A stretch of DNA of 64,000 nucleotides from Siphonodentalium dalli (taxonomy: Eukaryota; Mollusca; Scaphopoda; Gadilida; Siphonodentaliidae). Below are positions 1 through 64,000 of this stretch, one piece after another. Under the pieces are notes generated by a model that was not told where the DNA came from, did not search any database, and saw only the letters and a list, made by a program, of their open reading frames with translations. The stretch spans positions 32,552,987-32,616,986 of the forward strand of contig CP136063.1 in NCBI GenBank assembly GCA_032622095.1, written 5' to 3'. The position numbers and the translations under genes were made by a program. Each line of letters begins with the position of its first letter. Within the stretch, counting starts at the first letter, position 1.

Positions 1-833
1 TTTCTTCAACTCTTAAAATCTACCGTTTGAAATTTCTAGATGAATAGATCTCATAGATGGGGATTCACATTTGTTCAAATAAGGGCAGAGATAAGAGATT
101 TAACTCTCAACCACCCACCCTACCTGTATGTATGCTGTTTGATACTGGTATAATAATATATAGATTCCTATTGATTTCTAAGCTGCCTGGGTGGAGGCAA
201 TGAGGCTGTAGATTTGATTTTTCAACCAGTAACAGTCCACATTTTCCTACTTCGGGTTAAACTGTTCGACCGAAATCGCCACAAATGTTAACAGGTCTAT
301 TTTGCTGATATTTAGTATGAAGGGTTCTTTGGTGTCTGGTATTGAAATTTATTCAGATATGGTCACCAGGTTAAATAGGGTGGGACCATGGACATAACTG
401 TATGTCTCTATAGTCATTCTTAAATTGTCTTCTCAAGAGAGGTTGGACTATTTAGCTTACATATAGTATGGATGATCCTTTAGTGACTGATATTCAGATT
501 TGTTAACATCAGGTCAACCTGTTTAAGAAATGACGGGGGCTATGGGGAGTTAACAATTTTGTGTTTAAAAAATCATTGAAATACCAAATTCATTAAAACA
601 TCTTCCTTGGAACTACCTAACTGATTAATCTGACATACATGTATGGTGTTTTGGGTCCATGGATAAATGGGCTTCAAACATGTCTAAATGGTTTTATAAA
701 AAGGTGCTTGTGAGATTGGAAATTTCCAAAAATTGAGAAAGTTTGAGATGTCGGTTGTGAAATTCCAACCCAAGACTTGGGAGTCTGGAGCCCGGTCGGG
801 AGGGGACTTGTTGAGCTGGAGGAGGGGGGTGAT
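1..833. other. No gene or repeat recognised
   Basis: AT-rich sequence with no long open frame and no clear repeat structure. It contains scattered acatgta-type motifs only. Confidence 0.5.
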
Positions 834-899
834 CAGTAGTGAACAGTGGGCAATTTCATGGTGGATATTCACCTTGAAATTACCCACTGTACACTACTG
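834..899. repeat. Near-perfect palindrome (hairpin)
   Basis: Two arms of about 31 bp (834-864 and 869-899) with only a few mismatches flank a 4-bp loop. The outer stem reads cagtagtgaacagtgggcaa and is matched in inverse on the right. It is probably the core of an old foldback MITE; no target-site duplication is visible. Confidence 0.7.
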
Positions 900-1320
900 A
901 AGCCTCTCTAGCCACATATCGTGTTTAGATCTACTGTTTTCAAAGTGCTTATGAAAAGTTCTGACTATTGTGGTCTCCAGAGTCCCAGTCTCATCAGTCT
1001 TTGCAGTCTGGTGAGCGACCCCACAGTCTTTGACTGTCTTGTTATTAATAAAAATTACTAATGTGAACAAAATCTAATTATGCTTCATCATATTACAAAG
1101 AAAACACAACAATTGTATCACCATAACTTGTGAGGTACATGTCCTTTTATAATATTAAATTATGTATCATATTGTTACTATTTAGTCTATTACATGTATA
1201 TTGTTAATGTCCATGTCGAGTGGCAGTGCTAGAATGCAAGTGGGTCTGTGTATTGTGTATGACTGCAATTCAGCATCATATGATCATAAGTGTGAAATAA
1301 TATAATGATCATTTATATTG
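900..1320. other. No gene recognised
   Basis: AT-rich, non-coding sequence. No structure was seen apart from short direct repeats. Confidence 0.45.
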
Positions 1321-2073
1321 GCATAAAACTAATGTGTGTGACTAGATATATGTGTATAGTTATGATTTGAAAAATAAAATTGGAAATAAACAAAATGAAA
1401 ATAAAACATGACTAGAATCTCTCAATCACATTATCTGGCTATATGCCTATTACCCCATATTTAGGGAACATAATATTGTACACACTATACAGTATACATG
1501 CATCCAATACAAGTCACCTGGATGAGTGCTATTTCTCATATAATACAGGCGGCACACTTAGATTTCTTATCTTTCTTTGAAAAATAATTCCTCACAGGAC
1601 TCGTTTGTTCGTCGTGTTCTGCCATGATTACAGGAAGTTGTGACAACCGAAACCACGGGTTTTCCCAACTTACCACGGTTGTCATTTCCGGTTTCTGGCA
1701 TAAAACTAATGTGTGTGACTAGATATATGTGTATAGTTATGATTTGAAAAATAAAATTGGAAATAAACAAAATGAAAATAAAACATGACTAGAATCTCTC
1801 AATCACATTATCTGGCTATATGCCTATTACCCCATATTTAGGGAACATAATATTGTACACACTATACAGTATACATGCATCCAATACAAGTCACCTGGAT
1901 GAGTGCTATTTCTCATATAATACAGGCGGCACACTTAGATTTCTTATCTTTCTTTGAAAAATAATTCCTCACAGGACTCGTTTGTTCGTCGTGTTCTGCC
2001 ATGATTACAGGAAGTTGTGACAACCGAAACCACGGGTTTTCCCAACTTACCACGGTTGTCATTTCCGGTTTTT
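1321..2073. repeat. 377-bp direct tandem duplication
   Basis: Positions 1321-1697 are repeated almost exactly at 1698-2073. Both copies start gcataaaactaatgtgtgtg and end in gtcatttccggttt. The near identity implies a recent duplication or an assembly duplication. Short minus-strand frames that run through both copies simply repeat each other and are not genes. Confidence 0.85.
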
Positions 2074-2121
2074 CCCGACAACCGAAACCGAACTGATTCC
2101 ACGGTTAACCGCCCATCTCTA
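2074..2121. mobile_element. Candidate solitary terminus of a hAT-type element
   Basis: The segment ends ...AACCGCCCATCTCTA. Read in reverse this is TAGAGATGGGCGG, which resembles common hAT terminal inverted repeats. It is followed by atatatat, which could be one copy of an 8-bp TSD. No partner terminus was found upstream, so this is a weak call. Confidence 0.3.
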
Positions 2122-2136
2122 ATATATATGTATATA

Positions 2137-2310
2137 CCCTGCTTGACAAAACAAGTGTCCACCTAACCGCGGTGCAGTTAGCGTTGACACCGCGGCTGAA
2201 ATGCAACTACACCGCGGCTCCACCGGCTAACTAGTTGGGGCTGCGGTGTACATGTACTTGCCGTTCGACCATGGTGTAGTTGCCACGGTACTAGTACAAA
2301 TACCCGCCAT
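2137..2310. mobile_element. TA-flanked CG-rich MITE, 3'-truncated copy
   Basis: Begins immediately after TA with CCCTGCTTGACAAAACAAGT and continues into the CCGCGGT-rich subterminal region typical of this family (see 11241-11617). The other terminus is missing; recognisable similarity fades near 2310. Confidence 0.7.
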
Positions 2311-2478
2311 GCACCTTATTAGTAACTTGGGGACAGTTGGTGTATAAAATAAGAAGGGCCGCTTCATGTGAATGAAATTTATTCTGGTACTTGCATGTAA
2401 CAACATACATGTAAGGTATGGTATTCTTCAAGTTGAAGTAAATTTATAACAGTTTCTTCCATTTCAAACAAGCATTAA

Positions 2479-2858
2479 CCCTTTACCCAACAAACCGGCC
2501 AAAACCGGCCAAATAAAGCTTCAACAGCCTAAAATATCTTCGGTCTGTCTCAATAAAACCATACAAATATGGATATCATTGGAACCGGCTCCTTGACCAC
2601 ATTGTGATAGTTACAGTTATGCCCTGTGCCAATGCATTCTCTTATATATGCGAGTCGACCATAGGTCGCCTCGCATATATAAGAGAATGCATTGGCCTAA
2701 AAAAAATCTTTTTACCATTTTTTCTTACATTCTTTAACAATTTTATAATTTTTAATGTGTTAAGCCAATGCATTCTTTTATATATGCGAGGCGACCTATG
2801 GTCGACTCGCATATATAAGAGAATGCATTGGCACAGGGCCGTTCTGTTGGGTAAAGGG
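2479..2858. mobile_element. piggyBac-like MITE with TTAA flanks
   Basis: A 380-bp element bounded by TTAA at 2475-2478 and 2859-2862. Terminal inverted repeats are CCCTTTACCCAACA on the left and TGTTGGGTAAAGGG on the right. TTAA duplications and CCCTTT-type ends are characteristic of piggyBac elements and their MITEs. It encodes no transposase. Two hairpins of 69 bp (2628-2696, 2764-2832) fill most of the interior. The open frame across it is a by-product of the repeats. Confidence 0.85.
2628..2832. repeat. Twin hairpins inside the TTAA MITE
   Basis: Each hairpin (2628-2696 and 2764-2832) has arms reading gccaatgcattct plus a tatatatgcgag stretch, closed by a near-palindromic centre (gtcgaccataggtcgcc and its inverse). 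The two are inverted relative to each other, so the whole segment is a palindrome of palindromes separated by about 67 bp of AT-rich DNA. Confidence 0.8.
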
Positions 2859-2862
2859 TTAA

Positions 2863-3925
2863 GTAATAACGAACCAAAGATGCTTTGGGTCGTATATAAG
2901 CTATATCTGATTTTGTGACGTCACCAATTTTTAAGTAATACGACCCTTGGATTTTGAATTTTGGATAGCACGAATGTAGGACATAGGATCGGTGGGCCTA
3001 AAGCATTTTTGTCGTAATCGGCTGTCAAGAGGCCAACACAAATCAGTCGATGTGCAACATTCTCCTATTTATATAAACGTCATACAAACATTGATGTGTT
3101 TTGTTATTTATAAGGGCAAGTAGCTAGTTTATACTGCATTTCTATCAGGTCTAGTCACTCTATTGGATTATAATTGGAAACATATCAAACTAAAGCGCTA
3201 GAGTTTTAACAAAGCGTGAATTAAATTTTGCATGACAAAGTTTTGTTTACAAAATAAAAAAAAATATTAAAAACATTTGCCCAGAAAATCAATTCCAGCC
3301 GCATGAATGCACATGTAGAGAATATCTTCAATTTTCTATCGGTATTTTCGCCTGAAAGATTGATGCAATATTCACAAAGTTCAAACCTATAAACAATACT
3401 ATAAGATTCGATTGAGTGCTTCAATTTAAGTTCATCGATACAATCTAAAATCAATAAATAAAATTGGAAGATAACAACATATAGTTCCAAACGTATTAAC
3501 CATTTAAACCCATACTATTCTGTGAGTGTACGAAACAAACTATTTATGTAATTATAAGTATTGAAAATGTTATGTATTTCTATCAACAACGGCTGAACGA
3601 GCGAAGAGATGTGAGTTTGTGCTATAAATTAATACGCAATCACAAAAAAATAAATAGTTCTGCCACAGAAATAATTTTCGCGAACATGATCAGCGAAGAA
3701 TATTATGTGATAATCAGATAATATGAACACAACAACTGAGATAAGCAGGTAAGCTATGTGTGCATATTTGTGAACTCAATTCTTCTAAGCATCTGTAGAT
3801 ACTTTTAACGTGATGACAGGCAAAATTTTGAAAATGAAAACAACACAAAAATTGCATTGCGAAAATTTGATGCAACATGTGGTATGTCATTCTGAGCACA
3901 GTGTCAAAGTTCATTCATGGTGATC
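2863..3925. repeat. Dispersed repeat remnants, no gene
   Basis: 2870-3030 (ctatatctgattttg ... ggatcggtgggcctaaagc) recurs at 4998-5126 and 7838-7870. 3590-3660 and 3719-3800 recur in part near 23800 and at 9500-9620 (aacaacaactgagataagca). This is decayed dispersed-repeat DNA with no supportable coding region. Confidence 0.55.
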
Positions 3926-3928
3926 TTA

Positions 3929-4246
3929 GTGAACGTTCAGACGACCACGATACAATCGTACATGTATGCTCATGTCAAAATCGTAGGTCAAAAATAATAT
4001 CAAGCACTGTTTGATTTTAGTCTTTAGATGCAAAATCGTGGCATATCCTTGGTCGTATGTATGTAAAATTCGTAGCTGGAAATGACCGTAGGGTAGTCAA
4101 TCACATGCTTTAGGAACAACATACGATATCAATATCAGAATCTGAATGTACGACAACATCGCAATCGTATGAACAAACTATCCACGATCTCGTCGGGCCC
4201 GATTCCTCCACTTATGATTGAAATTCATGGTCGTCTGAATGTTCAC
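3929..4246. mobile_element. Harbinger-type MITE with TTA duplication
   Basis: A 318-bp element flanked by TTA at 3926-3928 and 4247-4249. TIRs are GTGAACGTTCAGACGACCA and its inverse TGGTCGTCTGAATGTTCAC. A 3-bp TTA/TAA duplication with long TIRs points to PIF/Harbinger. It has no coding content. A second partial copy lies at 4438-4540 and a fragment near 17868. Confidence 0.75.
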
Positions 4247-4249
4247 TTA

Positions 4250-4434
4250 CTTTACTGATATTCATTCAACAACTATTGATAGGTGTCAACATAGGGACCT
4301 GCAAATATTCCAGATTCGATTCGATGTCAATATCAGGGACCTGATTCAAGCTCGACACCGAATATTTTCGAATCGGTGTTACTTTGGTGTAATCTTGTTA
4401 TTTTGAGTTAGATATAAACACATGGCAAATGACC
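4250..4434. other. Short spacer with fragments related to the hAT subterminal repeat
   Basis: 4288-4375 holds GAATCG-rich motifs and two 'agggacctg' words resembling the subterminal region of the hAT element at 11801-13095. It may be a solitary end of a related element. Confidence 0.3.
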
Positions 4435-4437
4435 TAA

Positions 4438-4540
4438 GTGTACGTTCAGACGACCACGATTCAATCGTAAGTTGGGGAATCGGGGCCCGATGAGATCGTA
4501 GATAGTTTGTTCACACGATTGCGATGTCGTCGGACATGCT
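4438..4540. mobile_element. Partial Harbinger-type MITE (inverted relative to 3929-4246)
   Basis: Starts after TAA with GTGTACGTTCAGACGACCACG and follows the reverse complement of the 3929-4246 element for about 100 bp. It is cut off at 4541, where a TA-flanked MITE is inserted. Confidence 0.65.
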
Positions 4541-4542
4541 TA

Positions 4543-4916
4543 CCCCACTGGACAAAACAAGTGTCCATTGGCACCGCGGTGTATTTGCCGTTCGGCCGCG
4601 GTGTCAGAGTTTGTAACTGCCGTTGAGCACCGCGACCGAACGGCAAGTACACCGTGGTCCAACAGCAAGTACACTGCGGCCGAAAGGCAACTACACCGCA
4701 GCCGAACGGCATGTACACCGTGGTTAGATTTCTGGTTAGTATCGTCTTTTTTCAGTTTAATGAACGTACACGCGGCAATTACACCATGGCCGAACGACAA
4801 GTACACCACGGCCCAACTGTAGTTAGCCGGTGGAGCCGCGGTGTAGTTGCATTTCAGCCACGGTGGCAACGCTAACTGCACCGCGGTTAGGTGGACACTT
4901 GTTTTGTCAAGCAGGG
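4543..4916. mobile_element. TA-flanked CG-rich MITE, complete copy
   Basis: A 374-bp element between TA at 4541-4542 and TA at 4917-4918. Its inverted ends share GACAAAACAAGTGTCC. The interior is a tandem series of degenerate 22-bp units (for example 4642-4725) built on (c)aagtacaccgcggccgaacg, unusually CpG-rich for this window. TA duplication suggests a Tc1/mariner-type mobiliser. Open frames on both strands are repeat translations. Confidence 0.85.
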
Positions 4917-4918
4917 TA

Positions 4919-4998
4919 CCCTGCTGGACAAAACAAGTGTCACCGCGGTGTATTTGCCGTTCAGCCGCGGTGTCAGAGTTTGTAACTGCAGTTGAGTA
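4919..4998. mobile_element. Truncated second TA-flanked MITE, head-to-tail with the previous one
   Basis: Begins directly after the shared TA at 4917-4918 with CCCTGCTGGACAAAACAAGT. It breaks off after about 80 bp into the dispersed repeat at 4998-5126. Confidence 0.7.
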
Positions 4999-5126
4999 CA
5001 ATGTAGGCTATATCTGATTTTGTCACGTGACCAATTATTAAATAATACGACATTGTAATTTAGATTTTTTGGGAGCACGATTGTCGCACATACAGTACGG
5101 TACATGTAGGATCGGTGGGCCTAAAG

Positions 5127-7837
5127 TAGGGCTGGAATATATTAACGAAAATAAAAAATGCGATTTTTGGAAATTAAAACCGTGGTTAACGATATAATCG
5201 CGTTTTTTTTAAAACAGATACAAGAAACTGAAAACAACTTCTCACTGTTCGCTAGAATCACATCATTGTCATTAGTTTTGACAAGTTGGCATCGGGAATA
5301 ACATACCCGGTATGCAACCACTCAACCAGTGACAACCTCATGCTCGATCGATATTCGGAATGAAAAGTAAATTCACTGGTTAAATTCCGCTATTCGGACA
5401 ATTTCGTTCCGGTGACTTGACAAATTCTGGTAGATACCGGTAATTAATAAAACCATTATCTCGTATATGCCAAAACTAAAAGTGTTCTATGCTATAGTAT
5501 CCTTTTCTAACTCGATATGTTCAACTATGTTGAGTAAATATATATGCTATTCCCGATGACACTTGCGTCGCTTGACAACTGGAAATGTGGTTTACCGTCA
5601 AGACAAATTTGACAATGATGTTCAGTCTTTTAGCGAAGTCCAAACACACGTAGTACATAACTTTTGGAATTCAGCCAAGCAAGGACATCATGTATTGTTG
5701 GGCGGGTTTGAAGCTCTAATTCTATACAATTGGTTTTAACCAATCGCAGTGAGTGGTTTCTTCTAGACGAGAAGAGGGCGGTATCTTCGCCCATTTATTA
5801 TTTTGATTGACGGTGCATGTGCATCGTTGTACTGATGGAAGAGGCGTGGCATGACTGACATTCATATCGATCTATCACCTGATCAGTCGTCGATTCATTT
5901 GGTGAATTCTCTTGTAATAAATATTTCGCAGGAAAGACGGAGAGCGAAAGAGGGACGTATTCTGGGTTTTCATATTCCCCCAATCTCGTTACTCTCAGGT
6001 GCCAAATAAACGTGCCGGCACGTTTATTAATTTGGAGCAAAAATACACACAATCACGCTTATTGTGACCCATCACGTTTATTATTTTTTTGGGGGTATAT
6101 CCATCACATAATGTGACATTTATTCTTTTTTGGGTAATAGACAAACGAATATAACAATGGAACGAATCACGAGTGCGCTAATCATTCAATACTAGAAGTT
6201 ACAAACCACTAAATAAAACTGTTTTTGGTTGGCTGAGATGCGACATCGCTTCGATATAAAACCTATTTTCAGAGTCACGGTCGCCAAATCTTTTACTTCG
6301 TCTACTTTCGGTTTGTGATAAAGCGCAAAATGTGAACTGGGTCGAGTTCACGGGACCCGAAACGATAGAAAAGCTGAATAATTAGAGTACAAACACTACC
6401 TGTTGACCAATGAGGAACGTTGTCTCCGAAAATCTCAGTCAATGTCACAGGTTGACAGTTAAATGGGAGGGGCTTTATATTAATAACTCATGTCAAGTTG
6501 TCAACTTTATAACGGGAATTGGGGGAGATTCATTGTCTGTTGACAAGTTTATTCCGGGAAGTTTAACAATTGCTCAGCAACCCACATGGGCCAGTGCACA
6601 GAGTGCAGTGTCGACGTGACACGGGGAAAGACATACATGTAGATTGATATGATATAGGTTGATACTACAGCAGCCGCGTCTCTCTGGTTAACAGTGAAAT
6701 AAAATTGCAGCAATAGCAGTTAGACAGACATCAAAGGTTTGCCTCCGTTTGTAAACGACATGTCATTGACAAAGTAGGTCACTTGCTGCATGACGTGTAC
6801 TATTGAAATAGGTCATTAAAATTGAGGTCACTCAAGTCAGGTCTGTGCTTTGATCAGTGGACCACTAGCGACTGATTGATCTATTTATACAATGTGTTTC
6901 AAGAAGATGGCATCGTATTGTCCACACATGCAAATTGATACAAAGCGGTCTGCTGGCCTCATGGTTACTCTGTGATAAATAGGGAATGCTTATCATTTTT
7001 ATTACTTATTGTGGGGGATTACCTTAATTTTTTGTTAGATACTGATTGAACATTGATCGTTCTCGTTCGTGGCGATCGCTGCTTACTTAATACCTGAATT
7101 GGTAATAACAATATGCAGTTTGTGTATCGAGATACCAGTACCTATCGTTTGAATGCCCGTATCGATGACCGTATCGTCAGTGCTGTATCACAGTCGCATT
7201 GATACATCGATGTATCGTTACACCCCTATGTAGAATACAACATGTAACATAATCTATGCCAACTATATATCATATGACTATAATGAGTAATATGTAATTG
7301 CACGCATGGTCATACATAATGTATGAATGGGGTAAACAAGATAGTGAAGATACATGATGCATAATACCTAAATGCCACTTCCTCCACACAGGTATGATTC
7401 CCTGTACTATATAAATGTACACATAAGCCTTCATGGCTCGAGTTTTAAGCATATACTACCATGAAAAGTAAAATCCGTAACCCAGCACATTTATTGTGCA
7501 CCAGCACTATTATTCTTTTTTTGGTAAAAATGTCACCCAGCACTTTTATTTGGCCAGCACTTTTATTTGGCACCTGAGAGTAGTCGTTCTAAATAAACGT
7601 TGTTTACTATGATGATTGAATATTGAAAAAATAGGACACGGGATTTAGTTGGAATTTAAAACTTAAATAACTCGATTTAGGCTTGAGTTAAACTATTTAT
7701 TTGTATATATGCTTATGATTGGATGGCACCCACTGATTGCCGACGATATTACGATTATTTTAGATTAGACGATATTACTGACGATATTGAAATTTTAACC
7801 GGGTATTGTCGATTAATCGGGAAACCGCCCAGCACTA
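5127..7837. mobile_element. Non-autonomous hAT element with perfect 8-bp TSD
   Basis: GCCTAAAG flanks both ends (5119-5126, 7838-7845). Terminal sequences are TAGGGCTGG on the left and CCAGCACTA on the right, an imperfect TIR typical of hAT elements. The uninterrupted target exists in the window: 2985-3025 reads gggcctaaagcattttt..., matching the joined flanks here. No hAT transposase frame is visible. 1.6 kb of the 2.7 kb is a nested element (5991-7583). Confidence 0.85.
5991..7583. mobile_element. Inverted-repeat element with TTATT words, nested in the hAT element
   Basis: The ends are ACTCTCAGGTGCCAAATAAA on the left and TTTATTTGGCACCTGAGAGT on the right, inverted and nearly perfect over about 20 bp. 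TCGTT stands at both flanks (5986-5990, 7584-7588), a possible short TSD. Inside each end are repeated words such as cacgtttatt or cagcacttttatt. The same terminal family occurs at 34996-38385 and 35219-38183. No coding region was recognised. Confidence 0.65.
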
Positions 7838-8139
7838 GCCTAAAGCATTATTGTCGTAATTGAAAAAGAAATTGTTGCTGTGTCTTTCGATTACCGGTAC
7901 TGGTAATGTAAACGAGAATAGTGAATATGAATTACAATTTACATGTAAGTTCATTGCTAGCGGTAGTACCTTTTATTGAGAAAATATGACAAAATAAATA
8001 ACGACAATAGTGTGATGAATGTTGAGGCGGGGAGAAAATTAACTGGTATTGCATCGCAATTTGCTACCCAAATGTGGATAAAAGCTATCCATTTTGGTAT
8101 GAATTTTATATGATTAATAATGATTTTAGAACAATGCTA

Positions 8140-8916
8140 CCCCCGCTCGACAAAACAAGTGTCCATTGGCACCGCGGTGTATTTGCCGTTCGGCCGCGGT
8201 GTCAGCGTTTGTAACTGCGGTTGAGCATCGCGGTCGAACGGCAAGTACACTGCGGCCGAAGGCAAGTACACTTTTGGTCGAACGGCAAGTACACCATGGC
8301 CGAAAGGCAACTACAACGCGGCCTAATGGCATGTACACCGTGGCCGAATGGCATGTACACTGTGGTTAGATTTCTGGTTTGTATCCTCTTTTTTCAGTTT
8401 AATGAACGTACACCGTGGCAACTACCCTGTCCACCTAACCGCGGTGCAGTTAGCGTTGCCACCGTGGCTGAAATGCAACTACACCGCGGCTCCACCGGCT
8501 ACAGTTGGGCCGCGGTGTACTTGCCGTTCGGCCATGGTGTAATTGCCGCGGTGTACGTTCATTAAACTGAAAAAAGACGATACAAACCAGAAATCTAACC
8601 ACGGTGTACATGCCGTTCGGCTGCGGTGTAGTTGCCTTTCGGCCGCAGTGTACTTGCTGTTGGGCCACGGTGTACTTGCCGTTCGGCCGCGGTGCTCAAC
8701 TGCAGTTAAAAACTCTGACACCACGGCCGATTGGCAAATACACCGCGGTGCCAATGGACACTTGTTTTGTCCAGCGGGGTACACCATGGCCGAATGGCAA
8801 GTACACTGCGGCCCAACTGTAATTAGCCGGTGGAGCCGCAGTGTTGTTGCATTTCGGCCACGGTGGCAACACTGATCGCACCGTGGTTAAGTGGACACTT
8901 GTTTTGTCCAGCAGGG
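8140..8916. mobile_element. Compound cluster of TA-flanked CG-rich MITEs
   Basis: TA-bounded termini are at 8138-8139, 8780-8781 and 8917-8918; an internal terminus-like TACCCTGTCCACC is at 8424. At least two copies in opposite orientation, plus a third partial copy, are fused. 22-bp CCGCGGT-type units run throughout. Overlapping open frames on both strands reflect the CG-rich repeat, not genes. Confidence 0.75.
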
Positions 8917-8918
8917 TA

Positions 8919-9797
8919 TCTAATCAAGTCAATGTGATGTTATTTGCTAATCAAAATTTGAAAAGTAATTTGCTTCCTGTGTTGAGGTACGAAAAACACA
9001 TGGACTGGGCACATGTATTTGTTGACTATTGTTGTGAAAGATCATGTGAAAGGTCACGACATCAGGTGACAGAATTGTGGTGTGTAGGATACAGGACTCT
9101 CTCTCTCCCTCTCTCTCTCGTTGTTTGATCGCCAGTGGGGCAAGTCGACATTGACTTCAGATCTTATTTAGAACGGTTGGCCGAATCAAACTACTTCATC
9201 TGCCCGGTATCATCACATCTGCCATCATTGATAAAGACCACGGACAACGACCCACGACTACGACAACTCTAAACGGACCACACTGAATACACTTTATACA
9301 AACGAGAGGAATTAGGTGAGCCATCTTTCTTTTGAGTCTTGATCCCTCTTTCGCCCCGTTTGTATTCAATGTCGGAAATATAACGCAATGTTCCATCCAG
9401 TTCGAACTTTGGTCCATCGCCAGAAATTTAGGCAAAATTCTAACAATAGTCACTTTGTGGGGCGAGTTCAATTGAAAGTGATAAAAATTTGTGATGTGAA
9501 ATATGAACACAACAACTGAGATAAGCAGGTAACCTACTAGTACATGTACATGTATGTGCGCATATTTGTGAACTCCATTCTTCTAATCTAAGCATCTGTT
9601 AGTATTATCTATAGATACTTTTATTAGGCTATCGTTTTTCTTTCCCCAATACCACTATATGTATATGTAAAGCGATCATTTCCCGACCATCGGATCAGCT
9701 CCAGTTTGATCCGATGTCATACCACCCTTCTCTATCTCGCATACTGCGCATGTCTGTAAAAATCTAGACGATTTATTGTCCAAAAATATTTCCTTTA
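8919..9797. other. No gene recognised
   Basis: Includes a short ct-rich microsatellite (9097-9120) and a dispersed repeat at 9500-9620 shared with 3719-3800. The minus-strand frame at 9196-9510 has no recognisable protein features. Confidence 0.45.
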
Positions 9798-11771
9798 TTA
9801 GCTCAACTTACTTTGTAAATTTGAGCTATTGCCAAGGGTTGGCATCCGTGTGTGCGTGCGTGTGTGCATCCGTCAACAATTTCCTTTGGTGCGGGCTTCA
9901 TGTCGTATCTATGGTCTGATCTTTATGAAATTTGTCATGAATGTTGGCATTGACATCTAGATGGGAACGAGTCGTTTTGGGGTCATTCGGCCAAAAAACA
10001 TGGCCGCTGGTGGCCATCTTGGATTTAAAAATTAAATCCATTGGCGCGGGCTACAGGCCGTACTGTTTGTGTGATCATCATACAATTTGTCATGAATGTT
10101 GACATTTACATGTAGATGGGAACGAGTCATTTTAGGATCATTCGGCCATCTTGGATTTTACTCTTTTTATCACTAAATCCTTTGACACATTCTACAGACC
10201 ACATCTCTGATCCGATCATCACCAAACTTCATATGGATCATATGGGGCGACCTCTAGATGGGAACGAGTCATTTGGAGAGAAAAAACATGGCCGCCGTCA
10301 GCCATCTTGGATTTTACTCTTTGCATCACTAAATACTTTGGCGCGGGCTACAGGTCGTATCTTTGGTCTGGTCTTTATGAAATTTGTCATGAATGTTGAC
10401 ATGTAGATGGGAACGAGTCATTTTAGGATCATTCGGCCAAAAAACATGGCGCTGGTGGCCATCTTGGATTTTACTCTTTGCATCACTAAATCCTTTGACA
10501 CGTCCTACAGACCACATCTCTGATCCGATCATCACCAAACTTCATATGGATCATCGGGTCGACCTCTAGATGTGAACGAGTCATTTTGGGGTCATTTGGC
10601 GAAAAAACATGGCCGCCGTCAGCCATCTTGGATTTTACTCTTTGCATCACTAAATACTTTCCTGCGGGCTACAGGTCGTATCTTTGGTCGGATCTTTATG
10701 AAATTTGTCATGAATGTTGACATTGACATGTAGATGGGAACGAGTCATTTTGGGGTCATTCGGCCAAAAAACATGGCTGCTGGTGGCCATCTTGGATTTC
10801 CAATTTGAATCCATTGGCGCGGGCTACAGGCTGTACTGTTTGTCTGATCATCATAAAATTTTTCTGAATGTTGACATTTACATGTAGATGGGAACAAGTC
10901 ATTTTAGGATCATTCGGCAAAAACATGGCCGCCGGCAGCCATATTGGATTTTACTCTTTGCATCACTAAATACTTTGACACACCCTACATACCACATCCC
11001 TGATCTGATCATCACCGTCATCACCAAACTTCATATGGATCATCGGGGTGAACTCTTGATGGGAACAAGTCATTTTAGGGTCATTCGGCAAAAATATATG
11101 GCCACCAATGGCCATTTTGGATTTTACTCTTTGTAAGACTAAATATTTCTACAAAATCCATTAGCATGGGTTATACATGTAGACCAATCTGTTTCTTTGA
11201 TCTGTATGAAATTTGTCATGGATGTTGACATTGACATGAACCCTGCTTGACAAAACAAGTGTCCACCTAACCGCGGTGCAGTTAGCGTTGCCACCGTGGC
11301 TGAAATGCAACTACACCGCGGCTCCACCGGCTAACTACAGTTGGGCCGTGGTGTACTTGCCGTTCGGCCATAGTGTAATTGCCGTGGTGTACGTTCATTA
11401 AACTGAAAAAAGACGATACAAACCAGAAATCTAAAACCATGGTGTACATGCCGTTCGGCTGCGGTGTAGTTGCCTTTCGGCCGCAGTGTACTTGCTGTTG
11501 GGCCACGGTGTACTTGCCGTTCGGCCGCGGTGCTCAACTGCAGTTACAAACTCTGACACCGCGGCCGAATGGCAAATACACCGCGGTGCCAATGGACACT
11601 TGTTTTGTCCAGCGGGGTAGATGACTTTTAGAATTTATTCTTTGCATCACTAAATCCTTTGGCACACCCTACAGACCACATCCCTCCATTTACTGTCAAC
11701 CATTAAATGATTCCTACCTACTAGTAAGTTGAGCTACAGTGTCATTGACACTCTACAGTGTCATTGACACT
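9798..11771. mobile_element. Tandem-core element 1 (about 160-bp units, shared termini)
   Basis: The left end ttagctcaacttactttgta forms a small hairpin (agctcaa ... ttgagct). The body is about 10 units of 140-165 bp, each with gggaacgagtcattttggg and a catggccgcc...ggccatcttgga block, alternating between two unit types. The right end is aagttgagctacagtgtcat. The 20112-21900 element has the same architecture. Known bivalve Helitron-related and 'pearl' elements carry 160-bp tandem cores, so that family is the best guess. A TA MITE (11241-11617) interrupts it. Confidence 0.75.
11241..11617. mobile_element. TA-flanked CG-rich MITE inserted in the tandem-core element
   Basis: A complete 377-bp copy with ends CCCTGCTTGACAAAACAAGT and the inverse of CCCCGCTGGACAAAACAAGT. 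The interrupted unit reads gttgacattgacatg / agatg, and the neighbouring units show the intact form gacatgtagatggg. This supports insertion at a TA. The left TA is mutated to AA. Confidence 0.85.
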
Positions 11772-11800
11772 TTAATTTTTAGTTCTATTTAGTATACTGT

Positions 11801-13095
11801 TAGGGCCCTGCGAATCGGAAATTCGGCAACCGAATCGAATATCGAATCGAATCGGGTGTCCGATGTCGACATCGAATCCGAATCGAATCGGGACAAGCAC
11901 TGGACGGCAAAAAAATCATAGCTGACTATCGGATATCATTCTAATTATTGTTCACTTGTTTGTCATAAAAGCTGAGAAATTTTCGAATAGGAAACAAAGA
12001 CCCAAGACACTGGCAGAGTTCACAGTCAAACGTTTGGCGACTGACATCGTTCTCAATTTTATGTTAAAAACGAAAATCGAAGCTATATATCACCTAGTAC
12101 GAAACGTGACGTGTGCGTCATCTAAGCAGTAAGCACAGACCTTGACACCGACTATAAAATGAATAATTACTACTGAATATACTAGTACACTATTCGACTA
12201 CCCTACACACGTCATATAACAGTGTATATTAATTCGATAATCGCCATTGACTATGAATGTATTCCAAGGATTTCAGGCCTGATGTACGCTGTATCATAAA
12301 CAATGGCAGGCATATCGATGAGCATGGCCCACCATATCAGTACCCTGATGTCTACTTGTAATAATGCATTCAGTTTGACAGAGGTAACTCTATGTAATAA
12401 TCATGTGCGTTTTATCCTTGAATTTAATAAAAGATGGCATTACCTGGCTTGCTTGTCGGTCGGAATGTATTTATGCGATGGACCTTCAAAACATGCTATT
12501 ATAGGTGGATCATGGATATAAACAGTGTGGGGTGATTAAAATGTATTAATGTGCACCTAGTATAGTCATGACACAAAACACACCTAATTGGAAAGTTAAC
12601 ACAAACTATATAAAATTATATACTACATCTATATAGACCTTTGAGGTCATGACTTTTGACCTGTATATAGTGATTGTAGTCACTTATATATTGCAATATT
12701 GTACCCCAACATTTCAACAACAAAAAACAAGTAATCGCCTAACTAGTCTAGATAAAACTCTAAATTACATCACACGCAGTGTCAATCCACAAGTTGCGTC
12801 CCTTTGCTGTGCTTCACACTTCGGAACGCATACCGGTAGGAGTGATTGGTTCGCTGGCAGAGCTTGACGCAGCGCTGACGAGACCTCCAGACGTGAAAAC
12901 ACGGTGCATTGCGGCAATTGCCCAATCAATTGAGTCGACCTCTATAAATCAACAGTTTAGTTGTGTGTCCCCATAAACTGAAACTAATGGGCCGATTCGA
13001 AAATATACGAATCGGAGAACCGATTCGGTATCGATTCCGAATCTGACCGCCGATGTCGACACCAAATCGAATCTTCGAAGCTTCGCAGGGCACTA
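11801..13095. mobile_element. Non-autonomous hAT element, 1295 bp, perfect 8-bp TSD
   Basis: TATACTGT stands at 11793-11800 and again at 13096-13103. The TIR is TAGGGCCCTGCGAATC on the left; the right end read in reverse is TAGTGCCCTGCGAAGC (14 of 16 match). About 100 bp inside each end are dense in CGAATCG-type words, likely transposase-binding repeats. The interior has only short frames and no recognisable transposase. Confidence 0.9.
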
Positions 13096-13103
13096 TATAC
13101 TGT

Positions 13104-14475
13104 ATATGTATATGTACATGTAAATAGTAACATTGGGGCAATTCCATGTGACTGACATAACATTCAAAGAACTTTTTCCAGATTCAATGTTAGCGGTATG
13201 TTGTGAGCTACAAATCTTCATGTAACTATAAAATCTTAGTTCTTACTGCTACATGTACATGTATGTGTGCACTCAAATATTGTATTGTTCCGAATTTGGC
13301 ATATGTTATGATTGTTATCGTGACTGACATTACACAAACCTATCGAAGATACATGGTACTACATGTAGTAACTTGATTTCAAATTTAATTTATAGATGTG
13401 AATATACATGTATATGCATTGCTGATTTGTCTTACATACATGTACGTTACACTTATTAACTCTCTTCAAATTAGCATTTCAGTGTAAACATAAAAAATTT
13501 GTACATAACGGTTTAGTTAATCTGACTCAAGTACAATTATTTCTACTGTGGATGGATGCATATCATTGCAACTTGCAAGGGCGAAAACAACATCGCGTGA
13601 TGTGGACACGCCCTGCATGGACTATTTTCGCTATGCAGAGCGCAATAATTCTGTTGACATTTTGTTTGTTTGGAAAATTTGTGCAAGACAATACCGTAGG
13701 ATGTACATGTAATCATCACAATACAAGTACTGGTGTAATGGTGGTATTGTGGGTAAAATTCTCACGAAACGTGAGTGACATCAATTTCATGCCAAGTAAT
13801 ATACATGTACATGTAACCAAATGTATGAAAATTTGAATAACAAATCACACACTTAAGCATAAACCAAGTTCGATCTTTTATTCAATCTTAATGTAAACAT
13901 GTACATTGTATTTCCACTGTGTTGTTCAATATTTCTGCAACTGGATAAAAAATGAAAAAATAAAAATTCCCTAGCCACCCCCGGGACACCCACTCCCTAA
14001 ATAGTTTATTGCGCGAGATTTTAATAGAACAGTGCATAATGAAGATAACGATACTATTTGAATTTATCATAAGTGTCATTAATCAAGAAATGTGTCAACA
14101 TACATGTACATGTAATCACATTTCTAGGGATAGGCAAAGTGCCAAAGTTTTTATTAACATTCATTTTCATATTATATAGTCACATGATCTAGTCACATAA
14201 TCACATTTGAGTATTCTACAGACTACATGGAACAACACATTTCAGATTATTTGATATTATTTTTTATATTTGCTAGGTGATATATTGCTTTAACCAAATT
14301 GTTTATCAAAACATGTGGAAATACAACTGTTCATCCCAGTTTGAAGAATAATGCTAATAGCCTAATACCAAACATAACCATGCTATACATGCATGAAACC
14401 TTCTTGGGTTTCATGCATGTATCAGGGACAAGGATGTGGCATATCAGAAACAGGGACTTGGCTAGATGGTCTCCG

Positions 14476-14477
<2 letters not shown>
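13104..14477. other. No gene recognised
   Basis: AT-rich sequence with many acatgtacatgta motifs. A small hairpin at 14386-14420 is built on catgcatgaaacc. Frames such as 13552-13836 lack any recognisable domain. Confidence 0.45.
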
Positions 14478-14513
<36 letters not shown>

Positions 14514-14616
14514 ATCCACCTTGGGGAAATTCCAACTGCACCCCCCCCCCCCCCTTGAAATCTGAATCAGACCAAACACAAGTTTTCCATAATTTCATTT
14601 GCAGCCCCCCCCCCCC
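14478..14616. repeat. Poly(G) and poly(C) tracts
   Basis: 35 consecutive G at 14478-14512, 14 C at 14541-14554 and 12 C at 14605-14616. Length is probably uncertain in the assembly. Poly-glycine and poly-proline frames across it are artefacts of the homopolymers. Confidence 0.9.
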
Positions 14617-15202
14617 TTGCACCTCGGTGTTCAGGCCTAATATCCTATATACATGTATTCATAAAGCATGGTTTCTACCGGTATATTCCCGGTATGAGAA
14701 CATTAAGATATTTTAACCAAAATTGAATAAATCCTAACATCTAGTGGTCTAACTCCAGACAAATGCACACGGCTACGGGCAAGAGACCAGGACAAGTCGG
14801 CTGACCATGGTTGTTCGGCTCAGTGTGAGAAAATTTTGAAAACTATACAAGAAAATCACAAATCCAAGCATCTAGACTTGCCTCAACTGAAGCTTTCCTA
14901 GTGTTGGAAATTTCAAACCTCATGCTCCCCCTCAGATTGGAAAATTCTCCAACCGATGACCATTTGAGTCCACAAGTTGGACCATATGTACACTGTAGTA
15001 AAATTGTTGATTATTTTCTTAAACTAATTGGCAATTTCACATTGGCCACATGGGAGGGTCAATGACACACCGGTCCGACCATGGTTCGGCCCAGTGTGGA
15101 AATTTTTTGAAATCTGAACAAGAAAACCGCAAAATCCTTAAGCATCTAACTAGCCTCAAGCCTTCCTATAGAGTTGGAAATTTCAAACCTGACACACCCA
15201 CT
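14617..15202. repeat. Degenerate repeats, no gene
   Basis: Blocks sharing gttggaaatttcaaacct and cagtgtgagaaaattttga recur at about 14820-14990, 15090-15200 and again in 15715-15970, so this is an old tandem or segmental repeat. No coding sequence is supported. Confidence 0.5.
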
Positions 15203-15204
15203 TA

Positions 15205-15589
15205 CCGCTATACTTAAAGTAATTGACCACCAATAACGTGGTGTCACCCTGTTAATACCGCGGTACTATACCGCAGTATCCTCCAATACCGCGGTACTGA
15301 TACTGCTTGTTAATGCGAACAAGTATGTGGGAGTAAATACCTCCCCTCACAGAGTTCCATGAAAATCACCGCGGTATTCCAAAAAATTAATGCGGTGCCC
15401 GCTAAAAGACCGCGGTATTCAAAAAAATTAATGCGGTGCCCGCTAAAAGACTGCGGTATCATTATCGCCCAATACCGTAACTCCACCGCCGTGACCATCT
15501 CGATACCGCTACCGTTTATTACCGGTATCACCGCGGTCATGACCGGGGTATCACCCCGTTTTTCTGGTCAATTACTTTGAGAATAGCGG
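15205..15589. mobile_element. TA-flanked MITE with ACCGCGGTA-rich interior, complete
   Basis: TA at 15203-15204 and 15590-15591 flanks a 385-bp element. Left end: CCGCTATACTTAAAGTAATT. Right end: the inverse of CCGCTATTCTCAAAGTAATT. The interior is packed with palindromic taccgcggta words. A second copy is at 17652-18320 in the opposite orientation. Confidence 0.85.
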
Positions 15590-15591
15590 TA

Positions 15592-17649
15592 GGTTGGAAA
15601 ATTTCCAACTGATGGCAATTCCAATGACAATGTTGTCATACATTTGGTTAAATTAACTAGCAGGTTTTGACTGGCGAAAGGGGAGGGACAGGGACCCGGA
15701 CACAACCTTTCCAAGTGTTGGAAATTTCCAACCTATCACCCTCATAAGGTTGGAACATTTCCAACTGATGACCATATCAGTCCAAAATTTTGACAAAAAA
15801 ATTGGAAAATATGCAAATATTGGTCCAAAAACAATTACTTCCCCCCCATTATATTGTTTGAAAATCAAACTACAAGAAAATTTTCAACATATTGTTGGTG
15901 TGAAATTTCCAACTAATGTTTTGGCAGGTATGAAATTTCCAACTGTTGAAAATTTTGACCAAAGTTGGGGGGGTAAGACACCACCCCCTCCCCACCCCCC
16001 ACCCCTGTCGTCACGTCTCTGCTCAGAAATCATAACTGAGGAAACATGTTATAGCGTGTAATGGCAGGCTGGTAGCCACTGCCTGAAGTAATAGGCTTCG
16101 TAAAAATTGGGAATAACATATGGATGGATAGCCCAATCTCACTTCTTTTTTGCTCACGATATCAGTGACGATAAAATCTTTGTTTTGTGATTAACATTAC
16201 AAGCTGATCCACATTGACTTGGAAAACAATTTGAAATTGTTCAAGCTGGCCCGGTTGGCCTTCAATTTATATGTTAAGATTTTATGTTTTACGTTGTCAA
16301 AAGTCTATTTTATTCCATTATTTATTACTGGTATATCTTTATTTCCATGTCACATATGATCAAGTGTGCTTTCATATTATTTCTTATTTTCAGCTGAGTT
16401 CTGCATAGTTATTCTTATTTTGTTGTATCAGTAGATGGAATCCTGATTAAATTTTATTTTTCCAATAGCGCAGTTTCTTGTTCTATCAAGTTGAATTTGG
16501 GTTATTGTTGGCATTGTGCCACTGATCCAACTTCTGATAACCTATATATACATGTATATAGTATAGCATTTCTAGTAACTATACATTGTATATGACCTGT
16601 TTCTGTTCAAAACACATCAAAATAAGACTCAATACCAGAAATGGAAAATAAATTTGGTACATGGAAAAAAATGCTTTTCGGACCCGAGAGACACCCACCC
16701 ACCCTATCATACCAACCTGGAATTTTTTTTCGAACACCCCCCCCCCCCCCCCACCCTAATTTGTTCACAAACATACTATCTGATATCCTGATATCTACAT
16801 GTACATTGTAGGTTACATAGAGAATAATCACTCGATTGAACTGGTTACGTGAAATAATTCATGAGAGGCAACACAGTTGTTGAACATTATGGACCCACGT
16901 ATGTGTGTTACTGGTCGTGTGTTACTGGTCGATAGTTTGACACTCCTGCGATCCGGTAAACTTTTGACACTTCGGGTATTTTACTGATTGTGCGATCATT
17001 ACCCGTACTTATGGTAGAATCTGTTGTTTACACACTTTTTCTGCCACGGTTTGTACTGGGGCTAATATTTATTTATAATGGCCAACAACAAGTTAGAGGC
17101 AGGGATGTTGTACAAGCATGATGGTCTTGATTGAATCGTTTATGTCATCAGTTAAATCAAGTGATCTATTCTGTTTAGGCCAAAGAAAAAAATTGTATGT
17201 TTCCGGTAAGGGCGCGAAAAAATTAGGGTAGGTACAGGGGGGTGAAAAAAATAATTTCGGCACGTATGCCGGGGTGGGTGGGTGGTCAAAGCCACCAACA
17301 AGCAATTTTTTCTGCAACTAAAACAAAAATTTCCTGCTTGGTTTTTAGTGTTTTGGCAATGAGTTGGGCTTCAAAACCACTTTGAATGCGAGAAATAATG
17401 TAATTCTAACTGGTAACCCCGGTAGGTACGGTAACCCTGTAGGTAGGGATTTTTTTTTTTTAATTTTATTTTGATATTTTTTATCCAGCTGCAGAAATAT
17501 TGAACTACCTCGACCGAAGTAACATAAAATGCCAACCCGTGTTGTGGGGAAAGTATTACTTGATCAACACAGTGGAAATATACATTAAGATTGATAAAAA
17601 AAATCAAATTTCATGTTTAGGTATGTTTTTTATTATTCACAATTTCACA
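15592..17649. other. No gene recognised
   Basis: 15650-15970 repeats the ggttggaaatttccaac block found upstream. 16738-16752 is a 15-C tract. The rest is AT-rich with no domain-bearing frame. Confidence 0.45.
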
Positions 17650-17651
17650 TA

Positions 17652-18320
17652 CTGCTATTCTCAAAGTAATTGACCAGAAAAACGGGGTGATACCCCGGTC
17701 ATGACCGCGGTGATACCTGTAATAAACGGTAGCGGTATCGAGACGGTCACAGCGGTGGAGTTACGGTATTGGGCGGTAAGGATACCGCGGTCTGATAGCG
17801 GGCACCGCGATAAATGTTTTGAATACCGCGGTGATTTTCATGGAACTCTTTGAAGGGATGCATTTAGTGAACGTTCAGACGACAACGATTCAATCGTAAG
17901 TGGAAAGATTTCCGTCGAGGCCGGAAGTAACCGAGACGAGAAAAAAAATTCCACTCAAGAGATAGTTTTTGATGACTCAGACACATAAAGAAATCACTAT
18001 TGGCAAAAGCATATTATACACATGGACAAATAACTATTGGCAAAAAAACATCATCGTCAATAATAAGTAAATAAAATAACCACTATAAATGAAGATTTCT
18101 TCAGTGTCCTTTGTTTTTTTTCCGCGCAAATTGTCCTTTAAAATCACCGCGGTATCGCGAACTGTGACCAAATGCATCGTGGGGTCACCGCGGTATGCGC
18201 GGTGTTGAAGCGTTAATAAGCGGCATCAGTACCACGGTATTGGGAATACCGCGGTATCATACTGCGGTATTAACGGGGTGACACCGCGTTATAGATGGTC
18301 AATTACTTTTAGTATAGCGG
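17652..18320. mobile_element. ACCGCGGTA-type MITE carrying an internal insertion
   Basis: TA flanks at 17650-17651 and 18321-18322; the ends match the inverse of 15205-15589. It is about 285 bp longer because sequence from about 17866 to 18140 interrupts it. That insert begins with tagtgaacgttcagacgac, the terminus of the Harbinger-type MITE at 3929, so it is a nested insertion with extra sequence. Confidence 0.75.
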
Positions 18321-18322
18321 TA

Positions 18323-20111
18323 CATGTACATGACATACATGTAGCACATTTTCATAAATTTGGCTATAAACTTGGTAGGAAATTGATGTCACTAACTTTT
18401 TATAAGAATTTTACCAATAATACCGCCATTATACCGTACTTGTATTGTGACGACTACATCCCATTGTCTGGGGGTAGCCAGTACGACCACCGAGCATGCC
18501 TGGTTTTTGGAGACAGTAGCTACATTTTATACCCCTGACATATGTGGTGATAACCTCTATACATGTATATATATAGATACACACCACCATGTCTGTTGAT
18601 AGTGTTCCATAAGTCCCAAACAAGACATAAAGCAGGCAGGAGATACATGTAGTCCCAGATACACTCAGGAAATTAAAATTGCAAAATATATGCCCATCAA
18701 TCCACAACCCATCACACACCTGGGGCCTTTGAGACAGCTGTCAATTCATGGTAACTTTTCACAGGGATATGTTAGAAACCATGTGTTTTGCACACTAAAG
18801 GTCATCAATATTTATGAGCATTAGTGGTAAATTTTAGAAAATTTTGACTTTTTCTCAAAATATCAATAAAAAGTTTAGGGTCGGCGGGTTATTTTTAGGG
18901 TCGGTCGATGTACGGAAACATAGTTTCTTTTTACTTTGGCCTTATTACTGTATACAACCGTTAGTAAGCCCATCCTCGAGGATAAATCCAGTCTCCTCAT
19001 ACCGGTAGATAAGCCCAGTTTAGCCCACCCCCATTGTTGAGCATTTGGAAGGTGAATACAATCATGTCTTTCTATCCTGTAGAATACAGGTACCCTGTAG
19101 GAGAAGATACATGTACTCAAGCACATCTGTGCTTTTTTTTTTATCCCAAATGTATAGAAGCTGAACTGTATTGTCACTGTTTCTGGCCATTATCATGTGA
19201 TTTTATCTTGTTTAATATTGATATAAATAAAACACATTATTATCTTTTTCAGTACCAAAATATGGTAATGATATAAAACATGATGGTATGTCAGAACCTG
19301 AAGGCTAACTCAATGTTTGCAAAGGGGAGGGGGCCTTGTGAGTAAGCCCAGTACCTACTTTATGAGTAAATACATGTACATGCACAAGCTCCCCCCCCCC
19401 CCCCCCCCAGGCTTACTGATTGGTGTACATGTATACAGTATGTATAGTACATGTATACAGTATGTATAGTTGTACATGTACATGTACCTCAGTCTGTCTT
19501 TCCTTTCGGTGTGTCATTCTGTCTATCCATAACTAACATTTCACAACACAGCTCAAAACTGGGAATTCCAATTTCGGTTTTATTCACACTTTTTCCCAAA
19601 GTTATGGCCCTTTACTGGACTTTGTGTAGCGTCCATAACAAACATGCTCTATATCCATGTAACTGGATTCGCATCGCAATTTGTGATGCGTTTTCCAATT
19701 TCTGCAAAGCAATTTACAATGAAAAAAGATGTATTGGTAGGGAATGCTATACAAAATCTACTCTGACCTCTGGCTGTGGATGTCTTTATTATTGGATTTT
19801 GTTGTCTTATGTCGCAGTGATATCACAGGTTGGGGGGAAATGTTTTGTCCATTAATTATACCCCCTGTAACGCGGTTGTGGAGAAGGGGGTTTATACTCC
19901 AATCAGCTGGTCTGTGGACATAAATTTGTCTGGAGTTTTTCTCAGCTGTTTTCTGATCATTTTCCGTGGAAGTTGGCACAGACATCAACAACATGGGGAC
20001 GTGCGATTATGACATCTGTCAGACTTTTTATGGTGGCGTTACATCCCCATTTTTCGACTTAGAAAATCTTTGCAAAATGTATAATTTTGTCCGAGCTTTT
20101 ATTCCTACATT
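18323..20111. other. No gene recognised
   Basis: Contains an 18-C tract at about 19391, and gtacatgtatacagtatg direct repeats near 19425-19470. The plus-strand frame 19451-19855 (134 codons) has no recognisable domain and contains the dispersed 'gttatggcccttt' repeat, so I do not call it a gene. Confidence 0.45.
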
Positions 20112-21900
20112 TTTAGCTCAACTTTACTTTGTAAAGTTTGAGCTATTTGCCATGGCTTGGTATCCGTCATCCGTGTGTGTGTGCGTGACTCGTCAACAAT
20201 TTCCTTTAGCACTGGCTACAGGTCGTACCTTTGGTCGGATCATTATGAAATTTGTCATGCCTGTTGACATGTAGATGGGAACGAGTCATTTTGGGGTCAT
20301 TTGGAAAAAAAACATGGCCGCAAGCGGCCATCTTGAATTTAAAATTTCAATCCATTAGCACAGGCTACAAGTCGTACTGTTCGTCTGATCATCATGAAAT
20401 TTGTCATCGATGTTGTAACTGGAGATGGGAACGAGTCATTTTGGGGTCGTTCGGCCAAAACATATGGCCGCCAGCAGCCATCTTGGATTTTACTCTTTGC
20501 ATGACTAAATCCTTCTGCATGGGCTACAGGTCGTAGCTTTGGTCGGATCTTCATGAAATTTGTCATCGATGTTAATATTGACATGTAGATGGGAACAAGC
20601 CATTTTGGGGTTATTGGGCCAAAAAACATGGCCGCCAGCGGCCATCTTGAATTAAAAATTTCAATCCATTAGCACGGGCTACAGGTAGTACTGTTTGTCT
20701 GATCATCATGAAAATTATCATTGATGTTAATATTGACATGTAGATGGGAACGAGTCATTTTGGGGTTGATTGGCCAAAAAACATGGCCACCAGCAGCCAT
20801 CTTGGATTTTACTCTGCATGACTAAATCCTTTGGCATGGGCTACAGGTCGTAGTACCTTTGGTTGGATCATTATGAGATTTGTCATGGCTGTTGACATTG
20901 ACATCTAGATGAGAACGAGTAATTTTTGTGTCATTCGGCAAAAAAACATGGCCGCCAGCGGCCATCTTGAATTTCAAATTTCAATCCATTAGCACGGACT
21001 ACAGGTCGTACTGTTCGTCTGATCATCATGAAATTTGTCATCGATGTTAACAATGACTTGTAGATGGGAACGAGTCATTTTGGGGTCATTGGGCCAAAAA
21101 ACATGGCCGGCAGCAGCCATCTTGGATTTTACTCTTTGCATGAATAAATCCTTGGGCACGGGCTACAGGTCCTACCTTTGGTCGGATCATTATGAAATAT
21201 GTCACAGCTGTTGACATTAATAAGTAGATGGGAACGAGTCATTTTGGGGCCATTCGGCAAAAAAACATGGCCGCCAGTGGCCATCTTGGATTTAAAAATT
21301 TAATCCATTGGCACGGGCTACAGGTCATACTGTTCTTCTGATCATCATGAAATTTGTCGTGGGTGTTAATATTGACATGTAGATGGGAACGAGTCATTTT
21401 GGGGTCTTTCGGCCAAAAAACATGTCCGCCAGTAGCCAACTTGGATTTTACTCTTTGCATGACTAAATACTTTGGCACGGGCTACAGGTCGTAGCTTTGG
21501 TCGGATCATCATGAAATTAGTCATGGATGTTAACAATGATATGTAGATGGGAACGAGTCATTTTGGGGTCATTCAGCCAAAAAACATGGCCGCCAGCAGC
21601 CATCTTGGAATTTACTCTTTACATGACTAAATTATTTGACACAGGCTACAGGTCATATGATCTTTTGTCGGATCATCATGAAATTTGTGATGGTTGTTAA
21701 TGACATGTAGATGGGAATTTAAGTCATTTTGTGGTCATTCGGTAAAAAAAACATGGCTGCCAGCGGCCATCTTGGATTTCACTCTTTGCATAACTAGGCC
21801 TTTCAACTTTCCACATTCCTAATCACTCCATTGACATTATGACATAACACATGAAATTATTCCCTTTCCAAGTTGAGCTTCAGTGTCATTGTCACTTTTA
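20112..21900. mobile_element. Tandem-core element 2 (about 160-bp units)
   Basis: Same 5' hairpin end (ttagctcaactttactttgt) and 3' end (caagttgagcttcagtgtca) as 9798-11771. About ten units of 150-165 bp carry gatgggaacgagtcatttt and a catggccgccagcggccat block. Units alternate between a 'gattttactctttgcatgac' and an 'aaaatttcaatccattagca' half, so the true period is probably dimeric. Confidence 0.8.
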
Positions 21901-23924
21901 TTATATTTAGCCATAGCATAGTATGATAAAGATAGTGACCACTCGTCGTCTGTCTGTGTGTCCATGGACATTTATGCATGGTGCGATAACTCAAACATTT
22001 TCTATCTGATCGGAATTTTACATATGAATGTCTGAGCCCAAAAGACAGATCAAGTTCGAATATGGGTTTGATGCGACTATTTTTAACTGAGTTATGGCCC
22101 TTTTTCTAAAAAATATTCACTCTATATTAAAAAACAAAACAAAATTTCTTAGATTGAATTCCTTGCTCATTAATCCACAAAAAAACCCACAAAAATAATC
22201 AATAAATAAATAAATAAAAAAAATAAATATTTTGTTTAAATATTAAATTAAACAAATTTTTTTTTTCCAAAGTTACCAAAATTTTAAAAACTAACACCAT
22301 TATAACTCTGCCAAGGGTACCCGAGTCTGATGTTATTATACAAAAAATGTAAATGTTATTTGTTTAATAGTGATACCAGTCTTCAGCATAAACTATGCCT
22401 GTGATTTGTTGACCGCTTTGGTGTATAAATAATTCATACCATATTACCAATGGGTCAGCAGTGAGGTATCTTATCTTGATGGCGGTTGTTGGTAGAATAT
22501 GATACATTGTAAACTTAAATTGGAATCTCTTGACCAAGTATTCCATGGTCACCTTTTCACATTTAACCCAAGGCTGGGGTGGTGCAGCGCATTACAGATC
22601 CTGTTCCAGTGCATTCTCTTACATAAGGTACATGTAAATGTGAGTGACCCATAAATTCCTATAAGTTGTGTTATGTACATGTATGGTCTATAATACCGGT
22701 AGTACATAACAGTATACTCTATAAATCAACATCAACACTCTCATTTATGTTTCCGATCATAGTAATTTACTATCGCCAAGGAATAGGTTAACATCTGCCG
22801 ATCATGATCGGCCTCTCATTTGCTCAATAGGTTTTATGATTAGGGTTAGGGTTTTGTACCTGCAATGGGAATCTGTTATTTTATTATTTTAACTAAATGT
22901 TTACTGATATGTGAACCATCTTATTGTTTTAAAAAGGGGGGTATTCTTAGTCCCATTGGGAGAGTCACACCTCTAATGTTTACAAGAGTTACGGCCCTTG
23001 TTTGAGTTAGAAATTTGTGTCCGAAAGAATATTTAAGCTTGTAACTCGGGGTGTTAATTATAGGGTGTTCTTGTATGTTGAGCATAGTTTGGTGGTGGAA
23101 AGGATCCCCCACATACCAGTTTCATATTTGACAGTTACAACCATTCTTTGACATGGAAATTTGTGATTGAGGATTCGGAGGGTTCGGAGTTATATAGTGG
23201 AGACCTTCGTTTGACCCCGTCCTTCACAGTGCAAGTTTTGTCTGCACTCTTTTCGGAGTTATGGCCCTTTGCCAGAGTTATGACCTTGTGTTAGACTGAG
23301 AGAAGTGCCCCATTATTACTTTATTTTCGCTCTAAATATAGGCAACATTGAGCGTTCCCTGTCTTATATTCCACTATAGTACAAGAAATATCAATCATGC
23401 CGCCATTATACTGAACAAATGACAGAAATATTTTGATACATGTGTAGCATGCCTTTAAATCCGACAAGAGTACATGTACATGTAAATCATTATTCATGAT
23501 TTTCATTAACTCATTTTCAACACTTCTGACTTGCTGTAGAAATTCTAAAGCATTTGCCTAAAGTGATATCTTATCAGTTGTATGTATTTCAATTACTGCT
23601 ACTGCAAATGAGAATTATGAATATTGAATTGCAATTTGATTTCATTCCTGGCGGTAGTTTACCTTTTATTGTGAAAATATGACAGAATATATAACAACAC
23701 TAGTCACTATAGTCTACACACTGCAAGGTGAGTGAAATTATGAATTATTGACAAATTTGAAAATCATGTATTTCTATCAACTGGCGACTGAAATACCGGT
23801 ATGAGTTTGTGCTATAAATTAGTACACAAGCACTTGAACATGAAATCGTGTGGGACTGGTTGAATTGACCTGCGATATGATGGATCACATCCATCCTCAA
23901 GCTACTTTTGCCATTTAACCCTTT
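21901..23924. other. Dispersed repeats, no gene
   Basis: Several blocks carry the gagttatggcccttt repeat (22080, 23255) that also appears at 44070 and 19600. There is an AT microsatellite-like stretch at 22195-22270. 23560-23850 shares fragments with 7880-8000 and 3590-3660. No supportable coding frame. Confidence 0.5.
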
Positions 23925-24187
23925 CATACTGGTGCAGCATTAAAGATAATGTGCCTGTGCACACTCGTATACATGTATAAATATATGCATGTCTCTCATG
24001 GTGAGCCTCGCATATAAAAGTTCACTGGTTTACAATGTTAAGGCAAATGTTGTTAGGCCAATGTCTTTTCTTATATACGCGAGGCTCCCAATGGGAGACT
24101 CCCATATATATAAGTGTGCATTGGACCAAGTTTTTCGCAAAATTTCATTGAGCTCTAGTCATGATAAGGTTAATGGCATTTTTCTGA
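23925..24187. mobile_element. Decayed relative of the TTAA (piggyBac-like) MITE
   Basis: Begins near TTAACCCTTTCATACTGGTG and contains two hairpin remnants with cgcatata and gaggctcccaatgggagact centres (24057-24125), parallel to the twin hairpins at 2628-2832. A clean right terminus is lacking. Confidence 0.5.
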
Positions 24188-24660
24188 TGTGCAGGGGTAG
24201 ACATGCTTGAGACCCCGTCACAGTTTAATTCACACCAGTTTCTCAGGTTCTGTTATTTTACGGAGTTCGAACTCATAGTCCTGATAGATGTACATGTTCT
24301 TGTAGATGGTGATTTATGAGCTGAGTTTAGAACCACATAATTGGTGGGAGGGGTTCTGGTTCTGACCCCCCCCCCCCCTAACTTTGGTATTCAGTGGAAA
24401 ATCTGTTGTAAGTAGACCAACAAATGGCCACATTTAGAATATTTCTAACTTTATGAACTTGAGGTACCAGTTACAAAATGATTCAATCATGTGAGATTGA
24501 AGCCACAGGAACATCCATGTTGGTCGGTTGATAAACGTTTATCGTCATTTCAGCCGCTATGCCATGTCACAACATCAGTTTTACTGGTTGAATGACCACA
24601 TGAATAGTTAATCGCCCCACCCCACCAAACGGGCACCCATGTTGTTCAGCTTTGGTTCGT
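24188..24660. other. 5' flank of the retroelement
   Basis: Non-coding, with a 14-C tract near 24367. No LTR, primer-binding site or reverse transcriptase coding was seen here. The retroelement therefore begins abruptly at about 24655-24690. Confidence 0.5.
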
Positions 24661-26039
24661 TAATTAAGCTAGCTTATGTTCATATTATCAAACAAATGCA
24701 ATCAACAAATATACCCGAAAAATTAGCAAAAACCTTTATTCTCAAAGATGGTATCCTACACTATATATCAATATATAATGACATACCTAAATTACGAATA
24801 TATATAACGGACAAAATAGCACAAGAAGTTATATCCCAATATCACAATCTCGGCCATAGAGCGGTACAATCGCTATACGCGACCATACGAAACAGATATT
24901 ACACACCTCAATTGTTTGCAAAAATTGTCACATACATAAACAATTGTCATACATGCCGACAACGAAATGCTTATAATCCAAAAATCCCGCTTCAACCAGT
25001 CACTGCCCCATCAAGGCCAGGACAACTCATAGCTATCGATCTTATGGGACCATTTTCCCCCAAAACACAGTCAGGAAATAGATTTATCTTAACTATTATT
25101 GATCAATTTTCATTACACACTTTAGCATACGCATTACCTAACAAAATGGTGGATACAATTTTAGAAAGATTGAATTCAGAGTATTTCACTTTATTTGGAT
25201 CAGTTGAAGGCATATTAACTGATAATGGGTCCGAGTTTGCAAACTCTACCTTCACTGAATTTTGTAAATATTACCATATCAATCACCGCCTCACCTCGTT
25301 CTACTCACCCCAAAGTAATGGGAAAAGTGAACGCTCACATAGAAGTCTAGCATCAATCATTTCAACAATCACCCAAGCAAATGTAGAAAATTGGGACCTA
25401 TATCTAAATTATGCATCACAAGCAATGAACTTCTATTGTTCCAGTGTACATACACATTCACCATTTTTTCTAACTTTTTTTAGAGAACCACAGATAAGCA
25501 TAGACCGAATTTTAACACACAGAGAAAAGTATTTAGGAGAGGATTTTTTAGCCACCACGCTTCAAAATCAACACATTATTTTTAAAACTACAAAATCTCT
25601 TCTCGAAACAGCCTCTCGCGACCACAAACAGAACAAAGGTGGATCTATTCCAACCTTTAAAATAGGCCAATCCGTCTATTACAAAATCCACCAACCAAAT
25701 CACAAATTTTCATTTAAATATGAGCCGTTTTGGCATATCTTGAAACAAACAGGCCCCATATCTTACATATTAAGATATGACCTATCTGCTAAATTAACAA
25801 AATCACATGCTAAACACATCAAACCATCCCCCGTTGATTGGCCTACACCTCAAATTCCCAATCACTTAAAAAATAAACGACATAATCGATTTGCATTTCC
25901 ACCGAGTGAAGCCAGTGTCGATAATAATAGCTCTCAATCCACATTGGAATCAGACGATGACCTCAAAACAACAGCAATTAAGCGCGCTCAACTTGAGCGC
26001 TCAAACACAAGACGACAGTTCTTCAATACCATTGGCTGA
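24639..26039 (+). CDS. Retroelement integrase (3' part of pol)
   Basis: The frame is open for 466 codons. The ATG at 24639 is probably not the native start, because element homology appears to begin around residue 20-30 and the rest of pol is missing upstream. An HHCC zinc-binding domain is visible (H69, H73, C103, C106), followed by a catalytic core with D134, D195 (TDNGSEF) and E231 (NGKSER). The D195-E231 spacing is the canonical DX35E. A GP..Y-type C-terminal module sits near residues 371-377. The last 60 residues are polar and no chromodomain is apparent. The core motifs and the PSRPGQLIAIDLMGP block fit Ty3/Gypsy integrases, which insert the cDNA into host DNA. All catalytic residues are present; the missing upstream pol makes the copy defective. 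Confidence 0.9.
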   Translation: MLFSFGSLIKLAYVHIIKQMQSTNIPEKLAKTFILKDGILHYISIYNDIPKLRIYITDKIAQEVISQYHNLGHRAVQSLYATIRNRYYTPQLFAKIVTYINNCHTCRQRNAYNPKIPLQPVTAPSRPGQLIAIDLMGPFSPKTQSGNRFILTIIDQFSLHTLAYALPNKMVDTILERLNSEYFTLFGSVEGILTDNGSEFANSTFTEFCKYYHINHRLTSFYSPQSNGKSERSHRSLASIISTITQANVENWDLYLNYASQAMNFYCSSVHTHSPFFLTFFREPQISIDRILTHREKYLGEDFLATTLQNQHIIFKTTKSLLETASRDHKQNKGGSIPTFKIGQSVYYKIHQPNHKFSFKYEPFWHILKQTGPISYILRYDLSAKLTKSHAKHIKPSPVDWPTPQIPNHLKNKRHNRFAFPPSEASVDNNSSQSTLESDDDLKTTAIKRAQLERSNTRRQFFNTIG

Positions 26040-26400
26040 ATTAGCCAACAGACTCATGGCTTCGAAACATTTTAATAAAACAGACAGCCAATCACCCCCG
26101 GATTTATCACCCAGCGACCAATCTAAGCCCCAAACACAGGAACCAAATATCATAAAACACAAATTAATTACGCAAAATTCTTATAGTACGACGCCAGACA
26201 CAAAATCTGATCGCGCAGATAACAAACGCGGCCGGCATCGTAAATTATATTCACCATACGCCAAACACACGCCTAAAGATTCATCGTTTTCTAATTCCTT
26301 CCAATATACATCACCCGACAGCCGTTCGACAAATTGGTCAAACGAAAGTACGGAAACATATGATTTATATCAGATGACAACTGATATCGAACATTCATAG
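25957..26400 (+). CDS. Overlapping hydrophilic ORF after integrase, function unknown
   Basis: An ORF in the +1 frame relative to integrase overlaps its 3' end. It is open from 25891; the ATG at 25957 (reading MTSKQQQL) gives about 147 codons and an 83-bp overlap with integrase. The product is rich in S, T, P, D and N, lacks hydrophobic segments and looks disordered, with a basic patch (NKRGRHRK). It could be a separate accessory protein or a C-terminal pol extension reached by frameshifting. I do not recognise a domain. Confidence 0.45.
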   Translation: MTSKQQQLSALNLSAQTQDDSSSIPLAELANRLMASKHFNKTDSQSPPDLSPSDQSKPQTQEPNIIKHKLITQNSYSTTPDTKSDRADNKRGRHRKLYSPYAKHTPKDSSFSNSFQYTSPDSRSTNWSNESTETYDLYQMTTDIEHS

Positions 26401-26894
26401 TCATGTATCAAAGTACCTCACAATCACTAATGACAGATAATTTACATAACTTTTACTAGTATTATATAAAACAGGTTTTACAAAGGCATAACCCCACTGC
26501 AATTCTCCCATCCCACCCCCTTAGGCACAGAAATAGACACCCAAACGATAAACTTCGTGCATACCAGTGGCATGATCATTCAGTATATACGTTAAACAGG
26601 GCATCATCTCGTTTCCCAAATCTCTAATTCAATTATCGCTAACAGGTGTGCATTGAGTCATGAAGCCGAAGTAAATTTAACCGACATGTAATATATATCT
26701 TTCGCTAATGACTGACACTCGGCGTCTTTGACTAATTGTTTATTCACGAAACATGCCACCCTGTCGATCATTGCCTCTCGCACCAATCTCCGAAATATGG
26801 CAAACTCCCGGTCATGACTCAGTTACATCTTCATTCCCTCCAATATGCTTAACTCAATCATATATTCATTGACATAGCACACGAACGCTACAAT
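26401..26894. other. Non-coding retroelement interior
   Basis: Follows the stop at 26400. No frame or repeat was recognised. Composition matches the rest of the element. Confidence 0.4.
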
Positions 26895-27690
26895 ACACTA
26901 TATATTATACAGTAGGTTATACAATAATCACGGCATATTTCCCTCAATATCACTATCCCCTCCTGCCAAACAACGCTCTTTATCATAAGAACGATTGGTA
27001 CAGAAACCACGGCATATTATCTCTCAATGTAGACACCACCACCGCCACAACGCCACTATAATTATATTATATAGTAGGTGATACAATCATCACGGCATAT
27101 TTCCCTCAATATCACTACCCCCTCCTGCCAAACAACGCTCTTTATCATAAGAACGATTGGTACAGAAACCACGGCATATTATCCCCCAATGTAGACACCC
27201 CCCACCCACCACCGACACAAGACACTATAATAATATTATATAGTAGGTGATACAATAATCACCGCATATTTCCCTCAATATCACTACCCCCCTCCTGCCA
27301 AACAACGCTCTTTATCATAAGAACGATTGGTACAGAAACCACGGCATATTATCTCTCAATGTAGACACACCCCACCCACCACCGCCACAACGCCACTATA
27401 ATTATATTATATAGTAGGTGATACAATCATCACGGCATATTTCCCTCAATATCACTACCCCCTCCTGCCAAACAACGCTCTTTATCATAAGAACGATTGG
27501 TACAGAAACCACGGCATATTATCTCTCAATGTAGACACCCCCACCCACCACCGCCACAACGCCACTATAATTATATTATATAGTAGGTGATACAATCATC
27601 ACGGCATATTTCCCTCAATATCACTTCCCCTAATACTGCCAAATAACGTTCTTTATCACAGAACGATTGGTACAGAAACCACGACATTCC
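26895..27690. repeat. 170-bp tandem array inside the retroelement
   Basis: About 4.7 copies. The landmark caacgctctttatcataaga starts near 26970, 27133, 27303 and 27473, with a decayed copy near 27643 (spacing about 162-170 bp). Each unit also holds accacggcatattat and tatatagtaggtgatacaat. Unit-to-unit identity is high except in the outermost copies, consistent with recent expansion. Confidence 0.85.
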
Positions 27691-28121
27691 CACCATCATC
27701 ACTGATTTCCCACCACACATCTCACATACATTTACCGACATTATTTGAAGCAAACGTATAACACTCTTTACTATAGAGCGTATATTATATCAACCCCGGC
27801 ATTTCTATAACTAAAACCAAATTTATTTGAACGAACAAACAAACGCTCTTCATTCTAAAACTTAGATAACCCAATCAATAACAGTATTGAACTCTGTAAT
27901 AATTCTTGGCAGCGGTCTAATAATATATTTATCTCTTTACATTTCAACCAATCTTAGACTATAATTAAATAATCTTTGGCGATTTAGCACGTTTACAAAA
28001 GTTACTCTTTGTAGCTCAACCAATATTAACACCTTTGGGGCATTACCACGATTACAACAACAACAACAAAAAAATTACATTTCTTTTTCACTGAATTTAT
28101 CAGCAAGATGTTATTTCTACA
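27691..28121. other. Interior spacer, possible 3' region of the first antisense gene
   Basis: No plus-strand frame. TTTATT at 27822-27827 reads AATAAA on the minus strand, about 440 bp beyond the antisense stop at 28265. It could be a poly(A) signal but is not conclusive. Further aacgctctt fragments of the 170-bp unit occur near 27842. Confidence 0.3.
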
Positions 28122-28190
28122 GGCTGACACGGTGAATAACCCCAAAAACAATTCAATTCATGTTATTGTTGGCTAAACACCGTGCCAGCT
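28122..28190. repeat. Compound hairpin downstream of the first antisense ORF
   Basis: ggctgacacggtg (28122-28134) pairs with caccgtgccagct (28178-28190). An inner aacaat/attgtt stem is nested in the loop. It lies 75-140 bp past the stop of the minus-strand ORF, so it may structure that transcript's 3' end or act in the element's sense RNA. Confidence 0.5.
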
Positions 28191-28264
28191 TGCAGAATGC
28201 AAGCCAGCTCTTGATCCAGGGACGGTCCGAATTCGTCAGGTGCAGCAATCACAGCAACATCTTC

Positions 28265-28540
28265 TTATAACACTCTCCGATGTTGACTCCATATGTCCAC
28301 TATCTGCTGCCTTTCATCTATGATCTCCAGCCGGAGATTTATCACCTTGTGGCATCTTTCTAACTCAGACACGGTACTAAAATACCGTGCCCAATCTATA
28401 CTGGTCCCTCCGGCAAGGCACACAGCAACTATAACATCATGAAATGCCAGTATGTGATCCACATACTGCATTGTTACCTCATATTGACTAGTTTCTAACA
28501 CAGCAACCTCAGCCTCCAAAAATCGCAAGTAATCAGACAT
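28265..28540 (-). CDS. Antisense accessory ORF A of the retroelement, unknown function
   Basis: Minus-strand ORF, antisense to the retroelement, between integrase and envelope. An upstream in-frame ATG exists at 28582, but a TATATAAG box at 28585-28592 would start transcription near 28555. The first usable ATG is then 28540 (MSDYLRFLEAE), giving 91 residues. The protein is predicted largely helical, with a charged C-terminal helix containing ERC-x4-NLR-x2-I-x2-ER. The same motif with the same spacing ends ORF B at 30247-30552, so the two appear to be duplicated genes. No known domain was recognised. Antisense genes are rare in Gypsy elements; the paralogy plus promoter placement argue that it is real. 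Confidence 0.6.
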   Translation of the reverse strand: MSDYLRFLEAEVAVLETSQYEVTMQYVDHILAFHDVIVAVCLAGGTSIDWARYFSTVSELERCHKVINLRLEIIDERQQIVDIWSQHRRVL

Positions 28541-28584
28541 AATGAAAATTAAGTCAGAAATAACACTTGTCGATATTCCCACAC

Positions 28585-28592
28585 CTTATATA
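28585..28592 (-). promoter_or_regulatory. Minus-strand TATA box of antisense ORF A
   Basis: Reads TATATAAG on the minus strand, 45 bp before the chosen ATG at 28540. This matches the expected TATA to start-site distance plus a very short leader, and mirrors the layout at ORF B. Confidence 0.5.
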
Positions 28593-29186
28593 CTCATCTC
28601 ATATTGGCAGATAGCGTCCGTATCGAATCGAGACGCTGTGCCAAACCAAGCAAGCACTCTCGAAGATTCCCGAGGGACATGCTAGGCACTATCTATCTCA
28701 AATAGACCCACACGGTAATATATATTACAAACCCCTGTTCCCGCTAACAGCGAACCAGCTCTCAAGCGATATCTCTTCGATACATCTAAACATAATATCC
28801 AAAGATAAATAAACACACTAAACATCATCTCATAATCAGATATAACTCAATGCTGGCAAGTCCAGTGTGCATCGGTGCACCATGCACACAGGGCTAAAAC
28901 TTCCTTCCCTCAAACAACAAAAATAAAATTAATACAATAAAAATATGTTACACAAGTATCATATCAATAGATAGGAATATTTATACATAAACAAATATTA
29001 CCCAGCCAATTTATCTGCCTCATAAACATAAAACTATCCATAAATATTCATTAAACCCAAATAACCCAAATCAAGCGACCTACACAAACCAATAAATATG
29101 ACAAGAACACCGATAGGTTAACCTTCCACTTCCACAACACATACACCAGACCCCTCCCCCCACACACCACGTATCTAGTGAGATGT
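28593..29186. other. Interior spacer upstream of antisense ORF A
   Basis: No gene seen. It would contain upstream promoter sequence for the antisense ORF. A plus/minus pair gcgtccg...cgagacgc near 28615-28632 makes a weak hairpin. Confidence 0.35.
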
Positions 29187-29738
29187 AAATCACAATATAT
29201 CTCCCAACATGACCATATCGTATATGTACCACCCCCCCAACTGCCCACAATACCCTAATTCACATATACATGTGCAGAGCTAAAATGAGCCTGAACAACA
29301 TGTATGTGAAAATCACAATAAATCTCCCAACACGACCATATCGTACATGTACCACCCCCCCCCCCCCCAACTGCCCACAACACCCTAATTCACATATACA
29401 TGTGCAGAGCTAAAATGAGCCTGAACAACATGTATGTGAAAATCACAATATATCTCCCAACATGACCATATCGTATATGTACCACCCCCCCCCCCCCCCC
29501 AACTGCCCACAATACCCTAATTCACACATACATGTGCAGAGCTAAAATGAGCCTGAACAACATGTATGTGGAAATCACAATAAATCTCCCAACACGACCA
29601 TATCGTACATGTACCCCCCCCCCCCCAACTGCCCACAATACCCTAAATCACATATACATGTGCAGAGCTAAAATGAGCCTCAATAACATGTATGTGCAAA
29701 TCACACTATATCTCCCAACACGACGATATCGTATACAT

Positions 29739-29780
<42 letters not shown>

Positions 29781-29781
29781 A
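29187..29781. repeat. 130-bp tandem array with expanding poly(C) tracts
   Basis: About 4.6 units with the landmark tgtgcagagctaaaatgagc at 29271, 29401, 29533 and 29659. Every unit ends gaccatatcgtatatgtacc followed by C runs of 7, 14, 16, 13 and finally 41 (29740-29780). The plus-strand frame at 29532-29807 merely translates the repeat. The minus strand would carry long G runs that could form quadruplexes. Confidence 0.85.
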
Positions 29782-30246
29782 CCGCCAAGATAACCAGAGC
29801 CGTGTGACAATGCGCGATCAAATATTATCATTACAATATAGATAGAACTACTATTCCATGCGTCAATTGCACTCCCCTAATACTATACAATCAACAAATA
29901 TTTCCGCCAATAGTCATGTCAAATATAGCAATAAGAACCTATATATACCAGTACACAATACGCATTTATTCATATGCCTTTTGATATCCATATTGACATG
30001 ACTGTTGGTATACCTACACCATATGACACATACATTTTTTAAATAATACAGCAATACTACTCGTCATTCACATTCAGATGTCCATGTGATGTTTTCAATG
30101 AAACCAATCTTCATTAGCACGATGTAACCCACGTTAAATTATATAGGCACAAACAGCTATCAAAGATTGGGCTCATCTTTCTTCTTCACTCCTCCTGCCA
30201 AACCTCCTCAAATCTCCCCCATCAGCCGGCCCAACTCAACTCCGTC
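29782..30246. other. Interior spacer, possible 3' region of antisense ORF B
   Basis: AT-rich. TTTATT at 29965-29970 reads AATAAA on the minus strand, 280 bp past the stop at 30247. It is the plausible poly(A) signal for ORF B. Confidence 0.35.
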
Positions 30247-30552
30247 TTACCAGTCAGTCTGTTCTTCCGACGACAGATCTATCAACCTTCTCCTCTCTTC
30301 CCTAATCTGCTTCCTCAGATTTAAAATGAGGTAACACCTCTCATTTTCCTCTAGCCACAACGTACACAGATATCGATCGCTCTTGGATGATACCCCCGTC
30401 CGGGCGTGCTCATTTCCCCGCTCAAATTGATCGACTATCTGATCATTCACGTACGTCAGATAGATCGAATCGACGATCACCCCAAAATACCCGAGACCAG
30501 ACGCCTTCGCATTTCTTAACTTACACTCTAACTCACTTAAAAGTTGACTCAT
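30247..30552 (-). CDS. Antisense accessory ORF B of the retroelement, unknown function
   Basis: Minus-strand ORF that ends 262 bp before the envelope frame begins and is divergent from it. The longest frame starts at 30603, but TATAAAAG at 30607-30614 makes that ATG upstream of the expected transcription start. The ATG at 30552 (MSQLLSELECK) gives 101 residues. Like ORF A it opens MSxxLxxLE and closes with ERC-x4-NLR-x2-I-x2-ER-x4-D, about 11 of 27 identical without gaps, preceded by an RY..T block in both. It is acidic-basic mixed, helical, and has no signal peptide or membrane segment. Function is unknown. Such a product could in principle regulate the element or the host, but nothing in the sequence shows which. 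Confidence 0.65.
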   Translation of the reverse strand: MSQLLSELECKLRNAKASGLGYFGVIVDSIYLTYVNDQIVDQFERGNEHARTGVSSKSDRYLCTLWLEENERCYLILNLRKQIREERRRLIDLSSEEQTDW

Positions 30553-30606
30553 AACTGCAAAGATTGAAAGACAGGCCCGTAATATTTTCCAGCCATCATA
30601 CAAATG

Positions 30607-30614
30607 CTTTTATA
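30607..30614 (-). promoter_or_regulatory. Minus-strand TATA box of antisense ORF B
   Basis: TATAAAAG on the minus strand, 55 bp before the ATG at 30552. Combined with CCAAT and CRE-like sites further upstream it makes a complete-looking RNA polymerase II promoter. Confidence 0.6.
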
Positions 30615-30668
30615 CCGCTATACCACTAATTACCTTTGTCGACACGCCTAACACACGCAGCGCTGCTA

Positions 30669-30700
30669 ATTGGTATCCACACTGGCATCGCGTGACGTCA
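30669..30700 (-). promoter_or_regulatory. CCAAT box and CRE-like palindrome between ORF B and envelope
   Basis: CCAAT on the minus strand at 30669-30673, about 55 bp upstream of the ORF B TATA box. TGACGTCA, the full CRE palindrome, is at 30693-30700. The CRE is symmetrical and also lies about 105 bp upstream of a plus-strand catataag (30805-30812) before the envelope ORF, so the block may serve both directions. Confidence 0.45.
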
Positions 30701-30887
30701 TTTTTCGTCGATTTCTGGGGGTACCCAGATACACAGTAAACTGAGACACACATTACAACCTACACCGGTCGAAAAATCTCATCGATTAATCAAACCAGTT
30801 AACCCATATAAGCCATGCCCACGCGAATCTATCTTTGTAATCAGATACCGGCTAACCCGCTAATACACACCTATATTTTTACATATA

Positions 30888-30902
30888 GGGGTGCGAGCGA
30901 TA
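30888..30902 (+). promoter_or_regulatory. Candidate splice acceptor before the envelope ATG
   Basis: ctatatttttacatatag ends in AG at 30888, preceded by a T-rich run, 13 bp before the ATG at 30902. Env-bearing Gypsy elements usually express env from a spliced RNA, so this would fit. Alternatively catataag at 30805-30812 could be a TATA box giving a start near 30835. Either way the ATG at 30902, not 30815, would be first in the message. Confidence 0.4.
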
Positions 30903-33091
30903 TGAAGCCCACAGAAAACTTCGTTAAAGCGACCCTCTTCATACTTATCATCGGCTTTCAAACTAGTGACACTATGTTAACTCGACAGAACATGTTATTT
31001 TTGCATCACCGGCAAATTGCTGTCTCAAATGAAAATTGGGATCTCAGTTTTCTCATCGAACTCACACCATATTATTCCTACATAACAAGACTTGCTAGCG
31101 ACATAAGGATGGCCCAAAATAAACTCAATAGCATTTGTGCCACGTTTCATCAAAGCACATATCACCATAACAAACCTCCATTCAGGAACGAGACAAATAA
31201 CATTAACTTTAATCTCATCAACATTTTGACAGATTTACAAACTGAATTAGCCGCGGCCCTCACGGAAACAAAACAAATCCAATATGAGTATCATAATTAT
31301 TATCAACTCCATAATACCAAAAGACTCAAAAAAGCAATATTACCAGTAATCAGCGATATCGCCAAATTTTTATTTGGCACACCTTCAATGTCAGATATTA
31401 CACATGTAGAAGATAACATACGAACCCTCTACCAAAACCAAAAAAAAATCCAACACGATACTCAAACCGCTTATTCTATCATGAATATCACACGCGTCAT
31501 TTCAAACGAAAATCGCCAACGAGTCAACACATTATCAACAACAATATCCAATATTCAAGCCACACTTCGAAAAGAAACACATCGAACTCAAAAACACGTA
31601 CATACAATTGAAATATTCACAATCATCAACGCTAAGTTTCTAGTAATATTACATGAAATACAACAAAATGTTATCCAAGCAAAATTATATTTGCGACATC
31701 TTAAAGTTCAAATTGCCTCTCTAATTAACCACCGATTAATACCGGAGATCATAAGCCCAATACATTTAAAACACGCACTTGACAGCATAACGAAATTACT
31801 TCCAGCTCATTTGAAGTTACCATTCCCCATAGAATCGGGGATTGCAAAATATTACCAACATTCGAACACACAAACCATACTCACAGACAGCAAACTAATC
31901 ATTACCATAACAATTTATTTACGCGATATCAGAATGCAGTTTGACATATTCCGCGCTATACCATTTTTTTATCCATTAGACCCCCGAGACCCAAAACTCA
32001 GACACAACAATAAATATACAGTTGCCCGAATCGATATTACTCATAATTATCTGCTATTATCTCCCGACCGATCCAAATATACCACTATTGGTGCCAATCA
32101 CCCGTGTATTTTAAATAAATTACCATATTGTAAAATTCAAAAAATTTCAATAGCAGCATCACATAATCACAACTGCCTACTAAACATATTCACCAATGAT
32201 ACAAAAAATACCGCCACAAATTGCCCTATAGCCATATACCCTCAGTATAATTTACCGTCCGCTATTAAGCTGGCGGCATGTACATGGCTTATAACAACCA
32301 CGAAAGCTCATACATTTACAGTAAACTGTCATCACAATCTCTTAAGAAAACGACCGTATAGAATCACAATTTTACCCCCCATCGCAACGATAACTTTACC
32401 ACCAAGGTGCATAGCTACATCAGCCAGTATCAAACTAATTGCATTCACAACTTTGAACTCATCAAACATCACCATCAAGACACAAATAACCCAATTACAA
32501 TCAACTATTGAATTACATAAATTGCCACAATGGAAGCCATTATTTTCCCAAATTCATAACTTGCCCCCTCAAGTATCGATTCCAAACAAGTTACCCCCCA
32601 TAAAGCAACTATCATTATATGATTTTCTGCAAACAGTCACTTCCCTGCAACCCATCAAACAAAAGAAAAAACAGGATTATTACCAAATTATCATTCCCGC
32701 GGTCATTACGTTTGTATTAATTTTACTGATTGCCATCTCAAGTCGCAAATACATTATTCAGTGTATCACGAAAATTTCCCAATACCAGACTCAACGCAAT
32801 CACAACACGCGACGAATTAAAATCGCAAAGCGACGAAATAAACTTAACCAAATGATAAAGGGAACTGATATGCAACTTCGTCACAGACTAACCCCACCAA
32901 TACCCAATGAAGCTACGAAAGATATTCATTTGTCTCCAGCTAAGGAACCTCAAATACAAATCACACAAGAAGATTTGACATTTCCCAAAAAACACCCGCG
33001 AGATGTTGATGCAGAATCATCCACATTACGACCTATGAAAATAATGAAAACTCACGCGTCCATCCATAACCCACCACTTAATCTATATTGA
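30902..33091 (+). CDS. F-type (baculovirus F/errantivirus-like) envelope protein
   Basis: The frame is open for 758 codons from 30815. I prefer the ATG at 30902 (residue 30; 729 residues remain) because a signal-peptide-like stretch (ATLFILIIGF) follows it directly. Numbering from 30815: a basic cluster KRLKK at 169-173 precedes a hydrophobic segment containing LFGT (186-189), the layout of the cleavage site and fusion peptide in F proteins. Helical heptad-like sequence follows (about 195-300), then a Cys-bearing region (431-532), a transmembrane helix at about 624-642, and a basic cytoplasmic tail of about 115 residues, longer than usual. The basic cluster ends in Lys rather than the Arg preferred by furin, so processing is uncertain. 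Family: class I fusion glycoproteins of the Baculo_F group, carried by errantiviruses. No stop or frameshift interrupts it. Confidence 0.8.
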   Translation: MKPTENFVKATLFILIIGFQTSDTMLTRQNMLFLHHRQIAVSNENWDLSFLIELTPYYSYITRLASDIRMAQNKLNSICATFHQSTYHHNKPPFRNETNNINFNLINILTDLQTELAAALTETKQIQYEYHNYYQLHNTKRLKKAILPVISDIAKFLFGTPSMSDITHVEDNIRTLYQNQKKIQHDTQTAYSIMNITRVISNENRQRVNTLSTTISNIQATLRKETHRTQKHVHTIEIFTIINAKFLVILHEIQQNVIQAKLYLRHLKVQIASLINHRLIPEIISPIHLKHALDSITKLLPAHLKLPFPIESGIAKYYQHSNTQTILTDSKLIITITIYLRDIRMQFDIFRAIPFFYPLDPRDPKLRHNNKYTVARIDITHNYLLLSPDRSKYTTIGANHPCILNKLPYCKIQKISIAASHNHNCLLNIFTNDTKNTATNCPIAIYPQYNLPSAIKLAACTWLITTTKAHTFTVNCHHNLLRKRPYRITILPPIATITLPPRCIATSASIKLIAFTTLNSSNITIKTQITQLQSTIELHKLPQWKPLFSQIHNLPPQVSIPNKLPPIKQLSLYDFLQTVTSLQPIKQKKKQDYYQIIIPAVITFVLILLIAISSRKYIIQCITKISQYQTQRNHNTRRIKIAKRRNKLNQMIKGTDMQLRHRLTPPIPNEATKDIHLSPAKEPQIQITQEDLTFPKKHPRDVDAESSTLRPMKIMKTHASIHNPPLNLY

Positions 33092-33880
33092 TCATTTTCC
33101 CAATAATACCATTTTTTTCCTATAAGGGGCACAAACCCACAGACTAATTCTAATATCGTTACTGCATGCATACCACGTCAGCTGCATATGCTAACGCCAT
33201 TATGACACGTGCCAACCCCAAGAGTTAGACAGCTGACCGCCGATTATCTTCAATAACATTGGTCACGGATCTCCCCATCTATCAACAAACGCATTAATTA
33301 ATGACTCATATACCACACTCCAAACAATATTTCACCTCTGACACATGCTCTCAACAATTCCCTGTGCAATTGACGGCAGATGAGAAACATTTGGTCTCTC
33401 ATTACCCCAATACCGAATGTATACATATCGTCATGATTTTATTAACAATACAACATGCATTTATATAATACATCACCAATGTTCATCATTTACAAAACAT
33501 ACCATGCACTATTACCGTATTGTTATATTCATTACTTATCATATTCTATATTCTATTATCATACCTTATTCTACATATCAATATAGCACGCATTATGACT
33601 GCATGCCCGATCATTTTATATACCCAACCCATATAAGCTTTTCACACCATTTATTTCATAATCTCATAATATTGCGTATCATCATTTTAAGACAACTTAA
33701 CATGGCACATCATCACTTTAAGATAACTTTGTTCCACAGGTATTAATCATAACTTCACCACAATCAATGTTATTATACTTCATTCAGCCTCACCCACATT
33801 ATATCATCACAATTACCCCAGTTAGGTCCATAATTTTGATGTTACATAAGATTTTCCGCTGCGCTAAAAAAATCTTACAC
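33092..33880. other. Retroelement 3' untranslated region
   Basis: AT/AC-rich sequence between the envelope stop and the LTR. A 109-codon frame at 33417-33746 has strongly biased His/Ile/Tyr composition with no recognisable feature, so I do not call it. A small hairpin aagatttt...aaaatctt is at 33848-33876. Confidence 0.5.
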
Positions 33881-33890
33881 GGGTGGGGGA
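33881..33890 (+). promoter_or_regulatory. Polypurine tract
   Basis: gggtggggga lies four bases before the TGTGAG at which the LTR is placed. This is the usual position of the plus-strand DNA primer in LTR retroelements. Confidence 0.65.
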
Positions 33891-33894
33891 CATA

Positions 33895-34364
33895 TGTGAG
33901 ATAACTACCCATTATAATCTCACAACTTGATTTAAACTATACGAATGTCCCAATATATAAAACCCCAAACTCAGATATTCGTGTTCGGTTCTCGAAACCT
34001 CACACGTCTTATCATCAGCGAAGATATAAACACAATGAAGATGGCTCCCAAATATGGTCAAGAGAGATGACCATAACGGAGGAACCAATCCCGATGTGTA
34101 TTGCCAAACGCCTCATCTAATATGCATCCCAAATAGTATATAAGAAACAACCACATCCCATCACATCATGCTTTCACTAGACTCATCTCATCTAGAGGTT
34201 ATATCCAGGCATCACGCACACCAGGCATCACCCATTCGGGGACATCATTTCGCGGCGACCATTCTATTTGTACACACTGCATATATTGTTCACTACGTAA
34301 TAAAGACTTGTACCTACTATATCTATGTGTTCATTAGCTCACAATATTTACTCGGAAGATAACA
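33895..34364 (+). repeat. 3' long terminal repeat
   Basis: 470 bp beginning TGTGAGATAAC and ending GGAAGATAACA, with TG...CA ends. TATATAAAA at 33954-33962 is the promoter TATA box. AATAAA at 34299-34304 is the polyadenylation signal. No 5' LTR is present in the window, so exact ends and the target duplication cannot be verified. An alternative start at 33840 (TGTTAC, pairing with terminal GATAACA) would give 525 bp but lies upstream of the polypurine tract. Confidence 0.7.
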
Positions 34365-34518
34365 GTATACGATGCCATACAGTTGTTCCATGGCACCTCA
34401 ACCTTTGGTGGAAACCGTAAAACTAATGAAAATGAAGAAAGCCAGACTCAACATCAAGACTACATGTGCATGCATAAGTGACGGTTCAATGATTTTGACT
34501 CCATCAGATGATATTTAA

Positions 34519-34899
34519 GCGACACCAATTTTTAAGTCTGGTTTACGATAATGTGGGGAGAAAAAAAGTAGATGCATGAGGGAAAAAAATAAAAAAGATT
34601 GCCCCCCCCCCCCCCCCCAATTTATATCAAGTAAATCGTGGAATTTTACATAAATTTTACAAAAATTGTGAAAAAATGTTTTTGAATGAAATTCTGTTCA
34701 AACAAGACATATCTTGTCATGAAATACATGAAAATATGGATCTGTAAATGATCATAAGCAGAACCGGATGCGACAGTGCTCAAATGAAAATCAGTATGCG
34801 TGTAAAATATTTTGGGACAAAAAAATTAAAAAAAATTCATGAAATGGAAAAAAAGTTGTAGGAGGTGTTCGTAAACCAGACTTAAAAATTGGTGTCGCC
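34519..34899. mobile_element. Harbinger-type MITE, GCGACACC ends, copy 1
   Basis: Inverted ends share GCGACACCAATTTTTAAGTC over about 30 bp, followed by tggtttacga. Flanks are TTTAA on the left and TTA on the right. The interior is AT-rich, with a 17-C tract at 34602. The second copy (43523-43910) is in the opposite orientation and is flanked by a clean TAA. Confidence 0.75.
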
Positions 34900-35270
34900 T
34901 TAGGCTCATGTTAACACATGTTCACATATTCTCAAATAATTGTCTCCCTCAACCACACTAGCATGGTAATTCGTGAAAATAAATGTCAATGCAACTTACT
35001 CTCAGGCTCCAAATAAAAGTGCAGGCCAAAATAATAGTGCAGGGGGTGAAATTCCATTGAAAGTTAATAAAAGTACAGACCCAAATTATAGTGCAGGGGT
35101 AACTCTGAGCAAAACATCAAATTTTTATAGCCGGTTCAAGTATACGAGTCAACATGTGTAGTACAAGTACATGTATGTATCATGTGGTGTTATTTTGGTT
35201 TGCCACATACTTGAATATGTACTCTTGAGTGCCTAATGTATATGGGAGGCCAAATTCACATTTAATAATG

Positions 35271-35402
35271 AATTGCGCTTAAGCGCAAATAATTGCGGTT
35301 AAGCACAATCAATTGCGCTTAAGCGCAAATACCACATATTGTGCTTAAGCGCAAATAGGGCATTTACGCTTAAGCGCAATTAATTGCGCTTAAGCGTAAT
35401 TG
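35271..35402. repeat. Array of GCGCTTAAGCGC palindromes
   Basis: Six 12-bp near-palindromes (gcgcttaagcgc and single-base variants) spaced 20-25 bp apart with aataatt-type linkers. Two more are at 36390-36421 at the other end. The placement suggests binding sites for the mobilising transposase. Confidence 0.75.
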
Positions 35403-35713
35403 TGACTACTATCTAACCTACCCATAAACTATTAGCATGACCTGGTGTATCATCTAGCAACACAAGATGAGCATTGGGCTAATTTTGACTTGTACTCAAC
35501 AGTCAAACTGTGAGTATGTGTTCAACAAGGAGAATCCCCTAATTACATATTATCAGCATCCCTCTATCCAAAGAATTGATGTCGCCTTCCCGGAACTCTA
35601 GTAATGTTTTGTATGATGTTTTTAATGTATTTTTGCACAGATTTTAGCCTTTACTATGGTAATATCCTATACATGCATGCGTTGTCACTGCATGAGGGCT
35701 TTCTTACCCCATA

Positions 35714-35923
35714 CAGTAATGCTCTATTTAATCGACTTCTTAACCACAGCAGAATTATGGGTAACTTTTCAGGATTTAGTTGGAAATATGGCTTGTTGCC
35801 ATTCATCGAAAAGCTCTCAAGAGCTTTCCGATGAATGGCAACAAGCCATATTTCCGACTAAATCCTGAAAAGTTATCCATAATTCTGCTGTGGTTAAGGA
35901 GTCGATTAATTAGAGCATTACTG
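35714..35923. mobile_element. Foldback MITE, copy 1 (TA flanks)
   Basis: A near-perfect 210-bp palindrome with arms of about 104 bp. It starts CAGTAATGCTCTATTTAATC and ends with the inverse, flanked by TA at 35712-35713 and 35924-35925. The arms meet at agctctcaagagct. Probably mariner-type. Open frames within it mirror one another and are not genes. Confidence 0.85.
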
Positions 35924-36584
35924 TATGGTTTACTTATTGACTTAAATCAGGGGGAAAAAACCCTATTTTCATATTATCAGCATCCCTGTCCAAAAAATGG
36001 TGTGTAATTACTGGAGCTTGGGTGTCTCAGTCCTGAAGCTCTAGTTTTTCTTATTAAATCAGCAGCTCTTGCACAAATCTATAGTATTTCCATGATCATA
36101 TAGTGCGAATGTGGTGTCACCGAGGACTTGCTTCCCTCATATGGTGTGCCTGTATACTCGAAAATTGAAGAAAATCAATGTCGCCCCCGACTACTTAATA
36201 CAGAAAGTAATGCTATTACTAATATATACCGAAGATAATATAATGCTATCACGAATCGCTCCAACTAAAACAGAAGGTGATACTATTGCGAGTCAGCCAT
36301 TTTGATAAAGAAGTTGATAGGAGTTAATGCTAAGTTATGGAGAAACCTATTTATTCACCAGGGGTGTTTTGTTACATATAACCATGGATTGTGCTTAAGC
36401 GCAATTGATTGCGCTTAAGCACAATTAATTATTAAATGTGAATTTGGCCTCCCATAAATGTACGATTATTAAAATCGAGGTAAAATTCCCACCTGTACGA
36501 TCGTTATTTGGTCCTGTACGTTTATTAAATTAACCAAAAGAAATAATTCACCAATCTTAAATTGTGTTATTCATATAAGAAATG

Positions 36585-37157
36585 AACGGCGGTTTCAATG
36601 CGGTCATGGGGTTTTGACCGCGAGAAAAAATCAGCAAACAGCATGAACCCCGAAGGGGTTCATGCGGAGTTTGCTGATTTTTTTAACGCGGACAAAACCC
36701 ATGACCACATTGAATCCGCCGTTTATTATTTATATTTATATACTTAAATTCATTATGAACTAGGATTGTATGTCTTTCCCACTATTTATTCATCTATTTA
36801 AACGAACGCATGGAGTTCAGTTCAGACAGTTCGAATCCTTGGTTTTTTGAAAACCAAACACTGATTGTAGACCGAAACAAATTTCTTGCCAAATCCGGAC
36901 CTACTAGATACTCAAGCAGTCGGTAATTTCCGACAATCCCCGGTGATTTCCGGGACCAATGTGTAAATAAACCTATGAACGACACTGGAAGTGACGTCAC
37001 GTTACGTTCAAATAAGAAATAGACGGCGGTTTCAATGTGGTCATGGGATTTTGACCGCGAGAAAAGATCAACAAACTGCATGAACCCCGAAGGGGTTCAT
37101 GCGGTGTTTGCTGATTTTTTATCGCGGTCAAAACCCATGACCACGTTGAATCCGCCG
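36585..37157. repeat. Two palindromes in a 434-bp direct repeat
   Basis: 36585-36723 and 37022-37157 are hairpins with arms aacggcggtttcaatg...ggtcatggg and a perfect central catgaaccccgaaggggttc stem. Their downstream flanks (cattatgaactaggattg, tctttcccactatttattca) are also duplicated. Segment 36894-37010 is repeated at 37628-37760 as well. This is a local segmental duplication of a hairpin element. Confidence 0.75.
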
Positions 37158-37755
37158 TGTATTATTTATATTTATATACTCAAATTCATTATGAACTAGG
37201 ATTGTCTGTCTTTCCCACTATTTATTCATCTATTTAAATGAACGCACGAAGTTCAGTTCAGAAAGTGCGAATCCTCGTTTTTTGGAAAACCAAACATTTT
37301 GAGAATCCGTTCTTGAAGAACGGAAAAAAAGAAGCAATTTTACAGTTTAGTATACACATATGACAAACTGTCTTGTTTAGCTAGTAACTAATGTAGACGT
37401 GTTGATTTCAAGAATGATAACTGAAACTAACAATTAAGGTTCGGCTTTGGATAAGAAATCGACAACACGCCGTTCTACCATAATGATATATTTCTGAGGT
37501 TCGGGGGAATATTTGTAGCGGTAAGGAAAATGATAAAACGTTATTAAGTAGCAGGATTTTTGAACATCAACGTTTAGTAACACCGGGCAACAACACTGAC
37601 TATAGACCAAAATTAATTTTTTGCCAAATCCGGACGTACTATATATAGATACTCAAGCAGTCGGCAATGTCCGACAATCCCCAGTCATTTCCGGGACCAA
37701 TGTGTTCATAAACCTATGAACGACACTGCCACACTGGAAGTGACGTCACGTTGCG

Positions 37756-37940
37756 TTCATAGGTTTATGAACGCATTGGATACGGGGGCGTGTCTACCGT
37801 AACGCTATGGGGTAATCGGAGGAGATATTAGGTGTATGTAAATATAGGTTTATGAACGCATTGAATAAGGGGTGTGTCTACCGTAACGCTATGGGGAAAT
37901 CAGAAGAGATATCAGGTTTATGTAAATATAGATAAATGAA
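37756..37940. repeat. Two-copy tandem repeat of about 93 bp
   Basis: ggtttatgaacgcattg...tgtctaccgtaacgctatgg...tatgtaaatata occurs twice in direct orientation (about 37758-37850 and 37851-37943). Confidence 0.7.
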
Positions 37941-38385
37941 CTCTGATTGTTGACAGTGATCAGCACACTGTACATGTAGATTCACAGACCTGGCTATCCA
38001 TCAAAACTAATTTATGTCACATGGCATCAGTAAACCAGTCAGATGGTGTGTTTTGTTGGGATGTATGGTACTAATATTTCCAGTCTGTACGTTTATTCCG
38101 CCCTGTACTATTATTCAGTTATGCGACATTTTCCAACATGTACTATTATTCCACCCTGTACTTTTATAGGCACTCAAGAGTACATGCAAAGTAAAGCCCA
38201 TCATCTTTACATCCGAATCATATAGAAATCTTGAATTTGTGCTGATTTAAATTTTCATAGCTTCAAAATATTAATAAACGTGCAGACCCAAATAAGCACT
38301 GTGCAGGGGGGGGGTGATTTCCCAAGAAAAATAATAAACGTGCATGCAGCTGGTGCATGCATGTTTATTTGGAGCCCAAGAGTAA

Positions 38386-39450
38386 AGAGGTGGAGGTGAA
38401 TGTTACATGTATGTTGTTATTAACGAATAATAGGTTCCACCAGCAATAAGTCGCGACCTGACAGATGGGTATTTGTTGGCGTCATGCCTGTCGAACATTA
38501 TGATGGCCACATATATTGTCATATAACAGCGATTTACGATCTCTCTTGTTGGCTCATAATATAAATTAAGAAATTGGCCTTGTGTTTGTTCCTTGCGTAA
38601 AAAAAATTTTTTAGTACAAACGTCCTCATTGATTGTGTCCCTCGACTCCTCATGTAGTTGGTCAAGTAACTTACATGTATGTACATGTACAGAGCACTCA
38701 CAAATTTCTTAGAAAGGCGACCACATGTTCGAATCTACTTTGCGATTTTGGAGCAACGCATTTGTAAATGCGTTCATATTTTAACACATTTACCTTGATT
38801 TATTCACAAACAAATGTCTTGATGCAGGCCTTAAAATCCATCAGATTTTTTGCAATAATCAAAATGTTAGTGTTTCACTTTCTACAGGGAATCAAGACTT
38901 TTTACTAGAATCAAAATGAGAATCATGATTCTCAGATTCTGATTATAAAACAATTAATGTCAACAGTGTTTATTTATGTTTATTCCATTTTGAATAGAAA
39001 ACTACATCATGAATGTCCGATTCCGATCATGTACGCCAGGAGTGGGAAAATAACACAGAATTATTCAGATGTGAATTTAAATTAAACAAAATTAAAACTA
39101 AAATTGCAAAATACACTCACTATACACTATCGTATCGTTATTTTGGGTGTTCATGCTAGTATACTTTTTCGGCGCATTGATCGGTAATTTCAATGCGACT
39201 GCGATTATTCCCAATGCAGTGCATTTAAATGCTGTCGTTAAGGCATTTACAAAGTGGCGTGACACAATGCACCCTCAATGCATTTTAAATGCAACAACCG
39301 CATTTCATTGATCCACGTTGTAAAGGACATTTATTTTTAGAATATTTGTATATAACCACATGAATAAAGAACAAATCAACTGTTTTTATTACTTTGTAAA
39401 CCTCTGATGTTTCCCATACAGTATACATTTGTATATTGTAAACCATGTTA
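38386..39450. other. No gene recognised
   Basis: AT-rich. 39170-39310 is enriched in aatgca/tgcatt words that pair locally. No coding frame of note. Confidence 0.45.
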
Positions 39451-39667
39451 CAGTAATTCTAGAGCTAATTAATCGACTCCTTAACTACAGCAGAATTATG
39501 GGTAACTTTTCAGGATGTAGTCCGAAATATGGCTTGTTGCCATTCGTCTCAAAGCTCTCACCGAGAGCTTTCCGATGAATGGCATCAACCCATATTTCCG
39601 ACTAAATCCTGAAAAGTTACCCATAATTCTGCTGTAGTTAAGGAGTCGATTAATTAGAGCATTACTG
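39451..39667. mobile_element. Foldback MITE, copy 2 (TA flanks)
   Basis: Same family as 35714-35923: CAGTAATTCTAGAGCTAATT start, inverse end, TA at 39449-39450 and 39668-39669, arms of about 100 bp with scattered mismatches. Confidence 0.85.
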
Positions 39668-39703
39668 TATATCCTCTATAACTGTTTATTCAACATCCAT
39701 AAA

Positions 39704-39922
39704 TGCGGTTCAGATTTCGATGTCCAGTTCAACATTATTATCATATGGTTCGATAGCAGAAATACGCAGTTTGGAATGTTATACCGTACAAGTTTTACGA
39801 GTTGCTCTTGCTCAAGAATGGATAAATTTATAAACCTGATTTTTGGCGCATTAGTTAGAATTATATTTTTGCACAAGAACACACCACAAATATCGAACTG
39901 GACATCAAAAGCAGAACCGGAT
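39704..39922. repeat. Inverted repeat of about 26 bp around a 160-bp loop
   Basis: gcggttcagatttcgatgtc (left) is matched in inverse by gacatcaaaagcagaaccgg (right). Overlapping frames on both strands cross it. They could be an eroded coding remnant but show no domain. Confidence 0.4.
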
Positions 39923-41176
39923 TGTATCGATTGCATAAACATAAGAAGTTGGTCACTGACCGACATTTGCTATTGCAGAAGAAAATAAAAAAATTCTCTG
40001 GTGTGGTTTATAGGACTATGCAATGCCGACTTAAAAATAAAAATTCACATAAACATCGCATGAAGCGGTCTAACCACAAACTCGGGTATTCGGTAATTCC
40101 AAATGTATGAACTATCACCATGTTATCCCGGTATATCATTGTCAGGACTGTTTGTACAAAAGGTTGTTATTCTACTATGCATAATTTTGCTATATCATTG
40201 TACTCGGACTGTATTGCAATCTAATATATCAGTACATGTACCGGTATACTGTGTGCACATTATATACATGTAGGCCTACTTTCACTTTAGTATGTGTCAT
40301 AAAAGACTCATTTTGTTAAATTGAAAAAAACATGTGTGAAAAGTTGAAAACAGAGAGAATACATGTACATGTGCTGGCACCATATACCTCTTTGTGTGCT
40401 GTACTACCAGTACTAATCATGTACATGTACTACACTACAATAAGAAATTTTTTAATTGATTCTGCTGCCCTTGTGCCACAGGCCTCAAACACGCCAAACA
40501 AGTATCTGTAGCCAGGCCCACCAGTACCAGGCTACTAGTAAATGAAGTACTGAAAGTCTCACATCATTAATCGAGCCCAATCTTAGTTATACTAGTCTCT
40601 TGTGTAGTTTGGGTTACTATTAATAAGATATTTAATGAATGTTTGGAATGTATGGTAGCATTCTTACCTGGATCAACATATGCCATACACAACGCTGGTC
40701 ATCATATCATCACCGCTGTTGGCAGTAAACCCCGGTGGGCATCAGTAAACCGCTCATCGGGCTATAACAGTTAGAGTTTTCCATACCAGGGCTAATCTAA
40801 TCAGTTAAAATTAGTCCATTTAGAGGGAATACCAACCAGTGGAAGACGTACATTTATATTCAGATATCAGTTTTCGAGAAAAACTCCATCTTAGTCGAGC
40901 GGACTTAGAATATCGGGGTAAACTTAAATTTCATTCAGCAACACTTTCACGGCAGAATATAAAAATAGTACATTATAATCACTTACAGTACATGTACATG
41001 TAGCCCAGGTGCAGTGCTAGCCTATATTATATACTACCAAAACTTTTGGTCAGTTTCTCGATTCCTGACACTTGTAAACGCTTGAACCGGTATATACTAG
41101 TAGTACATGTATGTGAATTAAAGATCTTATTAGTGACACAACACTTCACAAGAGGCTAGACATACATTTGTAACTA
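39923..41176. other. No gene recognised
   Basis: AT-rich with several acatgtacatgta motifs (about 40360, 40420, 40990). No structure supporting a gene. Confidence 0.45.
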
Positions 41177-41338
41177 CAGTAATGCTCTAATTAATCGACT
41201 CCTTAACCACAGCAGAATTACGGGTAACTCGGGGAGAGCTTTCCAATGAATGGCAACAAGCCATATATCTGACTAAATCCTGAAAAGTTACACATAATTC
41301 TGCTGTGGTTAAGGGGTCGATTTCTTAGGGCACTACTG
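41177..41338. mobile_element. Foldback MITE, copy 3, one arm partly deleted
   Basis: Starts CAGTAATGCTCTAATTAATC after TA (41175-41176) and ends before TA (41339-41340). About 50 bp of the left arm is missing, so it is 162 bp long. A stub of the same family may lie at about 42170-42190. Confidence 0.8.
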
Positions 41339-41762
41339 TATCTGTTTTAGTGCACATCAAATTTATTTGTTGTCTTTCCTCTTGTAATTTGTCTTTGGTT
41401 GTGTTCGCCATTTCGATGAACAACTACATGTACTGACATCAAATGACTGAAATGAGTCAAAATTTAGCAGTGCAGCCAATTATATAGATAAACAGAATTA
41501 AATAGCATCCAAATTCCAAATGAGCATAAATGATAAAACAAACTTTATTGAGCACACTTTTAATACTAGTAATTACAGCTACAATGAAAGCACCTAATAA
41601 AAATTCTAAGTTTGGTAAAAACTGTATACAAAGTTTATCTGACCGTGATGAATAAAAATTATAAAACCTATAAATGGGATCATATACATGTATGTTAGAT
41701 ATCATTACATGATTATTTGAAAACACATAATCGTATGGAAAACAAACTATTTTACCACTGAC

Positions 41763-41885
41763 CAAGTGGTCCTGCTAATATGCTATGATGCTGGTGGTCC
41801 TGCTGAATTGCTATGATGCGGGTAGTGCAATTCATAGCAATTAAGCAGGACCCAACCGCATCATAGCACATTAGCAGGAACACTT
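41763..41885. repeat. Imperfect hairpin of about 120 bp
   Basis: aagtggtcctgctaatatgc ... gctatgatgcggg faces ccgcatcatagcacattagc ... aacactt. The left arm itself holds two related gtcctgct...gctatgatgc units, so the structure is an inverted dimer. Confidence 0.7.
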
Positions 41886-42557
41886 GAACAGGGGTATATT
41901 TACAGTGTCAAATCGAATGGGCATCTTTTAACAATATTTTTGAACAATTTCCTGAAGTGTTCGAAAATTGAGAACTGAATTTATATTTTTTTTTATGAGG
42001 TTTCGATTGAAAAATTTCTAACTTAGCTCATCAGGATTAACAGACTACCAGTATGTTTGGTATATTTTTCTGTAATCGACACCTGCTGAGGTGGGGAAAT
42101 ATCATCCATTGTCGCACAGCTATATTCTCTTTCCCAACAAAGTCCATAGAACATACATGTAAAATTACAGCTATGCTTTAATTAATCAACTCGCCTTATA
42201 AAGGTTGACCACCGGGTATTACTGCAGTATTCAGGCGTGTTCATGCGATCAACCGCAGTCAGTTATACCGCCGCAGAATGTGGTCCACCTCACATTTGTA
42301 GTTAGGCTGTATTTTTCATGTGATGTTTATATGAATTTTGTTTTAACGTTGACATTGTAACCACACCAGAAATTTTGTTTATTGTTTCAATATGTCTAGA
42401 TAGAATTCAGAATTTTTGTGGTAAAAACAATTAACTTGGTTATCACAGTTAACACATATTACTGTGGTAAGATTACCAGCGGATACCGCATGTCAACAGG
42501 GACTGCATGTTCTAATTAATTATCAGGTCTAAAATGTTTATACTGGATACATTTCAT
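41886..42557. other. No gene recognised
   Basis: AT-rich sequence. A foldback-MITE-like fragment lies near 42170. Nothing else was identified. Confidence 0.4.
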
Positions 42558-43494
42558 TTTAAAGATACTCAATCCGGTTCGATGATCCCCATATAATCAG
42601 ATTCCAACAACAACATCATACATTTGTATTTAGAAAGGCTGCTTCAGTTACGGTATCAGAATTGATTAATTGCCCTAAAATAATGCTAACCACTGTCAAC
42701 TAAAGTATACAATTGCCTGACATATGTTATTTATCAACATGTTGTTCTACAAAATTTGGCCTTATTATCAACAGAAAGCCTCTTGATTTTAGAGTTATCC
42801 ATCTTCATCTGAAATTTGGTCGGAGACCGTCGGCCATTATTAATTCTTGATCGTGAAAAATAGTATATTTCAAAAATTGATATCTAATAACTCTGAGCTT
42901 TGATAGGTGGGTTCCTCGACTCGTACCAAATATCTTTTACCCCCAAGTCCAAATAAATAGTAATGTGCGAGCGTTAATTCAGGGGGCCCTTAATCGGATT
43001 ATGTATCTTTAAATTCAAATACAGTTTAAAGATGCATAATCCGATTAAGTGCCCCTCATTTACTATTTACATGTATATGGAATCGGGGGGGGGGGTAAAA
43101 AATATTTTAATCAAGTCGAGGGACCCACCTACATGTATCAAAGCTCAGAGTTATTAGATATCGATTTTTGAAATTTTAATATTTATCACCATCGATACTT
43201 AATAGTGGCCCAGAATTTTTTTACGAGCCAACGGTCTCAGACCAAATTGCGGATGAAGATGGATAACTCTAAAATGAAGAGGCTTTATGTTGATAATAAG
43301 GCCAAACTTCGTCGAACAGCATGTTGATAAATATAACGTATCAGGCAATTTTATACTATACATGTAGTTGACAGTGGTTAGCATTATTTTTGGGCAATTA
43401 ATCGATCATGATAACTGAAGCAGCACTTCTAAAAAAATTGTTGTTGGAATCTAATTATATGGGGACCATCGAATCTGATTGAACACCTTTAATA
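42558..43494. mobile_element. 0.94-kb palindrome (foldback element)
   Basis: Two arms of about 460 bp, from TTAAAGATACTCAATCCGG on the left to CTGATTGAACACCTTTAA on the right, meeting near 43015-43030. Arms share landmarks such as ggataactctaaaat and gggacccacct (inverse ggtgggttcct). Divergence is moderate with indels, so it is not a fresh assembly fold. Outer ends may use TTAA. The 43199-43384 frame is one arm only and not a gene. Confidence 0.8.
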
Positions 43495-43522
43495 GTTAGC
43501 TATATGAATTATATACACATAA

Positions 43523-43910
43523 GGCGACACCAATTTTTAAGTCTGGTTTACGAACACCTCCTACAACTTTTTTTCCATTTCATGAAAATAAAAAATAGCT
43601 TTTTTGTCCCAAAAACATTTAAACGCGTACTGATTTTCATGTGCTGTCGCATCCGGTTCTGCTTATGATCATTTGCAGATCCATATTTTCATGTATTTCA
43701 TGACAAGAAATGTCTTGTTTGGTTCAGAATTTCATTGGAAATTTTTTTTTTTCACAATTTTTGTAAAATTTATGTAAAATTTCAAGATTTACTTGATATA
43801 AATTGGGGGGACAATTTTTTGGATTTTTATTTTTTTCCCTCCTGCATCTACTTTTTTTCTCCCCACATCAGCCCAAATGTTCGTAAACCAGACTTAAAAT
43901 TGGTGTCGCC
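43523..43910. mobile_element. Harbinger-type MITE, GGCGACACC ends, copy 2
   Basis: TAA at 43520-43522 and 43911-43913 flanks a 388-bp element with perfect GGCGACACCAATTTT-type ends. The interior is the reverse complement of 34519-34899, with several homopolymer differences. Confidence 0.85.
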
Positions 43911-43913
43911 TAA

Positions 43914-45488
43914 TAGACATTTAAACTTTGAAAATTGTAGGTTTCCGGGTGATAACTTCAGTTTGTGTGATCATATCTGAACCAAATGTGGTATGTAAGT
44001 TTATCAGACGATTCAGACCAAAATACAGGTCAAGTTCGAATATGGGTGTGCTCCGCCCATTTTTCGAGAGTTATGGCCCTTTTTCGACTTAGAATTGTGT
44101 TAATTTCTGGTTTCCGCATCATAATTTTAGTTTGTGTGATCAAATTTGGTATGATAGTTTATTATCCACCATTTCATGGGATACTGGTTGGATTGTTCTG
44201 AAATGTAGTATCGGATTTAGGGGTCCTTAATATATTTTTCAGACAAGCTGATGCTCCAATGAAGCCACATTTGCTGAAATAGTATCCAAAACATCAACAT
44301 ATCAAGAGCCATTAGACTGAATTAGATAAAAATATATCACTTGGGTCTGTTTAAGCTGGAAAATACTCAAAATTTGTATAATTTTCTGCTATTATATCTG
44401 CATACTAGCCTTTTTGCTGAATCGTGAATGCCGGTTATATTGCCGTGTGAAATCCTAGTACCAGATAACATTGGGTATGTATATAGCATACCACCTAAAA
44501 ATGGCTTGAATATCACCGTGACATACCAAAGCGGGGTGGGGATGTGTGTGACACCCTCCTTGATCATAGTCTATATTCTACAGGGTATGTTAACTGTTTC
44601 GAGTTTGTGCAATTAATGTGATTGTTTAATCTCTACCATCTGAAATCTATTTTTAGCATATTTTGCTATCTGATCAATTGCTACTGATATAAAAAAGGAT
44701 AAAGATGGTGTGTCTCTTTCCCAAATGTTCTGTTTACATGTACATTTGGGGGGTTATGAGTCAAATAATAACAGGCAACATATGTCCTTCTAACACTAAG
44801 AAATAATGTGTTCGTATGAACCAGGACAAAATATGACTATTTCTGGAGCATTACAGCACGTTATTACAAATCTATATTTGTAAGCAGTAAGATAATGACA
44901 GGAAACATGTCCTCAGACTAAGAAATAATTTTTTGGTGTGTATTTCACATCACAGCTCATGTGTATACTCACAATAGTTTATGTCATTCAAAGGGAGAAA
45001 TTTTCCCATTTAGAAAGTTTGAATGAGACAAAACTACCTCACCGTAGATGTAGTTGCAAGGTACAACATGTACATGTTACATGTATTCTGGTAAATGACA
45101 TTGGAACTAAAATAATGATTTTTGTGTCCACCGGTATGTCATGTACCGGTATACATTGCAACTACATGTACATGTAACTTGCCTAACATACCATATACAT
45201 GTATGAAGAGGGAATTTGCAAGTATTTTTTAATCAAAATTTTAACCCAACTCTTGTTGTCAGTAAGTTTTAACCCATGCAGTTTAATGAGTTTAATATAT
45301 GTATATATTACATGTGTTTCTATACATGTATTTTATCTTTAGTTAGTTTGTTGTCCTTGAATAAACTTGTATTGCTGCACAATCAGTTTCCTTAATGTTC
45401 TATTATACTAAAACAACTCCATTGATAACAATACCCCTGAATCCCATCAAAATCTACTTCATTGCCATCCTCATCATTTCACTTTGGT
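43914..45488. other. Dispersed repeats, no gene
   Basis: 43920-44200 contains the gagttatggccctttttcga and caagttcgaatatgggt blocks seen at 22030-22090. 44755-44940 holds two diverged copies of a caggaaacatgtcct...actaagaaataat block. No gene recognised. Confidence 0.45.
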
Positions 45489-46285
45489 ATCCCCACCCAG
45501 GTGTACCTTGGTGTTATTCACCCAGGTGTTCCTTGGTGTTTCCTACCCATGTGTACCTTGGTGTTTCCCACCCAGTTGTACCTTGGTGTTTTCTTACCCA
45601 GGTGTACCTTGGTGTTTTCTTACCCAGGTGTACCTTGGTGTTTTCTTACCCAGGTGTACCTTGGTGTTTTCCTGCCCAGGTGTACCTTGGTGTTTTCTTA
45701 CCCAGGTGTACCTTGGTGTTTTCCTGCCCAGGTGTACCTTGGTGTTTCCTTACCTGGGTATACCTTGGGGTTTTCTCACCCAGGTAGGAAACACCAGGGT
45801 ACACCTGGGTGAATTACACCTAGGTAACCTGGGTGGGAAACACCCAGGTAGGAAACCGCAGGGTACACCTGGGTGAATTACACCAAGGTACACCTGGGTG
45901 AGAAACACCCAGGTAGGAAACACCATGGTACACCTGGGTGAATAACACCTAGGTAACCTGGGTGGGAAACACCCAGGTAGGAAACAGCAGGGTACACCTG
46001 GGTGAATAACACCATGGTACACCTGGGTGGGGAAACACCCAGGTAGGAAACACCAGGGTACACCTGGGTGGGAAACACCCGTGTAGGGTACACCTGGGTG
46101 TGGTCACCTGGGTAATTACACCCAGGTTTATCCATACCAGGGTTTTTATCCAGTTTCAGGTGGGTAAATCATGGTAAAACCCAGGTTTCGAGGGGTCTTG
46201 ATGGTTGGTGGATGTCTTGGTAGATAGATTTTTACCTGGGTTTCGGCCCAAAAAACCTGGGTGGATTTACCCAGGTACATTTTTA
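45489..46285. repeat. Minisatellite that switches orientation
   Basis: 45489-45780: about eleven head-to-tail units of 26-27 bp (cccaggtgtaccttggtgtt plus ttctta or similar). 45781-46285: the same motif mostly in inverse, ggtacacctgggtgaataac plus caggtaggaaacacc, in larger composite units of about 60-120 bp. All frames translate to repeated proline/glycine/valine-rich peptides and are not genes. Confidence 0.9.
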
Positions 46286-46442
46286 TATGGGTATTGTCAG
46301 AATGACGGAAGAAGTCGTTCCATTTTTTTTAATCTTAGTTTGGCCACCAACTTTTCGTCCAAGACCTATATCACGATTCTCATTATTGCTGCCTTTTGTG
46401 CTGCCTTCAAAATACCTATCCTACACAACACACATGATATTA

Positions 46443-47023
46443 ACACTTCTTAGATTGTAGAGTAGAAACTTCATTGGTGACTGTTAATAATTAAGAGTAC
46501 ATGTAGATCTTATCGCAGGCACAATTATATGCACAAGAACACCTCTATCAAATATCTTGCATGTACTTCCAATATTTTATTTCTTGTAATAGTGTGTTCG
46601 AACAACATTTGGGCAGTTCAAAAAACCCGAAATCGCTTCTCCGCTATTCCAAACGATCAAGTGCAGGAACAGGAGAACATCAAATTGAAAGGAAATGGAG
46701 GGTTGATAGGTTTAACAGAGAGCTCATCATCAATAATCATTAGATGGCTACAACTCCCCGAACCAGATGTGTTTTTCTCCCATGAGAGTCGGCTATTTCC
46801 CCCGCCTTATCAACGGGAGGTAAATTCAAGGGGGCACAATCTGATTTGCTGGGATGTATTCGGGAAGCAATTGGAGATATATCGGACCCACCTAAAAATG
46901 TTCAGTGCAAGATATTTGATGAAGGCGTTCTTGTGGATATGATTGTACCTGCAATATAGTATCTACTTTTAATGATTACGCCCAGACACTAATGAAGTTT
47001 CTACTCTACAGACTAAGAAGTGT
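46443..47023. mobile_element. TA-flanked TIR element enclosing a coding remnant
   Basis: TA at 46441-46442 and 47024-47025. TIRs of about 36 bp: ACACTTCTTAGATTGTAGAG on the left, inverse on the right (ctctacagactaagaagtgt). No transposase. The interior carries the decayed coding fragment at 46664-46959. Confidence 0.7.
46664..46959 (+). pseudogene. Decayed protein-coding fragment inside a TIR element
   Basis: Protein-like sequence is split over two frames: a first part (GLTESSSS...RWLQLPEPDV, about 46694-46820) and a second part (SDLLGCIREAIGDIS...VQCKIFDEGVLVDM), ending in a stop at 46957-46959. The change of frame falls near 46820. The composition is unlike the surrounding repeats and resembles a globular protein. 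I recall loosely similar uncharacterised proteins from marine invertebrates but cannot name a family. No function is assigned. Confidence 0.35.
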
Positions 47024-47025
47024 TA

Positions 47026-47567
47026 CTGTCATATGTATGTGGTGTGGGACATATGAAACGAGCTGCCTACCAGGTAGGATTGTGGTACACTTATGTCATG
47101 CCAAGCTGCAGGTGTGTGCTCAGAACTCATTAAGTGTTGTTGCAAATCACAAACTTTTAACAGATGCAAATGTGCAAACGCTGATTTACCATACACAGAG
47201 TTATGTAAATGTAATTGTGTGCTTAAAATATTTGTTCAACGTATAAACACAGGCAGCGGTGATTATAACATGACAATCTATGAGTTGCTATCTATCGGCT
47301 GGTATTATCAGTCTGTGAACATTATAGTTATATAACATAACTAACATGAATTTAAGAACACAGTATAAACAAAGATAGGCCATCTTTATGTGTATTATTG
47401 ATTGACAATTTAAAGTTGTGACCTGAAATGCATATCTATATACATGTATACACCCCTCTTAAATGCTAGATTACATAAGTCAATGATATTGGGTCAAATA
47501 TATCAATTAATGGTATTATAGATTCTTTTATTTTTATTTTATTTCACCAAAAAATTACATGTATATA
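47026..47567. other. No gene recognised
   Basis: AT-rich spacer between two mobile elements. Confidence 0.4.
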
Positions 47568-48975
47568 TAGTGGGGGGGATAATTACAGGAAAACATAAAA
47601 ATCGTTCACTTTGTGATAGAAGCGCCAAACTTTCAGAATTTGTTAAGTGGTTGGTGAGTATCACTAAACTGGCTGGTTCCAGATTTTGGAGGTCACCTTG
47701 ACCTTCAATTTGACCTTGACCTTTTTGAAAATCTCAGTTTTTGGGTTGGGTGGTTTATGCTATCCTTTTCTTGTGAAAATCGCATCTTCTCACAGATTTC
47801 TCAATACAATTATAGTTGGGAGGTGACCACGGTTCATTTGGGCCAAAACATATCTAAATTATCATAAGATGGCCGCCAATATGGCCGCCGGAAGTTGAAA
47901 ATATGACATTTTTTCACAAATATCTTCTAGTTCATTTCCTGCTGTTTGGAACTGGTTGAGTAATGCAACTTTATTTTGTGTTTTGTATATTAACCGATCA
48001 TTGGAGCAATTAAATATGCAATTATTGGGGCCCTAACCCCTTCCAATCCGTCAAAAAATCGATTTTACAGAACGCGGTACAAAATTTTACAAAAATATCA
48101 CAATTGGGATTCTAGTCATATTTCAACTAGAAATGAAAAGAAAATTGTAATGCAAGTGAGGCATATCATTACCTATGAATATTCCAATTCTCTGGAACCA
48201 AAAATCTTACCTTGGCTCAAAATGGCTGCCAAATTTGCCGCCAAAATATGGAAAATTGTAAATATTGCACCAGGGTGTCATGCAATTGCTTACAAGTTGT
48301 GGTTGATGTATAACATTGGCTAATATGTATTCTATACATTGAATACTAACATGTCTGATACACCATGTGTCATTGTTACTATTGTCACCACTGACATCAC
48401 CAGGTATATTGGATTTTTCTCTCACAAACTTGACATATATATCGGCAAAAAATCACTTTTCAAGGTTCGACCATTTTTTTCAAATAAAATGCAACTACCT
48501 TTGGTACCAAATGTGTTTATTGTTTTGACCTATCTTAAATGTGTCACACTATGGGGTTTATAGACTAAATTGCTCAAGATGGCTTCCAAAATGGCAACCA
48601 AATTTGTAAAAAGTAATTTTTTTACACATATCCAGAAAATTATTCTCTGCGTTATCCGAAAAGGTAGCAAATTGTGACTCACTTGGTTATTATACCTGTT
48701 AGTTAATTAACTGACAACTATGTTCTATTATGTTTATCCTAGTTCCGTATGGGGCATGACAAATTCATTTTAAAGTTGCAGTATGGAATTTTGCGAATAA
48801 CCTCTTTTGTGATTATGGCCATATTATTGAAAGGAAATGGGCAGAACTTTGAGACGGAACTGAGATGAACCATGAGATGTGGGTATAGTCTGGCCCATTA
48901 TGATAAAAATTTATCAACTGGATACAGGGTGGAAGCCAAGATGACAGCCAGGGAGTTACTCTATGATCGTTGATG
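47568..48975. repeat. Left inverted arm of the foldback element
   Basis: Unique-looking sequence with landmarks ggtcaccttgaccttcaatt, aagatggccgccaatatggc and gccagggagttactctatg, each found inverted in the right arm. Frames across it (for example 48339-48563) have mirrored counterparts at 51647-52033 and are not genes. Confidence 0.8.
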
Positions 48976-49560
48976 AGGATAATAGGTATACCGCGAGTTA
49001 TTGTATGGTCATGGATGATGTGTGGGTATATGGGGAGTGCCCTGTTGGCAACGGTGGGTTGTATATTTATATATGTTGTGGATGTGTTATCATTGATGGT
49101 GTATGGGTAGTAGATGCATGATCATGAGTATGGCAAGTGTGGAACTTATGAGATGTTGTATGTGCGGGTATTGGTATATCTGGAAGGGCTCACCATTGGT
49201 GATGTGCATATGTATAACTGGATTTACTCTATGGTAATGGATATGGCGAATAAGTATACATGTAGTGGCTGTATAGTCCACGGTGAGGTGGATAGGTATA
49301 CAACGCGTGACTGTATGATCGTGAATGCAGTGAATATGTATACATAGAGTGACTATATGGCCATGTGTCGGGTGTATGTGTATACCTGGTGTTCATACAT
49401 GGTGACTCGTGGCTGTTTCGTCGTTTGTGGTATGTATGGGTATAACCAAGTATGGCTGTATGGTCAGGTGTACGTGTATAAAGTGGGTGACTATGTTGTC
49501 ATTTGTGTTGTGTTTATGTAGATATGGAGTGACTGAGGTAATGGGTGGGTTGTACATGTG
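48965..49560. repeat. Minisatellite, left array of the foldback element
   Basis: Degenerate units of about 42-46 bp, each with ggtatac or gtgtatac plus gtgactatatggtcatg. Units are diverged enough that open frames arise by chance on both strands. Confidence 0.75.
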
Positions 49561-49739
49561 TACCTTGGGTGACACAATAACTCAAGGATATGTTAATCAA
49601 TGGAGAGGTCATGTCAGAGAGTTCTCTATCTTGATGGTGTTTAAAAACATGGGGGGCGTTAAACACGGAAAACGATGGCCACCTATTAACACACAGTCAT
49701 TACTTATATACATAAACACCACAGACATAACAATATAGT
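49561..49739. other. Centre of the foldback element
   Basis: A roughly 180-bp non-repetitive core between the inverted minisatellite arrays, at the symmetry centre of the arrays. No coding capacity. Confidence 0.5.
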
Positions 49740-51300
49740 GACCCACTGTATAAATGTACACCTGACCCATGACCACGGGTGACCTTACAGCCACGCGTCA
49801 CGATACAGGCACACCGGGGATACTTCTAAACATGACCGATAACTATATAGTCATTCCTTGTATACCCATTCAGCTCACCATTGGCCATAAGGTCATCCCC
49901 TGTATACATATTCACCAAACACGTGGTCAAATAGACAATCAATATATACATAAACAATGACCATAAAGTCACTCCGGGTATACATATGCACCTCACCAAT
50001 GGCCATATAGCCATTCGCTTCATACACATACCTTCACCAATGGTACCTGACCTATGGCCATATAGTCACACCGTGTGTACCTATTCAAAAACATTCATAC
50101 ACGACCATGGTCAATCCTTGCATACATATTCACCTCAACATTGGCCATGTCACTCCCTGTATCCCTATTTGTCACACCATAGCCGCATAGTCACTCAATA
50201 TATACTAATACATCCCAGCCATGTCAGTATAGTCACTCCATGTATGCATATGCACTTTATCCATGGCCATATAGCCACTTGCTATATACACATATCCCTT
50301 GCCCATGACAAAAAGCAACACATGTGTATACTGATATAACCTACACATGACCATACCACCACGAGTCACCAAACAGGAACACCAGGTATACTCATACGCC
50401 TGACACATGACCATTTTAATAGTCACCCCCTGTATAGATGTCCATTATATTTATGACCATACTGTCACTACTTGTATACCTACATGTACTCATCTCACCA
50501 TTGACCATACATTCACTACCTGTATACCTATATCGACACACATAGTCATATAACCACTCAATATACATATACAGCCCACCCTAGACCATAGATTCACTCC
50601 AAGCATACAAGTAAACCTCACTAATGGCAATTCAGCCCTTCCAGATATACACACAACCACCCAAACAATCCATACTTGCATATACACCTCACACATGACA
50701 ATTCAGCAATTCACTGTATAATCATACATGCCATCCATGATAATAGAGCTAATCCCTATACACCAACCAATGATAATACATCCATAAGATATATAAATAT
50801 GCATCCCACCCGTTACCACAAAGACACTCCCTATATACTCACACACTCGACAATGTCCACCAAGCTTACTCCAGGTAATCATATTCAATCATGTCCGTAC
50901 AGTCATTCCATGTATACCTATACACATTACCCGTAACCATCAAATCACACCCTATTTACCAACACACCCATTCATGATCATACAGACAACACATGTACAT
51001 CACACCCATGACCTTAGAGTCACTCCATATATACATAATCAACACATAGATGACCATGTAGCTATATCCATACACCACACCAATGCCCATACAGGCACAC
51101 CTGGATATACACAATCATACACTATACAGTCACTCCATGCATACCGATTCACCTCACACCTGACCATGACATCTCCTTGTATACATAGATCTTACAATGG
51201 ACAACCCACTCATAACCATATAGTCACTCATTGTATACCTATTCACATAAGTCATGACATACAATAAATCACTGTATACCTATTCACCTCACGTATGATC
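49740..51300. repeat. Minisatellite, right array of the foldback element
   Basis: About 35 degenerate units of 42-46 bp (accatatagtcactcc then gtatacatattcacctcac), the reverse complement of the left array but about 2.6 times longer. The asymmetry implies unequal expansion after the foldback arose. Confidence 0.8.
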
Positions 51301-52662
51301 ATAGAGTAACTCCCTGGCTACGATCTTGGCATCCACACTGTATTCAGTTGACATTTTCTTAGCATAATGGACCAGAATAGCCGAATATTATGGTCCATCT
51401 CAATTCTGTCTCAAAGTTCTGCCCATTTCCTTTCAATAACTATGGCCAAAATCACAAAAGAGGTGCTCAGCAAAATTACATACTTTAAAATGAATTATTT
51501 TGCCCCATACGGAAGTGGGACAACCAGAATAGAACATTTAGTTGTCAGTTAATTAACTAACACGTATAATAACCAAGTGAGTCACATTTTGCTACATTTT
51601 CGGATAATGCAGAGAATGTTCGGGATATATGTAAAAAATTAACATTTTACAAATTTGGTTGCCATTTTGGAAGCCATCTTGAGCAATTTGGTCTATAAAC
51701 ACCGTAGTGAGACACATTTAAGATAGACCAAAACAATAAAAACCTTTCAATCCAAAGATAGTTACATTTTACCTGAAAAAATGGTCCAAACCTGAAAAGT
51801 GAATTTTTGCCAATATTTATGTCAAGTTTTTGAGAGAAAAGTCCAATATTTTTGACGATGTCAGTGGTGACAATAGTAACAATTAACCATGGTGCATCAG
51901 ACATGTTAGTATTCAATGTATAGAATGCATAATTGCCAATTTTATACATCAACCACAACTTGCAAATGATTGCAGGAGACGCTGGTGTAATATTTACCAT
52001 TTTCCATATTTTGGCGGCCATATTGGCAGCCATTTTGAGCCAAAGTAAGAATTTGGTTCCAGTGATTTGGAATATTCATAGGTAATGATATGCCTCACTT
52101 ACATTACAAAGTTATGTTCATTTCTTGTTGAAATATGACTAGAATCCCAATTGTGATTTTTTGTAAAATTTTATACCGCATCCTGTAAAATCGAAGTTTT
52201 GAGGGATTGGAAGGGGCTAGGACCACAATAATTGCATATTTAATTGCTCCAATGATCGGTTAATATACAAAACACAAAATAAAGTTGCATTACTCAACCA
52301 GTTCCAAACAGCATGAATTGAACTAGAAGATATTTGTGAAAAATTGTCATATTTTCAACTTCCGGCGGCCATATTGGCGGCCATCTTATGAAAATTTAGA
52401 TATGTTTTGGCCCAAATGAACCGTAGTCACCTCCCAACTATAACTGTATTGAGAAAACTGTGAGAAGATGCGATTTTTACAAGAAGAGGATGGCATAAAC
52501 CACCCAACCCAAAAACTGAGATTTTCAAAAAGGTCAAGGTCAAATTGAAGGTCAAGGTGACCTCCAAAATCTGGAACCAGCCAGTTTAGTGATACTCACC
52601 AACTACTTAACAAACTCTGAAAGTTTGGCGCTTCTATCACAAAGTGAACGATTTTGCAACTA

Positions 52663-52703
<41 letters not shown>

Positions 52704-52707
52704 ACTA
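51290..52707. repeat. Right inverted arm of the foldback element
   Basis: Inverse of 47568-48975 with roughly 5-10% divergence by eye. It ends in a 40-C tract (52664-52703) where the left arm has only 7 G, so the homopolymer has expanded on this side. Confidence 0.8.
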
Positions 52708-53331
52708 ATACCCTATATGTGTTGTATATATATTGGATGTTCATTTTCGAAACTTTTAAAACCGCATATTGTATATGATTGCATATTGCCATTCTATTGG
52801 TTGAACATATTTGAAATGATCAAATAAATTGTTATTATGCATACAATTGTTAATTTCAACAGTATACTGACAATGAGATTGTTACATTATAATATATGAT
52901 GAATTGCGATCGACAAACTCATTTTATAAGATTTAATCAAAGATTTATTGAATCCTTACAACAAGTCACATTTTCGTGATTTTTGGGGTGAGGGGTAACA
53001 TAAACCAAGTTTTCTGAAACGTTGTTACATATTCAACACATACAATGTGTTAATCGTTTTCAGTGTATATGTCCAATACATATAAGACCGAACATTGTGA
53101 ACTATCGCAAATATCCTATGAGTAAATGACCATTTATTGGACCAAAATATTTGAAATGACGAGGATTTTCTTACAAAATTGCATATGTTTTGTCGAAAAA
53201 GATGTTATATTTCAACTTTGATCATTGTGTATGTAATTGCCATTGCAGTATTTAGAAATGTGATCAAATAGTGTCCTTTATAGATTCTCATCCATGTTCT
53301 ATCGGATGCTTATCACAAAAACAATATTTCA
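52708..53331. other. AT-rich spacer before the gap, no gene
   Basis: No recognised repeat or coding sequence. Confidence 0.45.
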
Positions 53332-53431
53332 NNNNNNNNNNNNNNNNNNNNNNNNNNNNNNNNNNNNNNNNNNNNNNNNNNNNNNNNNNNNNNNNNNNNN
53401 NNNNNNNNNNNNNNNNNNNNNNNNNNNNNNN
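53332..53431. other. Assembly gap of 100 N
   Basis: Exactly 100 unspecified bases, the conventional placeholder for a gap of unknown size. The satellite starts directly after it, so the true array probably extends into the gap. Confidence 0.95.
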
Positions 53432-56400
53432 TACCAATATTTAGTGTGCTACTCCTGGTACTTTTCGAGTAATAAGGGTTGCAAAAGTGTCCAGTATAAT
53501 AATAATGAAAAATATTCGAAAAAGGGCCATAACTCTGTCAAAAGATATTGGACCAACATCTGGATACCATTATTTTTAGTAGACCTTAGATGCCTATATT
53601 CGCTAGAGATTTCGCGGTCCTCCTCCCATTAGTTTCTGAGTATTTTCAATTAAACAGAAAACGGCCGCAGTAGAAAAACAATATACTTCCTTGGTTACAC
53701 CATGGAAGTATAATAATAGGGAAAATCATGAGTGGAAAGAATCCCAGTTTAGGGACGTAAAATGTGAAGTATGGTGAGTATATGTTGTCAAGACATGTGT
53801 AGGTTTATCTCAAGTGTTTGGACGTGACCCCACCCCTGCCTCGAAATTGGGTGACGGGATTGGGAAAACATCAACCCTGGCACAAAATGCGAAGTTTGAG
53901 GGCCCGTATCTCCGTTAGTTTCCAACGGATTTTAAAATTATTTTCAGTTTTGCGATCTGCCGCTAACATAGATTGTATAGTGTAAATTTCATCTGATTTG
54001 GAGACGGATAACACTTTGATTATTGGAAAGCATATGGGCCCAAATATAAAATTGGACGGCCAAAATCTCCGCCATTTCCCAACGTATTTACGATCTGTTT
54101 TCAGCTTCGAGATCGGCTGATGTTGCAGATGTTATATTCTAAGTTTCATCTGATTCGGAAAAGAATTAAAAATTGGTACCACTGACCACCCCTCCCCAGA
54201 CCCACAATACTGAACCGACACTTGCAAAATTTGGCCCACCGCGTGCCGTCTTCAGTCCGTACGCATTTTCGTATCAGATGACATCCTATGTTCGATATCT
54301 TCGGAGGAGATGTGTTATCAAGCACATGGGCCCAAAATTGCAAAGTTTGAGGGCCCGCGATTCTTTTAGTTTTCGATCGATTTTCGAAATTCTTCCAGCT
54401 TCTAGATCGGCTGATGTTGCAGATGTTATATTCCAAGTTTCATCTGATTCCGAGAATAATTAAAAATTGGTACCACGGACCACCCCTCCCCAGACCCACA
54501 ATAATGAACCGACACTGGCAAAATTTGGCCAGTCGCGTGCCCTCTTCAGTCCGCACATATTGGCGTATCAGATGACATCCTATGTTCGATATCTTCGGAG
54601 GAGATGTGGTCACAAGCACATGGGCCCAAAATTGCAAAGTTTGAGGGCCCGTAACTCTTGCATGTCTTCTCTGATTTCAAAAATCCTTTCTAGTATGGAT
54701 TTGTTTTCGTTCAGGGAATCAACATACTTAAATAGAGGAATGTCAATCAAAACCTTTTTTTCGAAAATTTTGCCCCCACCCCAGCGTCAAAATATATGGC
54801 CGACCCTGTTCAATTTTCTTTTTCAGACTAAACTGACAACGGTCAACACGACTATGAAATCCAAATGCAGTTATCTCTAATGATACGAGAGTACAGCATA
54901 GTAAATCAAATAGAGGTTTGCCTATTTATGGGCGGTAACTCCTCAGGAAAAGCGCGGACACAAGTTTTGATGCCCGTGGGCAGCAGGGCATATCGAGGTG
55001 TGCATACGGTCCAATTTTCGATGCTCTGCTGCTTATAATTTCCGAGATAATAAAATGACATTTTTCAGATAAAGGGAGATAACTCCTCGGAGAAAACGCG
55101 GACAATATTCTTTATGCGACGATGGCATACAACTCTTTGACCCAAAGATACGTACCAATATTTAGTGTGCTACTCCTGGTACTTTTCGAGTAATAAGGGT
55201 TGCAAAAGTGTCCAGTATAATAATAATGAAAAATATTCGAAAAAGGGCCATAACTCTGTCAAAAGATATTGGACCAACATCTGGATACCATTATTTTTAG
55301 TAGACCTTAGATGCCTATATTCGCTAGAGATTTCGCGGTCCTCCTCCCATTAGTTTCTGAGTATTTTCAATTAAACAGAAAACGGCCGCAGTAGAAAAAC
55401 AATATACTTCCTTGGTTACACCATGGAAGTATAATAATAGGGAAAATCATGAGTGGAAAGAATCCCAGTTTAGGGACGTAAAATGTGAAGTATGGTGAGT
55501 ATATGTTGTCAAGACATGTGTAGGTTTATCTCAAGTGTTTGGACGTGACCCCACCCCTGCCTCGAAATTGGGTGACGGGATTGGGAAAACATCAACCCTG
55601 GCACAAAATGCGAAGTTTGAGGGCCCGTATCTCCGTTAGTTTCCAACGGATTTTAAAATTATTTTCAGTTTTGCGATCTGCCGCTAACATAGATTGTATA
55701 GTGTAAATTTCATCTGATTTGGAGACGGATAACACTTTGATTATTGGAAAGCATATGGGCCCAAATATAAAATTGGACGGCCAAAATCTCCGCCATTTCC
55801 CAACGTATTTACGATCTGTTTTCAGCTTCGAGATCGGCTGATGTTGCAGATGTTATATTCTAAGTTTCATCTGATTCGGAAAAGAATTAAAAATTGGTAC
55901 CACTGACCACCCCTCCCCAGACCCACAATACTGAACCGACACTTGCAAAATTTGGCCCACCGCGTGCCGTCTTCAGTCCGTACGCATTTTCGTATCAGAT
56001 GACATCCTATGTTCGATATCTTCGGAGGAGATGTGTTATCAAGCACATGGGCCCAAAATTGCAAAGTTTGAGGGCCCGCGATTCTTTTAGTTTTCGATGG
56101 ATTTTCGAAATTCTTCCAGCTTCTAGATCGGCTGATGTTGCAGATGTTATATTCCAAGTTTCATCTGATTCCGAGAATAATTAAAAATTGGTACCACGGA
56201 CCACCCCTCCCCAGACCCACAATAATGAACCGACACTGGCAAAATTTGGCCAGTCGCGTGCCCTCTTCAGTCCGCACATATTGGCGTATCAGATGACATC
56301 CTATGTTCGATATCTTCGGAGGAGATGTGGTCACAAGCACATGGGCCCAAAATTGCAAAGTTTGAGGGCCCGTAACTCTTGCATGTCTTCTCTGATTTCA

Positions 56401-59400
56401 AAAATCCTTTCTAGTATTGATTTGTTTTCGTTCAGGGAATCAACATACTTAAATAGAGGAATGTCAATCAAAACCTTTTTTTTCGAAAATTTTGCCCCCA
56501 CCCCAGCGTCAAAATATATGGCCGACCCTGTTCAATTTTCTTTTTCAGACTAAACTGACAACGGTCAACACGACTATGAAATCCAAATGCAGTTATCTCT
56601 AATGATACGAGAGTACAGCATAGTAAATCAAATAGAGGTTTGCCTATTTATGGGCGGTAACTCCTCAGGAAAAGCGCGGACACAAGTTTTGATGCCCGTG
56701 GGCAGCAGGGCATATCGAGATGTGCATACGGTCCAATTTTCGATGCTCTGCTGCTTATAATTTCCGAGATAATAAAATGACATTTTTTCAGATAAAGGGA
56801 GATAACTCCTCGGAGAAAACGCGGACAATATTCTTTATGCGACGATGGCATACAACTCTTTGACCCAAAGATACGTACCAATATTTAGTGTGCTACTCCT
56901 GGTACTTTTCGAGTAATAAGGGTTGCAAAAGTGTCCAGTATAATAATAATGAAAAATATTCGAAAAAGGGCCATAACTCTGTCAAAAGATATTGGACCAA
57001 CATCTGGATACCATTATTTTTAGTAGACCTTAGATGCCTATATTCGCTAGAGATTTCGCGGTCCTCCTCCCATTAGTTTCTGAGTATTTTCAATTAAACA
57101 GAAAACGGCCGCAGTAGAAAAACAATATACTTCCTTGGTTACACCATGGAAGTATAATAATAGGGAAAATCATGAGTGGAAAGAATCCCAGTTTAGGGAC
57201 GTAAAATGTGAAGTATGGTGAGTATATGTTGTCAAGACATGTGTAGGTTTATCTCAAGTGTTTGGACGTGACCCCACCCCTGCCTCGAAATTGGGTGACG
57301 GGATTGGGAAAACATCAACCCTGGCACAAAATGCGAAGTTTGAGGGCCCGTATCTCCGTTAGTTTCCAACGGATTTTAAAATTATTTTCAGTTTTGCGAT
57401 CTGCCGCTAACATAGATTGTATAGTGTAAATTTCATCTGATTTGGAGACGGATAACACTTTGATTATTGGAAAGCATATGGGCCCAAATATAAAATTGGA
57501 CGGCCAAAATCTCCGCCATTTCCCAACGTATTTACGATCTGTTTTCAGCTTCGAGATCGGCTGATGTTGCAGATGTTATATTCTAAGTTTCATCTGATTC
57601 GGAAAAGAATTAAAAATTGGTACCACTGACCACCCCTCCCCAGACCCACAATACTGAACCGACACTTGCAAAATTTGGCCCACCGCGTGCCGTCTTCAGT
57701 CCGTACGCATTTTCGTATCAGATGACATCCTATGTTCGATATCTTCGGAGGAGATGTGTTATCAAGCACATGGGCCCAAAATTGCAAAGTTTGAGGGCCC
57801 GCGATTCTTTTAGTTTTCGATCGATTTTCGAAATTCTTCCAGCTTCTAGATCGGCTGATGTTGCAGATGTTATATTCCAAGTTTCATCTGATTCCGAGAA
57901 TAATTAAAAATTGGTACCACGGACCACCCCTCCCCAGACCCACAATAATGAACCGACACTGGCAAAATTTGGCCAGTCGCGTGCCCTCTTCAGTCCGCAC
58001 ATATTGGCGTATCAGATGACATCCTATGTTCGATATCTTCGGAGGAGATGTGGTCACAAGCACATGGGCCCAAAATTGCAAAGTTTGAGGGCCCGTAACT
58101 CTTGCATGTCTTCTCTGATTTCAAAAATCCTTTCTAGTATGGATTTGTTTTCGTTCAGGGAATCAACATACTTAAATAGAGGAATGTCAATCAAAACCTT
58201 TTTTTTCGAAAATTTTGCCCCCACCCCAGCGTCAAAATATATGGCCGACCCTGTTCAATTTTCTTTTTCAGACTAAACTGACAACGGTCAACACGACTAT
58301 GAAATCCAAATGCAGTTATCTCTAATGATACGAGAGTACAGCATAGTAAATCAAATAGAGGTTTGCCTATTTATGGGCGGTAACTCCTCAGGAAAAGCGC
58401 GGACACAAGTTTTGATGCCCGTGGGCAGCAGGGCATATCGAGGTGTGCATACGGTCCAATTTTCGATGCTCTGCTGCTTATAATTTCCGAGATAATAAAA
58501 TGACATTTTTTCAGATAAAGGGAGATAACTCCTCGGAGAAAACGCGGACAATATTCTTTATGCGACGATGGCATACAACTCTTTGACCCAAAGATACGTA
58601 CCAATATTTAGTGTGCTACTCCTGGTACTTTTCGAGTAATAAGGGTTGCAAAAGTGTCCAGTATAATAATAATGAAAAATATTCGAAAAAGGGCCATAAC
58701 TCTGTCAAAAGATATTGGACCAACATCTGGATACCATTATTTTTAGTAGACCTTAGATGCCTATATTCGCTAGAGATTTCGCGGTCCTCCTCCCATTAGT
58801 TTCTGAGTATTTTCAATTAAACAGAAAACGGCCGCAGTAGAAAAACAATATACTTCCTTGGTTACACCATGGAAGTATAATAATAGGGAAAATCATGAGT
58901 GGAAAGAATCCCAGTTTAGGGACGTAAAATGTGAAGTATGGTGAGTATATGTTGTCAAGACATGTGTAGGTTTATCTCAAGTGTTTGGACGTGACCCCAC
59001 CCCTGCCTCGAAATTGGGTGACGGGATTGGGAAAACATCAACCCTGGCACAAAATGCGAAGTTTGAGGGCCCGTATCTCCGTTAGTTTCCAACGGATTTT
59101 AAAATTATTTTCAGTTTTGCGATCTGCCGCTAACATAGATTGTATAGTGTAAATTTCATCTGATTTGGAGACGGATAACACTTTGATTATTGGAAAGCAT
59201 ATGGGCCCAAATATAAAATTGGACGGCCAAAATCTCCGCCATTTCCCAACGTATTTACGATCTGTTTTCAGCTTCGAGATCGGCTGATGTTGCAGATGTT
59301 ATATTCTAAGTTTCATCTGATTCGGAAAAGAATTAAAAATTGGTACCACTGACCACCCCTCCCCAGACCCACAATACTGAACCGACACTTGCAAAATTTG

Positions 59401-62400
59401 GCCCACCGCGTGCCGTCTTCAGTCCGTACGCATTTTCGTATCAGATGACATCCTATGTTCGATATCTTCGGAGGAGATGTGTTATCAAGCACATGGGCCC
59501 AAAATTGCAAAGTTTGAGGGCCCGCGATTCTTTTAGTTTTCGATGGATTTTCGAAATTCTTCCAGCTTCTAGATCGGCTGATGTTGCAGATGTTATATTC
59601 CAAGTTTCATCTGATTCCGAGAATAATTAAAAATTGGTACCACGGACCACCCCTCCCCAGACCCACAATAATGAACCGACACTGGCAAAATTTGGCCAGT
59701 CGCGTGCCCTCTTCAGTCCGCACATATTGGCGTATCAGATGACATCCTATGTTCGATATCTTCGGAGGAGATGTGGTCACAAGCACATGGGCCCAAAATT
59801 GCAAAGTTTGAGGGCCCGTAACTCTTGCATGTCTTCTCTGATTTCAAAAATCCTTTCTAGTATTGATTTGTTTTCGTTCAGGGAATCAACATACTTAAAT
59901 AGAGGAATGTCAATCAAAACCTTTTTTTTCGAAAATTTTGCCCCCACCCCAGCGTCAAAATATATGGCCGACCCTGTTCAATTTTCTTTTTCAGACTAAA
60001 CTGACAACGGTCAACACGACTATGAAATCCAAATGCAGTTATCTCTAATGATACGAGAGTACAGCATAGTAAATCAAATAGAGGTTTGCCTATTTATGGG
60101 CGGTAACTCCTCAGGAAAAGCGCGGACACAAGTTTTGATGCCCGTGGGCAGCAGGGCATATCGAGATGTGCATACGGTCCAATTTTCGATGCTCTGCTGC
60201 TTATAATTTCCGAGATAATAAAATGACATTTTTTCAGATAAAGGGAGATAACTCCTCGGAGAAAACGCGGACAATATTCTTTATGCGACGATGGCATACA
60301 ACTCTTTGACCCAAAGATACGTACCAATATTTAGTGTGCTACTCCTGGTACTTTTCGAGTAATAAGGGTTGCAAAAGTGTCCAGTATAATAATAATGAAA
60401 AATATTCGAAAAAGGGCCATAACTCTGTCAAAAGATATTGGACCAACATCTGGATACCATTATTTTTAGTAGACCTTAGATGCCTATATTCGCTAGAGAT
60501 TTCGCGGTCCTCCTCCCATTAGTTTCTGAGTATTTTCAATTAAACAGAAAACGGCCGCAGTAGAAAAACAATATACTTCCTTGGTTACACCATGGAAGTA
60601 TAATAATAGGGAAAATCATGAGTGGAAAGAATCCCAGTTTAGGGACGTAAAATGTGAAGTATGGTGAGTATATGTTGTCAAGACATGTGTAGGTTTATCT
60701 CAAGTGTTTGGACGTGACCCCACCCCTGCCTCGAAATTGGGTGACGGGATTGGGAAAACATCAACCCTGGCACAAAATGCGAAGTTTGAGGGCCCGTATC
60801 TCCGTTAGTTTCCAACGGATTTTAAAATTATTTTCAGTTTTGCGATCTGCCGCTAACATAGATTGTATAGTGTAAATTTCATCTGATTTGGAGACGGATA
60901 ACACTTTGATTATTGGAAAGCATATGGGCCCAAATATAAATTGGACGGCCAAAATCTCCGCCATTTCCCAACGTATTTACGATCTGTTTTCAGCTTCGAG
61001 ATCGGCTGATGTTGCAGATGTTATATTCTAAGTTTCATCTGATTCGGAAAAGAATTAAAAATTGGTACCACTGACCACCCCTCCCCAGACCCACAATACT
61101 GAACCGACACTTGCAAAATTTGGCCCACCGCGTGCCGTCTTCAGTCCGTACGCATTTTCGTATCAGATGACATCCTATGTTCGATATCTTCGGAGGAGAT
61201 GTGTTATCAAGCACATGGGCCCAAAATTGCAAAGTTTGAGGGCCCGCGATTCTTTTAGTTTTCGATCGATTTTCGAAATTCTTCCAGCTTCTAGATCGGC
61301 TGATGTTGCAGATGTTATATTCCAAGTTTCATCTGATTCCGAGAATAATTAAAAATTGGTACCACGGACCACCCCTCCCCAGACCCACAATAATGAACCG
61401 ACACTGGCAAAATTTGGCCAGTCGCGTGCCCTCTTCAGTCCGCACATATTGGCGTATCAGATGACATCCTATGTTCGATATCTTCGGAGGAGATGTGGTC
61501 ACAAGCACATGGGCCCAAAATTGCAAAGTTTGAGGGCCCGTAACTCTTGCATGTCTTCTCTGATTTCAAAAATCCTTTCTAGTATGGATTTGTTTTCGTT
61601 CAGGGAATCAACATACTTAAATAGAGGAATGTCAATCAAAACCTTTTTTTTCGAAAATTTTGCCCCCACCCCAGCGTCAAAATATATGGCCGACCCTGTT
61701 CAATTTTCTTTTTCAGACTAAACTGACAACGGTCAACACGACTATGAAATCCAAATGCAGTTATCTCTAATGATACGAGAGTACAGCATAGTAAATCAAA
61801 TAGAGGTTTGCCTATTTATGGGCGGTAACTCCTCAGGAAAAGCGCGGACACAAGTTTTGATGCCCGTGGGCAGCAGGGCATATCGAGGTGTGCATACGGT
61901 CCAATTTTCGATGCTCTGCTGCTTATAATTTCCGAGATAATAAAATGACATTTTTTCAGATAAAGGGAGATAACTCCTCGGAGAAAACGCGGACAATATT
62001 CTTTATGCGACGATGGCATACAACTCTTTGACCCAAAGATACGTACCAATATTTAGTGTGCTACTCCTGGTACTTTTCGAGTAATAAGGGTTGCAAAAGT
62101 GTCCAGTATAATAATAATGAAAAATATTCGAAAAAGGGCCATAACTCTGTCAAAAGATATTGGACCAACATCTGGATACCATTATTTTTAGTAGACCTTA
62201 GATGCCTATATTCGCTAGAGATTTCGCGGTCCTCCTCCCATTAGTTTCTGAGTATTTTCAATTAAACAGAAAACGGCCGCAGTAGAAAAACAATATACTT
62301 CCTTGGTTACACCATGGAAGTATAATAATAGGGAAAATCATGAGTGGAAAGAATCCCAGTTTAGGGACGTAAAATGTGAAGTATGGTGAGTATATGTTGT

Positions 62401-64000
62401 CAAGACATGTGTAGGTTTATCTCAAGTGTTTGGACGTGACCCCACCCCTGCCTCGAAATTGGGTGACGGGATTGGGAAAACATCAACCCTGGCACAAAAT
62501 GCGAAGTTTGAGGGCCCGTATCTCCGTTAGTTTCCAACGGATTTTAAAATTATTTTCAGTTTTGCGATCTGCCGCTAACATAGATTGTATAGTGTAAATT
62601 TCATCTGATTTGGAGACGGATAACACTTTGATTATTGGAAAGCATATGGGCCCAAATATAAAATTGGACGGCCAAAATCTCCGCCATTTCCCAACGTATT
62701 TACGATCTGTTTTCAGCTTCGAGATCGGCTGATGTTGCAGATGTTATATTCTAAGTTTCATCTGATTCGGAAAAGAATTAAAAATTGGTACCACTGACCA
62801 CCCCTCCCCAGACCCACAATACTGAACCGACACTTGCAAAATTTGGCCCACCGCGTGCCGTCTTCAGTCCGTACGCATTTTCGTATCAGATGACATCCTA
62901 TGTTCGATATCTTCGGAGGAGATGTGTTATCAAGCACATGGGCCCAAAATTGCAAAGTTTGAGGGCCCGCGATTCTTTTAGTTTTCGATGGATTTTCGAA
63001 ATTCTTCCAGCTTCTAGATCGGCTGATGTTGCAGATGTTATATTCCAAGTTTCATCTGATTCCGAGAATAATTAAAAATTGGTACCACGGACCACCCCTC
63101 CCCAGACCCACAATAATGAACCGACACTGGCAAAATTTGGCCAGTCGCGTGCCCTCTTCAGTCCGCACATATTGGCGTATCAGATGACATCCTATGTTCG
63201 ATATCTTCGGAGGAGATGTGGTCACAAGCACATGGGCCCAAAATTGCAAAGTTTGAGGGCCCGTAACTCTTGCATGTCTTCTCTGATTTCAAAAATCCTT
63301 TCTAGTATTGATTTGTTTTCGTTCAGGGAATCAACATACTTAAATAGAGGAATGTCAATCAAAACCTTTTTTTTCGAAAATTTTGCCCCCACCCCAGCGT
63401 CAAAATATATGGCCGACCCTGTTCAATTTTCTTTTTCAGACTAAACTGACAACGGTCAACACGACTATGAAATCCAAATGCAGTTATCTCTAATGATACG
63501 AGAGTACAGCATAGTAAATCAAATAGAGGTTTGCCTATTTATGGGCGGTAACTCCTCAGGAAAAGCGCGGACACAAGTTTTGATGCCCGTGGGCAGCAGG
63601 GCATATCGAGATGTGCATACGGTCCAATTTTCGATGCTCTGCTGCTTATAATTTCCGAGATAATAAAATGACATTTTTTCAGATAAAGGGAGATAACTCC
63701 TCGGAGAAAACGCGGACAATATTCTTTATGCGACGATGGCATACAACTCTTTGACCCAAAGATACGTACCAATATTTAGTGTGCTACTCCTGGTACTTTT
63801 CGAGTAATAAGGGTTGCAAAAGTGTCCAGTATAATAATAATGAAAAATATTCGAAAAAGGGCCATAACTCTGTCAAAAGATATTGGACCAACATCTGGAT
63901 ACCATTATTTTTAGTAGACCTTAGATGCCTATATTCGCTAGAGATTTCGCGGTCCTCCTCCCATTAGTTTCTGAGTATTTTCAATTAAACAGAAAACGGC
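53432..64000. repeat. 1.72-kb satellite array, alternating AB higher-order repeat
   Basis: Monomers start (taccaatatttagtgtgcta) at 53432, 55153, 56876, 58599, 60322, 62044 and 63767, so there are six full copies of 1721-1723 bp and a partial seventh. Copies 1, 3 and 5 share one allele and copies 2, 4 and 6 another at three sites (in copy 1: 54378 C/G, 54697 G/T, 54998 G/A). The repeating unit is therefore a dimer of about 3445 bp. Copy 1 has one fewer T in two homopolymers, and copy 5 lacks one A near 60938. Repeated short frames on both strands (62, 96 and 121 codons) are carried by the satellite and show no domain. Confidence 0.95.
54111..54698. repeat. Internal 294-bp direct duplication within the satellite monomer
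   Basis: gatcggctgatgttgcagat begins at 54111 and again at 54405 in monomer 1, and equivalently in every monomer. Both halves share ggtaccac.gaccacccctcc and cacatgggcccaaaattgca. A third, more diverged relative precedes them (about 53895-54110). The satellite thus arose from an older repeat of about 150-300 bp. Confidence 0.85.

Follow-up and report, generated by a model that had tools for sequence, protein, structure and literature searches.

Small genes antisense to the coding strand have been described in several groups of LTR retroelements. Plant Ty3/Gypsy elements, represented by maize Grande (gene23), rice RIRE2 and Silene Retand (TRP28), carry an ORF antisense to gag-pol and downstream of pol in most of their copies, as does the element analyzed here; in Grande, transcription of gene23 starts at a promoter of its own, and tandem repeat arrays occupy the corresponding region in roughly half of the Retand elements with recent activity, a feature also shared with the present element (PMC7264820, PMC11963269, both in the portions accessible to us). 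In env-bearing retroelements, HTLV-1 HBZ, APH-3, APH-4 and HIV-1 ASP are small antisense accessory proteins (PMC10186651, in excerpt). An antisense ORF is likewise described for an LTR element of a mussel, again an aquatic invertebrate, where antisense RNA was detected (available text of PMC10974842), and the micropia element of Drosophila hydei is an insect LTR element with an antisense promoter and two antisense RNAs (available text of PMC7264820). LTR elements of bdelloid rotifers carry an extra gene downstream of pol, a captured ORF3 (env, GDSL or DEDDy), while 'antisense' and 'reverse orientation' refer to small RNAs in the accessible sections of that paper (PMC5408684).

Within the window, the 64,000-nt stretch of DNA that was analyzed, two antisense genes lie between the pol and env-like genes of a single element, with the following layout:

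24612 to 26039, plus strand: integrase part of pol (Pfam rve, E 5e-14; Integrase_H2C2, E 1e-13)
25870 to 26400, plus strand: C-terminal part of pol, in another frame in the window copy; it follows the integrase in several other copies
26901 to 27687, no strand assigned: tandem repeat array (170-bp unit, 4.7 copies)
28265 to 28540, minus strand: antisense gene A, an ORF of 91 aa, predicted three-helix protein
29187 to 29756, no strand assigned: tandem repeat array (130-bp unit, 4.5 copies)
30247 to 30552, minus strand: antisense gene B, an ORF of 101 aa, paralogue of A
30815 to 33091, plus strand: env-like ORF of 758 aa, with an envelope-protein layout judged by eye

The integrase is of the retroviral type, with an H2C2 zinc domain and an rve core in Pfam, as in Ty3/Gypsy elements (Metaviridae); among solved structures, PFV integrase (E 6e-21) scores above Ty3 Gag-Pol (E 4e-15), so that this match does not separate Gypsy from retroviruses. 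The window copy of the element is incomplete: its integrase frame is interrupted near the end (some other copies read through), no RT-like frame was seen by eye among the listed ORFs upstream of the integrase, and blastn of both flanks found no LTR pair, the best match being 72 nt at 83%. The Env product shows a cleavage-like basic site and, after it, a hydrophobic stretch, which together we take to resemble F-type Env. It gave no Pfam match below E 1, and neither this Env nor the Env piece of a second element family matched Baculo_F at E <= 10, in a search whose filters drop weak matches. The label 'errantivirus-like' in the preliminary description thus gains no support from the Env searches or from the ORFs of the window. 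B and env are divergent neighbours, separated by about 260 bp. Rfam and tRNA scans of the whole window were empty.

Both minus-strand ORFs are present between integrase and env where the preliminary description had placed them, and so are the motifs that it had claimed for the two products: a similar start (MSDYLRFLE in A, MSQLLSELE in B) and a common ERC-x4-NLR-x2-I-x2-ER. The similarity of A and B is above chance, and three comparisons agree on this: two-sequence BLASTP (E 1.6e-8 over 46 aa), local scores (80, where none of 2000 shuffles exceeded 49) and profile-profile alignment by hhalign (probability 96.3%, E 1.9e-9, 86 columns). The AlphaFold2 model of A (mean pLDDT 87) has helices at residues 3-17, 24-42 and 47-90, and that of B (pLDDT 71) at 3-17, 29-52 and 57-99. 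Judged from sequence and models, A and B are one paralogue family with a common predicted three-helix layout. Searches of the protein collection, PDB and Pfam returned no homologue of known function for either protein. In the protein collection A, B and Env have no relative; in the PDB nothing was significant for A or B (best E 0.062, TNFAIP2); Pfam gave neither a TRP28 (PF04195) nor a bZIP match at E <= 1; and nothing related to A or Env turned up in the viral contigs scanned. A, B and the B of the second family carry a negative net charge, the A of the second family a positive one; because the sign differs among these relatives, a common DNA-binding role is not evident. A-like tandem duplicates were located on C3 at 50-57 Mb.

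The element carrying A and B is present in many copies in the 2.2-Gb genome, and many copies keep the frames open, which was one of the checks proposed in the preliminary description. The A frame runs uninterrupted for at least 88 aa in 81 of the 83 near-full-length sequences, and all 101 aa of B can be read in 26 of 27, counts that favour intact copies, since the copies were gathered by protein similarity and 28 partial matches were excluded. Of 40 loci selected by a match to A (L041-L080), 25 have a full-length B, 2 a broken one and 13 none, and env is matched in 38. At 11 of the 20 loci read, INT or C-terminal pol is found on the far side. By these counts the element agrees with the plant aORF-3R type, in which most copies have a conserved ORF antisense to gag-pol and downstream of pol. 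One amplified subfamily has cleanly lost B: a single common junction marks 10 of the 14 loci without B.

The layout is repeated in the second element family (L081), in which A-type and B-type ORFs occur in the same order and on the same strand upstream of an Env with 42.5% identity to the window Env over residues 39-414. Its A-type ORF resembles A weakly, with a tblastn E of 0.001 over 31 aa and a local score of 68, below that of A against B. Between L081 and L083, the B of the second family differs at 14 of 63 synonymous sites and at 8 of 237 nonsynonymous ones (p 1.8e-5); these B copies are also under purifying selection. Lesions were found in 3 of the 5 second-family B copies read. The duplication that gave rise to A and B appears to be old, and most likely predates the split of the two families.

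Selection on the frames of the main family is evident from the differences between its lineages, which are mostly synonymous: dN/dS from NG86 counts is 0.03-0.10 and thus not near 1. Across 9 sequences of A the codon-position pattern is 0.076/0.051/0.272, and across 6 sequences of B it is 0.040/0.034/0.145; 10 lineage comparisons, which are mutually non-independent, show a synonymous excess (p 1.5e-2 to 4.5e-18). Antisense frames opposite conserved DNA can remain open by chance, and a 74-aa plus-strand frame is indeed open opposite B, while one opposite-strand frame over A has a pN/pS of 0.26. That frame contains 5-6 stops, however, and of the six frames over A only that of the antisense gene is without internal stops in both compared sequences. 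Furthermore, the region is not conserved at the DNA level, since third positions in both genes are much more variable than most of the noncoding DNA around them. With open frames, synonymous excess, the six-frame control and recurrence in a second family all in agreement, we concur with the preliminary description that these are not chance ORFs; that they are, or that they are a by-product of sense-strand constraint, is scarcely credible. It is also very improbable that the antisense transcripts act as RNA, supplying dsRNA for silencing or interfering with the sense transcript, with the peptides secondary. Noncoding antisense RNAs are described for Drosophila micropia and dsRNA regulation is discussed for plants (PMC7264820, in the sections available), but here amino acids are strongly conserved while third positions change freely, which shows selection for protein.

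Each gene is flanked by promoter-like sequences and candidate poly(A) signals:

28585 to 28592, minus strand: TATA box of A, TATATAAG, starting 52 bp before the ATG
27822 to 27827, minus strand: possible poly(A) signal of A, AATAAA, 437 nt past the stop
30607 to 30614, minus strand: TATA box of B, TATAAAAG, starting 62 bp before the ATG
29965 to 29970, minus strand: likely poly(A) signal of B, AATAAA, 276 nt past the stop
30693 to 30700, no strand assigned: TGACGTCA palindrome, upstream of B, between B and env

The preliminary description had given each gene a TATA box 45-55 bp before its ATG: both boxes exist, that of A within this range and that of B just beyond it. TATAWA occurs within -80..-35 in 79 of 83 A sequences (at -52 in 70 of these) and at -62/-63 in 26 of 27 B sequences, the remaining one having it at -78. 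When both families are considered, a TATA box precedes four of four genes, compared with 5-10% of 35-nt windows that contain one. The location of a box directly upstream of each gene speaks for internal promoters rather than the 3' LTR. The AATAAA of B falls in one common 20-nt bin in 27 of 27 copies, and in L081 the B of the second family is followed by an AATAAA at +195; among 43 A copies with 600 nt downstream, AATAAA lies at +440..+459 in 17 and is scattered elsewhere. The TGACGTCA palindrome, which is CRE-like, is found in 25 of 27 B copies. As a common promoter element it was rejected, being kept in the main family and not found upstream of the second-family B.

We conclude that A and B are probably genuine coding accessory genes of an env-bearing LTR element, placed antisense between pol and env, derived from an old duplication and provided with their own putative TATA promoters, with regulation in trans as the leading candidate for their role. 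Each gene would be transcribed from its own internal promoter, independently of the LTR, into a short mRNA (for B, of ∼0.65 kb from TATA box to AATAAA). The products would be small α-helical proteins able to homodimerize or heterodimerize through the long C-terminal helix. They could be made in the absence of LTR activity or in concert with it, and may tune element expression, particle formation or re-infection. By analogy, the most likely function is trans-acting regulation of the element, to which we give a little less than an even chance; the clean loss of B in an amplified subfamily fits a product supplied in trans by other copies. This regulatory role draws on analogy and layout, and the dispensability of B in an amplifying subfamily counts against it.

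The way in which A and B diverge relative to the rest of the element poses a further puzzle of its own for the evolution of retroelements. When A types are compared, third-position divergence in the two genes is 4-6 times higher than divergence in the A-B intergenic noncoding DNA and 14-19 times higher than in env. A types and B types are concordant (Mantel r 0.982 over 26 loci), while r is 0.27 for env, which is shuffled, and 0.85 for the stretch between the genes. One B copy has a mixed promoter/CDS. A locally raised mutation rate as the cause is not supported: young pairs differ by 0.008 at A third positions versus 0.016 in the A-B noncoding stretch, and the synonymous third-position changes counted in A mix both transitions, with fewer transversions, unlike a one-way bias of the editing type. 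Recombination is real, as env and this B copy show, but as the sole cause it was set aside, because A and B are concordant across the low-divergence stretch between them. Constraint on the flanks may contribute to the contrast. It is unlikely, in our judgement, that A and B are a co-adapted antisense pair, whose old matched types are under diversifying or balancing selection and stay together while env is exchanged, with nucleotides, and hardly protein, driven apart. If they were, this would be the first case of an animal retroelement with an antisense-encoded module for self-recognition (immunity) or escape from silencing.

The same patterns bear on other functions of the pair. If the genes must match, near-perfect concordance of types with env shuffled is what would be expected of self/non-self immunity, in which matched A-B types prevent elements of their own type from re-infecting or transposing and thereby limit copy number. 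However, concordance over 1.7 kb may be plain linkage, given the value for the intervening stretch, and protein differences between types are modest; we consider such immunity distinctly unlikely. Mobile elements frequently use accessory genes against the defences of the host, and A and B could suppress host silencing (piRNA/RNAi) or another host restriction factor. Their own promoters would allow expression before LTR activity, and the strong third-position divergence between types could reflect escape from sequence-specific silencing. Yet the proteins are conserved between lineages, as their dN/dS indicates, and protein, PDB and Pfam searches found no homology to known suppressors, leaving this role an appreciable but minor possibility. 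Compatible with any of these readings is an origin in a large DNA virus, from which env and the antisense pair would have been captured jointly; in such viruses, genes are commonly found on both strands, with promoters of their own. The divergent placement of B and env, the separate TATA boxes and the arrangement common to two families are consistent with such an origin, and LTR elements gaining env from DNA viruses have been reported (PMC5408684, PMC12440569, each in part). Neither the viral contigs scanned (for A and Env) nor the protein collection (for all three) yielded relatives, however, and we regard joint capture as rather unlikely. Regulation in trans by coding accessory genes remains our preferred reading.

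Comparison with described systems places this gene pair apart from each of them. A retroviral antisense protein is the product of a single gene, whereas here there are two; HBZ is a bZIP protein, whereas A and B are not by Pfam. In insect Errantivirus (gypsy), pol is followed by an env-like gene, as here, but the present Env has no Baculo_F match in Pfam, and we know of no antisense genes in errantiviruses. The Troyka lineage, without env in the source as far as available, was set aside. Retroviral antisense genes have their promoters in the 3' LTR (PMC10186651, in excerpt), in contrast to the internal TATA boxes of A and B. The plant elements differ in host, and here two homologous genes lie between pol and env; moreover, no Env-like sense ORF is recognized in Retand in the accessible portion of its description (PMC11963269), while Env is present here. 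The micropia antisense RNAs are without protein-coding capacity (available text of PMC7264820), unlike A and B. Bdelloid ORF3 has enzymatic or env functions, again unlike A and B, and the available sections of that paper describe no antisense genes (PMC5408684). The mussel ORF encodes 67 aa, with a 3' LTR promoter suggested and a single sense gag-pol ORF; the accessible text describes neither duplication nor evolutionary conservation (PMC10974842), both of which are found here. The preliminary description had suggested that a duplicated antisense gene in such an element may be undescribed: no such conserved pair in an animal LTR element was recognized in the open-access PMC literature, although a single, different antisense ORF was already known in a mollusc LTR element (PMC10974842, in part). 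A conserved, duplicated antisense pair in an env-bearing animal element appears to be new. Retroelement antisense genes have mostly been reported singly, with functions unknown in plants, while here two homologous genes are under purifying selection, bear promoter-like elements and keep their arrangement in element families whose Env proteins are just 42% identical. With dozens of copies in nature, types that are defined and a subfamily naturally lacking B, the function of antisense genes in retroelements of animals becomes testable outside HTLV.

In two element families, the analysis shows a pair of homologous antisense protein genes that are conserved and carry promoter-like elements. In the window, these genes (A and B) are placed between the integrase/pol frame and the env-like ORF, antisense to both:

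24612-26039, plus strand: integrase-bearing frame (rve, E 5e-14; Integrase_H2C2, E 1e-13)
to 26400, plus strand: C-terminal part of pol, after the integrase frame
26901-27687: tandem array of 170-bp units, between the integrase frame and env
28265-28540, minus strand: antisense gene A, 91 aa, ORF open from ATG to stop
29187-29756: tandem array of 130-bp units, between the integrase frame and env
30247-30552, minus strand: antisense gene B, 101 aa, ORF open from ATG to stop
30815-33091, plus strand: env-like ORF, 758 aa

This copy of the element is incomplete, with a pol frame broken near its end; no LTR pair was found around it, and inspection by eye revealed no RT-like frame upstream. The element likely belongs to Gypsy, and errantivirus membership, suggested by the term errantivirus-like in the preliminary description, is not supported. 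A block of direct repeats (20194-21686, spacing about 150-165 nt) lies upstream of the element, and each antisense gene has a different tandem array downstream in its own direction (170-bp versus 130-bp units).

That A and B are paralogous, as had been proposed from the sequence, is borne out: a two-sequence BLASTP search aligns 46 aa at 37% identity (E 1.6e-8), the local alignment score of 80 exceeds the maximum of 49 in 2000 shuffles, and profile-profile alignment gives a probability of 96.3% (E 1.9e-9) over 86 columns, almost the full length. From shallow alignments of 11 (A) and 6 (B) sequences, AlphaFold2 predicts a three-helix layout common to both, with helices at 3-17, 24-42 and 47-90 in A (mean pLDDT 87; five models, 63 to 87) and at 3-17, 29-52 and 57-99 in B (mean pLDDT 71).

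Searches of the genome (2.23 Gb, nine contigs) yielded at least 152 matches to A, with an in-frame stop in 14 among the matches listed, and 150 reported matches to B, many of the weakest being A copies; the A search scored 150 of 250 candidates, so its counts are lower bounds. We counted reading frames at 80 loci, of which L001 is the copy in the window and L005 overlaps L021, taking tblastn matches that run from residue 1 to at most 5 residues before the end and leaving out 28 partial matches, eight of them truncated by the locus end. Other copies do conserve the frames: A is open to at least 88 aa in 81 of 83 near-full-length sequences and B to 101 aa in 26 of 27, in a set that, being gathered by protein similarity, is biased toward intact copies.

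The dN/dS ratio (NG86, pairs binned by rising distance) drops with divergence in both genes, from 0.23 through 0.20, 0.064 and 0.056 to 0.034 for A (255, 79, 102, 633 and 79 pairs, which make up 1148 of the 1431 from 54 distinct sequences, the rest dropped mainly for saturated dS) and from 0.57 through 0.38 and 0.10 to 0.067 for B (77, 14, 77 and 42 pairs, the full set of 210 from 21 distinct sequences). This is the pattern expected if inserted copies drift and replicating lineages are constrained. A synonymous excess was observed in 10 of 10 lineage comparisons (binomial p 1.5e-2 to 4.5e-18), which share sequences and are thus not independent. In a six-frame control over A in one copy pair, the antisense-gene frame alone lacks internal stops and has a pN/pS of 0.10. 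Of the other frames, four are at 1.7-2.5; the fifth, on the opposite strand, is at 0.26 but contains 5 and 6 stops. Mean pairwise differences at the three codon positions are 0.076/0.051/0.272 for A (9 sequences) and 0.040/0.034/0.145 for B (6 sequences).

Each gene had been credited with a TATA box 45-55 bp before its ATG, a position that holds for A and not for B. Between -80 and -35, TATAWA precedes A in 79 of 83 sequences (TATATAAG at -52 in 70) and B in 27 of 27 (at -62/-63 in 26), against a background presence in 5-10% of 35-nt windows of these sequences. The alignment is at its most variable immediately past the B TATA box, although the box itself is kept. AATAAA occurs 260-280 nt past the B stop in all 27 copies and is less regular after A (commonest bin, 17 of 43 copies). 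In 25 of 27 B copies the stretch separating B from env contains a palindrome, TGACGTCA (window 30693-30700).

Weak B matches (35-37%) led to a second, deeply diverged element family, read at locus L081. Its B-type ORF is 39% identical to B in alignment, and about 1.2 kb downstream of the B-type stop, also on the minus strand, lies an A-type ORF that shares 27% identity with A (direct tblastn match just 31 aa, E 0.001). An Env homologue, 42.5% identical to window Env residues 39-414 (E 5e-94), lies past the B-type ORF on the plus strand, and TATA boxes stand at -64 (A-type) and -51 (B-type). Pairwise scores are 124 for B/B-type, 80 for A/B, 68 for A/A-type, 63 for A-type/B-type, 50 for A/B-type and 39 for B/A-type. 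On the B side, the score of 124 indicates that the duplication predates the family split; the A side leaves its timing unsettled, because the A/B score is above that of A/A-type. We favour one old duplication, on the basis of the order, strand and TATA boxes common to both families. Two of the five B-type copies read are intact over the stretch covered and three carry a lesion. All six comparisons between two diverged B-type subgroups indicate purifying selection (p 6.7e-4 to 5.6e-6); within subgroups, p is 0.04 for one of four pairs, and the other three, differing by one base, are uninformative. Opposite B, both families have an open plus-strand frame of 74 aa (window 30330-30554, L081 1559-1783, L082 76-300), in the same relative register by our own count; the products look unrelated.

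The third positions of A and B diverge far more than the linked noncoding DNA between the two genes. At ten loci of L077-like lineages, the A CDS is 83-86% identical to the window. Identity is higher in the 100-bp flanks of A (94-99% upstream, 91-95% downstream), in integrase (95-98%) and in env (96-97%, where covered); divergence as high as that of A is seen only in the repeat array or in the 100 bp preceding B. Exceptions are L049 and similar loci, where A (93%) is not below some flanks, and L027, where A is at 74% and the downstream flank lower, at 71%. At nine loci, dS is 0.79-1.14 in A versus 0.07-0.26 in integrase and 0.11-0.15 in env; A versus env values are 0.28-0.31 versus 0.07-0.12 at the closer L049 and L070, and 0.13-0.17 versus 0.09-0.11 at L046 and L067, and A dS is saturated at three further loci. 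A exceeds env in dS in 516 of 780 pairs (all pairs of 40 loci) and B does so in 286 of 351, the excess being found in pairs of different type. Among 26 loci with all parts, third-position differences in different-A-type pairs (n = 186) are 0.283 in A, 0.205 in B and 0.015 in env, with 0.051 at noncoding sites between A and B and 0.125 in the 100 bp upstream of B. The corresponding values for same-type pairs (n = 117) are 0.008, 0.010, 0.007, 0.016 and 0.045, and, on these figures, young copies show no local rise in mutation rate. Between A and B, third-position distances correlate at r 0.982 (26 loci; 0 of 2000 permutations reached this value); their correlation with the intervening stretch is 0.85 and with env only 0.27 (55 of 2000), indicating that env was largely swapped between types and the A-B block inherited jointly. 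The excess divergence may reflect constraint acting on the flanks, recurrent recombination beyond A and B, or selection for nucleotide divergence.

Of loci L041-L080, all 40 picked by an A match, 25 have a full-length B, 2 a broken one and 13 none, and env is matched in 38; on the other flank, integrase or C-terminal pol is present at 11 of the 20 loci L021-L040. Ten of 14 B-less loci examined have an identical junction (window 30167 to 30603, with ~20 nt of other sequence between), so a subfamily has amplified without B, with A and env kept; one other lies near that junction, one has a different junction, one has only the env side and one is without a match. B is either dispensable or provided in trans. 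At L021 (contig C3:53418000-53426000), A and B pieces alternate over several kb, as if the A-B unit were tandemly duplicated, and L022, L023 and L024 (C3, 50-57 Mb) carry two tandem A-type genes spaced about 500-580 bp apart. At L022 the second A copy is without a TATA box and, in our reading, is joined to the apparent 3' flank of another A, possibly illustrating the origin of the A-B pair.

A and B would be transcribed from their own TATA promoters and translated, and may regulate in trans as small helical proteins, perhaps dimerising via the long C-terminal helix predicted for them. We tentatively regard regulation of the element as their most likely function, a reading that falls somewhat short of probable; counter-defence seems unlikely, typed self-immunity rather more so, and other readings take the remaining probability.

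Several related systems are described in the literature. Among plant Ty3/Gypsy elements, gene23 of maize Grande is driven by a promoter of its own, and Retand has antisense ORFs plus tandem repeats in about half of recently active elements (PMC7264820, PMC11963269). Retroviral antisense genes have promoters in the 3' LTR (PMC10186651), and micropia of Drosophila hydei produces noncoding antisense RNAs (PMC7264820). A mussel Steamer-like element has a 67-aa antisense ORF with antisense RNA detected (PMC10974842), so the presence of an antisense ORF is not in itself new for a mollusc element. The suggestion that the arrangement may be undescribed is thereby narrowed to the conserved duplicated pair, for which we recognised no precedent in env-bearing animal elements in the open-access literature. 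Antisense retroelement genes are already known; what appears to be new here is a conserved, duplicated antisense pair in an env-bearing animal element.
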